A stretch of 64,000 nucleotides of DNA, taken from the NCBI GenBank assembly GCA_030271625.1, contig JARXKN010000001.1, positions 372,001-436,000 of the forward strand. The letters run 5' to 3'. The notes under the pieces are model-generated. The model saw only the letters and a list, made by a program, of their open reading frames with translations. It searched no databases and was not told the DNA's origin. The translations under genes were made by a program, and so were the position numbers. This DNA is from Patescibacteria group bacterium (GTDB taxonomy: Bacteria; Patescibacteriota; Saccharimonadia; Saccharimonadales; UBA4665). This document shows, piece after piece, positions 1-64,000 of the stretch; position 1 is the first letter of the stretch, and the number at the start of each line of letters is the position of its first letter.

Positions 1-545
1 AGTAGTTTGCTACTTGGAAGGAAGATTGCCGCATACAGGAAGTGTACGAATAAAAGCCCACTTGCAATTATAAAGAGGATACGTAGGTTAAGTCCTAGGT
101 ATATCAGTAAACTGGCTGATACCATGCCTATGATAGTAAATAATTCATCAATGATAACGGAACTCGAAAACACTTTTTTATATTCGTCTGAGTTTTCAAT
201 GTAATCGTCGTGGATGTAGGCTTCGTCGGCTCCTGACACAAATGCCCAAGCAGCACCTGTGAAGATGGCCGCGATAAAGAATACAGAAAATGAACTACCA
301 GCTGCTAGCAATATCATCCCGAGCAAATGGAGTAAGGCACCGAGCACTAACGAACGCTTGTTGTTAATTACATTCGCAATGAGGCCCGCGGGCAGGTCGA
401 CAATAGCTGTTACTAACAGAACGATTGCTTCAGTAAAAACTGCCTGAGGAAGTGTTAAGCCATTTTGAAGCTTCCATATGATTGCAATAGGTATAATTAA
501 ACCCATTGCATAATGCTGTAGTGCTATCTTAATGTAGTATTTCAT
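1..545 (-). CDS. MFS transporter, N-terminal part (cut by window start)
   Basis: I read this frame directly from the reverse strand: it opens at an ATG whose complement is 543-545 and stays open to base 1, about 181 residues. It shows hydrophobic segments typical of a major facilitator protein and an MFS motif-A-like loop, DLPAGLIANVINNKR, between the second and third segments, although the usual aspartate of that motif is Asn here. The substrate is unknown. A TATAAT on the reverse strand (553-558) lies 7 bases before the ATG, so the message is probably leaderless. The gene is divergent from the oxygenase/SDR/cyclohydrolase operon, so it may export or import that pathway's compound; this is inference from position only. 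Confidence 0.8.
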   Translation of the reverse strand, partial: MKYYIKIALQHYAMGLIIPIAIIWKLQNGLTLPQAVFTEAIVLLVTAIVDLPAGLIANVINNKRSLVLGALLHLLGMILLAAGSSFSVFFIAAIFTGAAWAFVSGADEAYIHDDYIENSDEYKKVFSSSVIIDELFTIIGMVSASLLIYLGLNLRILFIIASGLLFVHFLYAAIFLPSSKL

Positions 546-559
546 ATTGAAGATTATAG

Positions 560-588
560 TTGCGTAATTAACAATAGTATGTTATATA
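560..588 (+). promoter_or_regulatory. Probable promoter of the 602-4563 operon
   Basis: TTGCGT at 560-565 and TATATA at 583-588 are separated by 17 bases. The ATG at 602 follows 13 bases later. The element sits in a 56-base gap that also holds the reverse-strand TATAAT of the divergent MFS gene, so the two promoters overlap back to back. Confidence 0.5.
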
Positions 589-601
589 TTAATCAATTAG
601 G

Positions 602-1555
602 ATGACTATGTCGGAAACTGAAATGAATTTACATACTCCTGCCAAACTCTTTGAGTATGACCTGGCTTCCTCGTTAGACTATACCAGAATTACTGACTCA
701 CTTACATCAACAGTCAACAAATATGGAACAGCAAACAAAACTTTTGCGAGTTTGGGCCAAATTGGTTTGATAAATATCTTATCGACTGTTTCGCCATCGT
801 CAATAGAATTGCTTAAAGATGCTAAGTATCAGGTAAAAAATGGGCTCGGAGCAGTCGTACTTCATAATACCTGTGTAGAACTAGTGCCTGATCAAACCGC
901 ACAACTTATATCAATTACTTTAAGCTCTACTTTTGGTGAGCCTACAAAAACAGACCGCCAGCTTGAGCAGATCAGCTGGCCCATAAAGTACGTGCCAGAT
1001 CTCAAAATAACCCCAACATTTTCGCAATCATTAGGTGAGGCTGCATACCATACAGATACACAGTACTTTCCTGAACCAGAAGCATATTTTGGATTGTTTT
1101 GTAGACAGGCTGATATCATAGGTAAAGGCACGAATCGTCTACTGCCACTAGCAAAAGTTGTTGATAGTTTAGTCAAAATTTATGGTCATGATATCACCGA
1201 CAAACTGTCCACTTCATATCCCTTTAAAGTTCCAAGTGTTTTTACGGAATCAGTTCAGGATAGTGACACAGAAATAATATGGGAACCTATCTTAACTAAT
1301 AATGCTACGAGCATACGATACCGAAAAGATACAATTGATGCAGCTTTGGCAATTCCAGGAATCAAAATTGATAATTCTAAGTATGTAGCTCTCAATCGGC
1401 TCAATCTTGTCTTAGACGAGTTAGAACCTATTGAATACCATCTTCAGCCGGGCGATGCTTTATTCGTAAATAACTATCGGTTACTTCATGCGCGTACAGC
1501 GTTTGATAGTATGGACAGGTGGCTTTATAGAGTGCGTATGAAGGAAATCCTGTAA
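602..1555 (+). CDS. TauD/clavaminate-synthase-like Fe(II)/2-oxoglutarate oxygenase
   Basis: This 317-residue protein carries the metal facial triad of TauD-type oxygenases: an HTD at about residue 151 (AAYHTDTQYF) and a distal His in NNYRLLHARTAF near residue 297. Arginines a few residues later (RWLYRVR) would bind 2-oxoglutarate. Such enzymes use O2 and 2-oxoglutarate to hydroxylate or otherwise oxidise small molecules; the substrate here cannot be read. The next gene starts on the last base of its stop codon (TAATG), so the two are translationally coupled. Base composition is clearly more AT-rich than in the genes after 4600. An alternative start is the ATG at 608. The family call is firm, the function open. 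Confidence 0.82.
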   Translation: MTMSETEMNLHTPAKLFEYDLASSLDYTRITDSLTSTVNKYGTANKTFASLGQIGLINILSTVSPSSIELLKDAKYQVKNGLGAVVLHNTCVELVPDQTAQLISITLSSTFGEPTKTDRQLEQISWPIKYVPDLKITPTFSQSLGEAAYHTDTQYFPEPEAYFGLFCRQADIIGKGTNRLLPLAKVVDSLVKIYGHDITDKLSTSYPFKVPSVFTESVQDSDTEIIWEPILTNNATSIRYRKDTIDAALAIPGIKIDNSKYVALNRLNLVLDELEPIEYHLQPGDALFVNNYRLLHARTAFDSMDRWLYRVRMKEIL

Positions 1556-2337
1556 TGAATAACTATCAGACTGCAATTGTTACCGGTGCTAGCTCTGGTA
1601 TTGGTAGAGCACTTACGCAACAGTTGTGCGCTCAAGGCGTCACGGTCTATGCACTGGCACGTAGTAAGCGTAATCTTGAGCTAGCTAAGAATAGTCTACC
1701 TAAAGTATACAGAAATCTGTTAATACCTGTGGTATGTGATATTTCAAAGACCGAGGAAACGCAAGTTAAAATTAAAGAGATATTCTCATGTAGTCAGATT
1801 TACCTCGTAATTAATAATGCGGGCATAGGCTATAGTCGCAACTTTGTTGATTATTCAGATAACGAAATAGATACAGTGATAGCAACTAATTTGCGAGGTA
1901 CAATTACAGTTATTCAGGCATGCCTTAAACTGCGGGATAAGCAGCGCCCTATACATTTTGTTAATACAACTTCTTTAGCTGGTAAAATGGGCTTTCCTGA
2001 ATTGAGCGTGTACGCGGCTACTAAATTTGCTATAGAGGGGCTGACAGAATCCCTACGGCATGAGTATATGAACAAAGACGTTACATTTACCATCGTGCGG
2101 CCTGGCATAACCGATACGGCATTTTTTAGTAAGGCTGGTATGCAGCTATACAAAGAGGGTGTAAAAGAATTGAAGAGTTTTTATTCAGCAGAGCAGGTTG
2201 CTACTATACTGCTTGCAAAACTCCATTCTCGAAAATCGGTGATAATAGTTGGAAACGACAAATTTTATATACCGCTACTACCATTCGTACCATTTAAGTA
2301 TCGTTTTAAAGTATTAGATATTGTCAATAAACTATAA
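1555..2337 (+). CDS. Short-chain dehydrogenase/reductase (SDR)
   Basis: A 260-residue classical SDR. It has the glycine-rich cofactor motif TGASSGIG at residues 10-17, the NNAG motif near residue 88, a catalytic Ser in the NTTSLAGKMG segment and the YAATK active site near residue 154. These point to NAD(P)-dependent oxidation or reduction of a carbonyl/alcohol. The C-terminal 40 residues are hydrophobic and basic (FVPFKYRFKVLD), which suggests membrane association as in several SDR lipid or sterol enzymes. It lies in the operon between the 2OG oxygenase and the FolE2-like gene. A sepiapterin-reductase-like role on a pterin is conceivable given the neighbour but is not shown by sequence. Confidence 0.9.
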   Translation: MNNYQTAIVTGASSGIGRALTQQLCAQGVTVYALARSKRNLELAKNSLPKVYRNLLIPVVCDISKTEETQVKIKEIFSCSQIYLVINNAGIGYSRNFVDYSDNEIDTVIATNLRGTITVIQACLKLRDKQRPIHFVNTTSLAGKMGFPELSVYAATKFAIEGLTESLRHEYMNKDVTFTIVRPGITDTAFFSKAGMQLYKEGVKELKSFYSAEQVATILLAKLHSRKSVIIVGNDKFYIPLLPFVPFKYRFKVLDIVNKL

Positions 2338-2351
2338 AAGGAAGGATACGC

Positions 2352-3338
2352 ATGCCTAAACAATATAAAGATCCAGTAAATTACTCATTAACCGAGAACG
2401 ATTTTGCAAGCCCAAATTATGATAATTTTCTAGACGGACTTACTGACGTACCAGCATCGATTCCTCTTCAGCCTTATTCAATTGATCGTGCTGGAATTAA
2501 AGAACAGTTTGCCTACATAAAACTCAGATCACTATATGAGACAAACGAATGGGTTACTGTACTCGCTAATATTACAATGCAAGTTGGTTTAACGGGTCAT
2601 CGTGGTATTCATATGTCACGTTGTGAGGAAGCGCTTTTTAGTTTACTTGAAACCGAACACGACTCTCTTGATATGTTCGCGGTCGCTCTTGCAGAAAAAA
2701 TACTCGTCTTGCAAGATAGTGAATCAGCGTTTGTGAATGTAGAAGGGACGTACATTCACAAACGCAGCACCATTAAAAGTCACAAACAGTCTTACGACAG
2801 AATGACAATGTTTGCATATGCACAGGCTGAAAAGAACCACATTAGTAAAGTACAAATAGGACTAGCAGCTTTTAATATGACGGGCTGCCCATGTACGGAA
2901 ACCTTTACAAAATTTGCAGTCGTACCTCAGCTTAAATCGGCAGGATTCAACCTTAAGGAAATTACTAAAATACTTGATATAACGAATTCCGGCACGCATA
3001 CTCAGCGAGGTTTAGCTACCATTAGAATCGACAAAACAGATGAAGCTGTCACGTATGAAAAAATCTATGATGTTCTCAGCAAGAGCTGTCATTTGGTATA
3101 TGAGTTATTAAAACGTCCAGATGAACACGAACTAGTGGTTCGGGTTCTTAAGAATCCGCAATTTACGGAAGATGTTGTGCGAGATATTATTCATCACACA
3201 ATAAAGATTCTAGGAGTAAATTTACGTCAAGAAACACGAATATTTGCTTCCTCTCAGCTGTATGACAGCATTCACATACATGACGTATATACCGAAATCG
3301 AAAAGACCTACAGCGAATTAATTTCAGAACATGAGTAG
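2352..3338 (+). CDS. folE2: GTP cyclohydrolase, FolE2/MptA family (type IB)
   Basis: This 328-residue protein matches the FolE2/MptA family of zinc or iron GTP cyclohydrolases, which convert GTP to dihydroneopterin triphosphate or its cyclic phosphate. Visible family motifs are TGHRGIHMSR near residue 80, GCPCTE near residue 179 (metal-ligand Cys), SGTHTQRG near residue 215 and DSIHIHD near residue 311; the last two resemble archaeal MptA. A Shine-Dalgarno-like AAGGAAGG precedes the ATG. No other folate or queuosine gene is in the window, so the product may feed a dedicated pterin or 7-deazapurine pathway made by the neighbouring oxygenase and SDR. It overlaps the next gene by 8 bases. The family is confident; FolE2 versus MptA product is not decided. 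Confidence 0.85.
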   Translation: MPKQYKDPVNYSLTENDFASPNYDNFLDGLTDVPASIPLQPYSIDRAGIKEQFAYIKLRSLYETNEWVTVLANITMQVGLTGHRGIHMSRCEEALFSLLETEHDSLDMFAVALAEKILVLQDSESAFVNVEGTYIHKRSTIKSHKQSYDRMTMFAYAQAEKNHISKVQIGLAAFNMTGCPCTETFTKFAVVPQLKSAGFNLKEITKILDITNSGTHTQRGLATIRIDKTDEAVTYEKIYDVLSKSCHLVYELLKRPDEHELVVRVLKNPQFTEDVVRDIIHHTIKILGVNLRQETRIFASSQLYDSIHIHDVYTEIEKTYSELISEHE

Positions 3339-4563
3339 AATTGTGACTGCACCGGCAGAAACCTATCAACTTAACACTTTAGGAAGTGTTTTGGGGCGGT
3401 ACGCAATTCCCAACCTAAGTGAAAAATCGCTTAAGCAGGTCAACTACATGATGGATGTGACCTTAACTGAAATATCTGAATCGACAGTACCGCCAGTGCC
3501 ACATAATAATCCTTCGTTATTAGATGAGGCACTCTCATTTAATAATAAATTATTAAGCCAAGTTGAATCAGGACCAGCTAGCGGTCTTCTTCCTGTAAAT
3601 ATACGTAACGAGGTGATTGCGCGTTTATTGGCACACACTGCGGTGTGTGAAGAGCTAAAGATTAAATCGAGCATCTGGCAACGATTCGTTGAGCCTACAG
3701 ATATTGCTATCGCTTATGGCTTACCCAACCTCTGGAAAGATTCTAGTCAAGTAATACTTGAAGAAGTCTCGCGCTGGGGGTATCAGATGCAACATCCTGC
3801 AGTACCTGAAGTGCTTCGTCGTAAAGTAGCGCTCGATGAAACGCGTCAGTTAATGAGCCTTATGTGGCGTAAAGTAATTGGTGTAACCACAGAGCCTAAA
3901 GTAAATACATACCTCACTAAGGATACCCAAAATTACCATGTATACTGGTCGCCAACAGCTGAAACACTGGACTATGCGACTCCGGTTACTTATGACCGCG
4001 CAACGCAGTTGTCATTTGACTTACCTCATAATGCTACTCATTTAGTTCACCTTGATACATTGAATTCTTCAGATGGTGCAGCTAGGTATAACGATAATAT
4101 GGCGCAGCGAGCCTATTTTGAGGCTGTGACAGTTTTCTCTGAAGCTCAAACGATTAAGGTGGCTAGTAATGTTGAATTTAAAGACGAATTAGCGTCTATT
4201 TTCGGTTTGGATGACGAAATAATGCCCGATAATCTATCGGAGTGGGTTATTGCTGATAGAAAATATGAATTTAAACTTAGGGCGGCCAGATACGCAGCTG
4301 ATGTACTTATGTTAGAAGGCGCTTCTCTGGAAGAATGTGTTGACGAAATTTATCAGACTTTTGGGGTTAGCCGGAAGGATGCTGCTCAGGAGACAAAAAA
4401 ATACCTGCCATGGACGGGACTTGGTGCGGTCTATACTGCCGGGTATCGTCAGTTAGAAAGTCTAGGTATAAACACGGTTATGTCGGCTATTAAAACGCCG
4501 CAGGGTAAAGTTATAGACAGTTGGCATTGTTTAGGTGCTAGTGATATTGATACTGAGTTATAG
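3331..4563 (+). CDS. Unknown protein, last gene of the FolE2 operon
   Basis: A 410-residue soluble protein that I do not recognise with confidence. It has no signal peptide or membrane segment. A middle part holds THLVHLDTLN near residue 238, followed by RAYFEAVTVFSE near residue 263, an arrangement of two His and a downstream Glu that faintly recalls zincins of the DUF885/M32 type. The C-terminal third (about residues 315-385, with KKYLPWTGLGAVYTAGYRQL) also resembles the helical end of DUF885 proteins. These likenesses are weak. Because it overlaps the folE2-like gene and shares its AT-rich composition, it is probably part of the same pathway, perhaps a hydrolase or ligase acting on its product. 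Confidence 0.7.
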   Translation: MSRIVTAPAETYQLNTLGSVLGRYAIPNLSEKSLKQVNYMMDVTLTEISESTVPPVPHNNPSLLDEALSFNNKLLSQVESGPASGLLPVNIRNEVIARLLAHTAVCEELKIKSSIWQRFVEPTDIAIAYGLPNLWKDSSQVILEEVSRWGYQMQHPAVPEVLRRKVALDETRQLMSLMWRKVIGVTTEPKVNTYLTKDTQNYHVYWSPTAETLDYATPVTYDRATQLSFDLPHNATHLVHLDTLNSSDGAARYNDNMAQRAYFEAVTVFSEAQTIKVASNVEFKDELASIFGLDDEIMPDNLSEWVIADRKYEFKLRAARYAADVLMLEGASLEECVDEIYQTFGVSRKDAAQETKKYLPWTGLGAVYTAGYRQLESLGINTVMSAIKTPQGKVIDSWHCLGASDIDTEL

Positions 4564-4600
4564 TCTCAAGAGATTGTAGGCCCTACCCCTGATAAATGCC

Positions 4601-4629
4601 TTGACATTTCATCATGGTTATGCTAATAT
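4601..4629 (+). promoter_or_regulatory. Consensus promoter, leaderless start
   Basis: TTGACA (4601-4606) and TAATAT (4624-4629) are exactly 17 bases apart. Transcription should begin at about 4636-4637, which is the first base of the downstream ATG. This placement rules out an upstream in-frame start at 4601, which would lie inside the promoter itself. Confidence 0.8.
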
Positions 4630-4636
4630 ATGTAGT

Positions 4637-5698
4637 ATGACAAAGTCTAATGATAGCTTTGAACAGTTTCCACTCCTCCACGAGGAGGCAGTTAGTGATA
4701 TCCGGGCTACGGCCGAACAGATGCGCAAACTGGGGAACATCTCTAGTCAGTACGCCCAAGAGTGGCACGAAGACCAGTTAGCTGACAAAGTAGCCGCAGC
4801 TACCAACGTGCAAGCCGAACAAAATTATCAGCTTACCATCGAGGCAGAGCAGGCTAAGCGTGAAGCGGAAGCCACCACAACCTTTGAAGCCGTTGCCAGC
4901 TTTGCTGATGCGCTGCCAAAAACAACCAAAGAATTTAAATCAAAATCACGATGGGAGGGACGCGGTCGCGAACTCGGTACCAAACATTTTGAAGCTACCG
5001 ACCTGGCAGAATTACGGCTAATAGAAGCCACAGTTTGGTGGCGCCCTAGTAAATTACTACGCGATCGGTCGATGGGAACTGACAATTCAGACGTAAACAT
5101 GGAGTCTTTGTTAGCTTATTATAAGTACCCCGAATCGGATGTTTCCGATGCGGTGCCATTATATGTCATTGGTGAACGTGTGGTGAAGACCGAAGCCGAC
5201 AAGTCTGACGGCGTGGTTGAGTTATTGCTGGCCTCGGCTATGTTCGACACGACAGAAGTAGGACTCTTTACCGCCAAAACATCATCAGTTACCAGAGACC
5301 GCATTGAAGAGTTGTCACTTGAGCGCCTAGTAACTCCAGTAACCTCTGGCGAAGCTGAAGCTCGCTACAATGCAGTCTTCGACGATGGCGATAATCCTCA
5401 GGTGCACTATCGCCTTAATGAGTCAGCGCCGCGAATCTTAAATACTTCTGTCTTTGGCCCTAAACTGATTGGTCTTCCGGCCGATGAAGCTAAAGCCGAT
5501 GCGTTCTTAGCTAAACTGGATGAATCGCTTATGGAGCGCGGCGCTCGCTCTTCGGACCTGAAGCAGATTGCCATGACCCCCGAAGTTTTCCGCGACTTTG
5601 ATGTTGCAGCTGGTACACTTCGTTTAGCGACGCTCTTCAATCTAGAAGACCAGCATGCTGCCATGCTGCAAGCCGTTAAACCAGTTTTCGAATCTTAA
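4637..5698 (+). CDS. Hypothetical cytosolic protein with coiled-coil N-terminus
   Basis: I set the start at 4637 because a perfect promoter ends eight bases upstream; the longer frame from 4601 is not transcribed. The protein (353 residues) has no signal or membrane segment. Residues about 20-80 are rich in Ala, Glu, Gln and Lys and look like a long helix or coiled coil (QAEQNYQLTIEAEQAKRE), followed by a mixed globular region containing ATVWWRPSKLLRD near residue 124. I recognise no family. It stands alone between the AT-rich operon and the glycosidase-like gene. Its composition matches the rest of the chromosome, so the accessory block probably ends just before it. Confidence 0.75.
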   Translation: MTKSNDSFEQFPLLHEEAVSDIRATAEQMRKLGNISSQYAQEWHEDQLADKVAAATNVQAEQNYQLTIEAEQAKREAEATTTFEAVASFADALPKTTKEFKSKSRWEGRGRELGTKHFEATDLAELRLIEATVWWRPSKLLRDRSMGTDNSDVNMESLLAYYKYPESDVSDAVPLYVIGERVVKTEADKSDGVVELLLASAMFDTTEVGLFTAKTSSVTRDRIEELSLERLVTPVTSGEAEARYNAVFDDGDNPQVHYRLNESAPRILNTSVFGPKLIGLPADEAKADAFLAKLDESLMERGARSSDLKQIAMTPEVFRDFDVAAGTLRLATLFNLEDQHAAMLQAVKPVFES

Positions 5699-5725
5699 TT
5701 ATTTCTTAATCTTATTGACGGGTTT

Positions 5726-5754
5726 TTGAATTCAGAAGGCTTATGTGGTATTAT
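5726..5754 (+). promoter_or_regulatory. Promoter of the Ig-repeat glycosidase-like gene
   Basis: TTGAAT (5726-5731) and TATTAT (5749-5754) are 17 bases apart. An in-frame ATG at 5745 lies between the two hexamers and cannot be used from this promoter, so the ATG at 5781 is the better start. The predicted leader of about 20 bases lacks a Shine-Dalgarno and contains TAAGCGTAAGC. Confidence 0.65.
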
Positions 5755-5780
5755 CCCAGCATAACCTAAGCGTAAGCAGT

Positions 5781-7895
5781 ATGACCTCAATACCTGATGC
5801 AGTAAATACCGATACAGCGCACTACTCAACTGAAAATAATAAGAGTGGCTGGTATCGGTCGGCACTGTTTGTAATCATAGTGTTGGCAGTGGCCGCCCTC
5901 GGTACCGCTTTGCAGCTCCGGAGTCACGCGACAACGGCGCGAGCCCTGCTTATAAAGACCGGCCAGGATATCCCATCGCCGGCGATTGTAAATACTAATA
6001 AAGCCTGGATTGATGGGCTGCCATTTGACGGCATTATTGTTACGCTGCCGGGCCTTGATGGCGGCACCTTCTCGACCACGAGCCACACCCTTGCGGAATA
6101 TCAGAGCGCTTTAAGTAGTATGCCAACTATGACGCATTCGGTGCACAACTTTGCGCGCGTTACGTTCCAGCAACCAGCTACGGCCTATGCCTGGGATACG
6201 ACCGCTAACTGGGACATTATGGCCGCCAATATGGGTAACTTGGCCAAAGCCTTAGCTGCCAAAGGCCAGTTTGACGGAATTATGATTGATCCTGAGTTTT
6301 ATGGGACCGGTGGTAGCCCCTGGAACTACGGCACCAGCAGCAGTCCGGCCTGGACCTTCTCAACGACCGCTGGCGCTACACCTGGCATGCAACCAGCCGA
6401 GGCAATTGCCGCCGCCCAAGACCGGGGTCACCGGGTTATGGAGGCCGTGAAAGCTAATTGGCCGAGCGCTAATGTTTTGACCTTCCATGGACCGTACGTC
6501 AGCGAACCGAAAACCGGCGCGGCCTTAGCTGGGTTTTACAATGATGTTGCCTTTGTAAACGAGATGATGGGGCCATTTGAAGTCGGGATGATGCAGTCGG
6601 CTGCCGGCAGTAGTATTACCTATCACGATGGTGGCGAGCTGTACGGTGCGCGCACGGCCGCAGATTTCCAAGCGGCCTATAACTGGCAGAAAACTGGTTT
6701 GGCTGACTCCGGCACCAATATCATGCCTAGCAGCTTTGCATCTACGTATAAGAGTACGGTTCACGCTTCAATTGGTGTGTATGATAAAGATATCTTAGCG
6801 ACAGGCTATCCCTTATTAAGTACTAGCACCTGGCAAAATTTGCTGACGTTGGCCATGGAGCGCGAGGACAACTATGTTTGGACCTACACCGAAACCTATG
6901 ACTGGATGCGTTCGGGCAGCGGCAAACCGGCAGTACCGCAGGCCTATATTGATGCCACCCGGGCGGCGGTCACTGCCGCCACTCCAACCAGCCCAATTGA
7001 TAGTTCGGCGCCAACGGTAACTGTCAGTGCGCCACTAAACGGCACAACAGTATCTGGTACCACCACGGTCCAAGCCAACGTCTCGGATAATGTTGGCGTA
7101 ACAAAGACTGAGTTTTACGTCGATGGCGCCCTAGCCCAAAGTGGTACAGCGACCGCCTTCAGTTGGAACACCACCACTAAATCAAACGGTAGCCATACCG
7201 TCCAAGCTAAGGCCTACGACGCCGCCAACAATGTTGGTACCTCTGCCGCCGATACCGTGACCGTTTCTAACGCTACGCCACCCCCCACTGGCGATACCAC
7301 CGTACCGGTTGTCAGTTTGACGGGTGTTAGTAATGGCCAGGCGTTGAGTGGCTCGGTGGTAATTGGCGCTAACGCTTCCGACAATGTTGGGGTTACTAAG
7401 GTCGTTTTTTACCTAGATGGAGCGCTAACCAGCACCGAAACTACGAAGCCGTACTGTCTGGCTAATGATAACGGAACCACTTGTTACGCTTGGAACTCTA
7501 CAACTGTCGCTAACGGCTCCCATAGCTTCCAAGCCAAAGCTTATGATGCGGCCGGAAATATTGGCTCATCGGCCACGCTGACGGTAAACATTAATAACAG
7601 CACAACGGCTACGGCCGACACTTTGGCACCACAAGTCAGTATCAGCGCCCCCAATGATGGCAGCACCGTCACGCGCAACGTGGCCATATCGGCCCAAGCC
7701 TCTGATAACATTGCCGCTACCTACATCGAAATCGACATCGATGGCGTGCTATTTGCTTCCTCTAACAGCGACACGATAGCAACTACCTGGAGCACACAGT
7801 CTAAGCGAGTTGGTAGCGGTCTGCACACCATAACCGTCATTGCCCGCGACGACGCCCGCAACACCGGCACGAAAAGCATTAAAGTTTACAAGTAA
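5781..7895 (+). CDS. Membrane-anchored glycosidase-like protein with three Ig-like repeats
   Basis: The start at 5781 is chosen because the promoter overlaps the earlier ATG; the protein is 704 residues. A short cytoplasmic end is followed by one membrane segment near residues 24-45 (ALFVIIVLAVAALGTAL), so the rest is outside. Residues about 55-395 look like a TIM-barrel glycoside hydrolase: they contain DGIIVTLPGLDGG, GIMIDPEFYG with a D-x-E pair that could be catalytic, VLTFHGPYVSEP and NYVWTYTETYDWM. Three bacterial Ig-like domains of the Big_7 kind follow, starting near residues 400, 495 and 610, each with a DNVGVTK or DNIAAT strand and a YVDG/YLDG/DIDG turn. It probably binds or trims surface polysaccharide. 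The exact hydrolase family is not assigned. Confidence 0.8.
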   Translation: MTSIPDAVNTDTAHYSTENNKSGWYRSALFVIIVLAVAALGTALQLRSHATTARALLIKTGQDIPSPAIVNTNKAWIDGLPFDGIIVTLPGLDGGTFSTTSHTLAEYQSALSSMPTMTHSVHNFARVTFQQPATAYAWDTTANWDIMAANMGNLAKALAAKGQFDGIMIDPEFYGTGGSPWNYGTSSSPAWTFSTTAGATPGMQPAEAIAAAQDRGHRVMEAVKANWPSANVLTFHGPYVSEPKTGAALAGFYNDVAFVNEMMGPFEVGMMQSAAGSSITYHDGGELYGARTAADFQAAYNWQKTGLADSGTNIMPSSFASTYKSTVHASIGVYDKDILATGYPLLSTSTWQNLLTLAMEREDNYVWTYTETYDWMRSGSGKPAVPQAYIDATRAAVTAATPTSPIDSSAPTVTVSAPLNGTTVSGTTTVQANVSDNVGVTKTEFYVDGALAQSGTATAFSWNTTTKSNGSHTVQAKAYDAANNVGTSAADTVTVSNATPPPTGDTTVPVVSLTGVSNGQALSGSVVIGANASDNVGVTKVVFYLDGALTSTETTKPYCLANDNGTTCYAWNSTTVANGSHSFQAKAYDAAGNIGSSATLTVNINNSTTATADTLAPQVSISAPNDGSTVTRNVAISAQASDNIAATYIEIDIDGVLFASSNSDTIATTWSTQSKRVGSGLHTITVIARDDARNTGTKSIKVYK

Positions 7896-8876
7896 CTACT
7901 TAGCTAATTTCTTCTGGCGCTTGGGCTTAAATAGGTAGCCATCGACCGCCCAGATATCGGGTTTGTGTAAGAAGATACCAATACCAAGGGCAATGAGTAA
8001 GTAGTGGGGCCAGACGCTCTCTTTAAAGAAGAAGAGCGATAAGGTCATGAACACTAAGAAAATTACGGTCGTAAAGCGTTGCAGCAGGCCGGCCATGTAG
8101 AGCACAGACACTAGCAATTCAATTAGTCCGGCACCGAGGACCACAAATAAGGGGTCGAAGGGGAAGAAACGGGTCAGGTGATAGTGATTGACAACGTCGA
8201 GCGAGATAGCCGAATCCAAAAACTTGACGCTGACGGCAGTGTAGACCAAGGAAAAGCCAAACAATATCCGGGCGGCCGGCATGCTGTAACGGGCATTGAC
8301 CATTAGTCGCTTGGCCTTGTCTTTGCCGGTTATCAGATAATCTACCGTCATGCGCTGCAGTGGTAGCAAAATAATGGCCAGGGCTTCGCCGAGGTAATTA
8401 GCGTAGGTGAGTAAGTAGGTGCCTTTGGTTACGAGGGCCCACAGCCAGACGACCGCCATTAAGGCTGCCCAAACGCGGCTCCACAGGCCAATAATGATGG
8501 CGGTGCCGCTGACCCACAGTAGGGCTTGGATAAACTTGCCGCCCAGCAGCGAGTGCAGGGGTAGCTCCGGGCCATACAAGGCGGCGTGCGACGCCGAAAA
8601 TAGCAGTGAGGCACCAAAGGCAATCCGAATAATGTCGGGTGCAAAGATAGACGCCTTATCAATCTGTAGTCCCAGCTTTTGGAAGAACGGCCGCGATTTT
8701 AGGTAGATGGCAAAGCCAAACAAGCCGCCAATCACGACAGCAAACAGCATGAAGAGCGCTAGATTGTGGCCACTATTAAGGGCCTGCCAGACATTAACGC
8801 CGTGGTTATGTTGATCCGTGGCAATATCGTTATGATTTAAGACGTAGACTTCGTGGGCGAATCGGGCTAAGTGCAT
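7896..8876 (-). CDS. DoxX-like multi-spanning membrane protein
   Basis: A 326-residue protein with about eight hydrophobic segments. The arrangement of paired helices with short polar loops (for example FAPDIIRIAFGASLLFSASHAALYG near residue 75, read as a DoxX-type first helix, and ARILFGFSLVYTAVSVKFLD near residue 196) is that of DoxX/DoxD-related proteins, which often work with thiol or quinone redox enzymes. It is the last gene of the reverse-strand operon after VKOR with a gap of 9 bases. The C-terminus is short and basic (KPKRQKKLAK), on the cytoplasmic side. Its partnership with VKOR, for instance recycling electrons to quinone, is inferred from context. Confidence 0.7.
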   Translation of the reverse strand: MHLARFAHEVYVLNHNDIATDQHNHGVNVWQALNSGHNLALFMLFAVVIGGLFGFAIYLKSRPFFQKLGLQIDKASIFAPDIIRIAFGASLLFSASHAALYGPELPLHSLLGGKFIQALLWVSGTAIIIGLWSRVWAALMAVVWLWALVTKGTYLLTYANYLGEALAIILLPLQRMTVDYLITGKDKAKRLMVNARYSMPAARILFGFSLVYTAVSVKFLDSAISLDVVNHYHLTRFFPFDPLFVVLGAGLIELLVSVLYMAGLLQRFTTVIFLVFMTLSLFFFKESVWPHYLLIALGIGIFLHKPDIWAVDGYLFKPKRQKKLAK

Positions 8877-8885
8877 GTTTACTCC

Positions 8886-9479
8886 TTAAAGTAGTGTAGA
8901 CCAGTAGTACCAAAAATGTTGAATAATGATGGCAAAAATACAGAGGTACCAAAAGATCAGGATGTCGGCGTGGTGCTGTAATATAAAGCTCCTTAGACGC
9001 TTCAGGCGGGCCGGAAATGCGAGGTTACCTTGGCGCAGATTGTATTGGGTGATGTACCAAAACACTGGGATGGTTATCATCCAAACCGTGAAGCACCAGG
9101 GGCAAATGGCATGAATCCGAAACACACCTTGAAAAAACAAGTACTGCATAAATATAACCCCAATGGTGCTCAGCAGCTGAGCCATTAACCAGATCCGGCG
9201 TTTGACAACTGCACCGCTGGCCAGCAGGAAACCAAAGGTCAGTAGGGCAGTAAAGGCGATCAATCCAAAGATGGTGTTTGGGACGCCCAGCAGACTAGCT
9301 TGTTCAGTTTTCATGACCGAACCGCAACTTAAAATCGGGTTAATATTACAGCCCGGGCTGTAGTTGGGATCTTGCAAGACGTGTATTTTGTCGTAGGTTA
9401 AAGCGAATGAGGCCACCATACCCATGATGCCGGCGGCGACTAACAGGTACGGCAGCGCTTTGGTGAGGCTAAGCTTCAT
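8886..9479 (-). CDS. Vitamin K epoxide reductase (VKOR) family protein
   Basis: A 197-residue VKOR with four to five membrane helices. It has the loop cysteines in CNINPILSCGSVM (about residues 44-52) and the active-site pair CPWC near residue 125, preceded by a helix that would hold the quinone. Bacterial VKORs reoxidise a periplasmic thioredoxin-like protein and hand the electrons to quinone, replacing DsbB. No DsbA-like partner is in the window. It follows the 183-residue membrane protein without any gap and precedes the DoxX-like gene, so all three are one operon. Family assignment is firm. Confidence 0.93.
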   Translation of the reverse strand: MKLSLTKALPYLLVAAGIMGMVASFALTYDKIHVLQDPNYSPGCNINPILSCGSVMKTEQASLLGVPNTIFGLIAFTALLTFGFLLASGAVVKRRIWLMAQLLSTIGVIFMQYLFFQGVFRIHAICPWCFTVWMITIPVFWYITQYNLRQGNLAFPARLKRLRSFILQHHADILIFWYLCIFAIIIQHFWYYWSTLL

Positions 9480-10031
9480 CTATTTCAGCTTCGCTAAATG
9501 TTGCATTCCTAGCAAAACCAGTACGGCCATAATGCCCGCACCAACAAAGGCGGCTATAGCCGCCAGTTTGGCAATCATGCCGAAGGTCCAGTAAGCGTAC
9601 CCGCTACCGAGTAACAGGCCACGAAGCGTCTCGCCTTGGAATAAGACAGCTTTTTGGGCTTGTAATTTAGGATTGGTAGGATCCTTCTGAGCGGCGGTGC
9701 TTACCTCGGCATACGTTTGACCGGCGGCGACTTTTTGTAGGTGGACGTTAATAAAATTGTTAGCATAAACTTTAGCTTGTTGCCCATCGAGGAGCTGCTG
9801 GCCGGCGTACTTATTAACTTGGATTTGGTCGGCGGCTGGCAGGGCAGCTATGGCCGGACTATTCTTGGGAGGAAAATAAACTTTTTGCTGAGCTAATTCA
9901 GTGCGGACACTCTCGGTCGCAAAGTGATAGCCGTACCACGCCAGCCCTCCGGCAATTAGTAAAATGGCCGTCAGGGCGGTCCCAAGCAATATAAAGACTC
10001 TATCGATGGCTTTGCGTTCTATTTTTGACAT
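9480..10031 (-). CDS. Unknown two-helix membrane protein, first gene of VKOR operon
   Basis: A 183-residue protein with a hydrophobic helix near residues 13-35 and a second near residues 150-178, and a predicted external domain of about 110 residues between them. The external part contains KVYFPPKNSPAIAALP and repeated AQK/QKA segments but no cysteine, so it is not itself a thiol oxidoreductase. An AAAGGG about 6 bases before the ATG is a plausible ribosome binding site. As the leading gene of the operon with VKOR and DoxX-like proteins, and divergent from a Crp/Fnr regulator, it is likely an accessory factor for envelope redox. I recognise no named family. Confidence 0.75.
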   Translation of the reverse strand: MSKIERKAIDRVFILLGTALTAILLIAGGLAWYGYHFATESVRTELAQQKVYFPPKNSPAIAALPAADQIQVNKYAGQQLLDGQQAKVYANNFINVHLQKVAAGQTYAEVSTAAQKDPTNPKLQAQKAVLFQGETLRGLLLGSGYAYWTFGMIAKLAAIAAFVGAGIMAVLVLLGMQHLAKLK

Positions 10032-10044
10032 TGAATACCCTTTA

Positions 10045-10059
10045 ATTTTTTAGTGATTA
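10045..10059. promoter_or_regulatory. Possible regulator site between VKOR operon and Crp/Fnr gene
   Basis: The 102-base divergent gap contains the palindrome TGATTATCA at 10051-10059, inside TTTTTAGTGATTATC. The same 15 bases recur inside the first codons of the regulator gene (about 10167-10182). A related half, TAATCA, is at about 10100-10105. These could be binding sites for the adjacent Crp/Fnr protein, but spacing does not match the standard FNR or CRP box. Confidence 0.25.
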
Positions 10060-10133
10060 TCAATATGGTAGCCCGAAAGGTAAACTATTACTGTGACGGT
10101 AATCATCTTTTAGTGTTTAAAGAATAGAGTTCT

Positions 10134-10781
10134 ATGAATCAGCCCATTACCGATAAGATTTTAGCGTTTTTTAGTGATTATCGTGAAAGCGACTACGCCA
10201 AAGGCGAGGTGCTCGTCCAGGCTGCCCAAGACCCCGAAGGCGTGTCGCTGTTACTAGAGGGCGCCATTGAACAGTATGATATTACGCCCGAAGGCAACAA
10301 AGTAACGGTTAATACCTTCCGACCACTATCGTTTTTTCCGATGTCGTGGGCTATAAACGGCACACCAAATCAATACTTTTACGCGGCCATGAGTCCAGTT
10401 AAATTAAAGCGGGTTGAAGCTGATAAGGCCGTTGTCTTTTTGCACGACAATCCGGATGTAACGTTTGATTTGCTGAGTCGCGTTTATAAAGGCACCGACG
10501 CGCTGTTACAACGATTAGTTATTACGGCCAGCGGCATTGCCTCGCGGCGTTTACTATTTGAACTACTGTTAGAATCGTACCGGTTTGGAGAAATGATTGA
10601 CGATACCACCCGGGTAATTACTATTAAACAACACGTGCTGGCGGCGCGCAGCGGCCTGGCCCGCGAAACCGTCAGCCGCGAAATTCATAAACTAGCTAAT
10701 GAAGGCTTGATAACCCTGCAGGGGCACACCATACAGTTAGACACCCAGAAACTGGCTAGCAAGTTAGACATGACGATTTAG
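10134..10781 (+). CDS. Crp/Fnr family transcription regulator
   Basis: A 215-residue protein with an N-terminal cyclic-nucleotide-binding-type beta barrel (about residues 20-120, with YAKGEVLVQAAQDPEGVSLLLEG) and a C-terminal winged helix whose recognition helix reads LARETVSREIHKLANEGLI near residue 182. The barrel lacks a clear cAMP phosphate-binding cassette and there are no N-terminal cysteines for an FNR iron-sulfur cluster, so the signal is unknown. It is divergent from the VKOR operon and is the natural candidate to control it. The family is certain, the regulon inferred. Confidence 0.88.
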   Translation: MNQPITDKILAFFSDYRESDYAKGEVLVQAAQDPEGVSLLLEGAIEQYDITPEGNKVTVNTFRPLSFFPMSWAINGTPNQYFYAAMSPVKLKRVEADKAVVFLHDNPDVTFDLLSRVYKGTDALLQRLVITASGIASRRLLFELLLESYRFGEMIDDTTRVITIKQHVLAARSGLARETVSREIHKLANEGLITLQGHTIQLDTQKLASKLDMTI

Positions 10782-10833
10782 TGGATTATATATCCTAATG
10801 CTTGCGTTTAAGGCGGGCTACTTGTAGCTTAGA

Positions 10834-11148
10834 ATGATGACTAAAGAGCTTTCACCACTGGAACGTCAAAGCAAATGGCTATTTGGCTCGGTATACGTTG
10901 TGCCAGTTTGGTCCCATATTGGCGGCCTGGCCGTTGGTGAACAGTTTTTGACCCGCGACCTAGCCCGTGATTTTCAGCTTAGTGATAGTATTGTCAGGTC
11001 CGTGTTACATCGTTTAGCGGCAATTGATTTGATCCAACCGACAGAAACACCAAGACCAACCAGGCCAAACCCCTGGGAAAAACTGGAGTCGCCATTATGG
11101 GTGCCGCTAACAACTTTCTTCAACGAGCTTAGCAACCCTCAGGATTAA
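10834..11148 (+). CDS. Small winged-helix-like protein
   Basis: A 104-residue protein (103 if the second ATG at 10837 is used). The middle (about residues 38-68) reads LTRDLARDFQLSDSIVRSVLHRLAAIDLI, which looks like a helix-turn-helix of a winged-helix DNA-binding protein; in this evidence I note it is split over two predicted helices. The C-terminus is Pro-rich. TTGCGT at 10802-10807 and TAGCTT at 10825-10830 are 17 bases apart and would start RNA at about 10837, supporting the second ATG and a leaderless message. No ligand-binding domain is present. It could be an autoregulator or an accessory DNA-binding protein. Confidence 0.65.
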   Translation: MMTKELSPLERQSKWLFGSVYVVPVWSHIGGLAVGEQFLTRDLARDFQLSDSIVRSVLHRLAAIDLIQPTETPRPTRPNPWEKLESPLWVPLTTFFNELSNPQD

Positions 11149-11185
11149 GCTTCCGCCGCTTTACGTAGCCCTGTATGATAGAGCT

Positions 11186-11665
11186 ATGAACCCGGAGTTT
11201 ACGACCTATTTGCTGGCGCTAGAAGTGGCGCCTATGACCGTTGGGCAGGCCTATGAGCAGCTGCCGATGCACTGTACGGTCATGCATCGGTTTCACTCCG
11301 TCTTAACGCCTACTGAACTCGTAGCGGCATTGCAGCCGATTTTTAGCGCTACGGCGCCTATTGAGCTACTTCCAGCAGAACATGTAGCCTTTGGTCCTAA
11401 AAAGCAGTTGGTAACGCTAGTTGAGCAAACGCCGCACTTGTTGGCATTACATGCCGAACTATTTGCCGCCTTGAATAAGTTAGGCGTGCAGTACACCGAG
11501 GCCGATTGGGTTGGTGATGGCTATGTGCCGCATGTAACCGACAAGCAGGGTAAGCGGCTTCCGGCGCGTTCTAGTACTCTTAGCTCAGCTGCCTACCTGA
11601 TTTCCGTGCAGCACCCACTGCAAGGGCACGCGCGCTTTATTGAACATAAGTTTGAGCTGTTATGA
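11186..11665 (+). CDS. 2H phosphodiesterase (2'-5' RNA ligase-like) protein
   Basis: A 159-residue protein with the two H-x-T motifs that define the 2H phosphoesterase superfamily: HCT near residue 29 and HVT near residue 116. Family members act on 2'-5' linked RNA or cyclic phosphates. A TATGAT at 11174-11179 lies six bases before the ATG, so a leaderless message is likely. Its last four bases overlap the start of the next gene (ATGA), so the two form a small operon. The substrate is unknown; a role in tRNA or RNA repair is only a family-based guess. Confidence 0.8.
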   Translation: MNPEFTTYLLALEVAPMTVGQAYEQLPMHCTVMHRFHSVLTPTELVAALQPIFSATAPIELLPAEHVAFGPKKQLVTLVEQTPHLLALHAELFAALNKLGVQYTEADWVGDGYVPHVTDKQGKRLPARSSTLSSAAYLISVQHPLQGHARFIEHKFELL

Positions 11666-12177
11666 GATTTGAAACTGACCAAACCATTGTTACTGTTGCC
11701 GAGGCCAATTTCTTGGAGGAGCTGTGTAAATATCAGCCAGCCGGTTCACCCACCGAGGCGATTCGAAGCAAGATTGGTCACGCCGTACTTGATTGGGCGA
11801 TAGTTGTCATGCCGACAGTAGTCGACAAGGTCCAAAACCAAGAATTTGCCTACACCTACATAAAAGGCATGGCCTTAAGGGATTTAGGTGACTCGACCGA
11901 CGAAGTTATAGCCCTGCCACTTACCAATTTCGAATTAGCGGTCTTGCACCACCACGCCGCCGCAGACGTTGACGCTACCCTGCAAACCGCCGGCAATTTT
12001 GGCCACGCCCAGCCAATCTATGACACGATTGGTTTCGGTATTCTAACCGAACACGACGAATTGCCAGTGCCCGCCGAAGCCCAAGAAAAGATCAAACAAG
12101 CCCTGTTCGAAATAGACCTCCGCCGACTGAGCGTGGGGCAGGCGGTTGTGGCGGCTTTGGCCGGCCGGAACAGCTAG
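11662..12177 (+). CDS. Hypothetical protein downstream of the 2H gene
   Basis: A 171-residue soluble protein, largely helical and acidic, with no signal peptide. It includes a His-rich stretch LAVLHHHAAADVD near residue 95. I know no family for it. Its ATG overlaps the stop codon of the 2H phosphoesterase, so it is translated with that gene and may share its process. The composition is like the chromosome average. Confidence 0.7.
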   Translation: MRFETDQTIVTVAEANFLEELCKYQPAGSPTEAIRSKIGHAVLDWAIVVMPTVVDKVQNQEFAYTYIKGMALRDLGDSTDEVIALPLTNFELAVLHHHAAADVDATLQTAGNFGHAQPIYDTIGFGILTEHDELPVPAEAQEKIKQALFEIDLRRLSVGQAVVAALAGRNS

Positions 12178-12235
12178 CTCTAAGCATAGTTAACTGCCAT
12201 CGCTTACTTCTTGAAAAGTGTTAAAATAATCGTAT

Positions 12236-12571
12236 ATGGCAACTGAACTAACACTAGCCAACCTGCAGCAACGAATTAGTAATCTTGTTTCTGAACGAGA
12301 CTGGGATCAATTCCATTCGCCCAAAAATTTAGCAATTGCCTTATCTAACGAAGTCGCTGAGCTCCTAGAATTGTATATGTGGTCTGACGAACCGCGTAAG
12401 CCAGAGGAGGTAGATAAAGAACTCGCCGATGTCCTTTATTATGTATTATTGTTTGCTTCCAAAACTAAAATAGACGTGCTTCAAGCTTTGTCAGAAAAAC
12501 TTGCCGAAACAGAAGTAAAATACCCAGTCGAAAAATTTAAAGGCAACGCTAAAAAATATAGTGATTTATAG
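12236..12571 (+). CDS. MazG-like nucleotide pyrophosphohydrolase (first of three)
   Basis: A 111-residue all-alpha NTP pyrophosphatase of the MazG/dCTPase type. Metal-binding motifs are visible: LSNEVAELLELY near residue 37 (E-x-x-E) and ELADVLYYVLLF near residue 62 (E-x-x-D). Such enzymes hydrolyse non-canonical or excess dNTPs to the monophosphate. It lies 2 bases before the GIY-YIG helicase gene and shares its AT-rich composition, so the two were probably acquired together. MazG proteins are found near defence genes; this link is inference. Confidence 0.88.
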   Translation: MATELTLANLQQRISNLVSERDWDQFHSPKNLAIALSNEVAELLELYMWSDEPRKPEEVDKELADVLYYVLLFASKTKIDVLQALSEKLAETEVKYPVEKFKGNAKKYSDL

Positions 12572-12573
12572 CC

Positions 12574-14151
12574 ATGGCTACGATTACCAAAATTAAATAT
12601 CACGAATCTGAATTTAATAGATTAAAGAATATTAAACATGGTCGAAACTGGCCAGTAGTTTATATGCTTGAAAATAAAAGAGAAGTGTATATTGGCGAGA
12701 CTACCAATGCGTATATCAGGTTCAAGCAGCATAATGAAAATGCTATACGTCGTACCTTGGACGCTGCCTATGTAATAGCTGATGATGAATATAACAAATC
12801 TGCAACTCTTGATACAGAATCATTACTCATTCAGTATATGGCGGCAGACGGAGTCTATCAATTACAAAACGGCAATGGCGGTTTAGCCAACCACAATTAT
12901 TTTCAAAGAGAGAATTACCGGAAAAAATTTGATAGTTTATGGAAACAGCTTCAAGACTTGAAGTTAGTAAAACATGACCTGGTGCAGCTGCAAAATTCGG
13001 ATCTTTTTAAATATTCACCATATAAAGCACTGACCGATGAACAGCTATTGCTTGTTGACAATATTATTGAAACGATACGGACTTCTAGCTCCCAAAGTTT
13101 TATCATCAATGGAGAACCAGGGACTGGGAAGACTATTGTCGGTGTCTTCTTGATGAAATATCTTCAAGAAATCCCCGATTTAAACCTAAAGGTTGCTCTG
13201 GTTGTACCTGTAACTGCACTCAGAAAAACCTTGAAAAGAGTTTTCGCGAATGTGAAAGGGCTCAGTCCGAATATGGTGATAGGACCTAACGAAGTTGTAG
13301 GTAAGAACTATGATCTTTTAGTGGTAGACGAGGCTCATCGTCTCAAACGGAGGGTGAATCTAACTAATTATGTAACGCACGACATTTCGAATAAAACACT
13401 TGGTCTTGGAAACGAAGGTACACAGTTTGACTGGATAATGAGGTCATCTAAATACCAAATATTTTTATATGACGAAAACCAAAGCGTAATGCCTACGGAC
13501 ATACGACCGCAACAAGTGAAAAGCATTCATGCAAAGAGCTATTCTTTAAGCATTCAAATGCGCGTGGAAGGTGGTGAAGATTATATTAAATTTGTGAATG
13601 ATTTTCTGGCCCTTAAAGCTCAGTACGCATTCGAAACTGATCAATACAAATTTGTCATCTGCGACACAATCGACCAACTCAAAACGTCAATATTGGCTCG
13701 CGAAAAGGAAGCAGGGTTGAGTAGATTGGTTGCGGGCTACGCGTGGAAATGGCAGACAAAAGGAAATAACCCAGCCGCTCAATTCGATATAGAAATCGAG
13801 GATACAAAACTGAAGTGGAATAGTGTAAATATTGATTGGGTAAATTCTAAAAATGCAATTAATGAGGTAGGTTGTATCCATACTATTCAAGGATACGACC
13901 TGAACTATGTAGGAGTAATTATAGGGCCAGAATTAAAATATGATCCCATCAAAAAACTCCTAAATGTCGATAAATCAAAGTACGTTGATTTTAATGGTAA
14001 GCGTTCAATTACCGACCCAACTGACCTCGATAACTATATTCGTAATATCTATAAGACTTTGCTAACAAGGGGAATTAAAGGTACGTATGTGTATGCAGTT
14101 GATCCTGATCTCAGGGCTTATATGAGTACCTTAAATCAAAAAACAACTTAA
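12574..14151 (+). CDS. GIY-YIG nuclease fused to DUF2075/Schlafen-type helicase
   Basis: A 525-residue two-domain protein. Residues about 25-115 form a GIY-YIG-type nuclease core (VVYMLENKREVYIGET then YIRFKQH). Residues about 140-520 are a DUF2075 superfamily-1-like helicase or ATPase: Walker A NGEPGTGKT near residue 184, Walker B LLVVDEAHRLK near residue 249, FLYDENQSV near residue 297, SIQMR near residue 325 and the HTIQGYDLNYVGVIIG segment near residue 436. This architecture occurs in genes linked to phage defence or DNA processing. AT-rich codon use differs from neighbours on both sides. It follows MazG by 2 bases and precedes a toxin-antitoxin pair. Confidence 0.85.
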   Translation: MATITKIKYHESEFNRLKNIKHGRNWPVVYMLENKREVYIGETTNAYIRFKQHNENAIRRTLDAAYVIADDEYNKSATLDTESLLIQYMAADGVYQLQNGNGGLANHNYFQRENYRKKFDSLWKQLQDLKLVKHDLVQLQNSDLFKYSPYKALTDEQLLLVDNIIETIRTSSSQSFIINGEPGTGKTIVGVFLMKYLQEIPDLNLKVALVVPVTALRKTLKRVFANVKGLSPNMVIGPNEVVGKNYDLLVVDEAHRLKRRVNLTNYVTHDISNKTLGLGNEGTQFDWIMRSSKYQIFLYDENQSVMPTDIRPQQVKSIHAKSYSLSIQMRVEGGEDYIKFVNDFLALKAQYAFETDQYKFVICDTIDQLKTSILAREKEAGLSRLVAGYAWKWQTKGNNPAAQFDIEIEDTKLKWNSVNIDWVNSKNAINEVGCIHTIQGYDLNYVGVIIGPELKYDPIKKLLNVDKSKYVDFNGKRSITDPTDLDNYIRNIYKTLLTRGIKGTYVYAVDPDLRAYMSTLNQKTT

Positions 14152-14158
14152 CTAAGTA

Positions 14159-14195
14159 TTGACATAATTATACCATTTTGATACTATTTTAGTAT
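14159..14195 (+). promoter_or_regulatory. Toxin-antitoxin promoter with palindromic operator
   Basis: TTGACA (14159-14164) and TACTAT (14182-14187) are 17 bases apart. The -10 hexamer lies inside a perfect inverted repeat ATACTA-TTT-TAGTAT at 14181-14195, one base before the antitoxin ATG at 14197. This is the expected position for an antitoxin operator that blocks RNA polymerase. Confidence 0.7.
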
Positions 14196-14196
14196 T

Positions 14197-14478
14197 ATGA
14201 CAGTCAAACTCCAAGTACCCATAGAATCAGCCGTTCGTGATGCTTTAGAGCAGCGTGCCCGTAGTTTAGGTTTCGACTCGGCGCAGGCTTATATTCGTGT
14301 TTGGGCAAAAGCTGAGGCTGAAGGCCGCACGCTCGATTTTGATAGCAAGCCCGTTACCCTCAGCCCGGAAGCTGACGCTCGTTACCAGCGCCTAGTGGCT
14401 GAACTTGAGACTCAAAAGATGACGAGTAACGAAGTATTTCATACCGTTGATGAATTTATGCAGGACTTGAAAGTGTGA
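14197..14478 (+). CDS. Antitoxin of a RelBE-like pair
   Basis: A 93-residue protein with an N-terminal ribbon-helix-helix-like part (MTVKLQVPIESAVRDALEQRARSLG, quoted here only as its start MTVKLQVPIES) and an extended C-terminal tail (MTSNEVFHTVDEFMQDL) that would wrap the toxin. Its stop overlaps the toxin's GTG start, the standard TA layout. The palindrome at 14181-14195 is a fitting autoregulatory site. The start codon is about 9 bases after the -10 hexamer, so the mRNA is leaderless or nearly so. Confidence 0.82.
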   Translation: MTVKLQVPIESAVRDALEQRARSLGFDSAQAYIRVWAKAEAEGRTLDFDSKPVTLSPEADARYQRLVAELETQKMTSNEVFHTVDEFMQDLKV

Positions 14479-14741
14479 AGCCCATCCGGCGTCACCGAGA
14501 ATTTGAAAAGAACTTCCGTAGCAGAATTGCACCTAACGAAAAACTAGTTAAAAAATTTAGAGCCCACCTATGGTTATTTATGAAGGGCATACGAGACTAC
14601 CCGTTGAATGACCATGCGCTGATTGGTACGCGCAAGGATCTTCGAGCCTTCTCCGTCGGCGGTGATATCCGTGTTATTTACCGCGAGCAGCCTGATTATT
14701 ATGAGTTCCTAGATATTGGTTCGCACAACCAAGTGTACTGA
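14475..14741 (+). CDS. RelE/YafQ-like mRNA interferase toxin
   Basis: An 88-residue basic protein beginning with GTG that overlaps the antitoxin stop (GTGA). It shows the RelE/ParE fold pattern: KPIRRHREFEKNF at the start, LNDHALIGTRKDLRAFSVGG in the middle and DIRVIYREQ followed by YEFLDIGSHNQVY at the end. The final H-x-x-x-Y and the D-I-R-V-I-Y-R strand are typical of YafQ-like toxins that cut mRNA on the ribosome. The target is not readable. It most likely serves in defence or stability of the preceding accessory genes. Confidence 0.85.
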   Translation: MKPIRRHREFEKNFRSRIAPNEKLVKKFRAHLWLFMKGIRDYPLNDHALIGTRKDLRAFSVGGDIRVIYREQPDYYEFLDIGSHNQVY

Positions 14742-14829
14742 GTAAGTATTCTTACGCAATAAACTTAATAAAGTGTTATAATGATGGTCAAGTAAGTTTT
14801 TAAGTACCTTTACGGAGACCGGAGTTATT

Positions 14830-15162
14830 ATGAAGCGCAGGATTTTATCTATCATTACTATCGTTATAGCCCTTATCTTATTGTTCCTTCTCGTTCGTAC
14901 GTTGGTGCACGCCATTGGCGGCAAACCAAAGGTCACTGCTCCAGCTAAGCCACACGTCAGCATTACGCAACCGACTACTCCAGCCGCTCCGACTAACACT
15001 ACAGCCACTAAACCTGCCAATGGCAGCACCAGCACCGGTACTACCAGCACGTCCAAGCTCACCAACACCGGTCCTGGCGATGTTGCTATGGTCACGCTGG
15101 CCACCACTGCCACCATCGGCACAATGGTCGTTGTTCGCCGCAAACAGCTTGCAAATCTGTAA
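14830..15162 (+). CDS. Small surface protein with sortase-signal-like C-terminus
   Basis: A 110-residue protein. Residues about 4-28 are a hydrophobic signal or anchor segment. Residues about 35-78 are a Thr/Ala/Pro/Ser-rich low-complexity stalk. The C-terminus reads KLTNTGPGD, then a hydrophobic stretch (VAMVTLATTATIGTMVVV) and a basic end (RRKQLANL). That is the layout of an LPxTG cell-wall sorting signal with Thr in place of Pro. GGAG about 7 bases upstream is a ribosome binding site and TATAAT at 14777-14782 a promoter. No sortase gene is visible in the window. It precedes a MacB-type exporter by 32 bases. Confidence 0.72.
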   Translation: MKRRILSIITIVIALILLFLLVRTLVHAIGGKPKVTAPAKPHVSITQPTTPAAPTNTTATKPANGSTSTGTTSTSKLTNTGPGDVAMVTLATTATIGTMVVVRRKQLANL

Positions 15163-15194
15163 TTACCATAAGCGTTACTGTATAGTTAGGCGTA

Positions 15195-16004
15195 ATGAAC
15201 GCCACGCCTTCGCAGGAATCGTTAGCTAAGCAGTTACTTGTGGCTAGTGGCGGCGATGTGTCGGCTGCTACCAATACCTTACAACGGGTGGCTCGCCTGC
15301 AAAAAAAACGAGCAAATGCCACGGCGCCAACGGGCGAAGTGATTGTGGCGGTAGAGCAGGTAACCAAGGCCTACAAAGTCGGTCGCACTAAAGTTGACGC
15401 TCTTAAAGACGTTAGTCTTACTATCCACAAGGGTGAGTTCGTGGCTATTACGGGCACTAGTGGTAGCGGTAAAAGCACCTTGTTGCAACTGTTAGGCGGG
15501 CTCGATAAGCCGAGCACCGGTGTTATCGCAATCCAAGGACAAAACTTAGCCAAGCTCCGTGATGGCAAATTATCTACTTTCCGTAATAAAACTATCGGCT
15601 TTGTGTTTCAATTCTTTTATTTGCAACCATTCTTAAACCTCCAGACCAATATTGCTGTTCCTGGCATGTTTGCCCGTACACCACGAAAAGTCCGCAATAA
15701 CCGGAGCTTCGCGCTGGCCGAGCAAGTAGGTCTCGGTGACCGCGTGAAGCACTTACCGCGAGAATTATCGGGTGGCCAAATGCAACGAGCCGCTATTGCC
15801 CGGGCACTGCAAAACAATCCAAGCATCATTTTGGCCGATGAACCTACCGGGAACCTCGACCGGGCCAACGCGCTCGCTATCTTTGAACTGTTTAAAAGCA
15901 TCCGGGACAAGAACGGCACGACGGTGGTTGTAGTAACCCACGATGTTGAACTGGCCGATATTGCCGACCGAACCATAATGATGAGTGATGGGAAGATTGT
16001 ATGA
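15195..16004 (+). CDS. ABC transporter ATPase, MacB/LolD type
   Basis: A 269-residue ATPase. Walker A is GTSGSGKST near residue 91, the signature LSGGQMQRAAIARAL near residue 191 and Walker B ILADEPTGNLD near residue 215. These place it in the MacB/LolD/FtsE branch that powers FtsX-like permeases. An extra N-terminal segment of about 50 residues (ESLAKQLLVASGGDVSAATN) precedes the ATPase domain; it is not part of the normal fold and resembles a UBA-like helical bundle. The gene overlaps the permease gene by 4 bases, so they form one transporter. Confidence 0.93.
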   Translation: MNATPSQESLAKQLLVASGGDVSAATNTLQRVARLQKKRANATAPTGEVIVAVEQVTKAYKVGRTKVDALKDVSLTIHKGEFVAITGTSGSGKSTLLQLLGGLDKPSTGVIAIQGQNLAKLRDGKLSTFRNKTIGFVFQFFYLQPFLNLQTNIAVPGMFARTPRKVRNNRSFALAEQVGLGDRVKHLPRELSGGQMQRAAIARALQNNPSIILADEPTGNLDRANALAIFELFKSIRDKNGTTVVVVTHDVELADIADRTIMMSDGKIV

Positions 16005-17992
16005 TTTGGCCTAGCGAAGCCTTACTATTAGCCGGCACTAAGCTGAAGACACGCAAAGTGCGGCTTATAATTACCGTCGTCATTACCTCGCTGCTGTTCA
16101 GCGTGTTGGCGTTTGTTGCCAGCCTTACCGAGGGGACTATTAACAGCCTGCATGCCTTCAGTCGCGAAGGCTATGGTACGAAGTTGTATGTTCAAGCCAC
16201 GCCGCTGTACTACCCCAACTTCCAAGCTCCGGGCCAAACTATTGACCCCGATTTGCTGGCAATGCAAAAAGACTTAATTACTCGTAAAAAAGCTTTAGCC
16301 AAGCGGCTCGATATTCCGTACGATGAAAAGACCGATCAAACGCTGCCGTTGCAGAGCTACCAAAATGGACCCGGCAATCTGGAGCAATTCCCTAACGGTG
16401 GGTCGCCAATTATTCAGCAACGAGCAGAAGCTAAAAATGTTTCAATTCCGGGCACCAGTTACGCCGAGTTTGGCACTTTGGCACGACGCGCCGGCGCTAT
16501 CACAACCTACCGTGGCACTCAGGCTGGCAGTAAGTTTGAAGCTTCTGCTAGCGGTCCAAGCCAAGTAACAGTTTTGAAAGACGGCAAGGAACCCCTCGAC
16601 CAACTAACCAACACTAAATCACAGCCGCCAAGTACTTCTGGGGTAGCGAGTATCACCACCATCGGCTGGCGCAGTGCTGACACTGCTCTTCTAAAGCCTT
16701 TTATTCTGCCAGGCCAGACTATGGTAACCGGCAAAGATGGCAGTGTGCCGGTCATTGCACCGTTTAGTGCCGCCGAAGAGATTTTAGGCCTTAAGCCCTT
16801 ACCGCAAACAGCCACCACCGAACAAAAACTGGCCCGTCTTACTGCCGTTCGGAGTGGTATTGCCGGCAAAACCGCCCAACTTTGCTACCGCAATCCAGCT
16901 TCGGCTAATTTGCTCAACCAGGTGCTGCAGCAGCAAAAAGACATCGCCAACAATAAGAATAATAAGGATTATGTAACCCCAGCATTGCTGTACGCCTTGC
17001 CGGAAGCTGCCTGTGGCCCAACGACTATTAAGAGTGATACGCGCACAGCCGATGAAAAGACCGTGGCCGACCATCAAAAGCAATTCGACGATACGTTTGG
17101 ACTAACTAAAGAGCCAGCGCAGGGCATAGTGACAATCCGATTGATTGGCATAAACTCCGATGTTAATTATGGGCCGAGCATTAGCCCGGCAGCCGTGTTA
17201 TCAAGCCTATTTACTTCCAGCGTTGGGAGTGGCTGGGTATCGCCTAGTCCAGCAGTTGAGCAGAGCAGTTTAGCGAGCACTATCCAGGGGGGCACAGCTG
17301 CCACTGCCAGTCGCTCGCTGGTTGTCTATTACGCCGAGTTTAAAGATTTAGCCACCATGGAAACCTTTATTAAAAACCAGACCTGTAAGGGCCTGATGGG
17401 AGTTCAAGGACCTGGCGGTAATACTATCGCCGTTGATACTAGCAGTAATGGCGACAATACTACTGCCTGTATTAAAGAAGCCAAAGTCTACACGGTCACG
17501 CCCTATGGTAACAGTGCCGGTGCTGTAGAGCAGTTCAAGAAAATTATCTGGAAGGTGGCTCGGATTGCGATTTTAGTAGTCGTCTTAATTGCCGCCCTGA
17601 TAATGATGGGCAACGTCGGCAAGATTATTGCTGATAGTCGCCGCGAAACCGCCGTTTTCCGGGCACTGGGAGCTAAGCGTTTCGATATCGCTGAAATTTA
17701 TCTGACCTACACCGCCTTAGTAAGTGTGCTGGTGGCTATTTGTGCTGTTATCTTGGGCTCGATTGCCGCTGCCATCCTCAGCAGTAAATTATCACCCGAT
17801 CTTTCGGTGTCAGCCGTCCTGGCCTACAACGCGCAAGATGTGCACAAGCAGTTTGTTCTGGCCGGTTTTAACTTCGGCTACGTTCTATCGCTAGTAGGCT
17901 TAACAATTCTTGCTGGTATTCTTAGCGCCATCTTGCCACTACTCGGAAACACCCGTCGCAATCCAATCCGCGATATGCGCGACGACACGTAG
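16001..17992 (+). CDS. ABC transporter permease, FtsX/MacB family
   Basis: A 663-residue permease with one N-terminal membrane helix (about residues 20-43) and three near the C-terminus (about residues 522-545, 575-605 and 628-655). A very long external domain of nearly 480 residues lies between, mostly low in cysteine, with the MacB-like pattern. The C-terminal helices contain DSRRETAVFRALGAKRFDI, a typical FtsX-family coupling loop. It likely performs mechanotransmission or export of a peptide, lipid or lipoprotein. It is coupled to the ATPase gene by a 4-base overlap. No periplasmic MacA adaptor is nearby, as expected for a cell with one membrane. Confidence 0.9.
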   Translation: MIWPSEALLLAGTKLKTRKVRLIITVVITSLLFSVLAFVASLTEGTINSLHAFSREGYGTKLYVQATPLYYPNFQAPGQTIDPDLLAMQKDLITRKKALAKRLDIPYDEKTDQTLPLQSYQNGPGNLEQFPNGGSPIIQQRAEAKNVSIPGTSYAEFGTLARRAGAITTYRGTQAGSKFEASASGPSQVTVLKDGKEPLDQLTNTKSQPPSTSGVASITTIGWRSADTALLKPFILPGQTMVTGKDGSVPVIAPFSAAEEILGLKPLPQTATTEQKLARLTAVRSGIAGKTAQLCYRNPASANLLNQVLQQQKDIANNKNNKDYVTPALLYALPEAACGPTTIKSDTRTADEKTVADHQKQFDDTFGLTKEPAQGIVTIRLIGINSDVNYGPSISPAAVLSSLFTSSVGSGWVSPSPAVEQSSLASTIQGGTAATASRSLVVYYAEFKDLATMETFIKNQTCKGLMGVQGPGGNTIAVDTSSNGDNTTACIKEAKVYTVTPYGNSAGAVEQFKKIIWKVARIAILVVVLIAALIMMGNVGKIIADSRRETAVFRALGAKRFDIAEIYLTYTALVSVLVAICAVILGSIAAAILSSKLSPDLSVSAVLAYNAQDVHKQFVLAGFNFGYVLSLVGLTILAGILSAILPLLGNTRRNPIRDMRDDT

Positions 17993-18050
17993 CCCTAATT
18001 GGTATATAGTTAGAGGTAACAATCTAACGACGTTCTAGAGGCAATCAACT

Positions 18051-19484
18051 ATGGAAACTACAAATACGGCACCCAATGTGTCGCTCAATAAATTTAAGCG
18101 CGCCAAAATCATTGCCACTGTTGGTCCGTCGACTAATTCGTACGAAGCGATTGAGCAGCTGATTAAAGATGGTGCCAATGGCATCCGGCTTAACTTTAGC
18201 CACGGCTCACATGAAGAGAGGAGCCAGCAAATCTCTTGGATCCGCCAAGCTGCCGAAGGTTATGGCAAACCAGTGGCGATTATTCAAGACTTACAGGGGC
18301 CAAAAATCCGCCTTGGCGATTTTGATGGTGAGTACAAAGTTGAAACTGGCCAGGAATTAATCTTCGAATTCGGGGCTGATCTGGCCGCAACCGGCCATCT
18401 ACCAACCCAGTACGACTTAGCCTTAAAGGTAAAGGTGGGCGAGCGCGTTTATTTGTTTGATGGCAAAGTTAAAACTATTGTTACGGCCGTCGAGGGCAAC
18501 CTAGTGCACGCCACCGCCCAGAACGCCGGCACGCTGCTAAAGCGCAAAGGCATGAACTTACCCGACACCGACTTTGGTGGTGACATTATTACTCCCAAAG
18601 ACGAGATTGACCTGATTTATGGCGCCACCCAAGACATTGATTACGTGGCCCTCAGCTTTGTCCAGAGCGCTCAAGATATCACTAATTTGCGCTACCTGTT
18701 AAACAAGGTGAAAAGCACCGCTAAGGTAATTGCTAAAATTGAGACCAAAGCTGCCGTCGACAATCTGGAATCAATTGTTAAAGCCTCCGACGCTGTGATG
18801 ATTGCCCGGGGCGACTTAGCCGTGGAGACGCCAGCTGAAAGCGTGCCAACCGTGCAGCGCCAAATTATCGGTCTCGGCCTGCGGTACGCCAAGCCAACAA
18901 TTGTTGCCACCCAAATGTTGGCCAGCATGACCGAATCACCGGAACCAACTCGTGCCGAAGTCTCGGATGTAGCTACGGCCGTTATTATTGGCGCCGATTG
19001 TGTCATGCTCAGCGACGAAACTGCCAATGGCAAGTATCCGTTTGAAGCCGTTCAGACCATGAAGCGAGTGATTCTGTACACCGAATCACACCAGCAGCTT
19101 AAAGTTGTCTTCCCAGAGTATGAAGATCACAGCAGCGCTGCCAGTATTACGCGGGCCGTTATTAGTTTGGCCGAAAACATTGCTGCCGTGGCCATCGTCG
19201 CCGAAACTAAGTCGGGGGCCACGGCCTTGCAGATTGCGGCTCGCCGCACCACCACGCCAATCATTGCCGTTGTGAGCGAGGAGCGGACCTCCAACCAGTT
19301 AGCCATTGCCTACGGTATTAAAAGCTATGTTCGACCAGTGGACGCCTACGCTGCTACCAAGTTAACCGATTGGCTGCGCCAAGAAGAAGTGTTAGCCGCC
19401 GGCGACATCGTGGTCAGCGCTTCTGGCCGCTACCCGGGCGTGGTTGGCACCACCGACACCATAAAAGTTCGCGTCCTAGAATAG
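18051..19484 (+). CDS. pyk: Pyruvate kinase
   Basis: A 477-residue pyruvate kinase that makes ATP and pyruvate from phosphoenolpyruvate. Characteristic segments are KIIATVGPST near the start, RLNFSHGSHE near residue 45, LQGPKIRLGDF near residue 84, the catalytic KIETKAA near residue 229 and MIARGDLAVE near residue 249. The C-terminal domain ends in a normal length. A TATAGT is at about 18004-18009 and AGAGG about 9 bases before the ATG, so this gene has its own promoter and a leader. It begins the glycolytic group pyk-pgk-tpiA. Confidence 0.97.
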   Translation: METTNTAPNVSLNKFKRAKIIATVGPSTNSYEAIEQLIKDGANGIRLNFSHGSHEERSQQISWIRQAAEGYGKPVAIIQDLQGPKIRLGDFDGEYKVETGQELIFEFGADLAATGHLPTQYDLALKVKVGERVYLFDGKVKTIVTAVEGNLVHATAQNAGTLLKRKGMNLPDTDFGGDIITPKDEIDLIYGATQDIDYVALSFVQSAQDITNLRYLLNKVKSTAKVIAKIETKAAVDNLESIVKASDAVMIARGDLAVETPAESVPTVQRQIIGLGLRYAKPTIVATQMLASMTESPEPTRAEVSDVATAVIIGADCVMLSDETANGKYPFEAVQTMKRVILYTESHQQLKVVFPEYEDHSSAASITRAVISLAENIAAVAIVAETKSGATALQIAARRTTTPIIAVVSEERTSNQLAIAYGIKSYVRPVDAYAATKLTDWLRQEEVLAAGDIVVSASGRYPGVVGTTDTIKVRVLE

Positions 19485-19555
19485 CCAAACAGCTGGCCCA
19501 CCAATGATGCTTATGGTATATTAACGGTAAGTACAATTATATTCTTGGGGTGGGA

Positions 19556-20845
19556 ATGTTTACGAAACAAACAATTCGGGACGTTAGTTTAAAAGGTAAA
19601 ACCGTCCTCTTGCGGGCCGATTACAACGTGCCGCTCAGTAGTGACGGTACGATTACCGATGACTACCGTATTAAACAATCCTTGCCGACGGTCCAGTACA
19701 TCCTATCTAAGGGCGCTAAGCTGATTATCTGTTCGCACCTTGGTCGTCCAGCTGGTCCGAATGATCTAGCTAACAGTTTATTCCCCGTTGCCAAGCGCTT
19801 ACAGCAACTGCTGGGCAGCGACGTCGGTTTTGCCACTAACTGTATCGGTGAACCGGCCACCAAAGCTGCCAAAAGCCTGAAAGCGGGGCAGGTACTACTG
19901 CTCGAAAACTTACGCTTTCACCCCGAAGAAGAAGCCAACGACGTGGCGTTTGCCAAACAGCTGGCTAGCCTGGCTGACGTCTTTGTCCAAGATGGTTTTG
20001 GCGTTGTCCATCGGGCGCACGCCAGTACCTCGGCGATCACCAAATTCCTACCCAGTGTCGCCGGCTTATTACTAGAAACCGAAGTCGACACCATTACTAA
20101 AGTGATGCTACAACCGGAGCGGCCGTTAATGGCCATAGTCGGCGGCGCTAAAATTGCCGATAAAATCGATGTCTTACACCGCTTTATAGAGATTGCCGAC
20201 TTTGTGGCTGTTGGTGGCGCGATGGCTAACACCTTTTTAGCAGCTAAGGGCATTAACATCGGTGGCAGCTTGTTCGATAAGCACGATTTGCCGGTGGCCC
20301 GCGATATTATGCGCAAGGCTGCCCTAGAAGCCAAAAAGCGACCGTTTGTGTTTGCCATACCGCACGATGGCGTCGTGGCTAGTAAGATTGATCCGGCCGC
20401 TGAGACGCGGATTGTTGACTGGAGCGCCCACGTAATTGCTGATATCGAAAACTACCCCCGCCGGGCACCGGTTAGCGCCCGCCAGTTACACGGCCATGAA
20501 CTTATCCTCGACATTGGACCATTCAGCGGTTCGTTTATTGCCGGCGGCATCCAGCTGGCTAATACCGTTATCTGGAACGGCACTATGGGCGTGACCGAAA
20601 CTAACAGTTTGCGTGGTCCAGTTGGCCCATTTGCCCACGGCACCGAACTAATTGTCGATGCCTTGCTGGGCGAGTTTGGTCACAAGCCATTTACCGTTGT
20701 TGGCGGTGGCGATACCGTTGGTTTTGTAGAATCCAAAGGGCTAGTGAAGGCTTTTGGCCATGTCAGTACTGGCGGTGGTGCTAGCTTAGAATTAATGGGT
20801 GGCCGTAGCCTCCCCGGCGTGGAAGCGCTGTTAACCAAGAAATAG
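19556..20845 (+). CDS. pgk: Phosphoglycerate kinase
   Basis: Phosphoglycerate kinase, 429 residues from the ATG at 19556; a GTG two codons upstream (19550) is less likely because the family normally begins MFTKQTIRD. It transfers phosphate from 1,3-bisphosphoglycerate to ADP. Visible motifs are VLLRADYNVPL near residue 19, ICSHLGRPAGP near residue 58, AFVQD-like FVQDGFGVVHR near residue 143, GGAKIADK near residue 190 and VGGGDT near residue 383. A GGGGTGGG just upstream may act as the ribosome binding site, and TATATT lies at 19517-19522. It is followed by tpiA after 24 bases. Confidence 0.96.
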   Translation: MFTKQTIRDVSLKGKTVLLRADYNVPLSSDGTITDDYRIKQSLPTVQYILSKGAKLIICSHLGRPAGPNDLANSLFPVAKRLQQLLGSDVGFATNCIGEPATKAAKSLKAGQVLLLENLRFHPEEEANDVAFAKQLASLADVFVQDGFGVVHRAHASTSAITKFLPSVAGLLLETEVDTITKVMLQPERPLMAIVGGAKIADKIDVLHRFIEIADFVAVGGAMANTFLAAKGINIGGSLFDKHDLPVARDIMRKAALEAKKRPFVFAIPHDGVVASKIDPAAETRIVDWSAHVIADIENYPRRAPVSARQLHGHELILDIGPFSGSFIAGGIQLANTVIWNGTMGVTETNSLRGPVGPFAHGTELIVDALLGEFGHKPFTVVGGGDTVGFVESKGLVKAFGHVSTGGGASLELMGGRSLPGVEALLTKK

Positions 20846-20869
20846 CGTATACTAAAAGGCATAAGCATT

Positions 20870-21661
20870 ATGAAAAAAACCCTCATCGTCGCCAACTGGA
20901 AAATGAACCTCAGCACTCATGAAGCGAGTGTCTTAGTGCATCGCTTGCATCAGACTATTCCCACCCACCGCAGCGTCGAAGTTGTCTTAGCTCCCAATCT
21001 GTTAGTATTACAACCGATTAGCGTGGAAATTGATCGCCACAAATTTGGTTTAGCCGCTCAGAACGCCTACCACCGTGACAGCGGCGCCTTTACCGGCGAA
21101 GTGAGCTATACAATGCTCCAAGACCTGGTGCATTACTGCATTGTTGGACACTCCGAACGCCGCATTTATTTTAACGAAACGCTAGAAGTCGTCCGCGACA
21201 AAGTAGCTGCCAGCGTCCGCAACGGCATAACACCAATTCTCTGCGTCGGCGAAACCAAACAGGAACGGACCGAAAACCAGACGAAACAAGTTATCCACGA
21301 CCAAATTGTAACCGCGCTTTTCCGCTTAACGAGCGAAGAGGTCAGTGAAGTAGTCATTGCCTATGAACCGGTCTGGGCGATTAGTACGTTTGGTGGCGAA
21401 GTTGCCAAGCCCCACGACATTAAGCTCGTCATAGATTACATCCGTAAACAAATTGCCGACCTCTACGGCCAGCGCGTATCCGAAGAAGTGCGTGTGCTGT
21501 ATGGTGGCAGCGTCGACGACCAATCAGCTCAGGCCTACCTCAGCATTGACGGTTGTGACGGCGCCTTAGTTGGCAGCGCCAGTCTCAATTACCAAAAGTT
21601 CGCCAACATTGTCGACACGGCTTATCGCCTGCAACATGAAGAATCAGAACACCATGGCTAA
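20870..21661 (+). CDS. tpiA: Triosephosphate isomerase
   Basis: A 263-residue triosephosphate isomerase interconverting dihydroxyacetone phosphate and glyceraldehyde 3-phosphate. The catalytic residues are present: Lys in NWKMN (residue 11 region), His in IVGHSERR near residue 96, Glu in AYEPVWAI near residue 168, and the phosphate-binding GGSVDDQ near residue 215. Loop 6 reads WAISTFGGEVAKP rather than the commoner WAIGTGKTA, a mild deviation. A TATACT lies 16 bases before the ATG, with the leader containing CATAAGC. The stop overlaps the start of the next gene. Confidence 0.95.
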   Translation: MKKTLIVANWKMNLSTHEASVLVHRLHQTIPTHRSVEVVLAPNLLVLQPISVEIDRHKFGLAAQNAYHRDSGAFTGEVSYTMLQDLVHYCIVGHSERRIYFNETLEVVRDKVAASVRNGITPILCVGETKQERTENQTKQVIHDQIVTALFRLTSEEVSEVVIAYEPVWAISTFGGEVAKPHDIKLVIDYIRKQIADLYGQRVSEEVRVLYGGSVDDQSAQAYLSIDGCDGALVGSASLNYQKFANIVDTAYRLQHEESEHHG

Positions 21662-22868
21662 AGCAAAACCAAAAGCTGCTGCTAAGCCAATTGTCGACGT
21701 TACACACCCCAATGATTCTCTGCCAGCTGCCAATTCTAAATCAGTAATTATTACTAGTCGGCCGTTGATGCGTGACCCAATGATTGCCCCGCCCGCCACT
21801 TCCGAAACAGCGGCTGCAAGTGGTGCGCCAGCCGCCAAGCCGGGTTTGGCTAGCGTCTCGCATGAACGGACCATTGCGCCGCCGAGTAGCTCAGCCGCTG
21901 TGACCGAAGCTAAGCCAGCTGACGATGTTACACCCCCAACCGATGCTAGCCCCGAACCGGCCGTGGCTCCAGCCACCGAACCAGCAGCAACCAACGTAAC
22001 CACCGAGGAAGCCGACGCCGAAAACACCGACACAACAGTCAACCCAGATGCCGTCGAAGCCCAGGAGGTAGACGAAGATTTGGAGCGCCAAGCTGCCATT
22101 CAAAAGCTGGTTGATAGCCAAGCGTACTTCTTGCCGGTTAACAATTTGGAACTCAAGCGGACCCGATTGCTGACGGCGCTGGGGGTAATTGTCATCCTAC
22201 TGCTTGGTGTTGCCTGGACCGATATGGCGCTGGATGCTGGTCTAGTTAAGGTTGCCAACGTGCCACACAGCCACTTCTTTACAGCTGCCGTTCCGGCGCC
22301 AGCTACGGCCGTAACCCCCGCGGCCTTCAAGCAATTTACTGCTCCGCAGAGCAAAATCAGCTTTAAGTATCCTGCTAGTTGGCAGCTGACCGACAATACC
22401 GCTGCCGCTAAACTGGATAGCTTTAGTCTGCGACCGATTAAAAAAGATGCCGCCACGACCGTGAGTGCTCAGTTTACTGCCTTCGATAGCCAACTAGCTG
22501 CAAGCGCTGACAATATCGATAGCAGTCGGGTAAAAATCCTCGATGTGAGCTATCAGTTCTTTAAGGTGCCCAACACCCCACCGTATATTCAAGATATTAT
22601 CTACACCGACGCTGCCGGCCACATTGGTATTGCCTCGTCAGTCGCTAACGATCAGACCGTAAAAACAGGTGATAGCTTAGCCAATAAATATGCTGACTTC
22701 CACCTGGCCAACTCCACCAAAGGCTACAGCTTTGGCGTAACTGCCGTCCATACGGCCGCGGGCAACACCGGCTTTGCTAGTTTAAGCACCGCTCGTGCCG
22801 AACTTCGCTCGGCTACCTACCAACAAGGCCGCCGTATTCTAGCGACTGTAACTGTCCCTAAGCAGTAA
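21654..22868 (+). CDS. Single-pass membrane protein with disordered N-terminus
   Basis: I place the start at 21654 (MAKAKPKAAAKP), overlapping the tpiA stop by 8 bases; earlier in-frame starts at 21570 and 21636 lie well inside tpiA. The protein is 404 residues. Residues about 1-150 are Ala, Pro, Thr and Glu rich and probably disordered in the cytoplasm. A membrane helix lies near residues 175-195 (LLTALGVIVILLLGVAW). The remaining 200 residues are outside and look like a PsbP/lipoprotein-type beta domain (ISFKYPASWQLTDN). I recognise no specific family. Function unknown; it is transcribed with glycolytic genes only by position. Confidence 0.75.
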   Translation: MAKAKPKAAAKPIVDVTHPNDSLPAANSKSVIITSRPLMRDPMIAPPATSETAAASGAPAAKPGLASVSHERTIAPPSSSAAVTEAKPADDVTPPTDASPEPAVAPATEPAATNVTTEEADAENTDTTVNPDAVEAQEVDEDLERQAAIQKLVDSQAYFLPVNNLELKRTRLLTALGVIVILLLGVAWTDMALDAGLVKVANVPHSHFFTAAVPAPATAVTPAAFKQFTAPQSKISFKYPASWQLTDNTAAAKLDSFSLRPIKKDAATTVSAQFTAFDSQLAASADNIDSSRVKILDVSYQFFKVPNTPPYIQDIIYTDAAGHIGIASSVANDQTVKTGDSLANKYADFHLANSTKGYSFGVTAVHTAAGNTGFASLSTARAELRSATYQQGRRILATVTVPKQ

Positions 22869-22910
22869 TCACAACAGCACCGCTACAGCGCTTTTGCTAA
22901 ACTATAAGTA

Positions 22911-25100
22911 ATGCAGGATGACTTATTAGTGGGACTTAACCCCGAGCAGCAGCGTGCCGTCGAGACCACCGAGGGCCCGCTGTTAATTCAAGCTGGTGCC
23001 GGGAGCGGCAAAACCAAAACCCTCACCCACCGCATTGCCTACCTGATAGCCACCAGTCGCGCTACGCCCTACAATATTCTAGCTGTCACCTTTACCAACA
23101 AGGCCGCCAAGGAAATGCGCGCTCGTGTTGGCCAACTGGTCGGCCAAAACTCTGACCACCGTGGCTTTATGCCTTACATGGGCACCTTTCATGGTATTTG
23201 TGTCCGCTTGCTGCGTCAGGATGGCGAGCATATTGGTATCCCGCGCAGCTTCGTGATCTTTGACGAGTCCGATCGCCAGGCCGCCGTCAAGCAAGCCAGC
23301 AAACGGGTTATGATTGACGAAAAAGCCTTTCCGGCTCGCTTACTATCCGGCTTAATTAGCTCCGCCAAAAACGATATGATTACCGCCGGGGAATACGCGG
23401 TCACGGCTACCACGCCGGCTCAACGCGCCGCCGCTCAGGTTTATCCACTTTACGAAAAGTCGCTCAAAGACGCTGCTGCCCTAGACTTCGATGATTTAAT
23501 TAACCGCACCGTGCACCTGCTCCAAACCCAGACTGAGATTCGCGCCAAGTGGCAGCAGCAGTTTCGCTACATCATGATTGATGAGTATCAGGATACTAAC
23601 ACCGCCCAGTACCAACTTGTAAAACTACTCACTAATGAGCATCGTAATGTAGCGGTCGTGGGCGACGACTGGCAATCGATTTACTCCTGGCGCGGCGCTG
23701 ATTTTCGCAATATTTTAAACTTCGAAAAGGATTACAAAGACTGTGCCATCATTAAGCTAGAACAAAATTACCGCAGCACTAACCATATTCTAAAAGCCGC
23801 TCACGCCATCATTACCAAGAACACCCAGCGTAGCGACAAAGAGCTGTGGACCGATGCCGGCGATGGCCTACCGGTGCAAATGCTGCAAATAGTCAGCGAA
23901 CGGGCCGAGGGCGAAGCGATTATTCGTCGGGTGCGCAACGGCATTGATAGTGGCTTGCGCCACTACCGTGACTTTGCGGTCTTATACCGCACGAATGCTC
24001 AAAGCCGCTCAATAGAAGAGTCGCTGGTGCACTACGGCATTCCGTATCGTATTATTGGTGGCCAGCGCTTTTACGATCGTAAAGAAATTAAAGACCTCAT
24101 GGCTTACTTGCGGCTTATCTTTCAGCCGGAAGACCGCATTAGTTTTGAGCGAGTGGTAAACGTACCAACCCGTGGGGTAGGGGCTAAATCGCTACAGGGC
24201 TTCTTTAGCTGGCAGCTCAGTGAAGAGCTGACCTTGTTTGAGGCCTTACAACAAGCCGCCCAGTGTCCGGGCATTACGGCTAAGGCTCGCAACGCCCTCA
24301 GCGAACTGGGTGACATCCTGGCCAGCTTACGCCTTATTATGGAAGACACCACCGTCGCCGGTCTGATTGATTCGTTACTGCGGCGGATTGGCTATCTGCA
24401 ATATTTGAGCGATGGCTCCCCCCAAGGCGAAGCCCGTCAGGAAAACGTTAAGGAATTGCTAAGTGTGGCGCAGGAATACCAAGATGTTGGCTTAGACGGT
24501 TTTCTAGAAGAAGTGGCGCTGGTTTCCGACCTCGATAGCGCTAATTTTGATGGTGACGCCGTAACGCTGATGACCTTACACGCCGCTAAGGGCCTGGAGT
24601 TCCCAGTGGTGTTTATGTGTGGCCTGGAAGAATCTATCTTTCCGCACTCCCGAGCCCTCTATGACCCCAAAGAAATGGAAGAGGAGCGCCGGCTGTGTTA
24701 CGTCGGTATGACCCGGGCGCGCCAAGAACTGTACATGCTGTATGCCAGTAGTCGCATGCTGTACGGCGGCGTTCAGCACAATCCTCCCAGCCGCTTTTTA
24801 AGCGAAATTGATGCCGAGTTTACGGCCAACGTCACCGATAACAGCTTTGCATCGGCCTTTGGTAGTGGGCGGCGCCAGGATGATTACGAAGCTGAGTGGC
24901 AACCCAGTAGCGAACCGCGGGTAGTAATGGACGATGAACCGCGCTATGTTCCGGAATTAAATGAGGGAGACGGCGTAAAGCACCAAATCTTTGGCGTTGG
25001 CACCGTCATGGAGCTAGACGGCGATACGGCCGTGGTCTACTTTAAGGGTAAGGGCACGCGCAAGCTCAATATTAGTTTTGCGCCGCTGGAAAAGCTGTAG
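22911..25100 (+). CDS. pcrA: UvrD/PcrA-type superfamily 1 DNA helicase
   Basis: A 729-residue 3'-5' helicase. Motifs appear in order: Q motif LNPEQQRAVE, Walker A AGAGSGKTKTL near residue 29, motif Ia AVTFTNKAAKEM, motif II MIDEYQDTN near residue 221, motif III VGDDWQSIYSWRGAD near residue 250, motif IV LEQNYRST, motif V LMTLHAAKGLEF near residue 553 and motif VI VGMTRARQELY near residue 600. The C-terminal 50 residues (GDGVKHQIFGVGTVMELDGD) are the PcrA tudor-like domain that can bind RNA polymerase. It works in nucleotide excision repair with UvrC (51186). A TAAACT overlaps the gap and the ATG follows 7 bases later. Confidence 0.96.
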   Translation: MQDDLLVGLNPEQQRAVETTEGPLLIQAGAGSGKTKTLTHRIAYLIATSRATPYNILAVTFTNKAAKEMRARVGQLVGQNSDHRGFMPYMGTFHGICVRLLRQDGEHIGIPRSFVIFDESDRQAAVKQASKRVMIDEKAFPARLLSGLISSAKNDMITAGEYAVTATTPAQRAAAQVYPLYEKSLKDAAALDFDDLINRTVHLLQTQTEIRAKWQQQFRYIMIDEYQDTNTAQYQLVKLLTNEHRNVAVVGDDWQSIYSWRGADFRNILNFEKDYKDCAIIKLEQNYRSTNHILKAAHAIITKNTQRSDKELWTDAGDGLPVQMLQIVSERAEGEAIIRRVRNGIDSGLRHYRDFAVLYRTNAQSRSIEESLVHYGIPYRIIGGQRFYDRKEIKDLMAYLRLIFQPEDRISFERVVNVPTRGVGAKSLQGFFSWQLSEELTLFEALQQAAQCPGITAKARNALSELGDILASLRLIMEDTTVAGLIDSLLRRIGYLQYLSDGSPQGEARQENVKELLSVAQEYQDVGLDGFLEEVALVSDLDSANFDGDAVTLMTLHAAKGLEFPVVFMCGLEESIFPHSRALYDPKEMEEERRLCYVGMTRARQELYMLYASSRMLYGGVQHNPPSRFLSEIDAEFTANVTDNSFASAFGSGRRQDDYEAEWQPSSEPRVVMDDEPRYVPELNEGDGVKHQIFGVGTVMELDGDTAVVYFKGKGTRKLNISFAPLEKL

Positions 25101-25104
25101 CCTC

Positions 25105-25575
25105 ATGCGCCAGCTTGCCCGCCAGTCCTGGATTGTTATCGGCCGGTTAGCTTACTTTATAACCCAGCCCGGCATAAAACTAGTGGTGCACGGTAGTCAA
25201 CGGACGCGAGTCTTAGTAGTTTGCGATGATGACTACTTAGTGGTTAAGCACTGGCTGGGTAATAACAACTGGATGCTCCCCGGTGGCGGCTGCCATAAAA
25301 ACGAAGCGCCGCTCGACGCCGCCCAGCGCGAACTGCACGAAGAATTAGGGCTAGACCTCGGTAACGAAGTGTTTGAACATCAAGGCCAATATGACTGTAA
25401 CGACGGTGGCTTCCGTTTTAGCTTTGACCTGTACCTAGTCCGCTTATCAGAACGGCCGCAGCTGCAATTGCAACGGATAGAAATCCTGAATGCTCAGTGG
25501 TTTTCGCGGACGGCTGTTTTGCCGGATCCGGCTAGTCCCGAAGTTTTCCAGGCGCTCGCTAATTGGCCACAATAA
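25105..25575 (+). CDS. Nudix hydrolase
   Basis: A 156-residue protein from the ATG at 25105, four bases after the pcrA stop; an upstream TTG at 25078 would overlap pcrA and is less likely. The Nudix box, G-x5-E-x7-REUxEExGU, is visible as GGGCHKNEAPLDAAQREL followed by HEELGL near residues 60-83. The first 30 residues are hydrophobic and basic (WIVIGRLAYFITQPG), suggesting membrane contact. It probably hydrolyses an oxidised or signalling nucleotide diphosphate. Substrate not determinable. Confidence 0.88.
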   Translation: MRQLARQSWIVIGRLAYFITQPGIKLVVHGSQRTRVLVVCDDDYLVVKHWLGNNNWMLPGGGCHKNEAPLDAAQRELHEELGLDLGNEVFEHQGQYDCNDGGFRFSFDLYLVRLSERPQLQLQRIEILNAQWFSRTAVLPDPASPEVFQALANWPQ

Positions 25576-25639
25576 GCTTGTTTTGGTACAATAACAGGGA
25601 TGTATGACGGTTCGCCGCAGCATATTTTGACTTTAATGT

Positions 25640-26917
25640 ATGACTAAAAAATTACCTAATGCTACTTCAGTTTTTAATCTGGCGCGTTTTAAACGCCACC
25701 GGGCGGGTATATTTATTGGTCGCCGCCCACTCTTAGTTCCTATCATCACCTTTGCATTATTAACAACTGCCACGGCCGCCGGTTTTACTGGTAGTCGCTT
25801 TTTCCACCATACGCCACCCCGCAGTGATGCCCGTATCGTAATTATCTCGCACGATCATCAGCAACAAGTGGTGCCCAGCCGCGAGGCCACCGTCGGCGGT
25901 CTGCTAAAAAAGCTAAATATTAGCTTGCAACCTGGTGATGTCGTTGAACCAGCCACCACGGCCACCATTAGTCAGGATGATTTCCGGGTTAATATTTACC
26001 GCGCTGTGCCGGTGCAAATTCGTGATGGCGCCAAAGTGAGCTATACCTTTAGCGCTGCCACGACGGCTCGCAGTATTGCCCGCCAGGCTGACACAACGGT
26101 TTACGCCGAAGATATTATTGCCACCCAACCCGTCGATGACTTTATAAAAACCAATGCCATTGGCAAAGAAGTGGTAATTGATCGTTCGGTGCCCGTCAGT
26201 ATTAACTTATACGGCACGCCACTGGCCATCCGCACTCACGCCGACACGGTCGCCGAGCTGATTGCTCAGAAAAAAATTGTTGTCGCCAAGGGCGATCAAA
26301 TAACGCCGGCCCCCACAACGCCTTTAACGCCGAACACCCAAGTCTTCATTACCCGTAACGGCACCAAGGTCGAGTCCGTCACCGAAGACATTGCCATGCC
26401 GATCCAAACCATTAGCGATCCAACCCTAGCCTATGGCACCAACGCCATTCGTCAGGCCGGTTCGCCTGGTAAGCAAGTTATTACCTATCAGGATACGCTC
26501 AAAAACGATATTGTCGTCAGCCGCACGGTGATTCAGAAGGTCATAACGCAGCAACCAGTGACGCAGATTGTGGTCATTGGTTCGAGCCTTAGTGGTATTA
26601 AGGGCGATATGCAGTTAGCGGGAATTGCCCCCGGTGATTACGAATATGTTGATTACATCGTCAGTCACGAATCGGGCTGGTGTCCCACCAAAGCCCAGGG
26701 TCAGTATGGCGGTTGCCCACCGTATGCTGGTTCGGTGCCGAGCTATGGCGGTTACGGGTTATGTCAGTCGACGCCTGGTAGTAAAATGGCTAGCGCCGGC
26801 GCTGACTGGGCCACAAATCCCGTCACCCAGCTTCGCTGGTGTGCTGGTTATGCCACCAGCCGTTACGGTAGCTGGGGCGCGGCTTATAATCACTGGCTAA
26901 ATAACCACAACTGGTAA
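25640..26917 (+). CDS. YabE-like cell-wall protein: DUF348, G5 and C-terminal lytic domain
   Basis: A 425-residue protein with an N-terminal membrane segment near residues 33-53. Outside it has DUF348-like modules (about residues 60-110, 115-165 and 175-225, with RDGAKVSYTF and NLYGTPLAIRTHADTV), a G5-like region (about residues 235-305) and a C-terminal domain from about residue 330 that resembles a resuscitation-promoting or lysozyme-like fold: YIVSHESGWCPTKAQ, GYGLCQSTPGSKMA and WCAGYATSRYGSW. The Glu in SHESGW is the likely acid. It should cleave peptidoglycan. The order YabE-like then rsmA echoes the yabE-rnmV-ksgA neighbourhood of Firmicutes, which supports the call. Confidence 0.85.
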   Translation: MTKKLPNATSVFNLARFKRHRAGIFIGRRPLLVPIITFALLTTATAAGFTGSRFFHHTPPRSDARIVIISHDHQQQVVPSREATVGGLLKKLNISLQPGDVVEPATTATISQDDFRVNIYRAVPVQIRDGAKVSYTFSAATTARSIARQADTTVYAEDIIATQPVDDFIKTNAIGKEVVIDRSVPVSINLYGTPLAIRTHADTVAELIAQKKIVVAKGDQITPAPTTPLTPNTQVFITRNGTKVESVTEDIAMPIQTISDPTLAYGTNAIRQAGSPGKQVITYQDTLKNDIVVSRTVIQKVITQQPVTQIVVIGSSLSGIKGDMQLAGIAPGDYEYVDYIVSHESGWCPTKAQGQYGGCPPYAGSVPSYGGYGLCQSTPGSKMASAGADWATNPVTQLRWCAGYATSRYGSWGAAYNHWLNNHNW

Positions 26918-26920
26918 ATT

Positions 26921-27733
26921 ATGAGCGACGTACCATTTGCCAAAAAATCGTTAGGTCAACACTGGTTGCAGGATGCTGCAGCCTTAGAAGCTATGTGTGA
27001 GTCTGCCGAAGTCCAAATGGACGACGTGGTGCTGGAGATTGGTCCTGGCTTCGGCACCCTCACTCGTCATTTGTTAGATTGGGAAGCCGATGTCATTGCC
27101 CTCGAGTTTGATGAAACTCTGATTCCAGCGCTGCGTCAAAAGTTTGCCCGCGACGCTGACGCCGGCCATTTCCGGGTCGAGCAGGGCGACATTCGCAGTT
27201 ATGACTTTAGCGTCCTCCCGGCCGGCTATAAAGTCGTCGCCAATATCCCTTATTATTTAACCAGCAATCTTATTCAGCTATTAAGCGAAACCCCCAACCC
27301 GCCATCCGTGGCAGCACTGCTCGTTCAAAAAGAGGTCGCCGAACGAGTGGCTGCCGCCGCTGGCGACATGTCCATCTTAAGTGTGACGGCTCAGTTTTAC
27401 TGGGACGTGACACTAGGTATTAAAGTACCTGCGAAATTGTTTTCGCCGCCGCCAAAAGTTGACTCGCAAATTCTGATTCTGCAACGGCGGGCGGATTTAT
27501 TAATGCCAGAAGCCGATGTGAAAGCCTTTTTCAGATTAGTGAAAGCCGGCTTTAGCCAACGCCGTAAAACACTGCTCAATAGTTTAAGCGGTGGTTTGCG
27601 TTTAGAAAAAACCGTCGTCCAGGCCCTGTGTGCGGCCGCCAATATCGAACCTGGTCGGCGCGCCCAAACACTCACCATGACCGAGTGGCGTGACTTGTTT
27701 AAGCACTATGTGGCTACTACGCCCAGCGCTTAA
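26921..27733 (+). CDS. rsmA: 16S rRNA (adenine1518/1519-N6)-dimethyltransferase
   Basis: A 270-residue RsmA/KsgA that dimethylates two adenines in helix 45 of 16S rRNA. It begins FAKKSLGQHWLQD, has the S-adenosylmethionine site EIGPGFGTLTRHLL near residue 39 and the catalytic NIPYYLTS near residue 108 (N-I-P-Y). The C-terminal part has FFRLVKAGFSQRRKTLLNSL. It starts 3 bases after the YabE-like stop, so both are co-transcribed. Confidence 0.95.
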   Translation: MSDVPFAKKSLGQHWLQDAAALEAMCESAEVQMDDVVLEIGPGFGTLTRHLLDWEADVIALEFDETLIPALRQKFARDADAGHFRVEQGDIRSYDFSVLPAGYKVVANIPYYLTSNLIQLLSETPNPPSVAALLVQKEVAERVAAAAGDMSILSVTAQFYWDVTLGIKVPAKLFSPPPKVDSQILILQRRADLLMPEADVKAFFRLVKAGFSQRRKTLLNSLSGGLRLEKTVVQALCAAANIEPGRRAQTLTMTEWRDLFKHYVATTPSA

Positions 27734-27734
27734 C

Positions 27735-27763
27735 TTGCCGTGTTAAGTATCAGCGGCTACACT
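27735..27763 (+). promoter_or_regulatory. Promoter of the MarR gene
   Basis: TTGCCG (27735-27740) and TACACT (27758-27763) are 17 bases apart, and the ATG lies six bases after the -10. The message should begin at or within a base of the start codon. Confidence 0.6.
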
Positions 27764-27769
27764 TAAGTT

Positions 27770-28237
27770 ATGAAACCTGCTAATAATCTTGGCTACTTAA
27801 TCCAACATGTGGCCGCCGTTATGGCCAAACAAGCTGATCAAGCGTTGCAAGAACAACTCGGCATTGGCCTGAGCCAGTTCAAAATTTTGATGGTGCTACA
27901 AAAGAACGATCGAGTCCAGCAGCGCTTTATTGCCGATAGCCTGGGCCAGACAGAAGCCAGTATTAGTCGCCAGATTCAGCTACTGCAGGACAAAGATTTA
28001 CTGACCTCCAAGTGCGATCCAAAGAACCGGCGCCAACATATTACCGTGCCAACACCGGCCGGTTTGGAGCTAACAAAAACGGCTATGCAGGTGTTATCAG
28101 AACTTATGGATCCGGAATTAGCCCACATGGGGCAACCAGCCTTCGAACAGCTGCTGGCTAACCTACACCAGTTGCATCAAATTGTCTGTCAGCCAGGAAA
28201 AACTGGTGCCTGCGACCATCAATTTAAAACATCATAA
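27770..28237 (+). CDS. MarR family transcription regulator
   Basis: A 155-residue MarR-type winged-helix protein. The DNA-binding region is RFIADSLGQTEASISRQIQ near residue 63, followed by the wing CDPKNRRQHITVP near residue 83. Flanking helices form the dimer interface. MarR proteins usually respond to small aromatic or oxidised compounds and repress nearby efflux genes; the DHA2 exporter at 31454 is not adjacent, so the target is not settled. The gene has its own leaderless promoter. Confidence 0.9.
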   Translation: MKPANNLGYLIQHVAAVMAKQADQALQEQLGIGLSQFKILMVLQKNDRVQQRFIADSLGQTEASISRQIQLLQDKDLLTSKCDPKNRRQHITVPTPAGLELTKTAMQVLSELMDPELAHMGQPAFEQLLANLHQLHQIVCQPGKTGACDHQFKTS

Positions 28238-28280
28238 GCACTAGCGTAGTAGCGCTATACATGATATAATCTTAAATTAC

Positions 28281-28673
28281 GGGGCTGACTTTTAAGCTTG
28301 ACGTTGGACTTTATCGGTTAAATCAGCAGGTCGCTTGCCAGCGTTATAGGCAATTTGAATTAGATGCAAACTCTACTTCTCGCTCTGACCTGATCAAGGA
28401 ATTGGCTGCAAAGCTCAACCCTGTTCAGCAATTTGCAACAGTCTAAGTTTAACTTAGACAATGCCTCCAAGATTTCAGGTATTGGAGTAGCGTTTTATAC
28501 ATCTGGATGCCCGGTTAGCGCTATCCACGTTCGCCGTTAAGATTAGGATTGCTGCTATCAGATGTTTGTTTGTTTAAATACTGATAGCCTAAGACCAAAA
28601 AACAAACTAAGCCTGTAGACGACTAACCAAGATAAACCGATGGACGCGGGGGCGGTACCCGCCAGCTCCTCCA
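28281..28673 (+). ncRNA. ssrA: Transfer-messenger RNA (tmRNA)
   Basis: Both tRNA-like ends are present: GGGGCTG at 28281-28287 pairs with CAGCTCC at 28663-28669 with the G3-U pair that alanyl-tRNA synthetase needs, and CCA is encoded at 28671-28673. The tag frame appears to resume at GCA 28366 after TTAGAT and stops at TAA 28444-28446 in a hairpin (28441-28459). It encodes 26 residues, beginning ANSTSRSDLI and ending VQQFATV, longer than usual and without the final LAA. The T arm keeps the GCGGG/CCCGC stem but its loop is GGCGGTA, not TTCRANT, and the base before CCA is T. A TATAAT is at 28265-28270. Function: rescue of stalled ribosomes. Confidence 0.92.
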
Positions 28674-28674
28674 T

Positions 28675-28707
28675 AAGGGCCTTACGACTAAAGCGTAGGG
28701 CTTTTTT
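28675..28707 (+). terminator. Terminator of tmRNA
   Basis: GCCTTACG at about 28679-28686 pairs with CGTAGGGC at about 28694-28701 (one G-T pair), and a run of six T follows. AAGG before the stem can extend it against the T-run. Confidence 0.85.
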
Positions 28708-28762
28708 GTTGTCCAAAACTAGGCTTGGACAAAAACCATAAGTAGCATAAAATATAGGTCTA

Positions 28763-29482
28763 ATGTCTAAAACAAAAATTTTTGTGGGGGTAGGAGTTGG
28801 CTTACTAGTCTTGGGGGCTGGTGGTGGCGCCTATGCCTATGTGCAACACCAGAATGCTCAGGTAAACCAAGTCGGCTCAACCAGCGAAAGTCAGTCAGTT
28901 TCAAATGCCGTGCCAGTTGATACTACAGCTAGTAATACGGACAGTAGTATCCCGCTCAACCAAGCGCCAACTGGAGCCGCCTCAGACGGTTTAACAGTTC
29001 AAAGTGTGACTGCCGAAAACAGCGCTATGCAAGCCGCCGGCACAGCCAATGCCGCTAGTCAAAGTAGCCAAGCTGGACAGAGCGGTAGTAATGGCCGTAA
29101 TCCGTTCGATCCAACTACCTTTGCTCAGTATGACAAGTACAAAGATGGTAAGGGTGGCCTGTATGGCGATGTGGCCATGGGTAATGGCACTACTCTGGCA
29201 CCGGGTAAAAAAGCAGCTGTGTATTACCGCGGTTGGTTAACGAACGGCACAAAGTTTGATGAATCAAGGGCTGGCAGTGATGGTAAGCTTGCCCCATTTA
29301 TCTTTACGCTCGGCAGTCACCAAGTTATTACTGGCTGGGAAGATGCCCTAGTGGGTATGAAAGTTGGCGGTGTGCGACTAGTGATTGTGCCGCCGGCGGC
29401 CGGCTACGGTGCCACCGCTCAAAACAACATACCGGCTAACTCTGTCTTGGTCTTCCAAGTGCAATTAGCCGACGTCCAGTAA
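28763..29482 (+). CDS. FKBP-type peptidyl-prolyl isomerase, membrane-anchored
   Basis: A 239-residue protein. Residues about 7-27 are a hydrophobic signal or anchor (VGVGLLVLGAGGGAYAYV). A Ser/Thr/Gln-rich linker of about 100 residues follows, and residues about 140-239 are an FKBP domain with YYRGWLTNGTKFDESR, FTLGSHQVITGWEDAL, GMKVGGVRLVIVPP and GYGATAQNNIPANSVLVFQV. These cover the active-site Asp, Phe, Trp and Ile-Tyr positions of the family. It would help proteins fold outside the membrane. It lies after the tmRNA terminator and has its own start, with TATAGG upstream. Confidence 0.93.
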   Translation: MSKTKIFVGVGVGLLVLGAGGGAYAYVQHQNAQVNQVGSTSESQSVSNAVPVDTTASNTDSSIPLNQAPTGAASDGLTVQSVTAENSAMQAAGTANAASQSSQAGQSGSNGRNPFDPTTFAQYDKYKDGKGGLYGDVAMGNGTTLAPGKKAAVYYRGWLTNGTKFDESRAGSDGKLAPFIFTLGSHQVITGWEDALVGMKVGGVRLVIVPPAAGYGATAQNNIPANSVLVFQVQLADVQ

Positions 29483-29483
29483 G

Positions 29484-31106
29484 CTAACGCGGCTTGTAAG
29501 CAGTAGCGCTATTAAGCGCCGTAATCACAACCGGTAAACGAGTAATACCGCCATTGTAGGTAATGTAGCGAGCTTCCCATTCTGGGCGGAACTTACCTTT
29601 AAACTGCTCCAGGCCACTAAATGAGTAGTAGCGACTGCCCAGTGTTTTTACTAATGGTAAAATCCGCTCGCTCAGGTTTTCTAGGGCTTGGTCTTCTAAT
29701 TTTGACAGCGGTGCTAAGCCAAGATTAAATTCCCGAGTATTGGCTTGAACGGTTCGTTCGCAAATCAGTTTAAGCAGCAAGTAATGCATGGCTACTTGCG
29801 ACAGACCGGGAATTGAACGCATATGATCAATACTGTCGATACCAGTAGTGTAGGTTGGTAGTAAATTGGCGTAGGCTACCAACTGTCCATCTTTGTGCAA
29901 TACACCGACGGCGGAGTTGGCCAGATAGTTGTCATCAAAGTAACCCATGATAAAGGTATATTCCCGTTTGCCGTTAGCCAGCCATGCATCCGATACTGAG
30001 CGGAGCTGCTCTAGTTGTTCGCTCGCTAAGGGCGGCTGCCAAAGATCAAAACTAAGGCCATCTTTTTCAGCTTTGTTCTTAACGTAGCGGAAATGTTTGT
30101 CAGACGCTGTCTTAGTGGTAAATTCGGCTGTCTCGACGGCTGCCTCACTACCGATAAAGATTGACTTCATGTCGTAGCGTTCCCATTTTTCGGCTTCGGC
30201 TTCATCGGCGTGAACGACGGCCGTGGACCAGCCGTTACCGTGAGCATAATCAAGGAATTGCCGGCGCAAGCGGCCGCTATCATTTGGTTTACCGGTGACA
30301 CCGTCAAGCACCAAGGCAATACCGTTAACAACTTTGTAGGCTACAAAACTATCTTGGTAGAAGTAATAATGTTTATCTTCGGGCCATATTTTTAAATAAT
30401 CTTCGGAGCTGTTGCTATATTGTTTGGCAATGCGCTCGGCTTCGTTGCGGACGCTGCGCGGCGCCGGGCGGCGCAGTTTTAAGGGCTGGAATAAACTGAC
30501 ACCAATTAATAACCCGGCTCCAATACCGGCGACATTCAGTAACCGGACAATTCGCCGACCGCCCCGGTTAGCATGGATTTCCGGTGGTAGTGGAGCGCTG
30601 ACTAAGGAGCGACCAATGACGTTGAGCGTGGTTGCCACACTTAAATCTTGGCCAAAATCACGGGCATCAGTGCGTGACATTGTGACGGCGGAGAAAACAA
30701 TGACAACAGTAACTATACCCAGGGCTGTTAAGCCGGAACGACGGATACCATCGGCATCACTTTTAACGACGTAATCAGCTCGATCCTTTAGAATACTCAC
30801 AAAAACTGCGCCGTAGAGCAGGAGCTGCAGTGGGTTGCGGAAATGCAGCAACTCAACCGCAATCAATAGCACCAACCCAACCAGCGCAAAGTAGTAAGCC
30901 GAACGTTTTTTACGAGCTAGCTGCGAGGCAATGTAAAGCAGGCTAATCCCAATTAGTAAGCTAGTGTAGCGTGATGCCTGGGCGTTATAGAGCGGTAACA
31001 AATCATCGACCCCCCGTGGCAGCCGCTTGAAGGGTACGCTTAATAAAGCTACCAAACCGGCGAGGCGGAGCAGGAGGGAATTAATGTCTAAGATTCGGTG
31101 AGGCAT
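29484..31106 (-). CDS. MprF-like protein with DUF2156 lysyltransferase domain
   Basis: A 540-residue protein. The N-terminal half has about five membrane helices (first near residues 10-28, others near 45-100 and 145-215), and the C-terminal 300 residues form a DUF2156/MprF-type aminoacyl-phosphatidylglycerol transferase (KIWPEDKHYYFYQDSF, KREYTFIMGYFDDNYL, REFNLGLAPLSK and FKGKFRPEWEARY). Such enzymes move lysine or alanine from tRNA to phosphatidylglycerol, lowering surface charge and giving resistance to cationic peptides. The membrane part is shorter than in full MprF, so flipping may be missing. A TATACT lies 14 bases before the ATG on the reverse strand. Converges with the FKBP gene, one base apart. 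Confidence 0.85.
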   Translation of the reverse strand: MPHRILDINSLLLRLAGLVALLSVPFKRLPRGVDDLLPLYNAQASRYTSLLIGISLLYIASQLARKKRSAYYFALVGLVLLIAVELLHFRNPLQLLLYGAVFVSILKDRADYVVKSDADGIRRSGLTALGIVTVVIVFSAVTMSRTDARDFGQDLSVATTLNVIGRSLVSAPLPPEIHANRGGRRIVRLLNVAGIGAGLLIGVSLFQPLKLRRPAPRSVRNEAERIAKQYSNSSEDYLKIWPEDKHYYFYQDSFVAYKVVNGIALVLDGVTGKPNDSGRLRRQFLDYAHGNGWSTAVVHADEAEAEKWERYDMKSIFIGSEAAVETAEFTTKTASDKHFRYVKNKAEKDGLSFDLWQPPLASEQLEQLRSVSDAWLANGKREYTFIMGYFDDNYLANSAVGVLHKDGQLVAYANLLPTYTTGIDSIDHMRSIPGLSQVAMHYLLLKLICERTVQANTREFNLGLAPLSKLEDQALENLSERILPLVKTLGSRYYSFSGLEQFKGKFRPEWEARYITYNGGITRLPVVITALNSATAYKPR

Positions 31107-31139
31107 AGAAAAGTACTTATAAGTATAGCGCTAAGCATA

Positions 31140-31290
31140 CGAAAAGCCGCTGCTTACTAATAAACAGCGGCTGAGGAATTCGGCCTACGTAGGCAGGCAA
31201 GCGTTGTTAGGAGGTACGTACCTCACGCACGCTACTAGTCATTGCCTGCTCGTTAGATTTAGGACTTTTCAATGATTACCCCCTTTCTAT
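31140..31290 (-). ncRNA. Highly palindromic leader or small RNA, reverse strand
   Basis: Inverted repeats are dense here: AGCCGCTG/CAGCGGCT (31145-31152 and 31165-31172, followed by TTTT on the reverse strand), GCCTACGTAGGC (31183-31194), GAGGTACGTACCTC (31211-31224) and GCAGGCAA/TTGCCTGC (31193-31200 and 31242-31249) that encloses it. A TATAAT is on the reverse strand at about 31308-31313. The transcript would be about 160 bases, ending at a hairpin with a short T-run before the MprF-like gene's own TATACT. It could be a structured small RNA or an attenuating leader. No known riboswitch family is recognised. Confidence 0.5.
31207..31272 (-). CDS. Possible 21-residue leader peptide
   Basis: On the reverse strand a TTG at 31272 opens 21 codons to TAA (31207-31209). 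AAAGGGGG lies about six bases upstream, a good ribosome binding site. The peptide reads MKSPKSNEQAMTSSVREVR plus two more residues. Its end overlaps the GAGGTACGTACCTC palindrome, so translation would open that hairpin, as in attenuation leaders. Without conservation data this could be chance. Confidence 0.3.
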   Translation of the reverse strand: MKSPKSNEQAMTSSVREVRTS

Positions 31291-31339
31291 TACTTGCTAA
31301 TGCTTTTTATTATAACTGACAGCCAGGAGCAATAAAAAA

Positions 31340-31353
31340 GTAGTTATAACTAC
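31340..31353. promoter_or_regulatory. 14-bp palindrome upstream of the MFS exporter
   Basis: GTAGTTATAACTAC is a perfect palindrome of 14 bases, in the gap between the reverse TATAAT of the small transcript and the predicted promoter of the exporter (TTTAAG 31367-31372, TATGCT 31390-31395, 17 bases apart). Its size suits a dimeric repressor such as a TetR or MarR protein. No regulator is adjacent. Confidence 0.45.
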
Positions 31354-31453
31354 ATAATCAAAGGGGTTTAAGAAAATAATTAATGGTGTTATGCTGGAAG
31401 TAAGAAATACTTTACTCGTTAAGTGTTATCAAATTAAAAAGAAAGGTTTCGTT

Positions 31454-32914
31454 ATGATGAAAAGAGTTGTTCATAAAAATCTAGTGCTATTAATCGTCGC
31501 TGTAGCTCAGTTCATGGTCGTGCTCGATACTTCTATCGTTAACGTTGCCTTGCCATCGATTTACAAAGACCTGCACTTTACCAGTGCTAGCAGCTTACAG
31601 TGGGTAGTGACAGCCTACACGCTAGCTGTTGGCGGCTTCTTACTGCTTGGTGGCCGAGCGGCCGACTTGTACGGTCGTCGAAAAGTCTTCATGTCCGCGG
31701 CGACTGCCTTTTCGGTCGCTTCACTGGTTTGTGGTCTGTCGCAGAACAGTACTATGATCCAAGTCCTACGGGCGGTGCAAGGCCTAGCGGCAGCCTTTAT
31801 GTCACCGGCAGCCTTATCGATTGTGCTGACAACTTTTAAAGAAGGCAAAGAACGCGCCAAGGCCCTGAGTGTCTGGGGTGCCGTAGCGGCCGGTGGGGCA
31901 GCCGTGGGCGTACTGCTCGGTGGTGTTCTGACTGAGTATCTTGATTGGCGCTGGAACTTCTTTGTTAACGTGCCAGTCGGCATTGCGGTCGTTACGGCTG
32001 CTTACTTGTATGTTCCTGAGAGTAAAGCCGATCTAGACCACAGTAAACTTGATTTACCTGGTGCCGCCTTGGTTACCTCCGGCTTGATGCTGCTGGTATA
32101 CGCTTTCACGAAAGCGCCGGTGGCTGGTTGGACATCCTCAACCGCTCTCCTGTTAATTAGCGGCGCAGTGGCCTTACTGGCAGCCTTTGTCTACAACGAA
32201 TCGCGTTCAAAACACGCTTTAATGCCGCTCAGTATATTTAAGATTCCAGGTGTCGCCGGGGCTAATCTTACCCAGCTACCCATTACCGCCAGCCTATTCT
32301 CAATGTTCTTCTTTGTAACGCTCTATCTTCAGAACGTGCTTCACTTTTCACCAATTCAATCAGGTTTAAGCTTCCTGCCAGTACCGTTCACTATCGGCTT
32401 TATGTCGTTTGCGATGCAGCACGTCATTGGCAAGATTGGCTATAAGAAGCCAATTATTGTTGGGCCACTGCTATTAGCGGCCGGCTTATTTTTCCTAGCG
32501 CACATTCCGGTGCAGGGTCACTACGTGGCAAATGTTTTGCCGGGATTAGTTCTGATGGCGGCCGGCCTTGGCATGACCTTCATTTGCGTCACGATTGCCG
32601 CTACTACTGGTGTACCGCCTCGTGAGTCCGGCTTAGCGTCTGGCTTACTCAATACTTCGCAGCAGGTTGGTGGATCGCTTGGCCTGGCTATCTTATCGGG
32701 AGTTTCGGCTTCGACCACAATTGCCTACCTTCGCACCCATGCTAGTGGTGCCAAGCAGCCGCTAGTGCAGGCGGCGGCCCAGGTCCAGGGCTATCATCAT
32801 GCCTTGTATGTTGGCATGAGCTTTGCCTTACTGGCGTCGTTGTCGGCTGCTTTGCTGATCCATGAGAAACGGGGAGCGCCCGTCGATGTCAGTGCCGCTT
32901 CCGCTGCCGTATAA
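31454..32914 (+). CDS. DHA2-family MFS drug exporter (EmrB/QacA type)
   Basis: A 486-residue protein with about 14 membrane helices. I use the ATG at 31454 (MMKRVVHKNL), which has AAAGAAAGG seven to eight bases upstream; the earlier ATG at 31391 overlaps the predicted -10 hexamer TATGCT. Helix 1 carries the D-x-x-x-VNVALP signature (VVLDTSIVNVALPSI), the loop after helix 2 has motif A (GGRAADLYGRRKVFM) and helix 5 the motif C region (GGAAVGVLLGGVLTEYLDWR). Family members expel drugs by proton antiport. The palindrome at 31340 is a candidate operator. Confidence 0.92.
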   Translation: MMKRVVHKNLVLLIVAVAQFMVVLDTSIVNVALPSIYKDLHFTSASSLQWVVTAYTLAVGGFLLLGGRAADLYGRRKVFMSAATAFSVASLVCGLSQNSTMIQVLRAVQGLAAAFMSPAALSIVLTTFKEGKERAKALSVWGAVAAGGAAVGVLLGGVLTEYLDWRWNFFVNVPVGIAVVTAAYLYVPESKADLDHSKLDLPGAALVTSGLMLLVYAFTKAPVAGWTSSTALLLISGAVALLAAFVYNESRSKHALMPLSIFKIPGVAGANLTQLPITASLFSMFFFVTLYLQNVLHFSPIQSGLSFLPVPFTIGFMSFAMQHVIGKIGYKKPIIVGPLLLAAGLFFLAHIPVQGHYVANVLPGLVLMAAGLGMTFICVTIAATTGVPPRESGLASGLLNTSQQVGGSLGLAILSGVSASTTIAYLRTHASGAKQPLVQAAAQVQGYHHALYVGMSFALLASLSAALLIHEKRGAPVDVSAASAAV

Positions 32915-32925
32915 TTAGGCTTACT

Positions 32926-33099
32926 ATGACCGATGAACCACTGCCGTGTGCCGACAAGCTGGCCTTTGACACCAAGACGCAGGCCAGCGTTAGCGCCAAT
33001 GTTGTGCAGTTTCAGCATGGGTCCACGGTGCATCCCTATCGCTGTCAATATTGCGATTTATGGCACCTCTCAAGTCGCCAACCAAATGTCACCAACTAA
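32926..33099 (+). CDS. 57-residue zinc-finger-like small protein
   Basis: A small frame of 57 codons beginning 11 bases after the exporter stop. Its C-terminal half reads HPYRCQYCDLWHLS, with CxxC plus flanking histidines that could bind one zinc. A TATAAT (32910-32915) is placed ten bases before the ATG, with ATGTCA 18 bases upstream of it, so it has its own promoter. The conserved look of the Cys/His pattern makes it more likely to be real than chance. Function unknown. Confidence 0.6.
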   Translation: MTDEPLPCADKLAFDTKTQASVSANVVQFQHGSTVHPYRCQYCDLWHLSSRQPNVTN

Positions 33100-33156
33100 C
33101 TTAAGGAAGTAAAATCGCTTGACCGCATCAGGTCTAAACCGGTACGCTTAACTGAT

Positions 33157-34449
33157 ATGCCTCCATTTAATAAAGCTAAAGATTTTGCTAAAGATATTGT
33201 CGGAAAAAGCCGACAATTTTCTTTCCGGCCCGATAAAGAATTAACCCCGGAAGATGTCAAAGTCGCTCGGCAGTATATTGTTGATTTTTGGCCGCACGTC
33301 CAGCGCTATCACCCCAAAGATGACGAAAGCCTGTTAGGTCTGCCTAAACCCTATTTAGTGCCTTCGTTTACCGAAAAGACTGGCTTTGACTACAACGAGC
33401 TCTACTACTGGGATAGCTACTTTATGGTGCAGGGTATGTTAGATGCCGATCATAAAGAGCTCGTCATGGGTATCTTAGAGAACTTACAGGCCTTATTCTT
33501 ACGCTTTAAGGTCATACCAAACGCCTCTCGTACCTATCTGATGGGCCGCTCGCAACCACCGTTTTTAACATCGTTTATCCTCGATATCTACCATGCCTAC
33601 GACCCGGGTCTAGACTGGCTACGAGCCAACATGGAAGTCGCTAAGCAGGAGTATGCTACCGTCTGGCTCGGCATGAAAAAGCCGAATGAGCGCCAAGTCC
33701 ATAAAGGCTTAAGCCGTTACTACGATATCAATTATCTGCACGACCTGGCCGAGGCCGAAAGCGGCTGGGATATGACGCCCCGTTTTGGACGCCGCGCACT
33801 TAACTACTTACCGGTGGATTTGAACGCTTTGCTGTACAAGTACGAAACCGACTTTGCCCGTGTCGCTCGCTTGCTAGGCGACAAACGGGAGGCGGCCCGG
33901 TGGGATGATGCGGCTGAACTACGCAAAGCCACTATGAATAGCCTGATGTGGGACCGTATCCGTGGCCTGTTCTACGATTATAACTACGTTAAAGAGCGCC
34001 GTGGTAACGTCAGTAGCCTGGCAGCCTACTTCCCGATGTTTGCCGGTATGGTCGACGATAAGCAAGCCGCCGCCATGGTGCGAGCCCTCCGCCGGTTTGA
34101 AAATAAAGGCGGTCTGGCTACCACTGATTCCTTGCCAGTTGGACAATTCGTCTTCGGCAGCATGCCAACCCAGTGGGCCTATCCGAACGGCTGGGCGCCG
34201 TTACATTATGTGGTTATAAAGGGTCTTGAACGCTACGGCTACCATGCCGATGCCCGCCGCATAGCTATGAAATGGCTCAAGAGTAATCTTAGCTGGTTTA
34301 CTATTAACGGCGTCTTCCTCGAAAAATATAACGTCGTGTCGCCTGAAAAACCACCAATTAAGGGCGTCTACCCCAGCCAAGAAGGTTTTGGCTGGACGAA
34401 CGGCGTCTTTGAACGCTTCTGCCAAGATTATGTGGACCGTGCCCGATGA
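33157..34449 (+). CDS. treA: Trehalase, GH37 family, no signal peptide
   Basis: A 430-residue protein that matches GH37 alpha,alpha-trehalases, which split trehalose into two glucoses. Family signatures are YNELYYWDSYFMVQGML near residue 82, PNASRTYLMGRSQPP near residue 122, PTQWAYPNGWAPLHY near residue 336 (compare QWDYPNGWAP) and PSQEGFGWTNGVF near residue 407. The Asp of YYWDSYF region and Glu of QEGFGW are the expected catalytic area. No secretion signal is seen, so it acts in the cytoplasm and trehalose must be imported or made inside. TTGACC and TACGCT form a promoter, 18 bases apart. Its stop overlaps the next MazG gene (ATGA). Confidence 0.88.
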   Translation: MPPFNKAKDFAKDIVGKSRQFSFRPDKELTPEDVKVARQYIVDFWPHVQRYHPKDDESLLGLPKPYLVPSFTEKTGFDYNELYYWDSYFMVQGMLDADHKELVMGILENLQALFLRFKVIPNASRTYLMGRSQPPFLTSFILDIYHAYDPGLDWLRANMEVAKQEYATVWLGMKKPNERQVHKGLSRYYDINYLHDLAEAESGWDMTPRFGRRALNYLPVDLNALLYKYETDFARVARLLGDKREAARWDDAAELRKATMNSLMWDRIRGLFYDYNYVKERRGNVSSLAAYFPMFAGMVDDKQAAAMVRALRRFENKGGLATTDSLPVGQFVFGSMPTQWAYPNGWAPLHYVVIKGLERYGYHADARRIAMKWLKSNLSWFTINGVFLEKYNVVSPEKPPIKGVYPSQEGFGWTNGVFERFCQDYVDRAR

Positions 34450-34757
34450 GCCAACAGCCACAAACCCTAGCCGATTATCAAACATTAGTTGCACAATTAG
34501 TCGTGGCTCGTGGTTTCGACCAAGAAACAGTGCCAGAAGTCTTTACGCTATTGGTTGAAGAAGTTGGTGAGTTAGCTAAGGCTATAAGAAAAGCTAACGG
34601 ACAAAAGGTCGATGCCCAGTCGCAACATCACGAAGTGGCCGAAGAAGCAGCCGATGTCTTTTGGCTGTTGATAGACCTCTGTAATCGCTTAGGTATTGAC
34701 CTCCAACAAGCGTTTCTTAATAAAGAATTAAAAAATGCTAATAGAGTCTGGAAATAG
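34446..34757 (+). CDS. MazG-like nucleotide pyrophosphohydrolase (second of three)
   Basis: A 103-residue protein with the MazG metal motifs LLVEEVGELAKAI near residue 36 (E-E-x-x-E) and EEAADVFWLLIDL near residue 62. It would hydrolyse dNTPs or aberrant nucleotides to monophosphates. It overlaps the trehalase stop by 4 bases. Sequence differs from the copies at 12236 and 60014, so these are not recent duplicates. Confidence 0.88.
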   Translation: MSQQPQTLADYQTLVAQLVVARGFDQETVPEVFTLLVEEVGELAKAIRKANGQKVDAQSQHHEVAEEAADVFWLLIDLCNRLGIDLQQAFLNKELKNANRVWK

Positions 34758-34781
34758 CGCTGTCTAGCCTATACTCTAACT

Positions 34782-35204
34782 ATGACTGAAACTATCAACT
34801 GTCCCTTCTGCGACCCACTTGAGCGAGTGATAAAGAGCAACCATACGGCCCAAGTACTTTTGAGTGATCCTCGGAAAGTGCCAGGCCACATTTTAGTTAT
34901 GCCAAAGCGTCATGTTCTAGCGCCGTGGGACCTAACCCAACAGGAACTTCAAGATATTTTTGAATTGATCTTTTTTGTAGAGAAAAAAATAATCGGCAAG
35001 CTCGGCGATGGTTGTGATATCCGACAGAACTACCGTCCATTCATGAAGCAAAATGCGCTCAAGATTGATCATGTACATTTTCATGTTATTCCGCGTAGTT
35101 ACCAGGACTACATATATAGTGTGGCTGAAAAGTACGAAACTGATTTATTTGCCGAATTGGATGACCTGGAGCGCGACGAAGTCACCAAATTACTCGCCGA
35201 TTAA
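34782..35204 (+). CDS. HIT family hydrolase
   Basis: A 140-residue protein with the HIT motif H-x-H-x-H seen as HVHFHVIP near residue 106, and a cysteine pair CPFC near residue 7 that could bind zinc as in many HIT proteins. It acts on nucleotide conjugates such as adenosine phosphoramidates or dinucleoside polyphosphates. A TATACT at 34770-34775 ends 6 bases before the ATG, so the mRNA should be leaderless. Confidence 0.92.
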   Translation: MTETINCPFCDPLERVIKSNHTAQVLLSDPRKVPGHILVMPKRHVLAPWDLTQQELQDIFELIFFVEKKIIGKLGDGCDIRQNYRPFMKQNALKIDHVHFHVIPRSYQDYIYSVAEKYETDLFAELDDLERDEVTKLLAD

Positions 35205-35228
35205 GGGGTAAAACGCCCGGCTTACCCC
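35205..35228. repeat. Hairpin between HIT and metG genes
   Basis: GGGGTAA (35205-35211) pairs with TTACCCC (35222-35228); the loop also contains GCCCGGC. There is no T-run, so this may be an mRNA-end hairpin rather than a full intrinsic terminator. Confidence 0.5.
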
Positions 35229-35251
35229 AAAGGTGATGCTATACTGAACCA

Positions 35252-36685
35252 ATGAATAATTACATTACCACCTCTATTCCCTATGTTAATGGCGAGCCAC
35301 ATATTGGCCATGCACTTGAGTTTATAATGGCGGATGTTTTAGCTCGGGCCGCTCGGTCCCGTGGCGAAACCGTGCTGTTTAGCACCGGTAGCGATGAACA
35401 TGGCGGGAAAATCGCTGAAAAAGCTGCCGAAGCCGGCATCACCCCAAAAGAGCTGGCCGATAAAATGAGTGCCACCTTTAGCGACTTAGCCAAAAAGCTA
35501 CAAATCAGCAATGATCGATTTATCCGTACCACCGACGCCGGTCATGAGCAACGGGCCCAACTAATCTGGAAAGCCCTAGAAAAAGATATTTATAAAGCCA
35601 AGTATACTGGCTGGTACTGCGTTGGCGACGAAGCGTTCTTTTCCGAAACCGAAGTTGAAGCTAATAAGGGCATCTGCCCGAACCATAATCGTCCCTATGA
35701 CAAGATAGAAGAGGAAAACTATTTCTTTAAGCTGAGCAGCTATTCCAAAGCCGTTTTAGAAGCCATTGAGTCAAATGCCTTCGTAATCCTGCCCGATACT
35801 CGCCGCAACGAGATTCTCAGCCTACTACGGGATGGTTTAGAGGATATTAGTATCTCCCGGCCCAAGGATAAAATTAGCTGGGGCATAGCTGTCCCTGGTG
35901 ACCCGCATCAGGTCATGTACGTCTGGTTCGAAGCGCTCATGAACTACATTACCGTTCTGGGGTATCCAGAACACGCCGATTTCAAGACGTTTTGGCCGGC
36001 CACCACCCAAGTTGTCGGTAAAGACATTATTCGCTTCCACGCCGCTATTTGGCCAGCGATGCTGCTTGGTCTCGGCTTACCATTACCGCAGACGCTGTAT
36101 GTCCACGGTTTTATCACCGTTGACGGCAAAAAGATGAGTAAAAGTCTTGGTAACTATGTTTCGCCGAACGATATTGTCGATAAGTACGGTGTGGACGCTT
36201 TCCGCTACTATTTCATGCGCCACATTCCAAGTTACGGCGATGGTGACTTTAGCTGGGCTACTTTTGAGGCCGCCTACAATAATGAGTTAGCCAATGAGCT
36301 GGGCAACGCCGTCAGTCGTACCGTGGCAATGATTATTAAATACCAGGAGGGAATCATCGGCGATATTCCTCCAGCCGAGCACGACATCGCTCAATATTTG
36401 GCAGCCCTCCAAGCTTGTCGTTTCGATAGGGCTCTCGATGAAGTCTGGGAGCAGGTGCGAGGACTAAATCAGTATATCGATCAAGAGAAACCCTGGGAGC
36501 TGGCCAAGCAGCAAGATCCCGATCACCTCCGTGAAGTCTTAGCCTACCAAGCTAGCAATCTATTAGAAATTGCTGATTTGATTGAGCCGTTTATGCCCGA
36601 AACGGCCGCCAAGATTACCGGCATCTTTAATGAAGGCATCGTGCGACCGTTAGAGGGCACTCTGTTTCCAAAACACGAAGCCTAA
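35252..36685 (+). CDS. metG: Methionyl-tRNA synthetase
   Basis: A 477-residue class I synthetase that charges tRNA-Met. The HIGH motif appears as EPHIGHALEF near residue 18 and KMSKS as KKMSKSLGNY near residue 293. The insert between the two has a degenerate knuckle with only one or two Cys (WYCVGDEAFF, GICPNHNRPYD), so zinc binding looks reduced. It lacks the C-terminal tRNA-binding/EMAP domain found in longer versions. A TGCTATACT at 35237-35245 lies six bases before the ATG, giving a leaderless message. Confidence 0.96.
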   Translation: MNNYITTSIPYVNGEPHIGHALEFIMADVLARAARSRGETVLFSTGSDEHGGKIAEKAAEAGITPKELADKMSATFSDLAKKLQISNDRFIRTTDAGHEQRAQLIWKALEKDIYKAKYTGWYCVGDEAFFSETEVEANKGICPNHNRPYDKIEEENYFFKLSSYSKAVLEAIESNAFVILPDTRRNEILSLLRDGLEDISISRPKDKISWGIAVPGDPHQVMYVWFEALMNYITVLGYPEHADFKTFWPATTQVVGKDIIRFHAAIWPAMLLGLGLPLPQTLYVHGFITVDGKKMSKSLGNYVSPNDIVDKYGVDAFRYYFMRHIPSYGDGDFSWATFEAAYNNELANELGNAVSRTVAMIIKYQEGIIGDIPPAEHDIAQYLAALQACRFDRALDEVWEQVRGLNQYIDQEKPWELAKQQDPDHLREVLAYQASNLLEIADLIEPFMPETAAKITGIFNEGIVRPLEGTLFPKHEA

Positions 36686-36693
36686 ATCCCACC

Positions 36694-37509
36694 ATGGAAT
36701 TTGTTGATACCCACTGCCATATTCAATCTGCTGGTAACAGCCAAGGCGAGCGGACAACGGGTGAAATCTGGGCCAAATATCCGGACTTAACAGGGAAAGC
36801 ACTGGTCGAGTCAGCCGAGCAGTCAGGCGTCACAAAACTAATTTGTGTCGGTTGCGACTTACGCGATAGTCAGTTGGCGGTTAGCTTTGCGCAGCAGCAT
36901 GAGACCGTCTGGTCGAGTATCGGCATTCATCCGCATGAGGCTAAGCTGCTGGCAAATAACGATACGGCAATGACTAGCTTTAAGACATTGGTAACCGAAG
37001 CCAAAGTAGTCGCGGTTGGTGAGTGCGGCCTTGATTACTTTTATAACCATTCCCCGAAAGCCGACCAGATTATGGTCTTGCGGGCACAGATAGAGCTAGC
37101 GCTGGCCAATAATTTACCACTGATTTTTCATGTCCGGGAAGCGTACGACGACTTTTGGCCAATCTTTGCATCCTACCAGGGTATTCGGGGCGTGCTGCAC
37201 AGCTTTACTGACACCACGGCTAATATGGAGCGGGCAGTTGAGAACGGCTTATACCTTGGCGTCAATGGTATTGCCACCTTCGCTAAACAGGCAGAGCAGG
37301 TCGCTATGTACCAAGCCATTCCGCTGTCTAACCTGCTGTTAGAGACTGATGCCCCCTTCTTGACTCCTACCCCTTATCGTGGTAAGGTAAATGAGCCTAA
37401 ACACATTGTTACGGTGGCAAAGTTTTTATCCCAGCTGCAATCCGTCACTCTTACTGAGTTGGCCACAGCCACTACCCGTAACGCAAATACACTGTTTGGC
37501 CTGAAATAG
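36694..37509 (+). CDS. TatD family metal-dependent hydrolase
   Basis: A 271-residue TIM-barrel hydrolase of the TatD type, usually a DNase or D-aminoacyl-tRNA editing-like enzyme. Metal ligands are visible as DTHCHIQ (residues 4-10), GIHPHEA near residue 78, GECGLDYFY near residue 109, FHVREAYDD near residue 147 and ETDAPFLTP near residue 222. It starts 9 bases after metG, as in many bacteria where metG and tatD are neighbours. Function in DNA repair or RNA quality control is family-based. Confidence 0.93.
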   Translation: MEFVDTHCHIQSAGNSQGERTTGEIWAKYPDLTGKALVESAEQSGVTKLICVGCDLRDSQLAVSFAQQHETVWSSIGIHPHEAKLLANNDTAMTSFKTLVTEAKVVAVGECGLDYFYNHSPKADQIMVLRAQIELALANNLPLIFHVREAYDDFWPIFASYQGIRGVLHSFTDTTANMERAVENGLYLGVNGIATFAKQAEQVAMYQAIPLSNLLLETDAPFLTPTPYRGKVNEPKHIVTVAKFLSQLQSVTLTELATATTRNANTLFGLK

Positions 37510-37512
37510 ACT

Positions 37513-37830
37513 ATGCTCGGAAATAATCACCCAACCAATGCTAATGAACGCCGCCCCAACGCGGAACTCGTTGCCGTGCAGCAACGATTGCAAGAGATAG
37601 CTATCGCTACCCGCGACGAACACCAGGCCGAACTCAATCAGTATCCAGGTCTATTTACGGTTGTTGAGCCAGCCGCACCCACACCTGCCGCCATCGTTAC
37701 CGTACCAAGCCAAGTTGCCGGTAATGTTATTACCCTAGCTAACCAGCGCGAGGCCCGGGTGCTTAATGAGCAAGAAGAGCGCTTAGCAGTGGCTCGTCAA
37801 GCTGCCAGCCAAGCTCACGAGGCCGCTTAA
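37513..37830 (+). CDS. Hypothetical small protein
   Basis: A 105-residue acidic, helical protein with no signal or membrane segment. It is rich in Ala, Glu, Gln and Arg (LVAVQQRLQEIAIATRDEHQ) and has a central Pro/Val-rich part. I recognise no family. It starts 3 bases after tatD and is followed by another small unknown after one base, so it belongs to the metG-tatD operon. Perhaps a structural or adaptor protein. Confidence 0.65.
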   Translation: MLGNNHPTNANERRPNAELVAVQQRLQEIAIATRDEHQAELNQYPGLFTVVEPAAPTPAAIVTVPSQVAGNVITLANQREARVLNEQEERLAVARQAASQAHEAA

Positions 37831-37831
37831 G

Positions 37832-38203
37832 ATGAATTTGTTACCTAAAATCTTCCCCCAAGATGAAGCCCAGCAAGCCGCTAAAGCCGAACGGTCACTA
37901 ATTAGTATGGAAGCTAAAATTGGTGGTCAACTGTTTGGCACCATTCCGGCAGGTCATCGCCGTGAATTCTTTTGCCTCGATCGTCACACCTGGATTTGGC
38001 ACGAAGAGTGGGTCAACAGCAAAGGTAAAAAACAAGCCGTCACCACACGTTACAATGTTCGTCCGAACGGGGTTTTAAAATCACAAAATAATCATCCCTA
38101 CCAACCGTTGTCCGAGACCGAAGCCCGCAATTTGTACCGAACCACTGAACTCTACCGCGACCGCGTCAGCGCTGAATATAACCGGATACTTCAAGCTGCC
38201 TAA
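37832..38203 (+). CDS. Hypothetical protein with aromatic core
   Basis: A 123-residue soluble protein. The middle (HRREFFCLDRHTWIWHEEW, residues about 42-60) is rich in aromatic residues followed by RYNVRPNGVLKSQ, which looks like a compact beta domain. No family is recognised. It sits between two operon members, 14 bases before the cysteine desulfurase gene, so it may take part in the same process, but there is no direct evidence. Confidence 0.65.
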   Translation: MNLLPKIFPQDEAQQAAKAERSLISMEAKIGGQLFGTIPAGHRREFFCLDRHTWIWHEEWVNSKGKKQAVTTRYNVRPNGVLKSQNNHPYQPLSETEARNLYRTTELYRDRVSAEYNRILQAA

Positions 38204-38217
38204 AGCAGGTACGCACT

Positions 38218-39363
38218 GTGGCTCAATCAATCTATTTAGACTACGCCGCCGCCACTCCAATAGACAAAACAGTGCTTGCGGCCATGCAACCTTTTTTAAC
38301 GACCGAGTTTTACAATCCTTCGGCTACCTATAGCGCTGGCCGCCAATCGCGCCAGGCGCTAGAGGCCGCTCGCCAAGAAGTTGCCGTCTGCTTAGGGGCC
38401 CGCCCCAGCGAAATCGTTTTTACGGCCGGCGGAACTGAGGCGAATAACTTAGCCGTGCACGGTGTTATGAGTCAGTACGCCGCTAGTAACATGGTCATAA
38501 GTAGTATTGAGCACAGCGCCCTCAAAAAGCCGGCGGCTCAGTTTGCTACAAAAATTGCCGCTGTGGGCGCGAACGGCGTCATAGACCTGGATGATTTGCT
38601 AGCTAAGATTGATGACACTACCGTTTTGGTGAGCGTTATGTACGCTAACAACGAGATTGGCACCGTGCAGCCACTGCGAGCCATCGCCGGACTACTGGCA
38701 ACTATTAAAAAAGACCGCCTACGGGTAGGGAACACCCTACCATTACTGTTGCATACCGATGCCTGCCAGGCGCCTAATTATTTAGATATTCACACCGCCG
38801 GACTAGGGGTTGATTTGATGACCCTGAATGGTGGCAAAATATACGGCCCTAAGCAAACTGGCTGCCTGTTTATTAAGGGTGGCACCAGCCTGACTCCACA
38901 AATAACTGGGGGCGGCCAAGAACATGGCCTGCGTTCCGGTACCGAAAATGTTGCCGGAGCCGTTGGCTTTGCGCGCGCTTTAACGCTCGCCCAACACCAA
39001 CGTAATCAAGAAGTACTACGACTCCGCGAACTGCAGCAAGAATTTTATAAGCAACTGAGCGGGCAGCTTCCGGCAGCCATTATTAATGGTTCAACTAAAG
39101 TTCGATTACCTAATAATGTCCACCTCACCGTACCTGGCCAAGATAACGAACGACTGCTAATGGCGCTTGATGAGCGGGGCATTATGGCCGCCGCTGGCTC
39201 AGCCTGTAGTGCTAGCAGCCAAACACCATCGGATGTATTAGCTAGTATTGGCTTGAGTGATGAGCTGGCGCAAGCCTCGCTGCGCTTTAGTATGGGGCGA
39301 CAGACCACGCTGGCAGAAGTTACCACCACTGTTACCGCCCTGGCTAAACTAGTTCACAACTAG
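38218..39363 (+). CDS. Cysteine desulfurase (NifS/IscS family)
   Basis: A 381-residue PLP enzyme that takes sulfur from cysteine for tRNA thiolation or iron-sulfur clusters. The start is GTG. Motifs: YLDYAAATPID at the N-terminus, FTAGGTEANNLAV near residue 67, HTDACQAPN near residue 177, the PLP-binding Lys in TLNGGKIYGPKQ near residue 205 and the persulfide Cys in GSACSASSQTPSD near residue 326. No scaffold protein or MnmA gene is in the window; it may serve tRNA 2-thiolation encoded elsewhere. Confidence 0.94.
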   Translation: MAQSIYLDYAAATPIDKTVLAAMQPFLTTEFYNPSATYSAGRQSRQALEAARQEVAVCLGARPSEIVFTAGGTEANNLAVHGVMSQYAASNMVISSIEHSALKKPAAQFATKIAAVGANGVIDLDDLLAKIDDTTVLVSVMYANNEIGTVQPLRAIAGLLATIKKDRLRVGNTLPLLLHTDACQAPNYLDIHTAGLGVDLMTLNGGKIYGPKQTGCLFIKGGTSLTPQITGGGQEHGLRSGTENVAGAVGFARALTLAQHQRNQEVLRLRELQQEFYKQLSGQLPAAIINGSTKVRLPNNVHLTVPGQDNERLLMALDERGIMAAAGSACSASSQTPSDVLASIGLSDELAQASLRFSMGRQTTLAEVTTTVTALAKLVHN

Positions 39364-39404
39364 CCAATATTGTCTGGCTAACCAAAAGCGGTATACTAAG
39401 GGTA

Positions 39405-40310
39405 ATGATCCGCCAATATAAACAACGGTTAGTTTCCTCGACGCTGGTAGCACTATTAGTGTCAGCCCTGGCAGTGACGTCGGTTTCGGCAGCTACCCCC
39501 GCGTCCACCGCTAAGACACCGGCCGCAAAAACCGATTCGTCATCAGTAAATATCACCCAGGCCGTGACCCAAAGTTATAATGCCGATAGCGCTATTCAGT
39601 TAGGAATGATTGTTAAGCTGAAGGATAAAGACAGCGCGACTGTTGAACCAATAACCCAAAGTACGCTCAGCCGCATGCTCGGCGTCGTGGTGGCTCCCAA
39701 TGACTCTACCGTGACGGTATCACCCCTGACAACTACTAAGCAGCAGGTGTTTGTTGCTAGTTCTGGTCGTTACAGTACGTTGGTCAGCAATCAAGAGGGG
39801 CCAATCAAAAATGGCGATTTAATAACGGCTTCGGCCTTGTCTGGTATTGGCATGAAGGCCACTGAAGGCCAATCGTATATCTTGGGCCGCGCTACCAGCT
39901 CATTTAGTGGCACCGCCAATGTGATTGGTAAGGTTGGTGTTAAGGATTCCGGCGGTAAGACTACCGATGTGTCGATTGGCCGAGTTACCGTCGACCTGGA
40001 TGTCTCTCATAACCCGCTGGCTTCTAAATCAACTGACTTTGTACCCGGTATCTTAGCCAAAAGCGCTGCCACAATTGCCAGCCGTCCAGTGAGTGCGGCC
40101 CGTATCTACCTGGGGGTGGTTACCCTGTTAGTGACCACGATTGTAACGGCTAACCTGCTCTATAGCGGTGTTCGTAACGGTATGATTGCCGTCGGTCGTA
40201 ACCCGCTGTCTAGGAAGTCAATTATTAAGAGCTTAATTCAAACGGTCATTGCCGGCTTAATTATTTTCATTGTCGGCGTACTTGCCGTATACTTATTATT
40301 AAAGCTTTAG
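39405..40310 (+). CDS. Membrane protein with c-subunit-like C-terminal hairpin, upstream of F-ATPase genes
   Basis: A 301-residue protein. Residues about 9-30 form a signal segment. A beta-rich external domain (about residues 45-220, with GMIVKLKDKDSATVEPI and GRYSTLVSNQEGPIKNGDL) follows. The C-terminus has two hydrophobic helices (about residues 226-248 and 272-300) joined by NGMIAVGRNPLSRKSI. This loop resembles the polar loop of some ATP-synthase c subunits (AIGRNPEA type), but the second helix has no Asp or Glu, so it could not carry protons in the usual way. It stands 96 bases before the b-like gene, in the slot where a and c subunits usually are. A TATACT lies 7 bases before the ATG (leaderless). 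Confidence 0.75.
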   Translation: MIRQYKQRLVSSTLVALLVSALAVTSVSAATPASTAKTPAAKTDSSSVNITQAVTQSYNADSAIQLGMIVKLKDKDSATVEPITQSTLSRMLGVVVAPNDSTVTVSPLTTTKQQVFVASSGRYSTLVSNQEGPIKNGDLITASALSGIGMKATEGQSYILGRATSSFSGTANVIGKVGVKDSGGKTTDVSIGRVTVDLDVSHNPLASKSTDFVPGILAKSAATIASRPVSAARIYLGVVTLLVTTIVTANLLYSGVRNGMIAVGRNPLSRKSIIKSLIQTVIAGLIIFIVGVLAVYLLLKL

Positions 40311-40406
40311 CACTTTGACAGTAGTGGGTTCCAAATCAACGGTCTCACAGTTAGAGCGGCTTAGCCAATAAAATCATATGAGATAGCAATTGGTGGGTAA
40401 ACAAAC

Positions 40407-41033
40407 ATGACAATCTGGTGGCTCCTTTTATTACTCGGCTTCATCGGCGCAACGGGCATCGCTTTTATATGGCTGATCGTGAAGGTTGGCGGCACCGCTA
40501 AACCGGCTAAAAAAGCGACCGGTGTTGACTCGATCCAAGAGGCCGCTGATGCTGATGTCGAGCATATCTTCAACGAAGACTTCCGTGAAGAGCTCCGTAA
40601 CCGTGGCCGACTACACTTTGAGAAGATTATTGGTGAAAATGCCATGTTCTTGCAGCAAGACCTTCGTCTGACGACCTCACAGCTTAACGAGTACATGAAA
40701 ACCGAAATTGCCAGTAAGCTCAAGGAAGAGTTTAAGAAGTACGAAGAATCGATTATGGATGCCAAGCAGATGGCGATTGAGTCAATCCAAAAGACCAATG
40801 CGGCCATTGATGAGCAACGAGCCCTGCTGGGCCAAGCGGTCCAAAAAGAGATTGTGGCCGAGAAGCAGCAACTGGTGCAGCGTTTTGAGCAGAATATGAC
40901 CGACATTGTTAACCACTACGTTATCTCGGCTATCGGTAATCAGATTGACCTCAACGACCAACTGGAATACATTTTGGCTGACCTGGAGGCTAACAAAGCC
41001 GCCATGATTGAGGATATTACTAATGGCGCATGA
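40407..41033 (+). CDS. atpF: F-ATPase subunit b-like protein
   Basis: A 208-residue protein with one N-terminal membrane helix (residues about 3-25) and a long, charged coiled coil to the end, the layout of the b stalk. Segments such as EEFKKYEESIMDAKQMAIESI and AEKQQLVQRFEQNMTDIV match this. It is longer than most b subunits and has a distinct N-terminal linker (KPAKKATGVDSIQEAADADVE). The gene overlaps the delta gene by 11 bases. Neither a nor c subunit precedes it. Assignment rests on position and topology. Confidence 0.82.
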   Translation: MTIWWLLLLLGFIGATGIAFIWLIVKVGGTAKPAKKATGVDSIQEAADADVEHIFNEDFREELRNRGRLHFEKIIGENAMFLQQDLRLTTSQLNEYMKTEIASKLKEEFKKYEESIMDAKQMAIESIQKTNAAIDEQRALLGQAVQKEIVAEKQQLVQRFEQNMTDIVNHYVISAIGNQIDLNDQLEYILADLEANKAAMIEDITNGA

Positions 41034-41529
41034 GTCAGCTGACCAGCCACAGTTGGTACTGCCATTGTTGGTCGTCAGCCCGGTTGATGTTGGCCGTTTG
41101 ATTCGTGACGTCGAAACTCTTGATAATTTGCTAATGCAATACGACTTAAAAGGCGCCACTCATGAAGCTAAGATGCCCAAAGTATCATTACTGCTCGACA
41201 GTATTATTGATGCCAACAAGCTAGATTTATTAGTTCCGGCTCAACGCCAACGCTTACTAGCTTTCCTGCAATCAGTTCGTACCCAAGCACCGGTGCTGCA
41301 TATTAGTTTTGGCGCTGACCCCGCGGCTAGTTTTATCGAAAAGCTGATGACCTGGCTGCGCCGCGAAATTAGTCCGCAAGTGTTACTGACCATTGGCCTG
41401 CAACCTAACATTGGGGCTGGTTGTCTGGTTCGCTCAACTAATAAATTTTATGATTTCTCATTGCGCCAGAATTTTACTAAGAACCGGGAGCTGTTGATGG
41501 CCAGTTTCCAAGAGGTGGCTAAAACGTGA
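41023..41529 (+). CDS. atpH: F-ATPase subunit delta-like protein
   Basis: A 168-residue protein. I use the ATG at 41023 ([10 protein letters not shown]) because it gives a short overlap with the b gene; an earlier start at 41008 lies further inside it. The N-terminal half is helical; the C-terminal part [20 protein letters not shown], followed by LRQNF, resembles the delta subunit's final beta strand and helix (IIGGMVVQVGDKVID type). It would link the b stalk to F1. Last 4 bases overlap the alpha gene. Confidence comes mainly from operon order. Confidence 0.78.
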
Positions 41530-43141
41530 ATTCTGGCAACCAACACTTCGATAAGTTAATTGCCTCTGGTAACCCGGTCGGCGAAATCATATCAGTCGAG
41601 AAATTCTTAATCAGAGCTCGTGGTCTACAGCCATGTACCGTCCACGCTCTGGTGATGTTTGAAGATGGCAGTAAGGGCTTCGTGCACCAAGTGCACCCCG
41701 ACCACGTCGTACTGCTCCACCTTGGCGTCGAAAGCTTACGCGTTGGCATGGTGGCTGTCGTCCAGCACCAAGAACTAGTAACCAAGGTTGGCAAAGATTT
41801 TGTTGGTCGCGTGGTATCAGTGACCGGTGAGCCACTTGATGGTAAAGGCCCGATTGCGGCAGCTGCCACCCGCACCGTCTTTAATACTGCACCAGCGCTG
41901 TACGAGCGTAAGCTGCTATCTGATCAGGTGGAGAGCGGTATTACGGCTATTGATGCCTTGTTCCCCATTGTCCGTGGTCAGCGTATGGCGCTGCTCGGTG
42001 ACAGTAAGGCTGGTAAAAGTACTATGGCCACCCAGCTGACCATTAATCAGAAGAACACCGACCAGTTGGTGGTCTACTGTCTGATTGCTAAGCGCCGTAG
42101 TGACGTCGATACCTTGCTGAGCCGTTTGCATGACGCCGGTGGTCTCGAGAAAGCCATTGTGGTGGTCTCAACAATGTTCGAATCGCTGATTATGAGCTAC
42201 CTGGCACCGTATGTTGCTTGCGCCCACGCCGAATTTTTATGGCAAGACTGTGAACAAGACACGATTATTATTTACGACGACTTGACCAGTCACGCCCACG
42301 CCTACCGAGAAGTGGCATTGTTATCAGGCGTTAGCCCTGGTCGTGACTCCTATCCTGGTGATATGTTCTACGCCCACTCCAGCTTGCTGGAGCGCGCTGG
42401 CCGGTTAGCCTCGACTGGTAAGTGTCTGACCAGTGTGCCGATGGTGCACGCTGCTAACGGTGATATTACGGCCTACCTACCAACCAACATTATGTCCATT
42501 ACTGACGGACAGTGGATCTTGGACATGGATATTTTCCGTAGCGGTATCCGACCAGCTATGAACATTGGACTAAGCGTGACCCGTGCCGGTGGTGTTGGTC
42601 ATAATAAACGCCAGAAGGGTTACGCTGCCCAAACCCTCAAAACGTTGGCCGACTTCCGTCAGGCTGAAGAGTTCTCGCACTTTGGTAGTGAACTGGCCGC
42701 TGAAGCTAAACGGGCTTTGGCCACTGGGCACCGCGTCTTTGAAATTCTTACCCAAAGCCCAACCGAAACTTTTTCACTGACGGCCCAGCAATTGATGTTC
42801 GATATTATCCTCAATATGGCCGATGGTGAAGATGTTGACCTTAATAACCTTAAGTTAAATTCCAATGAGTATGCAAAAAAAGTAACCAAAGACGAAGAAT
42901 TTGACACCGTCTGCGCTGAACTTAAGCAGAAATGTTTAGTGGTCTTGAAAGGTGCCCCAGCAGCAGCTGAGAAGCCGCCGGAACCACCGGTCGATCCGAA
43001 CCAGCCAGCCGAAGGCAGCAAAGAAGATAAAAAAGCCAAAAAAGAAGCCACCAAACAAGCCGAAAATGACGCTAAAGACGCGGCTAAAAAAGCTGAGGCC
43101 GACGAAAAAGCCAAAGCTAAAGAGTTAGCCGGAGCAGCCGC

Positions 43142-43145
<4 letters not shown>
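41526..43145 (+). CDS. atpA: F-ATPase subunit alpha with Lys/Ala/Glu tail
   Basis: A 539-residue alpha subunit. The P-loop region reads [14 protein letters not shown] near residue 157 in place of GDRQTGKT. Canonical segments are [20 protein letters not shown] near residue 278, [15 protein letters not shown] near residue 317 and [17 protein letters not shown] near residue 340, whose Arg corresponds to the catalytic arginine finger. After residue about 475 comes a low-complexity tail rich in Lys, Ala, Glu and Asp ([16 protein letters not shown]), absent from ordinary alpha subunits. Start ATG? the codon at 41526 is GTG. Overlaps delta and gamma by 4 bases. Confidence 0.94.
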
Positions 43146-45665
<2,520 letters not shown>

Positions 45666-45675
45666 CTCGCTCACC

Positions 45676-45704
45676 GTGACAAGTCACTAGCAGACCGTTA
45701 TAAT
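45676..45704 (+). promoter_or_regulatory. Promoter of trhO-like gene with inverted repeat at -35
   Basis: GTGACA (45676-45681) and TATAAT (45699-45704) are 17 bases apart; the ATG follows 7 bases after the -10. GTGACAAGTCAC at 45676-45687 is a palindrome, GTGAC-AA-GTCAC, covering the -35, so it could be an operator or a hairpin at the end of the ATPase transcript. Confidence 0.7.
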
Positions 45705-45711
45705 AAGTCCG

Positions 45712-46596
45712 ATGCAAAAAGTTATTTTATTCTATAAGTTTGTGCCGCTAGCCGATCCGGAAGCGGTTAAATTATGGCAGCGCAGCCTCTGTGAAGGCCA
45801 TAAGCTTAAAGGCCGGATTTTGCTCGCTGACCACGGTATTAACGGTACGCTTGGCGGCACGATGGCCGACCTCAAAGCCTACGTTAAAGCCACTAAAACA
45901 TTTCCGGCTTTCAAGGACGTTGTCTTTAAATGGAGCGATGGCACCGGCCAAGATTTTCCCAAGTTAGTGGTGAAGGTGCGGCCAGAAATTGTGACCTTTA
46001 ACGCCGCCAGCGAAATTAAAGTTGATGCCAACGGCATTATTGGCGGCGGTAAACACCTCAAACCGGCCCAGGTCCACGAACTAGTTGCCGAGCGCGGTGA
46101 CGAAGTAGTCTTCTTCGATGGCCGTAACGCCTACGAAGCTGCCGTCGGCAAATTTAAGGATGCGGTGATACCAGATGTTCAACTAACTAAAGATTTCAAA
46201 GCCGAACTGGCCGATCCGAAGTACGATGCCATCAAATCGAAGCCGGTTGTAACCTACTGCACTGGCGGTATCCGCTGCGAGGTACTGAGCATGCTAATGA
46301 AGCAAGAGGGCTTTGACGAAGTTTATCAAATTGATGGTGGCATTGTGAAGTACGGCGAACAGTATCAGGATGACGGTCTCTGGGAAGGGTCGCTGTATGT
46401 CTTTGATGGCCGCATGGGAATGAAGTTTTCAGATAAAGCTAAGGATATCGCAGAGTGCGTACACTGTAATCAGCCAACCAGCAATTACGAAAACTGTGAT
46501 ATAAAATCGTGTAACAAACTAATAATTAGCTGCCCAGATTGTTTTTCGAACACTCCAACTTGCCCCAACTGCACCCTGTTACAAACTACCTATTAA
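45712..46596 (+). CDS. trhO: tRNA uridine hydroxylase-like rhodanese protein (TrhO/YceA)
   Basis: A 294-residue protein of the UPF0176/TrhO family. It has an N-terminal ferredoxin-like part (HGINGTLGGTMADLKAYVK), a rhodanese domain with EVVFFDGRNAYEA near residue 130 and the catalytic Cys in VVTYCTGGIRCEVLSML near residue 183, and a C-terminal Cys-rich zinc-like end (CVHCNQPTSNYENC, SCPDCFSNTPTCPNC). TrhO makes 5-hydroxyuridine at tRNA position 34 with O2. The message is predicted leaderless. Confidence 0.93.
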   Translation: MQKVILFYKFVPLADPEAVKLWQRSLCEGHKLKGRILLADHGINGTLGGTMADLKAYVKATKTFPAFKDVVFKWSDGTGQDFPKLVVKVRPEIVTFNAASEIKVDANGIIGGGKHLKPAQVHELVAERGDEVVFFDGRNAYEAAVGKFKDAVIPDVQLTKDFKAELADPKYDAIKSKPVVTYCTGGIRCEVLSMLMKQEGFDEVYQIDGGIVKYGEQYQDDGLWEGSLYVFDGRMGMKFSDKAKDIAECVHCNQPTSNYENCDIKSCNKLIISCPDCFSNTPTCPNCTLLQTTY

Positions 46597-46606
46597 TCTC
46601 ACATAG

Positions 46607-46635
46607 TTGACAAAAACGCATAGATATCGTATTAT
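46607..46635 (+). promoter_or_regulatory. Promoter of the 46678-50758 operon
   Basis: TTGACA (46607-46612) and TATTAT (46630-46635) are 17 bases apart. RNA would begin near 46642, giving a leader of about 36 bases that contains CATAAGC and no clear Shine-Dalgarno. Confidence 0.75.
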
Positions 46636-46677
46636 GCATCTATCTCGATATGCCATAAGCATTTTGAGTCAGCTATT

Positions 46678-47928
46678 ATGACTATGATTCCACTGGTAAT
46701 TAAAGCAGCTCAATCCGGTATCGAAACCGCTCATGAAGTGCGTGATAATCATGCCCAAGCGGCTGAAACACAAGCCAATATTATCAATTCGTTGCCAGCT
46801 CAAGAAGCAGCTACTGCCCTCAGCGCTGTTGAGCAGGCAAAAACCCGCCGTACAGCCCTACGCTTAGGTGCTGGCGTCATGGCGGCTGCAACCGTAGTTG
46901 GCGGTGGTCTGTATGTGGCTGATAAAGCTGGCCAGACCTTCAACAAGATTTTTGACACCTTCAAGCCTTCGATACCGCACGTTGCAGCGAGCTTACAAGT
47001 AGAAACTGCTCTGCAAAGCCTAAGTTTACCCGATGAAATTACGACTGGCCGCGGTTTAGTAGAAAGTAACTCAGAATTAAAGCTCGAAATTGTATCATGT
47101 CCTCCGGTTGTAAGCTGTTGGACCATCACATCAGGTAACAACACCAGTAAATTACTGACCAATATAAATGGCGTGGTAAAAGGCAAAGCTATCGAACTGT
47201 CAGCTGGTCACAGTGGTGACGGTACGAAGCTGGCCGATTACTATCCAGTTGCTACGATTGATCCCCGTGAATTATCAGTCACTACTAGTACGCCAACCAG
47301 TGAAGAGTTGCAGGCAGCTGGCCACAAAGAAACTGAACTAACCTTGGAACACGGCGGCAATGACGGCGATGTCTATAGCTATTTATCTGCAGCCACGAAT
47401 TTACTAGGGCTCAGCGATAAAAATAACTATGCCAGTCGGGCCGATATTACTGACGAGCGGGCTAAGGATGCAGCCATAGCTAACTGTGGTCCAGTGCTCG
47501 ACAAGACCTTGGTGCCTGGTTTAGTCGTAGAGGTTAAACGCGAATATCAGAATGCTATTAACCTCAATGCTGCTTTGCCAGCCAGTTCTAAGGGTCCAGA
47601 AGTTGCCAAAGTCTTAAGCCAGATTGCACAGCAACCAGTGCACATTCGCTTTGGCTATACGCCAGAAGCAATTAGTCCACAGCACAAAGTGTTACCGGTT
47701 GTCGTTAGTGCCGACAGCGTTCACTTTTACCAGGGCCGAGACGTAAAAGATTTGCATGCCGAAAACGAAACCTTACATGGTACGGTAAAAAACACCGCTG
47801 ATTTAAGTACCACTAATTCTGGCTGCAAAATCACGCCTGCCGCCCTCGACCAGTTACTAGCTATTAGTGACCAAAAAGACGCGTATGTCATTGAGGATGC
47901 TAAACAAACGATAGTAGAAGGGAACTAA
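46678..47928 (+). CDS. Unknown anchored protein preceding the peptidoglycan hydrolase
   Basis: A 416-residue protein. A membrane segment near residues 60-82 (LGAGVMAAATVVGGGLYVAD) follows a short cytoplasmic part; the rest is external. It contains paired cysteines (CPPVVSCW near residue 141) and DYYPVATIDPREL, and otherwise shows no recognised family. It is followed after 4 bases by the lytic enzyme at 47933 and so probably works with it, for example as a regulator or scaffold. Alternative start ATG two codons later. Confidence 0.7.
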   Translation: MTMIPLVIKAAQSGIETAHEVRDNHAQAAETQANIINSLPAQEAATALSAVEQAKTRRTALRLGAGVMAAATVVGGGLYVADKAGQTFNKIFDTFKPSIPHVAASLQVETALQSLSLPDEITTGRGLVESNSELKLEIVSCPPVVSCWTITSGNNTSKLLTNINGVVKGKAIELSAGHSGDGTKLADYYPVATIDPRELSVTTSTPTSEELQAAGHKETELTLEHGGNDGDVYSYLSAATNLLGLSDKNNYASRADITDERAKDAAIANCGPVLDKTLVPGLVVEVKREYQNAINLNAALPASSKGPEVAKVLSQIAQQPVHIRFGYTPEAISPQHKVLPVVVSADSVHFYQGRDVKDLHAENETLHGTVKNTADLSTTNSGCKITPAALDQLLAISDQKDAYVIEDAKQTIVEGN

Positions 47929-47932
47929 ATAC

Positions 47933-50758
47933 ATGCAATACGCTCCAGAACTCCAGTTTGGCACTAACGTTATTCCCGAGCAGCGCAGGGCTGAATCTAT
48001 GATGGCTATACCAACTATTGAGGACGTGTTTACGCCGGTTCACCGACCGGGCAGCTCGCTTGAGCTCTATCGTCAAGTTGGCCTTATCAACAAACAGTGT
48101 ACGGCCGATGAGTCACTTAATGAACGGATGAATGCTGTATTACCATACGCTGATGCGATTGGTGGAAAAGCTGGGCTTGAACTATTTGTTGACGCTTACA
48201 CCGCCTACCATAGTGAGCCCAAAGAAACTCCCCAGCAAAAACAACACCGTGAGCTCATGGCTGAATACGATAGGAAGAATGCCGCTTTTGAGCAAACATC
48301 TAACGAAGTTTTGGCGCAGTTACTCGACAAAGTTAATGATCTAATCGAAAGCTGTAACCAACCTTTTGGATCGACCGCTGCTAAACGACCGTCACCCCTC
48401 GCTCCTGTCACGGCAGCTGACCCAGCTCGTCGCGCTATTCCATTAGTCGTTAAGAATACGACGAGCCAGTTACAGGATATGAAGCGCCAAGCCATTGCCG
48501 CCAATCCGGCTACTCCATTACGGGCGCAAATAGCTGACCTGGCTAAAGGGCTATCTCAGGACGCCCTTGATGTGCTGGTAAGAAACTACCGTGAGGTCGC
48601 AGCAGTAGCCGAAGAGCGTTGGGAAAAGCGTATAGACGCTGATGGTAATCTGCACATCGACCTTCGTGACCCAATCCAGTTAAATCCGATGCTGTTAAAG
48701 AAAGTGATTATTGGCAGCCTACTTGTCGGTAGCACCGCCTTAGCTACCCCGGGCTTTGTTGGTGGCCACGAGGCTCCGGCAACTAAGCCGCTTAGTCACT
48801 CATTGAGTGTCGCCAGCATGACGCCGGTGCCATTCGCGGACAACCTTAAGAAGCACGCTCGCGCCGCTAAAATTGTGTCACCCATCCAACACCATGTTGG
48901 CAAAGAAAAAACTCCTGTGGCGTCTGCCGAGCGTCATACTCTAGCTGAACAAGCCCGTAGCTACGCTCGACAACTGGTTGACGCTGGAAAAACCCAGTTT
49001 GCAGCCCACGAGGCAAGCAAAGAAGCCGACAAGCACAATCACCAAGTTATAACTACCGTTGATGGCTTTGCTACTATGGCCGTGACCTCCCTTATGGGCG
49101 ACAGATCAGTGCCACTAACGCCCGAAATCGCTTCGGTTGCCGCTGAACACGTTGCTAATTTGATGTTAGCATCTCGATACCCAGGCTCGATTGAAGATAA
49201 GGATTTATCTGATTTTCAAAAGCAGGTTAGCCCCCTCATCCAAAACTCATTGTTTGTGGATGGCGGTCAGGAAAATTACACAGCAGCCGAACAAGCGAAC
49301 ATTGTTAATGCCGTTTCTGCTGCTGCCGAGGCACTATTGCCAGCCGACCAACTAGCTGCCTACGTTGATTCTTTGAGCGTACCAGCAACTACCACAACTC
49401 CAAGTTTGCCAGAAGTAACCCCGCCGGCTCCAGAAGCACCAACCCTAGCCCCTAATGCGCCGGGTGAGACATCGCCTCCGTCGGCACCTGAGTCTCCAGT
49501 CCCGTCACCTGAGCAAAAAGTACCTAGCCTAGACATAGAAAACTACAAAGGGATGGCTTGGACTAAGGAAGAACTAAAGCTGGTAGACGCCAATAAAGCG
49601 GTCTATGTCGAAGCGGCCAAAGAGTACGACCTGCCATGGTTTACACTGGCTGTTATCCACCGCCGCGAACATGGTTTAGCACTCGACAACCCTAGTAATC
49701 ACCAGGGTATCTACCAATTCTATGGTGAGCGCAAAACCGATAACTATCCTCCTGGACCGATTGATCAAGCTGAATTCTTGAAGCAGACAAGACACTTAGC
49801 GCAAACAATCCGTGACGATTTTAGTCAACGCGGTCTGCACGATAAAGATGTTGCCGATGGCTTACTAACTGGTCCGTTAACTGCCGCTAAATCGAGCGCT
49901 AACCGAATTAAAGATCTATTCTTTTCGTACAATGGTCGTTCTAACCCCTACAGTGACCAAGCCAAAATGCTTGATTACGAAGGCCGACCATGGGAAGGTT
50001 CGCCTTACGTAATGAACTTGGCTGATGACCTTCGTGACAGTAACAAAGACGCTGACTGGCAGCAATTTTTGTACGATCCAGGTGAGCACAAGAACCGGCT
50101 TGGCCCAGCCAACCGTGAACCAGGCGCGTGGTTAATGATTAAAGAGCTGGCTGCCGTTGCCGGTGAAAGTGACTCAATCGTAGAAGACGACAACTACCAG
50201 CCGGGTTACGCCATGGATTGTCCAGATGGTGCCAAAGATCTCGGTATCTCTAACGGTGGCTTTGGCGGTGAGATGCGTAAAATTCGTTTGTGCTCTATTC
50301 TCGGTCTACCAAGTTCAAGCGACGAGAGTGATCCAACTAGCAAATACTATGTTGAGGGTTCTGAAGGCAACGCCATCGTTAATGTTAGAGTTGCTGCTCA
50401 ATACGTGCAGCTCTTACAAGACGCCAAAGCTGACGGCATAGACTTAAAGGTCCAAAGCTCCTACCGTAGCCATGGCCACCAATCCGACCTGTGGGATGAA
50501 TTTAACCACAATCGGGCTGTTGTTGGATCACCTGATGGCTCGAACCACCGTAAAGGCTTCGCTGTCGACTTTAATTTAGATGGTGCGCCACTCAGCGCTG
50601 ATAACTTCCATACTGCCGATGGCGGTGAACCGAGTGAAGCTAATCCTCGCGTGGCTAATGACAGTCCAACCTACCTATGGGTTAAAGACCACGCTCCCAA
50701 GCACGGCTTAAAGCAATACTGGAACGAGCCTTGGCACTGGTCCTTAGACGGCCACTAA
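47933..50758 (+). CDS. Large bifunctional cell-wall hydrolase: lytic domain plus VanY-type carboxypeptidase
   Basis: A 941-residue protein. Residues about 1-230 are a soluble region; one hydrophobic segment lies near residues 258-280 (VIIGSLLVGSTALATPGFVG). A coiled, Pro-rich stretch (about residues 480-540) follows. Residues about 548-690 resemble a lysozyme/transglycosylase fold with FTLAVIHRREHGLAL, whose Glu could be catalytic, and GIYQFYGE. Residues about 760-941 are a D-Ala-D-Ala carboxypeptidase of the M15/VanY type: VQSSYRSHGHQS, NHRKGFAVDFN and NEPWHWSLDGH, giving two His and an Asp for zinc plus a Glu. It would cut both glycan and peptide of peptidoglycan. GAAGGGAAC before the ATG is a weak Shine-Dalgarno. 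Confidence 0.82.
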   Translation: MQYAPELQFGTNVIPEQRRAESMMAIPTIEDVFTPVHRPGSSLELYRQVGLINKQCTADESLNERMNAVLPYADAIGGKAGLELFVDAYTAYHSEPKETPQQKQHRELMAEYDRKNAAFEQTSNEVLAQLLDKVNDLIESCNQPFGSTAAKRPSPLAPVTAADPARRAIPLVVKNTTSQLQDMKRQAIAANPATPLRAQIADLAKGLSQDALDVLVRNYREVAAVAEERWEKRIDADGNLHIDLRDPIQLNPMLLKKVIIGSLLVGSTALATPGFVGGHEAPATKPLSHSLSVASMTPVPFADNLKKHARAAKIVSPIQHHVGKEKTPVASAERHTLAEQARSYARQLVDAGKTQFAAHEASKEADKHNHQVITTVDGFATMAVTSLMGDRSVPLTPEIASVAAEHVANLMLASRYPGSIEDKDLSDFQKQVSPLIQNSLFVDGGQENYTAAEQANIVNAVSAAAEALLPADQLAAYVDSLSVPATTTTPSLPEVTPPAPEAPTLAPNAPGETSPPSAPESPVPSPEQKVPSLDIENYKGMAWTKEELKLVDANKAVYVEAAKEYDLPWFTLAVIHRREHGLALDNPSNHQGIYQFYGERKTDNYPPGPIDQAEFLKQTRHLAQTIRDDFSQRGLHDKDVADGLLTGPLTAAKSSANRIKDLFFSYNGRSNPYSDQAKMLDYEGRPWEGSPYVMNLADDLRDSNKDADWQQFLYDPGEHKNRLGPANREPGAWLMIKELAAVAGESDSIVEDDNYQPGYAMDCPDGAKDLGISNGGFGGEMRKIRLCSILGLPSSSDESDPTSKYYVEGSEGNAIVNVRVAAQYVQLLQDAKADGIDLKVQSSYRSHGHQSDLWDEFNHNRAVVGSPDGSNHRKGFAVDFNLDGAPLSADNFHTADGGEPSEANPRVANDSPTYLWVKDHAPKHGLKQYWNEPWHWSLDGH

Positions 50759-50809
50759 GCCGACGACTTGCTAGTAAAAAAGAACTTAATATGGTATAGT
50801 TGTAATACT

Positions 50810-51163
50810 ATGACTGAGCACCAACCTTCTAATGAACCGGAAGCTACCCAAGAGACGATTGCCTTAGCAGTCGGTAAGCAAGTAGTTGCTGCTGCCGCCG
50901 ATATGATAGCCGGTGCCTTGCAGAGTGTAGACAATCCAGAAGACCAGGCCGATCTGAAGCAGACGCTGCAAGCTCAGTTCGCAGAACGTGGCGTCGACCT
51001 TGAGCCGATTGACCACCATGAGCATGATAAGACGGTGCGAGTCGGCAAGTACTCGGGACGCACCCGTGACCAGATTGCCCATGATTTGCGCCTTTTACGG
51101 TTAGCAGCTGAAAAACCAGGCCTGCGCAACAAAATCGTCTTTGGCAAAAGTAGCGATAGCTAG
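50810..51163 (+). CDS. Hypothetical small acidic protein
   Basis: A 117-residue protein starting at the ATG at 50810; an ATG at 50768 in the same frame lies upstream of the predicted -10 TATAGT (50795-50800) and is not used. It is helical and acidic (NEPEATQETIALAVGKQVVAA at the start) with a basic end (RDQIAHDLRLLRLAAEK). No family is recognised. It is 22 bases before uvrC, which suggests shared transcription. Confidence 0.65.
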   Translation: MTEHQPSNEPEATQETIALAVGKQVVAAAADMIAGALQSVDNPEDQADLKQTLQAQFAERGVDLEPIDHHEHDKTVRVGKYSGRTRDQIAHDLRLLRLAAEKPGLRNKIVFGKSSDS

Positions 51164-51185
51164 GCCGAAGTCGTAAACTGTAAGC

Positions 51186-52703
51186 GTGGATACTCCCCAA
51201 AAAGTACTAGATAAATTAGCCGATCTGCCCCGCCAGCCTGGAGTTTATTTTCATAAAGATGCCACTGGGCAGATTATTTATGTCGGCAAAGCGGCCGTCC
51301 TAAATAATCGCGTTCGTCAGTATTTCCAGAAATCGCGAACCCGCGATCCCAAAACTGAAGCCTTAGTCCGCGACATTGCCGATCTCGATTGGATGGTTGT
51401 AGACAGTGAAATTGAAGCCCTGTTTCTAGAAGCCGAGATGATTCGGCGCTACATGCCGCGCTATAACATTCTGCTGCGCGATGATAAATCAATGAGTTAT
51501 ATCCGGGTCGATTACGATAGCACCTACCCAACAGTTAGCACCACCCGGCGTCCGCTTGATGATGGAGCCCGCTACTTTGGTCCTTACAGCAGTACGCTCA
51601 GCATCCGGCAGGCCTTAAAGCTGTTACGTCGCGTCTTTCCATACGCCACCCGCCAACTAGCGGGGCAGAAACGGGCGACACTACAATATCACTTAGGACT
51701 TGATCCCGGTCTGGAAGAAGGCCACACCACGCTCGAAGCCTATCGCGGGAATCTGCGTAAACTCATGGCTGTCATAGAAGGTAAGCGCAAAACTATCGAA
51801 ACCGAGCTGGAGCGCGACATGCAAAAAGCCGCCAAGCAGCAGGACTTTGAACTGGCTGCCAAGTTACGCAACCAGTTATTTAGCCTACGCAAATTGAACC
51901 AACAAGTCATCTTTTCTGATAAAGAGTTTATGGATATCAGCAAAGACCATGCCCTCAACGAATTAGTCGAATTACTTGGCCTAGAGAAGTTTCCAAAACG
52001 AATCGAAGGCTATGACATTAGCCACATGCAAGGCACCGATGTGGTGGCGAGTATGGTGGTGTTTACTAACGGCGTGAGCGACAAAAGTGAGTACCGAAAA
52101 TTTAAGACCAAGATTAATCATAATAATGACTTTTATAATATGAACGAAACACTCAAACGTCGCTTGAGCGAGAAAAATATTAAAGCTTGGGGTAAGCCGA
52201 ACTTAGTACTAATTGATGGCGGTAAAGGCCAGTTAGATGCCGCCACAAATGCGCGTGATGAACAGGGCTTCGCTACGATTCCGTTTGTGGGGCTGGCCAA
52301 GCGCGAAGAGCAAATTGTTATCCAGAAGGGTCAATCGAACGTTGAGCTGAACCATGAAGTGTTACACCGACTTAACGGCTTTATGACTGAAACCAATGAC
52401 TTTATTTTGCTTAATCTGCCGCACACTACCAATGTTATTAAGCTACTGCAACGCATCCGCGACGAGAGTCACCGCTTTGCAGTCAGTTATCACAGTACCC
52501 TCAAACAGAAGCGTCAAACTCTGTCACTACTCGAAGAAATTCCGGGCATTGGCCCACTCACTAAGAAGAAACTACTACGTAGCTTTGGTTCGCTAAAGGG
52601 CGTTATGGAAGCGTCGGAAGCTGATATCGCCAACCTGATTGGCAAGGCCAAGGCGCGCATCGTCTGTCAATATATGCACGACAAGGCCAAGCCGGCGCCG
52701 TAG
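51186..52703 (+). CDS. uvrC: UvrABC excinuclease subunit C
   Basis: A 505-residue UvrC, starting with GTG. GIY-YIG nuclease QPGVYFHKDATGQIIYVGKA near residue 17, a UVR motif (KAAKQQDFELAAKLRNQL) near residue 214, the RNase H-like core EGYDISHMQGTDVVASMV near residue 273 and LVLIDGGKGQLDAA near residue 339, and two helix-hairpin-helix parts IPGIGPLTKKKLLRSFGS near residue 452. It makes the dual cuts in nucleotide excision repair. It is about 100 residues shorter than E. coli UvrC, mainly between the GIY-YIG and UVR regions, but no active-site part is missing. Confidence 0.95.
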   Translation: MDTPQKVLDKLADLPRQPGVYFHKDATGQIIYVGKAAVLNNRVRQYFQKSRTRDPKTEALVRDIADLDWMVVDSEIEALFLEAEMIRRYMPRYNILLRDDKSMSYIRVDYDSTYPTVSTTRRPLDDGARYFGPYSSTLSIRQALKLLRRVFPYATRQLAGQKRATLQYHLGLDPGLEEGHTTLEAYRGNLRKLMAVIEGKRKTIETELERDMQKAAKQQDFELAAKLRNQLFSLRKLNQQVIFSDKEFMDISKDHALNELVELLGLEKFPKRIEGYDISHMQGTDVVASMVVFTNGVSDKSEYRKFKTKINHNNDFYNMNETLKRRLSEKNIKAWGKPNLVLIDGGKGQLDAATNARDEQGFATIPFVGLAKREEQIVIQKGQSNVELNHEVLHRLNGFMTETNDFILLNLPHTTNVIKLLQRIRDESHRFAVSYHSTLKQKRQTLSLLEEIPGIGPLTKKKLLRSFGSLKGVMEASEADIANLIGKAKARIVCQYMHDKAKPAP

Positions 52704-52725
52704 TTTGTTATACTACTGACTAATA

Positions 52726-53970
52726 ATGCACACTGCCGCACCGTCTCACTTTAGCGCTGAGTTTTTTTCAGCTAATCGCCAACGCTTGTTGGCTACTGTA
52801 ACCGCTGACGGGCCGCTGGTAGTGACGGCCAATGGTTTACTGCAACGGGGTGGTGATAGCAGCTATAGTTTTTGCCAAGATGCTAACTTTTGGTACCTAA
52901 CGGGCATTGATGAGCCGGACATCACCTTGGTGCTCACGCCCAGTCGTGAGTTTTTAATTGTGCCGCCGCGCGATGCCAGTCGGACAGCCTTTGATGGCGC
53001 CCTTGATGACGCTACTTTAACTGCTCGCTCGGGTGTGGCTACAATTTTAGAAACCGCCGCTGGTTGGGAAGAACTTACCCAGCTGCTACAGCCAGTAAAT
53101 ACTGTCGCCACCGTTGCGGCCGCACCGGATTATATTGAACGCTACGGGCTATACCCAAATCCGGCCCGCGCTCGCTTGAGGAAGCAGCTAAACAGAGCCT
53201 GCCCGGAACTGAAAGTAACAGACATCACGATGGCCATTGTGCGGCTGCGGATGATCAAACAAAAGCCGGAATTAGCGGCGCTTCAGGCCGCCATTGATAT
53301 TACCCTGGCGACCATTAAATCCACCACCACTGCGGCTAAAATGGGGCGCTATAGTCATGAATATCAGCTGGAAGCTGAAATTAGCCGGGGTTTTCGAGCC
53401 CGTGGCGCCAACGGCCACTCGTTTGAACCAATTGTGGCTGGTGGTGCTCGAGCCTGCACGCTCCACAACGTGGCCAACAACAGTCGACTCCAAACTGGCG
53501 AGCTTGTGGTGGTAGATGTTGGGGCTGAGGTGGAGCATTACGCTGCCGATATCACGCGTACCGTTGCCGTCGGCGCACCCAGCGCGCGAGCACGGGCCGT
53601 GCATGCCGCGGTGGCAGACGTCCAGCGTTTTGCGCTGAGTTTATTGAAACCGGGGGTGCTACTGGCAGATTACGAACAGCAAATTGAAGATTACATGGGG
53701 ACGAAGCTGCAACAGCTAGGGCTCATAACCGAAATTACCCACGATAACGTTCGACACTACTATCCGCACGCCGCCTCCCATTTTCTAGGCCTTAATGTCC
53801 ATGATGCCGGTGATTATGACTTACCACTGCAGCCCGGGATGGTCGTGACCTGTGAGCCAGGTATCTATATTGCTGACGAAGCCATTGGCGTGCGGATAGA
53901 AGACGACGTCTTAATTACTAAAACTGGCAACAAGGTGCTCAGCAAGCGCTTACAGCCAGAATTAGCATAA
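52726..53970 (+). CDS. M24 metallopeptidase (Xaa-Pro aminopeptidase type)
   Basis: A 414-residue aminopeptidase P-like protein. The N-terminal domain starts AAPSHFSAEFFSANRQRL; the C-terminal pita-bread fold has the metal ligands VVVDVGAEVEHYAADITRT near residue 263, HAASHFLGLNVHDAGDY near residue 345, TCEPGIYI near residue 376 and RIEDDVLIT near residue 390. It removes N-terminal residues before proline. A TGTTATACT lies 11 bases before the ATG. Confidence 0.94.
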   Translation: MHTAAPSHFSAEFFSANRQRLLATVTADGPLVVTANGLLQRGGDSSYSFCQDANFWYLTGIDEPDITLVLTPSREFLIVPPRDASRTAFDGALDDATLTARSGVATILETAAGWEELTQLLQPVNTVATVAAAPDYIERYGLYPNPARARLRKQLNRACPELKVTDITMAIVRLRMIKQKPELAALQAAIDITLATIKSTTTAAKMGRYSHEYQLEAEISRGFRARGANGHSFEPIVAGGARACTLHNVANNSRLQTGELVVVDVGAEVEHYAADITRTVAVGAPSARARAVHAAVADVQRFALSLLKPGVLLADYEQQIEDYMGTKLQQLGLITEITHDNVRHYYPHAASHFLGLNVHDAGDYDLPLQPGMVVTCEPGIYIADEAIGVRIEDDVLITKTGNKVLSKRLQPELA

Positions 53971-54005
53971 GCACCATATACTAATCTGTTTGCTATACTG
54001 ATGGT

Positions 54006-54380
54006 ATGAAACGTCCACTTTACCGCTTCTTAACGCGTTGGCTCGTCTGTAGTCTCGGTCTATGGATTGCGGCTGGCCTGCTGGGTTCGAGCATTACCTA
54101 CGATAGCCGCTTTAAAGTTATTATCATTGCCGGGCTGGTGTTGGCAATTATTAATGTTTTCTTAAAACCAATTTTGATTATATTTTCTTTACCGGCGATC
54201 CTGTTTAGCTTGGGATTATTTATGATTATCGTCAACGGACTGACCGTTTATATTGCCAGTCGACTCTATACGCCGCTCCACATTACAAATTTCTGGGCGG
54301 CGGTGTTTGCCGGGATGGTTATCGGACTGGTAAACTATCTAGTAACAGCTATTTTAGAAGAAAGACGTAAACCCGCATGA
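54006..54380 (+). CDS. Four-helix membrane protein (PF04020-like)
   Basis: A 124-residue protein with four membrane helices (about residues 14-30, 37-55, 58-82 and 96-115) of the type named phage holin superfamily IV (PF04020). Many bacteria carry one without any phage, and here it stands between an aminopeptidase and secG. Function unknown. A TGCTATACT ends six bases before the ATG, giving a leaderless message. Overlaps secG by 4 bases. Confidence 0.82.
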   Translation: MKRPLYRFLTRWLVCSLGLWIAAGLLGSSITYDSRFKVIIIAGLVLAIINVFLKPILIIFSLPAILFSLGLFMIIVNGLTVYIASRLYTPLHITNFWAAVFAGMVIGLVNYLVTAILEERRKPA

Positions 54381-54592
54381 GTATCTTCAACTACATCACT
54401 ATTGCCTCGATGCTTTTATTAACGCTCCTCATCTTGGTGCAGACTCGCGGCGCTTCACTCGGGGCTGGCCTTGGTGGTGCCGGTGAAGTTAACACTACCC
54501 GCCGCGGTACCGATAAAACCATCTTTCAGATGACAATTATCTGCGCCATTGTCTTCTCTGTCTCGCTGATACTAGGCATTATCGTAAAGTAA
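54377..54592 (+). CDS. secG: SecG protein-export subunit
   Basis: A 71-residue two-helix protein. The central GASLGAGLGGAGEVNTTRRG loop, quoted as its core GLGGAG, and flanking helices match SecG of the SecYEG channel. Length and topology are normal. It is translationally coupled to the four-helix protein upstream (ATGA overlap) and followed 7 bases later by the binding-protein gene. Confidence 0.92.
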   Translation: MSIFNYITIASMLLLTLLILVQTRGASLGAGLGGAGEVNTTRRGTDKTIFQMTIICAIVFSVSLILGIIVK

Positions 54593-54599
54593 GCTGGTT

Positions 54600-56387
54600 A
54601 TGCAACAAAGTCGGCTCTTAAAGCTACGATTTCGGCGACGACTTAAGCTACGTCAGCAGCAAGCCAAAGGCTTAAGCACCCAGGCGGAGCGTTCATTTGA
54701 GCGCTATGTTTTAAAGCGCCTAGATCGCTTTAAGCCCGTTCGCCGCTTTGTTATTGGCTGGACGGCACTATTGTTAGTGCTGATGGTCGGGGTTATCTTT
54801 CAGGCCTTTCAGTTAACCCACTATTATCAAACGCTGCGCCCGGTAGCCGGTGGAACCTATCGTGAAGGCATCCTGGGTACCTTTAGCACGGCTAACCCAC
54901 TGTACGCCAGCAGTGATGTTGACAGCACCGTGGCCCACTTATTATTCTCGGGGTTGTTTCATTTTAATCAGCAGAATAAATTAGTCGGTGATCTGGCTGA
55001 GAGTTATGAGGTCAACCCTAACGGCACGGTCTATACGGTGCATCTGAAGCCGCAGCTGCGCTGGCATGACGGCCAAGCCTTAACCAGCGCTGACGTGTTG
55101 TTTACCTACCAGGCAATTCAAAATCCTGACGCTCAGTCGCCGCTTAAAGGGAGCTGGCAGGGGATTACCGTCAGTGCGCCTGACCCAGCAACGGTCGTCT
55201 TTAGCTTACCGGGGCCATTGGCGTCATTCCCTAACACTATGACCAATGGTATCGTTCCAAAACACCGACTGGCAAAGGTGCCCGCCAGCGAGCTGCGAAC
55301 TGCCGATTTTAACACTATTAACCCGATTGGCTCTGGGCCCTTTATGTGGCAAGCGATTCAAGTGAGTGGCAATGACCCAAGCACTGCCGAGGAGCAATTA
55401 GCGCTGCTACCGAATGCCCACTATGTTGGTGGCAAACCTAAACTTGCGCGCTTTATTGTTCACGCCTACGCTGACCGAACTAAGTTCGTACGCGACTTCC
55501 AGGGCGGCGCCTTAACCGGTGCCGCTGGCCTAACAGATTTGCCAACGGCCGTAACTAAAAACAGTAGTTTGCAAGTTCACAACTTGTTACTAACGGCTGG
55601 CACCTATGCCTTTTTTAAAACAACCCATCCAATCCTAAACGACCAAAAGGTTCGGCTGGCATTGGTGCAAGCCGCCGATCCAAGCGACATTATTAAACAT
55701 TTGACGTATCCAACTAAAGCCGTCCGCGGGCCGTTGCTGCAAGGCCAATTAGCCAGTGACCCGACAGTGACGCAACCAAAACACGATCTAGCCGCCGCTA
55801 AAGTGGCGCTTGATGCCGCTGGCTGGGTCGTCAGCAGTAACGGTATCCGTAGTAAGGACAAGCATCCGCTGACGCTCAACCTAGTGGCCACTGATACAGT
55901 GGAGTATCACGCAGTTACTAAAGCACTGCAGAAGCAATGGTTAGCTCTCGGTGTAAAACTAAATGTCCGACTGCAAAGCGTTCAAAACTTCCAAAACACC
56001 TTGGCTTATCATGATTACGACATTGTGCTCTACGGCATTTCTATTGGCACCGATCCCGATGTGTTCGTCTATTGGGACAGCTCCCAAGCTGATATCCGGT
56101 CGACTAATCGCCTTAATCTGTCAGAGTACAAGAACCTCACGGCGGATGCTTCGCTAGAATCCGGTCGAACCCGCCTCGATCCCGCCTTGCGTACCTTAAA
56201 GTACAAACCATTCCTGACCGCCTGGCAGCAGGATGTACCGGCGTTAGGGCTGTACCAACCACGCGTCTTGTACGCCACGAACGGTCCGGTTAATGGGCTG
56301 AACGATCAAACGATTAATACTTCTACCGACCGCTTTAATAATGTCCAAAACTGGATGATACGCGAAGCTAAAGTTACTAATAAGTAG
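54600..56387 (+). CDS. Oligopeptide-binding protein of an ABC transporter (SBP_bac_5), anchored
   Basis: A 595-residue protein. After a basic cytoplasmic end there is one membrane helix near residues 51-72 (FVIGWTALLLVLMVGVIFQA), then a family 5 solute-binding domain: GGTYREGILGTFSTANPLYA, VHLKPQLRWHDGQALTSADV near residue 140 and NPIGSGPFMW near residue 240. It should capture peptides outside. The permease and ATPase partners are not in the window. The membrane anchor replaces the usual lipobox. Confidence 0.88.
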   Translation: MQQSRLLKLRFRRRLKLRQQQAKGLSTQAERSFERYVLKRLDRFKPVRRFVIGWTALLLVLMVGVIFQAFQLTHYYQTLRPVAGGTYREGILGTFSTANPLYASSDVDSTVAHLLFSGLFHFNQQNKLVGDLAESYEVNPNGTVYTVHLKPQLRWHDGQALTSADVLFTYQAIQNPDAQSPLKGSWQGITVSAPDPATVVFSLPGPLASFPNTMTNGIVPKHRLAKVPASELRTADFNTINPIGSGPFMWQAIQVSGNDPSTAEEQLALLPNAHYVGGKPKLARFIVHAYADRTKFVRDFQGGALTGAAGLTDLPTAVTKNSSLQVHNLLLTAGTYAFFKTTHPILNDQKVRLALVQAADPSDIIKHLTYPTKAVRGPLLQGQLASDPTVTQPKHDLAAAKVALDAAGWVVSSNGIRSKDKHPLTLNLVATDTVEYHAVTKALQKQWLALGVKLNVRLQSVQNFQNTLAYHDYDIVLYGISIGTDPDVFVYWDSSQADIRSTNRLNLSEYKNLTADASLESGRTRLDPALRTLKYKPFLTAWQQDVPALGLYQPRVLYATNGPVNGLNDQTINTSTDRFNNVQNWMIREAKVTNK

Positions 56388-56455
56388 TTGGCCAATAGGC
56401 GATTGTAGCTTGTGAAGCCGGCCAGCTTACTGTAAAATACCCCCGTTAGACACAC

Positions 56456-56540
56456 GCGGACGTGGCGGAATTGGTAGACGCGCTAGTTTCAGGTACTAGT
56501 GTCGCAAGACGTGGAGGTTCAAGTCCTCTCGTCCGCACCA
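56456..56540 (+). tRNA. tRNA-Leu (CAG)
   Basis: A complete class II tRNA with GCGGACG/CGTCCGC acceptor stem, anticodon arm CTAGT-TTCAGGT-ACTAG with CAG at 56490-56492, a long variable arm and encoded CCA. It reads CUG. Confidence 0.95.
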
Positions 56541-56576
56541 AATAAAAAGACTCACTTTTGTGAGTCTTTTTATTTG
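56541..56576 (+). terminator. Terminator after tRNA-Leu(CAG)
   Basis: AAAAGACTCAC and GTGAGTCTTTT form a perfect stem with a TTTT loop and continue into more A/T pairs. The symmetric form could end transcription on both strands. Confidence 0.9.
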
Positions 56577-56609
56577 ACAACCTAGCTACTATAGTTAATA
56601 GTAAGAGTA

Positions 56610-56939
56610 ATGGAACTACAACCTCACACCGACCCAGCTAAAACCAGAACCCACACCCTCATGACCCTAGAAAATCAGGTAGAATTTGCCGCCATGGAAT
56701 TTAATGCCGGCTTGGCCTACCATGGCTTGCTACGAACGGTTGGCATCTACATCGGCTTAGTTGATGAAAAAATGCCCGACCAATTCCCGTGTACTGTTTC
56801 ACTGCCTAACCGTAGCTTAGATAAGTGGGCGGCCCGCTCCTATCGTGATGCCATGAGTCAGTACCAAGAACCATTTAGCCTCGGATTAGGTGATCAAATT
56901 CGCATCTACCGCGCAGAGCAGTCGCGCATCAATTCCTAA
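56610..56939 (+). CDS. Hypothetical protein
   Basis: A 109-residue soluble protein with no signal or helix bundle that I recognise. It has GLAYHGLLRTVGIYIGLVD in the middle and an R-I-Y-R end. Possible promoter: TTGACA at 56574-56579 and TAATAG at 56596-56601, 16 bases apart; the ATG follows 8 bases later. Function unknown. It stands alone between a terminator and the FAD oxidase gene. Confidence 0.65.
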   Translation: MELQPHTDPAKTRTHTLMTLENQVEFAAMEFNAGLAYHGLLRTVGIYIGLVDEKMPDQFPCTVSLPNRSLDKWAARSYRDAMSQYQEPFSLGLGDQIRIYRAEQSRINS

Positions 56940-57032
56940 GATTGCTTCGCTAGCTAACCATAAGCGCGGGCTGTCTAGGTATGCTATATTTGATGTAGTA
57001 CAAAAAGACATATTCTTAGAGGATGACCGTTC

Positions 57033-58670
57033 ATGAGTAAAATTGCCCATTATTTGCAAGAACATTTAGTTGGTGAAGTCATGTCCAGTACCGATGCTCG
57101 GCGCTACTTTGCGACCGATGCTAGCATTATGGCTTTGCCGCCAGCGTTAGTGGTTTACCCTCGAAATGAAAATGATGTCCGTAAAACCGCTCGTTTTACC
57201 TGGCAGCTAGCGGAACGCGGCCGGGTTATTCCAATTACTGCTCGTGGCGCCGGTAGCGATCAAACTGGGGCCAGCCTGGGAACCGGTATCATGCTGGTCT
57301 TCCCGGCGCACTTGAACCGGGTACTAGAACTTGATACTAAATCTGGCAATGTCGTGATTGAGGCTGGCATTAACTACGGTAAATTACAGCAAACCCTCCA
57401 GACCCATGGCCGGTTCTTACCGCCGTACCCAGCATCATTAGAATACTCAACCGTCGGTGGGGCGATTGCTAACAATGCCAGTGGTGAAAAATCCGTTAAA
57501 TATGGTGATACCCGCAACTATGTCCAAAGCGTGCGGGCAGTCTTGGCCAACGGTGAAGTCATTGAAACTGGCCGGGTAAGTAAGCGCGAATTAGGTAAGA
57601 AGCTGGGCTTAGCGACGTTCGAAGGCGAATTGTACCGCGCTATTGATACGCTGCTAGAAGAAAACCGCGAAGTGCTCGAAACCATGCCGCGCAACGTTAC
57701 TAAAAACAACGCCGGCTACAATCTGCTCGATATCAAACGCCGTGATGGTTCGTTTGACCTCACACCACTGTTAGTCGGTAGCCAGGGAACGCTGGCGATT
57801 ATTACTGAAGCCACGCTTACCACTGAGCCGTTAAACCCTCAGACCACCCTCATGATGGCGTTCTTCGATGATTTAACCAGCGCCGAACAAGCGGTAGTTG
57901 AACTCCGGGCCCAACACGACCAACCGAGCGTCTTAGAAATGATTGACGGTAATGTTTTAGAGCAAGTGGCCGAGCTCAATCCTAATTTATTGAAGAGCAT
58001 TATCCAGCTGCCGTATCCGGCCATGGTGTTATTTATAGAATTTGATAACCTCAACGATCGCCAACAGAAAAAAGATGTCCGTAAGACGGCTAAGATCTTA
58101 GAAAAATACGCCACTACACTACAAACCGAAACCGAACCAGAACAGCAAATGGCCATCATGAAGGTGCGCCAAGCAACTGCGACCTTGCTGACCCGTAGCG
58201 ACCAAGCTGGCCGCGCTCTACCGATTGTTGACGGGGCCATTGTGCCTATCGAGCGGCTTAACGAATACCTGCAGGGCACCTATGCGCTCTGCGAGAAGCT
58301 AGGTATTAAGCCAGCCCTCTGGGGCCGCATCGGTGAAGGTAACTTGCAGTTCCAGCCAGTCTTAAATATCGCCCAAGTTGGTGATCGCCAAAAAGCCTTC
58401 CGGCTGATGGACGATTACTACGCTCTAGTGATTAGCCTCGGCGGCAGCATTAGCGGTGAGCGTAATGACGGCCGTCTCCGGGCGCCCTACGTTGAGCGCC
58501 AGTACGGCAGCGACGTCTATGCGCTGTTTAACCGCCTAAAGCAAATCTTTGACCCCTATAACATTCTGAACCCCGGTGTTAAGCTGGGCACCACCCAAGA
58601 AGACGTCAAGGCACTCGTCCGCAGCGACTTCAATCTCGGGCACATCTATAACCACTTGCCACGCAGCTAG
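57033..58670 (+). CDS. FAD-linked oxidase (GlcD / D-lactate dehydrogenase type)
   Basis: A 545-residue flavoprotein. The FAD-binding PCMH domain (about residues 35-210) has YPRNENDVRKTARFTWQL, the PITARGAGSDQTGASLGTGI loop that holds the FAD pyrophosphate and TVGGAIANNASGEKSVKYGD. The C-terminal oxidase domain (about residues 240-540) ends FDPYNILNPGVKLG. Such enzymes oxidise D-lactate, glycolate or related 2-hydroxy acids. A C-terminal iron-sulfur domain is absent. AGAGGATG upstream serves as ribosome binding site. In a fermenting cell it may regenerate pyruvate from D-lactate; the electron acceptor is unknown. Confidence 0.9.
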   Translation: MSKIAHYLQEHLVGEVMSSTDARRYFATDASIMALPPALVVYPRNENDVRKTARFTWQLAERGRVIPITARGAGSDQTGASLGTGIMLVFPAHLNRVLELDTKSGNVVIEAGINYGKLQQTLQTHGRFLPPYPASLEYSTVGGAIANNASGEKSVKYGDTRNYVQSVRAVLANGEVIETGRVSKRELGKKLGLATFEGELYRAIDTLLEENREVLETMPRNVTKNNAGYNLLDIKRRDGSFDLTPLLVGSQGTLAIITEATLTTEPLNPQTTLMMAFFDDLTSAEQAVVELRAQHDQPSVLEMIDGNVLEQVAELNPNLLKSIIQLPYPAMVLFIEFDNLNDRQQKKDVRKTAKILEKYATTLQTETEPEQQMAIMKVRQATATLLTRSDQAGRALPIVDGAIVPIERLNEYLQGTYALCEKLGIKPALWGRIGEGNLQFQPVLNIAQVGDRQKAFRLMDDYYALVISLGGSISGERNDGRLRAPYVERQYGSDVYALFNRLKQIFDPYNILNPGVKLGTTQEDVKALVRSDFNLGHIYNHLPRS

Positions 58671-58681
58671 CAAACAGCCAA

Positions 58682-58717
58682 CTAAAAAAGACTAGCTAAT
58701 ACTAGTCTTTTTTAGTT
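58682..58717. terminator. Bidirectional terminator
   Basis: AAAAAAGACTAG and CTAGTCTTTTTT form a perfect stem with a short AT-rich loop. It serves the FAD oxidase gene on the plus strand and the tRNA-Leu(GAG) on the minus strand. Confidence 0.9.
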
Positions 58718-58803
58718 GGTGCGGACGAGAGGACTTGAACCTCCACGAGCTTGCGCCCACTACCACCTCAAGGTAGCGCGTCTACCAATTCCGCCACGTC
58801 CGC
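58717..58803 (-). tRNA. tRNA-Leu (GAG)
   Basis: On the reverse strand a complete class II tRNA: GCGGACG acceptor, CTACC-TTGAGGT-GGTAG anticodon arm with GAG (complement at 58767-58769), long variable arm and encoded CCA. It reads CUU/CUC. Acceptor, D and T arms are identical to the tRNA-Leu(CAG) 2 kb away. Confidence 0.95.
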
Positions 58804-58914
58804 TGATAACTCCTTAATAGCATACGGATTTGCCATCTTTTTTTCAAGGCGAACTGTATTTAATCTGGCACCCGGGGCAGATTCGTGCTATTATCTTGCA
58901 GTCCCATTAGATAA

Positions 58915-58991
58915 GGGCGCTTAGCTCAGTTGGCTAGAGCATCTCGTTTACACCGAGAGGGTCGGGGGTTCGAATCCCTCAGCGCCCACCA
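58915..58991 (+). tRNA. tRNA-Val (TAC)
   Basis: Complete tRNA with GGGCGCT/AGCGCCC acceptor, TCTCG-TTTACAC-CGAGA anticodon arm with TAC at 58949-58951 and encoded CCA. A TATTAT at 58889-58894 is a likely -10. Confidence 0.95.
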
Positions 58992-59000
58992 TATAATACA

Positions 59001-59022
59001 GATCGGCTTGCCGGTCTTTTTT
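59001..59022 (+). terminator. Terminator after tRNA-Val
   Basis: GATCGG-CTTG-CCGGTC hairpin followed by six T. Confidence 0.8.
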
Positions 59023-59081
59023 ATTGTTGCGGAACGGGTAGTGGGGGCCTACAATTAACAGTATTAACCTAGGAGACCAAC

Positions 59082-59846
59082 ATGGGTGCATTTGCTGTCG
59101 TACTAATCATTATTATTCTGATCATCATTGCCAACGGCGTGCGGATTATCAACCAGTACGAGCGCGGTGTCGTCTTTCGACTCGGTCAAGTACGGCCCAA
59201 CGTTAAAGAACCAGGTTTGCGGCTAATTATTCCGATTGTCGATCAGATGCGCAAAGTGCCGTTGCGCATTATTACGCTGCCGATTGAATCGCAGCAAATT
59301 ATTACCCAAGATAACGTTTCCATTAGTGTTTCAGCTGTCGCCTATTACCAGGTCCAAGATCCCATTAAATCAATTGTTGAAATTGAAGACGTTATTTCGG
59401 CCGTCTACCAGATTGCCCAAACCACTGTCCGGAACATTGTTGGACAGAGCAGCTTAGACGAAGTGCTGGGTGAAACGACCGCCATTAATGAAAAGATTAA
59501 GACTATTCTAGAAGCCTCGACCGAGAAGTGGGGCATTTTCGTGAGCACCGTCGAATTGAAAGATATTCAGTTGCCGGAGAGTATGCAGCGGGCTATGAGC
59601 AAACAAGCTGAGGCCGAGCGTGAAAAGCGCGCCAAGATCATTGCCGCCGAAGGTGAACAACTCAGTGCTGCCAAACTCGGTGAAGCAGCCGACATCATTG
59701 CCGCCCACCCAATTGCGCTACAGCTCCGTAACCTGCAGGTGTTAAGCGACATTGCCGTCGAAAAGAACAGCACCATTATTTTCCCAAGTCAGTTTATGGA
59801 CACCGTGAATAGCGTTAAAGAATTCATGGCCAAAGAAAAAGTTTAA
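59082..59846 (+). CDS. Slipin / band 7 (SPFH) membrane protein
   Basis: A 254-residue protein. One N-terminal membrane helix (residues about 3-22, [18 protein letters not shown]) leads to an SPFH domain with [20 protein letters not shown] and [22 protein letters not shown] coiled region [19 protein letters not shown] and the C-terminal helix follow. Slipins form membrane scaffolds, often with a NfeD partner, which is not here. AGGAG before the ATG is a true Shine-Dalgarno and TACAAT at 59050 is a -10. Confidence 0.93.
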
Positions 59847-59848
59847 TC

Positions 59849-60004
59849 GTGCCTCGGGCAACAAGCGAACAAGCACAAATTAACAGGCTGTCGGCGAAGC
59901 GCTCTAGGTTAGGTGTGCTGGAAGTAGCCGGTATACTAGCAATTCTGTTTAGCGTTGGTGTACTTGTCTGGTTCGTTTGGGCCTTCCGCGATTTTACCTG
60001 GTAA
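59849..60004 (+). CDS. 51-residue single-helix membrane protein
   Basis: A GTG-started frame of 51 codons begins 2 bases after the slipin stop. It has a basic N-terminus (RLSAKRSRLGVLEVAG) and one clear membrane helix (ILAILFSVGVLVWFVWAF), ending RDFTW. Position and hydrophobic profile suggest a real slipin partner. It is nonetheless short, so chance is possible. Confidence 0.55.
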   Translation: MPRATSEQAQINRLSAKRSRLGVLEVAGILAILFSVGVLVWFVWAFRDFTW

Positions 60005-60013
60005 GATAGTAAG

Positions 60014-60337
60014 ATGAGTTTACAGAAGTATCAGCAGGAGATTGACGATTGGGTCCAAGGCTACGAAAAGCCGTATTGGAGTATCTGGTCGCAGTTTGCG
60101 CGCTTAGTTGAAGAAGTTGGTGAACTGGGCCGAGCGCTTAATCATGAGCACGGTGACAAGATCAAGAAAGCCAGCGAAGAGCCCGATGATATTGCCGGCG
60201 AAATGGGTGACATTCTATTTGACCTGATGTGCTTGGCTAACACTAAGGGCATTAACTTGGATGATGCCATTAAAAAGGTTATCAACAAAGCCCAAACCCG
60301 CGATAAAGACCGCTTTCCTAAGAAAGCAGAAGGGTAA
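60014..60337 (+). CDS. MazG-like nucleotide pyrophosphohydrolase (third of three)
   Basis: A 107-residue MazG-type protein: RLVEEVGELGRALNHE near residue 29, EMGDILFDLMCLANTKGI near residue 65. The Glu/Asp metal motifs are intact. It would remove unusual dNTPs. It begins 9 bases after the small membrane protein and ends 3 bases before the VIT gene. Confidence 0.88.
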   Translation: MSLQKYQQEIDDWVQGYEKPYWSIWSQFARLVEEVGELGRALNHEHGDKIKKASEEPDDIAGEMGDILFDLMCLANTKGINLDDAIKKVINKAQTRDKDRFPKKAEG

Positions 60338-60340
60338 GCT

Positions 60341-61048
60341 ATGGCCACGGAAACATCTAGCGCGACTAAAATGACTAATGCCCAGCTGAACCGTCTCCGA
60401 GCAGCCGTGTTGGGCGCTAACGACGGCATTGTCTCGGTATCGAGCATTATTCTGGGCGTGGCTGGCGCTACCAGCAGCCGCGGTACCATCTTTACGGCTG
60501 GGATGGCTGGACTAGTGGCTGGCGCCTTGTCTATGGGTGTTGGCGAGTATGTATCAGTTGGCAGTCAACGCGACACCGAAGATGCCTACATCGCTATCGA
60601 AAAAAAGCGACTCCGAACCAATCCGGAAGAAGAGTTCGAAGAATTAGCCGCCACTTATGAGGCTAAGGGCATGAGCGTGGCAACAGCGCACCAGGTTGCC
60701 AAGGAATTAACTGCCAGCGACCCTATAAAAGCTCACATAGATGCTGAACTGAATCTAGATGAAGCCGACCTTAATAGTCCCGTTCAAGCGGCGCTAGCCT
60801 CACTTATATCGTTTACGGCCGGTGGTCTGGTGCCATTACTGGCTGTTTTGAGCGTCAGAGGCCACAACAGCCGCATAATTGTGACTTTCCTGGCAGTACT
60901 AGTGGCGCTGACCATAACCGGCTATTTGAGCGCCACCGTCGGCAAGGCATCGCGTCGCCGATCAATTATCCGCATTGTTATTGGTGGCGCCTTAGCCATG
61001 GGCATTACTTTCCTAGTCGGCCGCATCTTCGGAACCGCAATTAGCTAA
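60341..61048 (+). CDS. VIT/CCC1-family membrane transporter
   Basis: A 235-residue protein of the VIT1/CCC1 family of Fe2+/Mn2+ transporters. The first helix has the family signature RLRAAVLGANDGIVSVSSIILG near residue 20, given as the core GANDGIVS, then a helix with MAGLVAGALSMGVGEYVSVGS near residue 56. An amphipathic cytoplasmic region (EEEFEELAATYEAKGM) and three more helices follow. It may detoxify iron or manganese. Family firm, ion inferred. Confidence 0.92.
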   Translation: MATETSSATKMTNAQLNRLRAAVLGANDGIVSVSSIILGVAGATSSRGTIFTAGMAGLVAGALSMGVGEYVSVGSQRDTEDAYIAIEKKRLRTNPEEEFEELAATYEAKGMSVATAHQVAKELTASDPIKAHIDAELNLDEADLNSPVQAALASLISFTAGGLVPLLAVLSVRGHNSRIIVTFLAVLVALTITGYLSATVGKASRRRSIIRIVIGGALAMGITFLVGRIFGTAIS

Positions 61049-61055
61049 ATACCGC

Positions 61056-61487
61056 ATGAATTTTAACCCTATGCTGCCTAGCCCCTTTTATCGTGTGACC
61101 TCTCGGGCAATTATATTAGACAATGAGCAACGGCTGATTGTCGTACAAGACAACAAAGGGAAGTGGCAGCTACCCGGAGGCGGTTGGGAGCACAACGAAA
61201 CATTTCTAACATGCTTACAACGAGAAGTTAAAGAAGAATTGGGTGTGTTGGTTACGGAAGTGGCCGACAGCCACTTTTATTACATGAATCTTGATCAGCG
61301 AGGGTACTATTCGCTACGGATAGCGGCGCATGTTCGCCTGGCGAGCTACGAGTTTATACCTGGAGACGATATGGTGGCCTGCAAGGCAGTAAATCGGCAG
61401 CAGTTTTTGGATTTAGAGTTTACAGCTGGGGAAGGCCCGGTTCATAATTATGTCGATCAAATTTGGCCTCCTGCCGAAAGAGGTTGA
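61056..61487 (+). CDS. Nudix hydrolase
   Basis: A 143-residue Nudix protein. The Nudix box reads GGGWEHNETFLTCLQREVKEE plus LGV near residues 41-64, shown here in two parts. It hydrolyses a nucleoside diphosphate linked compound. It lies 7 bases after the VIT gene, so it is in the same operon. Confidence 0.9.
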   Translation: MNFNPMLPSPFYRVTSRAIILDNEQRLIVVQDNKGKWQLPGGGWEHNETFLTCLQREVKEELGVLVTEVADSHFYYMNLDQRGYYSLRIAAHVRLASYEFIPGDDMVACKAVNRQQFLDLEFTAGEGPVHNYVDQIWPPAERG

Positions 61488-61538
61488 TTAACTGCTCGGT
61501 AATCTGTAAAATGATTTGAGTCCGTTACGATGGTTTTC

Positions 61539-61614
61539 GGCTCTTTAGCTCAGTTGGTAGAGCAGTGGCCTGAAGAGCCACGTGTCCCCAGTTCGAGTCT
61601 GGGAGGAGCCACCA
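61539..61614 (+). tRNA. tRNA-Phe (GAA)
   Basis: Complete tRNA: GGCTCTT acceptor with AGGAGCC, GTGGC-CTGAAGA-GCCAC anticodon arm with GAA at 61572-61574, normal D loop (AGTTGGTA) and T loop (TTCGAGT), encoded CCA. Confidence 0.95.
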
Positions 61615-61627
61615 AATAACACGACAT

Positions 61628-61703
61628 GCGGGTCTAGCTCAGTTGATAGAGCGCTTCCTTGCCAAGGAAGAGGCCAGGAGTTTGAGTCTCCTGACCCGCA
61701 CCA
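61628..61703 (+). tRNA. tRNA-Gly (GCC)
   Basis: Complete tRNA: GCGGGTC/GACCCGC acceptor, CTTCC-TTGCCAA-GGAAG anticodon arm with GCC, encoded CCA. D loop is AGTTGATA and T loop TTTGAGT, so the tertiary pair G19-C56 is replaced by A19-U56. Confidence 0.95.
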
Positions 61704-61716
61704 ACCATAAGCACTA

Positions 61717-61743
61717 TAAAAAAAGACCTCCGGGTCTTTTTTT
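61717..61743 (+). terminator. Terminator after tRNA-Gly
   Basis: AAAAAAAGACC and GGTCTTTTTTT flank a TCCG loop, with A-tract and T-tract pairing, so it can work on either strand. Confidence 0.85.
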
Positions 61744-61792
61744 GATACCATACATCATAGATCTACTATAGGTTTATAAGCGGAGGAGTATC

Positions 61793-62392
61793 ATGCGAAA
61801 AGTTACTGTTCTTGAATTCGTAACAATTGATGGCGTCATGCAGGCACCAGGCGGTCAGGAAGAAGATCCGACGGCGAAATTTGAATTCGGAGGCTGGCAA
61901 GCGCCTTTTATGGGTGACCAGGCAACAGATGCGGTGACTGGTCCAGCTCTCAAAGCCGATGTTGAATTTCTACTAGGGGGCTACACATTCGAGATCTGGT
62001 CTGACTATTGGCCTAAACATGGCCACATATGGACATTTATAAATAACAATATGAAATATGTTTTATCGGCTACAAAGACCGAAACCAACTGGCAGAACAC
62101 CACTTTCCTGCGAAACATTGAAGACATCATAAAGTTGAAGAACACAAATGGTCCTGACCTCCACGTGTGGGGCAGCAGTAAGCTAGTGCAATTACTACTT
62201 GCTAACGATCTTGTAGATGAACTTTGTCTTATGACCTATCCAATTATTCTTGGTCAAGGAAAAAAACTTTTTAATGATGGGGCTGCTCCAAGAACATTCA
62301 CTCTCATCGAGCATCATGTTGGTAAGTCCGGTGTTATTGTCGCCCGATATGCGCGAGCTGGAGCAGTTGAAACCGGTAATATAGGCGAATAA
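61793..62392 (+). CDS. Dihydrofolate reductase-like (RibD C-terminal) protein
   Basis: A 199-residue protein of the DHFR-like/RibD_C group. It has MRKVTVLEFVTIDGVMQAPGG at the start, quoted from VTIDGVMQAPGG, LHVWGSSKLVQLLLANDLVDEL near residue 120 and YPIILGQGKKLFNDG near residue 152. NADPH binding is likely; true DHFR activity is not, given the group. GCGGAGGAG before the ATG is a strong ribosome binding site. Slightly AT-rich; possibly acquired. Confidence 0.9.
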   Translation: MRKVTVLEFVTIDGVMQAPGGQEEDPTAKFEFGGWQAPFMGDQATDAVTGPALKADVEFLLGGYTFEIWSDYWPKHGHIWTFINNNMKYVLSATKTETNWQNTTFLRNIEDIIKLKNTNGPDLHVWGSSKLVQLLLANDLVDELCLMTYPIILGQGKKLFNDGAAPRTFTLIEHHVGKSGVIVARYARAGAVETGNIGE

Positions 62393-62525
62393 TATCATTA
62401 AATTACTAATTTTTTAGATACGGTGCAGCCCTTACGTCTTGCCGGTAAGACTTTACTGTTCTTTTTTCTTCAAGGGAGGGTATACTAGACAGACACTACA
62501 ATAATCAAGCCAGGAGGATATATAC

Positions 62526-62717
62526 ATGGTCACAGGATATTGCGTTAAGTGTAAAGAAAAGGGCGTTGAGTTGTCAGCACCAGAGATCGTTCAAACTAAA
62601 ACCGGTGGCTTCATGGCCAAGGGAAAGCACGAAAAATGTGGAACCACTGTTTGTGCAATGATGTCTAAGGACACTGCTGAAAAAGCAGTAGCAGCTGGCG
62701 CAACAAAAGCCTACTAA
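62526..62717 (+). CDS. Small zinc-ribbon protein (DUF5679-like)
   Basis: A 63-residue protein with YCVKCKEKGVEL and HEKCGTTVCAMM: two Cys pairs for one zinc. CAGGAGGATATATAC is a strong Shine-Dalgarno and TATACT at about 62481-62486 a -10. Followed by a perfect terminator, so it is a stand-alone gene, perhaps strongly expressed. Confidence 0.85.
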   Translation: MVTGYCVKCKEKGVELSAPEIVQTKTGGFMAKGKHEKCGTTVCAMMSKDTAEKAVAAGATKAY

Positions 62718-62729
62718 ATCTTTATACAT

Positions 62730-62760
62730 AAAAAAGCCCCAGTTTAACTGGGGCTTTTTT
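62730..62760 (+). terminator. Strong intrinsic terminator
   Basis: AAAAAAGCCCCAGTT and AACTGGGGCTTTTTT form a nearly perfect stem with a very small loop and a T-run. Confidence 0.93.
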
Positions 62761-62850
62761 ATTGTTGTAAAAGTCTCGTGTAGGTGTACACTTCATTTAG
62801 GAGTCTAAGCTTCACAAGCACCTTCAAACTAAACAAAGGAATTCACGGCC

Positions 62851-63492
62851 ATGCGTACTGCAATTACTACCTACCCAGCGACCTTAGAAATTGACTATCC
62901 AAAGCAACTCAATCGGCTGACTACCTTATTCCGCCTCATCTGGGCTATCCCGATTTTTGCAGTTTTGGCTATCTTGACCGGTTCGGGCGGCGGGGACTAT
63001 AAAAACGAGGCCGGTAAACACATGGCTAGCAACGGCGGCGGGATTGTTATGGGCCTGGCAGTTGCTACCGCTCTAATGATTCTATTCCGACAGCGCTACC
63101 CCCGTTGGTGGTTTGATTTTAACCTTGAACTTAACCGGTTTTCAGCCCGGGTCGGCGCCTATTTGTTATTACTGACAGATCAATATCCTTCAACCGCTGA
63201 AGAACAGTCCGTGCACCTGAACATTGATTACCCAAATGTGGAGAAAGATCTGAGTAGTTGGCTGCCGCTTGTAAAATGGCTGCTAGCCATCCCGCATTAC
63301 ATTGCCTTAGCATTTCTAGCAGTGGGCGTGTTGTTCACGACAGTCATTGCCTGGTTTGCCATTCTGTTCACCGGTCAATACCCAAAAAGTTTATTTGACT
63401 TCGCGGTTGGTGTTGGTCGCTGGAGTATTCGGGTCGAAGCCTACGCTCTTCTGCTGACAACCGATAAGTACCCACCGTTCAGCCTCAAATAA
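62851..63492 (+). CDS. DUF4389 membrane protein
   Basis: A 213-residue protein with two similar halves: YPKQLNRLTTLFRLIWAIPIF near residue 13 (here cited as LFRLIWAIPIF) and DLSSWLPLVKWLLAIPHYI near residue 131, each followed by membrane helices, the DUF4389 layout. RFSARVGAYLLLLTDQYP and WSIRVEAYALLLTTDKYPP are matching repeats. Function unknown. AAAGGA precedes the ATG. Confidence 0.88.
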   Translation: MRTAITTYPATLEIDYPKQLNRLTTLFRLIWAIPIFAVLAILTGSGGGDYKNEAGKHMASNGGGIVMGLAVATALMILFRQRYPRWWFDFNLELNRFSARVGAYLLLLTDQYPSTAEEQSVHLNIDYPNVEKDLSSWLPLVKWLLAIPHYIALAFLAVGVLFTTVIAWFAILFTGQYPKSLFDFAVGVGRWSIRVEAYALLLTTDKYPPFSLK

Positions 63493-63575
63493 CCTATTGT
63501 TCCGGTGACGAAAAGCACAAATACGCCTCTGATTTAGGTGTACGTTGGAAGTACCATTAAACAAGGAGAAGTGAG

Positions 63576-63887
63576 ATGACTAACTACTTATTACTTTATC
63601 ATGGTGGCGGCATGCCTAGTTCCGACGAAGAGAAGGATCGAATCATGCAGGCGTGGGGTGTGTGGATGGAACAGGTGGGAGAGAATTTAGTGGATGCCGG
63701 TAACCCAACGGGCCTGGTACGCCATGTTGATAGTGAAGGCGTTAGTGATTTTGCGGGCGCCCGAGTGACGGGGTACAGCATCGTTAAAGCCAACAATATG
63801 GACGAGGCAATACGCTGCGCCTCTATGGTGCCATTAGTGGCAGACGGTGGTTCTGTCGACGTCTACGAAACCATTGACGCGATGTAA
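63576..63887 (+). CDS. YCII-related domain protein
   Basis: A 103-residue protein: YLLLYHGGGMPSSDEEKDRI at the start, AWGVWMEQVGENLVDAGNP in the middle and YSIVKANNMDEAIRCASMVP near residue 68. These match YCII/DGPF-type small enzymes of unclear role. AAGGAG before the ATG is a ribosome binding site. Confidence 0.88.
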   Translation: MTNYLLLYHGGGMPSSDEEKDRIMQAWGVWMEQVGENLVDAGNPTGLVRHVDSEGVSDFAGARVTGYSIVKANNMDEAIRCASMVPLVADGGSVDVYETIDAM

Positions 63888-63892
63888 AACAG

Positions 63893-63921
63893 TTGACGCG
63901 TCATCTGCGCTAGCCTATAGT
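63893..63921 (+). promoter_or_regulatory. Promoter of the last gene
   Basis: TTGACG (63893-63898) and TATAGT (63916-63921) are 17 bases apart. RNA would begin near 63928; the leader of about 20 bases carries GTAAGCATAAAC and no Shine-Dalgarno. Confidence 0.7.
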
Positions 63922-63948
63922 GCAGCTTAGCGTAAGCATAAACAAACA

Positions 63949-64000
63949 ATGAAACAATCAAAATTCGGACTCTTCCTTTTAGTCGCCCTCTTGTCAGTTA
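63949..64000 (+). CDS. Start of a secreted or anchored protein (cut by window end)
   Basis: The frame begins at 63949 and runs out at the window edge after 17 codons: MKQSKFGLFLLVALLSV. This is a typical signal peptide start: two basic residues and a hydrophobic core. Nothing about its function can be said. Confidence 0.65.
   Translation, partial: MKQSKFGLFLLVALLSV

What the first reader, a model, noticed from the sequence alone, without database searches (positions are those of the whole stretch)
1..4563. AT-rich cluster pairing a FolE2/MptA GTP cyclohydrolase with a 2OG oxygenase, an SDR, an unknown protein and a divergent transporter
The four operon genes overlap or nearly touch (1555, 2352, 3331) and share AT-rich composition that stops at about 4600, where chromosomal composition resumes. 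Known families: FolE2/MptA makes a dihydroneopterin phosphate from GTP; SDR and Fe(II)/2OG oxygenases tailor small molecules; MFS exports. No folate or queuosine genes accompany them. Together they could form a small-molecule pathway based on a pterin or deazapurine, an unexpected capacity for a small-genome bacterium.
Basis: partly seen in the sequence, partly recalled or inferred. Interest (0 to 1): 0.62.

Follow-up and report, generated by a model that had tools for sequence, protein, structure and literature searches.

The report
Mobile GTP-derived small-molecule gene cassette
A very small bacterium carries a horizontally moving set of five genes that looks like a kit for turning GTP into an exported small molecule; the same kit occurs in two other distantly related tiny bacteria, and its core sits on a plasmid of a soil actinobacterium, so it looks like a shared, undescribed pathway.

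Summary
Four co-directional, touching genes encode a TauD-type Fe/2OG oxygenase, an SDR, a FolE2/MptA-family protein and an unknown protein. They face a divergent MFS transporter whose gene runs off the window's left edge (true span -585..545). The block has 40.0% GC against a 48.6% mean and lies in a variable region behind a tRNA-Glu gene.

The set is conserved. All five genes recur in Ca. Peribacterales and in a code-25 genome of the same class (57 in-frame TGA read as Gly). The oxygenase and FolE2-like genes, with a possible equivalent of the unknown protein plus an aminotransferase, sit on a conjugative Arthrobacter plasmid. The four FolE2-like proteins form their own clade (bootstrap 99). 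They keep seven conserved Cys/His/Glu positions, but all carry Asp where eight other family members have Glu, and all score below the curated FolE2 and MptA cut-offs. The unknown protein is a remote DUF885 relative whose HExxPGH motif has become HNxxHLxH. The genome has no detectable QueD/PTPS or dihydropteroate synthase.

Best reading: a mobile GTP-derived small-molecule pathway with export. The chemistry is untested and the product unknown.

The parts
1..545 (-). 181-aa N-terminal part of a divergent MFS (drug-efflux-like) transporter; the gene continues off the window (true span -585..545, 376 aa)
   Evidence: Pfam MFS_1 1.3e-8 for the part, 1.5e-9 for the full protein; best NCBIfam similarity to TetA(P)-type efflux, far below cut-off. 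MFS genes also flank the cluster in L005 and L014, only weakly similar to this one (32% over 95 aa, E 5e-12; 27% over 164 aa, E 3e-8)
546..601 (.). 56-bp intergenic region between the divergent transporter and the operon; presumably holds both promoters
   Evidence: sequence; promoter scan not clearly above background
602..1555 (+). TauD/clavaminate-synthase-type Fe(II)/2-oxoglutarate oxygenase, with the HTD motif and distal His/Arg conserved in all four homologues
   Evidence: Pfam TauD 6.7e-14; alignment with the Peribacterales, G641 and Arthrobacter homologues, 30/28/38% identity, invariant H150, D152, H296, R310
1555..2337 (+). classical short-chain dehydrogenase (TGASSGIG, NNAG, YxxxK)
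   Evidence: Pfam adh_short 8.2e-44; 37% and 33% identical homologues in the two other complete clusters; motifs
2352..3338 (+). FolE2/MptA-family GTP cyclohydrolase-like protein of a separate clade, with Asp in place of the Glu of the ESIHxH motif
   Evidence: Pfam GCHY-1 1.2e-40; 44-50% identical to the three other cluster copies; clade bootstrap 99; Asp at N. gonorrhoeae position 243 in 4 of 4 cluster copies, Glu in 8 of 8 others
3331..4563 (+). remote DUF885 relative with HNxxHLxH-(x21-23)-E-x6-E in place of HExxPGHH ... EGWxLYxE; probably a metal-binding enzyme
   Evidence: Pfam DUF885 at 0.0073 here and 2.6e-4 in the Peribacterales homologue, both below the curated cut-off; hhalign with an MSA of 15 DUF885 proteins, probability 94.6, E 6.8e-8; reversed control probability 0.1; best PDB profile hit is the lipoprotein 3o0y, E 0.23, over the same region

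Best explanation
The cluster is a horizontally mobile small-molecule pathway. Shown by sequence: five conserved gene families that travel together in lineages using different genetic codes, sitting in a variable region behind a tRNA-Glu gene in this genome. Inferred: the FolE2/MptA-like enzyme uses its retained Cys/His/Glu site to hydrolyse the imidazole ring of GTP (or a related purine nucleotide) to a formamidopyrimidine or dihydropterin phosphate. The DUF885-like metalloprotein and the Fe(II)/2OG oxygenase then remodel this intermediate. The SDR (in Arthrobacter perhaps an aminotransferase instead) reduces or aminates a carbonyl formed on the way. The MFS protein exports the product or protects the maker. 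The substrate, order of steps and product are inference.
For: Full five-gene sets in three genomes and a core set on a conjugative plasmid. FolE2-like copies 42-50% identical to one another and a clade of their own. Conserved residues retained in the FolE2-like protein (C147, C149, H159, E201, E216, H246, H248 in N. gonorrhoeae numbering), the oxygenase and the SDR. No QueD/PTPS or FolP in the genome. Low GC, and variable cargo behind the same tRNA-Glu in four congeners. No match in PADLOC.
Against: No biochemistry. The fixed Glu-to-Asp change and scores below both curated cut-offs mean the reaction may differ from FolE2 or MptA. The three MFS proteins are only weakly alike and MFS genes are common, so the export step is the weakest; SDRs are common too. 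The Arthrobacter counterpart of the unknown protein is supported only by a short motif and gene position (BLASTP E 1.0; hhalign probability 1.9). In L005 the contig ends inside the oxygenase gene.
Confidence: 0.58

Rival explanations
1. A pterin cofactor supply set: the genes make a reduced pterin (tetrahydromonapterin- or biopterin-like) used inside the cell, with the SDR as the pterin reductase, and the MFS protein is incidental or an importer.
For: FolE2-type enzyme plus an SDR recalls the FolE/FolX/FolM and sepiapterin reductase routes (own knowledge); no other pterin source was seen, since FolP and PTPS were not found.
Against: The SDR has the classical TGxxxGIG motif, not the TGxxxRxG of pteridine reductases/FolM (own knowledge); an Fe/2OG oxygenase and a DUF885 relative have no place in known pterin cofactor routes; the set is sporadic, which does not fit an essential cofactor.
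Confidence: 0.15
2. A non-GTP pathway: the FolE2-like protein has been recruited to another heterocycle or a non-nucleotide substrate, and the cluster makes an amino-acid-derived metabolite (the oxygenase is nearest to clavaminate synthase, arginine hydroxylase and trimethyllysine dioxygenase types).
For: Fixed Glu-to-Asp change next to the conserved HxH in the FolE2-like clade; scores below both GTP cyclohydrolase equivalog cut-offs; similarity of the oxygenase to amino-acid hydroxylases.
Against: All other conserved Cys/His/Glu positions checked are kept; oxygenase matches are far below the curated cut-offs and do not define a substrate.
Confidence: 0.17
3. A 7-deazapurine pathway (preQ0-like) as in toyocamycin- or huimycin-type clusters or deazaguanine DNA modification.
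For: FolE-type enzymes start 7-deazapurine synthesis (own knowledge).
Against: No PTPS/QueD family protein in the whole genome while the same search rings in 9 of 14 control genomes; no QueE- or QueC-like gene apparent among the ORFs of the four loci (not tested by profile).
Confidence: 0.04
4. A defence or nucleotide-depletion island: the genes act against phages by altering the GTP pool, in a tRNA-linked hot spot.
For: Location in a variable tRNA-Glu region with an NYN-domain gene.
Against: No PADLOC match for any of seven proteins; no sensor or effector domain; an oxygenase, an SDR and a transporter fit metabolism better.
Confidence: 0.04

Closest known systems
FolE2 (GTP cyclohydrolase IB; N. 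gonorrhoeae 3d2o)
   Same: Pfam GCHY-1 domain over the full length; conserved Cys147, Cys149, His159, Glu201, Glu216, His246, His248 positions
   Different: 22-26% identity to canonical FolE2; insert between CPC and HxQR as in MptA; Asp for Glu243; 103 bits against a cut-off of 215
MptA (archaeal GTP cyclohydrolase making dihydroneopterin 2',3'-cyclic phosphate)
   Same: best NCBIfam match (4e-50), full-length, same long insert
   Different: 170.6 bits against a cut-off of 220; about 25% identity to Natrinema MptA; Asp for Glu
DUF885 (PF05960; probably PDB 3o0y)
   Same: C-terminal region and the E-x6-E spacing of EGWxLYxE
   Different: HExxPGHH is replaced by HNxxHLxH, so the Glu is Asn; about 410 aa against mostly 540-730 aa; below the Pfam cut-off
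TauD/clavaminate synthase-like oxygenases (Cs1, VioC, GntD, TMLD)
   Same: fold family and HTD...H...R residues
   Different: 27-40 bits against cut-offs of 268-450; substrate unknown
Biosynthetic clusters reported in CPR genomes (linear azole peptide, lantipeptide, terpene; PMC7298704)
   Same: a specialised-metabolite-like cluster in a reduced genome, which that paper calls rarely reported
   Different: none of those is nucleotide-derived; no such gene is among this cluster's five families

Membership tests
FolE2/MptA superfamily (PF02649) | full-length match above the gathering score | tested here: met
   140.2 bits against 25
FolE2/MptA superfamily (PF02649) | conserved Cys/His/Glu site residues | tested here: met
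   C147, C149, H159, E201, E216, H246, H248 positions kept in all 4 cluster copies; which of these bind metal was not verified in a paper
FolE2 (NF010200, equivalog) | score over the curated cut-off | tested here: not met
   103.2 bits against 215; the three other cluster copies 87-112
MptA (TIGR00294, equivalog) | score over the curated cut-off | tested here: not met
   170.6 bits against 220; the three other cluster copies 151-158
FolE2 and MptA | Glu in the ESIHxH motif | tested here: not met
   Asp in 4 of 4 cluster copies, Glu in 8 of 8 others
FolE2 and MptA | GTP turnover | not testable with these tools
   needs purified protein
DUF885 (PF05960) | score over the gathering cut-off | tested here: not met
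   16.4 and 21.2 bits against 32.4
DUF885 (PF05960) | HExxPGH and EGWxLYxE motifs | tested here: not met
   second motif's E-x6-E kept, first replaced by HNxxHLxH
DUF885 (PF05960) | profile-level homology | tested here: met
   hhalign probability 94.6, E 6.8e-8; reversed control 0.1
TauD/TfdA oxygenases (PF02668) | match over cut-off and HxD...H facial triad | tested here: met
   52.9 bits against 27; H150, D152, H296 invariant in four homologues
classical SDR (PF00106) | TGxxxGxG, NNAG, YxxxK | tested here: met
queuosine/7-deazapurine pathway | QueD (PTPS family) in the genome | tested here: not met
   no match in G000; 9 of 14 controls ring
folate pathway | dihydropteroate synthase (PF00809) in the genome | tested here: not met
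   no match in G000; 13 of 14 controls ring
known anti-phage defence system | PADLOC model match | tested here: not met
   0 of 7 proteins

The most novel reading that the evidence does not exclude
An undescribed class of GTP-derived specialised metabolite, made by ultra-small, probably host-dependent bacteria, using a re-tuned FolE2/MptA enzyme and a DUF885-type peptidase-like protein turned to a new metal-dependent reaction, and exchanged with actinobacteria by conjugative plasmids.
Probability: 0.33. Interest if true: 0.82.

Novelty: new variant of a known kind. Interest (0 to 1): 0.62.

Why it matters
Patescibacteria are thought to make little beyond the basics, and biosynthetic clusters in them are described as rarely reported (PMC7298704) or uncommon in streamlined genomes (PMC12455944). 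A compact five-gene pathway seen in at least two such lineages, one with a changed genetic code, and in part on a plasmid of an actinobacterium would give a tractable way to test whether such cells make molecules that act on their neighbours or hosts. The FolE2-like clade and the HNxxHLxH protein are also candidates for new enzyme chemistry starting from GTP.

Tried and rejected
First genome-contig scan with the single FolE2-like sequence found nothing; the two-sequence alignment found the Peribacterales locus and a distant Salinicola homologue. Three viral-contig scans found no relative. The AlphaFold model of the unknown protein from a two-sequence alignment was poor (mean pLDDT 44), so no fold search was run. 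phmmer of the unknown protein against PDB gave nothing of note. A Saccharibacteria 16S probe pattern recalled from memory had no match; this is inconclusive because 16S may be missing from the assembly. No usable direct repeat of the tRNA-Glu 3' end was found: the only 16-base match is an inverted one about 300 bases downstream, inside the NYN gene, so integration at the tRNA is not shown. Paper searches for FolE2 or GTP cyclohydrolase with such clusters returned none; the FolE2 mechanism papers are not held. Considered and set aside: deazapurine pathway, folate remnant, phage defence.
Full report
Observation. The window begins inside the cluster. ORFs at 602-1555, 1555-2337, 2352-3338 and 3331-4563 are intact and co-directional, with touching or overlapping ends. 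They match TauD, adh_short, GCHY-1 (FolE2) and nothing above cut-off. The divergent transporter is complete only outside the window, at -585..545. The block -585..4563 has 40.0% GC, against a mean of 48.6% (SD 2.2) for 942 overlapping windows of the same size in 476 kb of the same contig; only three windows are as low. GC rises right after 4563.

Setting. Upstream lie an NYN-domain gene (37.7% GC) and a tRNA-Glu gene. In four congeners homologues of the same two surface-protein genes precede a tRNA-Glu, and what follows differs in each. In one of them, the closest by the surface protein (G002), a gene homologous to window 11186-11665 lies about 7 kb from the tRNA, against about 12.5 kb here. 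This is a variable region. An integration event at the tRNA is not shown, because no usable direct repeat was found. The 3331-4563 protein was found in none of the other 198 genomes searched around this one, and the FolE2-like protein in none of the other genomes of a 380-genome sample of the phylum.

Conservation. A tblastn search found the FolE2-like and oxygenase genes side by side on the conjugative plasmid pZXY23 of Arthrobacter sp. ZXY-2 at 51% and 41% identity. They are followed by a 347-aa protein and a class III aminotransferase. An alignment search then found a Candidatus Peribacterales contig with a divergent MFS gene and SDR, FolE2-like, DUF885-like and oxygenase genes, the last cut by the contig end. 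A search of the class of that genome found a third full set, in the window's operon order with the MFS gene last on the same strand, in G641. There the five ORFs hold 57 in-frame TGA codons, several at conserved glycines, so table 25 applies. Identities to the window are 44-50% (FolE2-like, all copies), 33-37% (SDR), 28-38% (oxygenase, all copies) and 24-32% for the DUF885-like protein of the two full sets. The MFS proteins are only weakly alike. The set has therefore not moved very recently between these hosts.

The FolE2-like protein. In a tree of 12 sequences the four cluster copies form a clade with bootstrap 99; their internal branching is unresolved (55-64), and an earlier 11-sequence FastTree placed the clade beside MptA. 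All keep the conserved positions C147, C149, H159, E201, E216, H246 and H248 (N. gonorrhoeae numbering). All four have Asp at position 243, where the eight others have Glu. All four score below the curated FolE2 and MptA cut-offs. Stand-alone family members in G122 and G875 have Glu and no partner genes nearby. I could not read a mechanism paper, so the role of residue 243 is not stated here.

The unknown protein. Two of the three copies in the full sets hit DUF885 weakly at the same profile positions (0.0073 and 2.6e-4, below cut-off). A profile of the three against 15 DUF885 proteins from the class of a Salinicola genome gives hhalign probability 94.6, with a reversed control of 0.1. The best PDB profile hit, 3o0y, is weak (E 0.23) but covers the same region. 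All four cluster proteins, the Arthrobacter one included, have HNxxHLxH followed after 21-23 residues by E-x6-E, where the DUF885 proteins used have HExxPGH and EGWxLYxE. For the Arthrobacter protein this motif and the gene position are the only links (BLASTP E 1.0, hhalign probability 1.9). I infer a metal site altered from a peptidase-like one.

Pathway context. The genome has no detectable PTPS/QueD or dihydropteroate synthase, so an ordinary folate or queuosine role is not supported. No PADLOC model matches.

Interpretation. The most likely explanation is a mobile pathway that starts from GTP or a similar nucleotide, modifies the intermediate with a metalloprotein, an oxygenase and an SDR, and exports the product. 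The alternation of SDR and aminotransferase suggests a carbonyl intermediate. All chemical steps are inference. Biosynthetic clusters in CPR genomes have been described as rarely reported (PMC7298704) and uncommon in streamlined genomes (PMC12455944). I found no paper on this one in the library searched.

Limits. Only four loci are known. G000 is unnamed; that it is a patescibacterium is inferred from its 1.15 Mb size and that of its relatives. The structure model was poor.

Noticed in passing
L014 (G641:C32:7000-18768): A genome in the class of a Ca. Peribacterales genome whose cluster ORFs read TGA as glycine (57 in-frame TGA in five genes); same operon order as in the window despite the code change.
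   Followed up: partly
window -1202 to -747 (L003:5799-6254, -): NYN-domain protein of 151 aa with the lowest GC of the block (37.7%) between the tRNA-Glu and the transporter; not seen in the other clusters.
   Followed up: no
window 12574-14151: AT-rich 525-aa ORF that by eye resembles a GIY-YIG plus DUF2075-type helicase protein; a second low-GC patch (12-14 kb).
   Followed up: no
window 5745-7895: 716-aa protein with three Big_7 Ig-like domains, probably a surface protein, behind the cluster.
   Followed up: partly
L026 670-2064 (G202): 464-aa DUF885-like protein with intact HEGIPGH and EGW motifs in another genome of the phylum, weakly scoring.
   Followed up: partly
L074 8965-9894 (G122): Stand-alone FolE2/MptA-family gene with Glu in the ESIHxH-type motif and no partner genes, in another family of the same order.
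   Followed up: yes
L004 14008-15594: Arthrobacter class III aminotransferase with an extra N-terminal region of about 150 aa; nearest curated model is the daptide aminotransferase, far below cut-off.
   Followed up: no
G000:C6 about 152000-164000: Another stretch of unusually low GC on the same contig, within 2 points of the cluster's GC.
   Followed up: no

What the first reader, a model, noticed from the sequence alone, without database searches (positions are those of the whole stretch)
28281..28459. tmRNA with a 26-residue tag that does not end in LAA
The likely resume codon GCA at 28366 follows TTAGAT, like the UAGNN context of other tmRNAs, and the frame ends at TAA 28444-28446 at a hairpin. 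The tag is about twice the common length and ends QQFATV, whereas ClpXP-targeting tags usually end in LAA or a close variant. Tagged proteins may be handled by another protease or adaptor in this lineage.
Basis: partly seen in the sequence, partly recalled or inferred. Interest (0 to 1): 0.55.

Follow-up and report, generated by a model that had tools for sequence, protein, structure and literature searches.

The report
tmRNA from bacteria lacking ClpX
This is a real ribosome-rescue RNA from a tiny saccharibacterium; its long tag is normal for its lineage and fits a genome that appears to lack ClpX, the enzyme that reads such tags in most bacteria, and its tRNA-like elbow is also altered.

Summary
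The resume codon, frame and 26-residue tag ANSTSRSDLIKELAAKLNPVQQFATV are confirmed. In 73 tmRNAs of the same family (72 relatives plus this one) tags are 20-33 residues (median 26). Only 8/73 end in LAA; most end in small nonpolar residues (ALV, ALA, AVA). So the tag is lineage-typical, not an oddity of this gene. The protease idea gains support: no ClpX over cut-off in this genome, in 0/93 family genomes and only 2/286 across the phylum. Those two, one family, carry short tags ending IAA and LAA. This genome also lacks Lon but has ClpP, one ClpC, FtsH and SmpB. Most likely ClpCP reads the tag; this is inferred, not shown. Position 55 is G throughout the family and covaries with the D-loop (A18/G55 versus G18/U55), so the elbow contact has been rewired rather than lost. 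ARAGORN finds 0/73 of the family's tmRNAs. G at 55 is already reported for Caulobacter tmRNA, and protease switching for Mycoplasma. Verdict: a new variant of a known kind.

The parts
28281..28673 (+). tmRNA gene (ssrA), one-piece, CCA encoded
   Evidence: Rfam RF00023, 53.6 bits, model 1-374/374
28281..28287 (+). acceptor stem 5' strand GGGGCUG, with the G3.U70 alanine identity pair
   Evidence: 7 of 7 pairs with 28663-28669
28295..28296 (+). D-loop A18-G19 (tRNA numbering, assigned by comparison)
   Evidence: covariation with T-loop 55/56
28361..28365 (+). UAGAU, upstream frame-setting pentamer
   Evidence: UAGAU in 39 of 73 family members, [UC]A[AG]NU in 73 of 73
28366..28443 (+). tag ANSTSRSDLIKELAAKLNPVQQFATV, resume codon GCA at 28366
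   Evidence: frame statistics
28441..28459 (+). hairpin holding the stop codon UAA 28444-28446
   Evidence: 7-bp perfect stem read from the sequence
28646..28662 (+). T arm: stem GCGGG/CCCGC, loop GGCGGUA at 28651-28657
28670..28673 (+). U73 discriminator and CCA
   Evidence: U73 in 12 of 73 family tmRNAs, A73 in the other 61
28675..28705 (+). intrinsic terminator
   Evidence: 12-pair stem plus T tail; 2 sites found in the region against 0.4 expected
28265..28270 (+). TATAAT, possible -10 box
   Evidence: by eye; not reported by the promoter scan

Best explanation
The locus encodes a working one-piece tmRNA of a saccharibacterium (class Saccharimonadia). Alanine-charged and bound to SmpB, it enters stalled ribosomes, switches translation to GCA at 28366 and adds a 26-residue tag (gene, frame and partner shown by sequence comparison; activity inferred). 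The genome has no recognisable ClpX or Lon, so the tag's nonpolar C-terminus is most likely read by ClpC acting with ClpP, with FtsH as the membrane-side alternative (inferred). Without ClpX, selection for the exact LAA end is relaxed (inferred). The tRNA-like elbow is kept by a compensated pair, A18/G55 in place of G18/U55, on an altered T-loop (shown by covariation).
For: tmRNA match and frame. SmpB 153 aa. ClpX absent: own, 0/93 family, 2/286 phylum. The two ClpX genomes (G110, G130, both family f27) have tags AETTPLAIAA and ADNQSLRALPLAA. Own Lon_C hits are a YifB-type Mg-chelatase-like ATPase and RadA. One ORF with ClpB_D2-small in the own genome, 824 aa from its ATG, best PDB matches ClpC, 777 bits full length. 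ClpP 199 aa. FtsH over cut-off. A review says ClpX binds LAA while ClpA binds ALA (PMC3968760, passages). Elbow: outside the class 24 A18/G55 and 58 G18/U55, no crossed pair in a 7-nt loop; in one fixed column A/G 19, A/U 0, G/G 3, G/U 58.
Against: No expression, aminoacylation, tagging or degradation data. The ClpX-tag contrast rests on two genomes of one family, hence one lineage. Short tags also occur without ClpX (AKEPALALA, ANKLQPAFA), and 8 of 73 family tags still end in LAA, so tag length and end do not follow ClpX strictly. FtsH cannot be separated from ClpCP by sequence. Adaptors such as ClpS or MecA were not searched. The genome is a 23-contig, 98.5% complete assembly.
Confidence: 0.6

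Rival explanations
1. FtsH, not ClpCP, is the main reader of the tag; ClpCP serves other substrates.
For: FtsH is present in this genome, over cut-off. Reviews say FtsH degrades some tagged proteins in E. coli (PMC3968760, PMC8138137; passages).
Against: In E. coli FtsH takes only a small membrane-associated share, while ClpP and ClpC are both kept here.
Confidence: 0.2
2. The tag mainly rescues ribosomes; its degradation signal is nearly neutral, so its end drifts.
For: Ends vary widely even within the genus (FATV, PALV, ATAA, PVLV).
Against: The last three residues are all from A,V,L,I,F,Y,M,T,G in 63 of 73 tags and the last five carry a charge in only 2 of 73, which points to constraint. 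Five relatives share the tag core of this gene, scores 49-57 against a shuffled maximum of 39.
Confidence: 0.15
3. A degenerate tmRNA: the odd T-loop, U73 and low Rfam score mark decay.
For: 53.6 bits is near the bottom of the full-length hits in the family list; U73 where this genome's tRNA-Ala has A73.
Against: Acceptor and T stems fully paired, G3.U70 kept, tag frame open in all 73, terminator present, elbow changes compensated.
Confidence: 0.04

Closest known systems
Canonical one-piece bacterial tmRNA (Rfam RF00023, E. coli type)
   Same: Acceptor stem with G3.U70 and CCA, T arm, GCA resume codon after UAGNN, stop in a hairpin, SmpB partner
   Different: Tag about twice as long, not ending LAA, in a ClpX-less genome; T-loop GGCGGUA with G55 and D-loop A18 instead of UUC and GG; U73
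Mycoplasma/Mesoplasma tmRNA tag read by Lon (Gur and Sauer 2008, seen only as cited in PMC8138137)
   Same: A long divergent tag in a reduced genome without ClpXP
   Different: This genome has ClpP and ClpC but no Lon, so another reader is needed
Alphaproteobacterial/mitochondrial tmRNA acceptor pieces (Caulobacter, Reclinomonas; PMC1168896)
   Same: G at T-loop position 55 (GG at 54-55 in Reclinomonas); permuted alphaproteobacterial genes also pair GGCRGTA loops with AG in the D-loop
   Different: Those genes are permuted and make two-piece RNAs; this one is one-piece, so the same elbow state seems to have arisen separately (inference)

Membership tests
tmRNA (RF00023) | Covariance-model score over the curated cut-off, full length | tested here: met
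   53.6 against 47 bits, model 1-374
tmRNA (RF00023) | Alanine-type acceptor stem (G3.U70) with CCA | tested here: met
   7/7 pairs, CCA encoded; U73 is unusual
tmRNA (RF00023) | T arm and stemless D-loop able to make the elbow contact | tested here: met
   5-bp stem, 7-nt loop; 18/55 and 19/56 columns covary. The usual UUC loop is absent, as in some accepted tmRNAs
tmRNA (RF00023) | Internal tag frame with resume codon and stop | tested here: met
tmRNA (RF00023) | Pseudoknot ring PK1-PK4 | tested here: inconclusive
   The regions align to the model but pseudoknots are not modelled and were not tested
tmRNA (RF00023) | SmpB partner encoded | tested here: met
tmRNA (RF00023) | Tags stalled proteins in cells | not testable with these tools
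   needs experiment
ClpXP-read ssrA tag | Tag ends LAA or a close variant | tested here: not met
   ends ATV
ClpXP-read ssrA tag | ClpX encoded | tested here: not met
   no TIGR00382 match over cut-off; best 27.1 bits lies in the FtsH frame
Mycoplasma-type Lon-read tag | Lon encoded | tested here: not met
   the two Lon_C hits are a YifB-type ATPase and RadA
ClpCP-read tag (proposed) | ClpC and ClpP encoded | tested here: met
ClpCP-read tag (proposed) | Degradation of tagged protein by ClpCP | not testable with these tools
   needs experiment

The most novel reading that the evidence does not exclude
Nearly the whole Patescibacteria phylum has lost ClpX and re-assigned its tmRNA tags to ClpCP, which freed tag length and end. 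In parallel, in Saccharimonadia and several other lineages of the phylum, the tRNA-like elbow of tmRNA switched from G18/U55 to A18/G55 (with 54/58 going from U/A to G/G in much of the window's order), dispensing with the pseudouridine-55 site and often with the methyluridine-54 site.
Probability: 0.45. Interest if true: 0.65.

Novelty: new variant of a known kind. Interest (0 to 1): 0.5.

Why it matters
Who degrades tmRNA-tagged proteins without ClpX is a clear, testable question for a very large bacterial group. The coordinated elbow change is comparative evidence for the D-loop/T-loop contact that SmpB binding is reported to need. It also suggests that annotation relying on ARAGORN alone will miss tmRNA in genomes of this family.

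Tried and rejected
A different resume codon giving an ordinary tag: rejected. Lon as reader: rejected for this genome. A second Hsp100 ATPase (HslU or ClpX type) in this genome: only one ClpB_D2-small match, the ClpC; that HslU carries this domain is recalled.

My regex tag finder agreed with ARAGORN for 47 of 56 and made errors, so family tags come from the alignment and phylum tags from ARAGORN (78 of 90). Tags of the order and class sets were not curated and carry no claim. Literature searches for tmRNA, ClpX or tags in Saccharibacteria or the candidate phyla listed no paper whose title or abstract start is about these tags or this elbow; the library is partial and most listed papers were not opened, so absence from print is not claimed.

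Dropped rows: 20 of 93 family genomes had no full-length tmRNA hit that I took; order 36 of 61, class 27 of 28, rest of phylum 90 of 259 genomes. The phylum set is the top of the score list, so it leans to canonical-looking tmRNAs.

Full report
WHAT IS THERE. The window holds a full tmRNA gene at 28281-28673 (+): Rfam RF00023, 53.6 bits against a gathering score of 47, whole model matched. ARAGORN finds no tmRNA in the window. A terminator follows at 28675-28705. Upstream is a MarR-type regulator (27770-28237) after a KsgA-type rRNA dimethylase (26921-27733); downstream is an FKBP-type isomerase (28763-29482). Record titles of contigs whose lengths equal those of family genomes (18100, 21698, 20118, 137258 bases) read Candidatus Saccharibacteria or Saccharimonadia; the class name for the window is inferred from this.

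THE TAG. GCA at 28366 follows UAGAU, and the frame runs 26 codons to UAA 28444-28446 inside a 7-bp hairpin. I aligned 73 family tmRNAs (own plus 72; 20 of 93 genomes gave no full-length hit that I took). 72 of 73 resume on GCA. All tags are 20-33 residues, median 26. The other two frames carry stops over the tag span in 134 of 146 cases. Endings: ALV 11, ALA 9, LAA 8, AVA 5, others fewer; the last residue is A in 48 and V in 21; ATV occurs once, here. Five relatives share the core of this tag (scores 49-57, shuffled maximum 39) and end AFAA, ALAA or AVA, so ATV looks like a derived end of an otherwise shared tag.

THE PROTEASES. ClpX (TIGR00382) is not over cut-off in this genome, in 0 of 93 family genomes, and in 2 of 286 phylum genomes; the same search is over cut-off in 10 of 14 control genomes. 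The two positives, G110 and G130, both family f27, have tags AETTPLAIAA and ADNQSLRALPLAA. They are one lineage, so this is one contrast. Outside the class 2 of 78 ARAGORN-called tags end LAA, one of them G130. This genome's Lon_C hits are a YifB-type ATPase and RadA. It has ClpP, FtsH and one Clp ATPase, 824 aa from its ATG, whose best solved relatives are ClpC. An FGF triplet in its D2 domain could be the ClpP-docking loop (by eye; motif recalled). ClpP was found in 77 and SmpB in 77 of 92 family genomes. The literature passages seen say ClpX binds LAA and ClpA binds ALA (PMC3968760), and that M. florum, lacking ClpXP, uses Lon for a tag that differs in length and sequence (PMC8138137). Hence ClpCP is the best candidate reader; this step is inference.

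THE ELBOW. The T-loop here is GGCGGUA. Position 55 is G in 73 of 73 family and 34 of 36 order tmRNAs (the other 2 have 6-nt loops), and in 25 of 27 class tmRNAs (1 U, 1 read as an 8-nt loop). Among 90 tmRNAs from the rest of the phylum, 58 pair G18 with U55 and 24 pair A18 with G55; no A18/U55 or G18/G55 occurs with a 7-nt loop. The other 8 are one A18 case with a 6-nt loop (L351), two with C55, three with U55 and two with G55 whose D-loop lacks the anchor motif used; of those three U55 cases all read GG by eye. This allows spacings of 3-5 between position 19 and the GAC anchor. With one fixed column the counts are A/G 19, A/U 0, G/G 3, G/U 58 (Fisher p 1.3e-15, relatedness ignored); association with position 55 peaks at that column (Cramer V 0.72) and association with 56 peaks at the next one (0.72). 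Both states occur in family f32. In the class, L123, L167 and L170 can be read as A18 or G18 depending on spacing, and 3 family members have U before G19. Positions 54/58 are G/G 47, U/A 22, C/A 4 in the family and U/A in 88 of 89 outside the class. Given only the gene sequences, ARAGORN finds 0 of 73 family, 6 of 36 order, 21 of 27 class and 78 of 90 phylum tmRNAs. G at 55 was reported for Caulobacter and GG for Reclinomonas (PMC1168896, passages). A review states that D/T-loop contacts are needed for SmpB binding (PMC3968760, citing Barends 2002; passages).

READING. Ordinary in kind: a tmRNA with SmpB. Unusual in lineage: a tag under relaxed end constraint in a group without ClpX, and a compensated elbow switch.

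Noticed in passing
window 28670; L020, L038, L059, L063, L071, L073, L075-L077, L079, L080 (3' ends): The tmRNA discriminator is U73 in 12 of 73 family members, this one included, while tRNA-Ala of the same genome has A73; this could weaken or alter alanylation.
   Followed up: partly
window 28281-28673 and family loci: ARAGORN misses all 73 family tmRNAs, so annotation built on it alone will lack tmRNA in this lineage.
   Followed up: yes
G384, G377, G394, G399 and G260: Several genomes hold two or more full-length tmRNA hits; L112 of G399 is canonical (UUC loop, tag AEPSLTLAA) and that bin is large and split in 630 contigs, so contamination is likely.
   Followed up: no
L147, L160, L351: tmRNAs with a 6-nt T-loop and fully paired T stem.
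   Followed up: no
L002 and L003 (G000:C4 and G000:C11): Two identical tRNA-Ala(TGC) genes on two short contigs of the own genome, one next to tRNA-Ile; possibly two rRNA operons or an assembly split.
   Followed up: no
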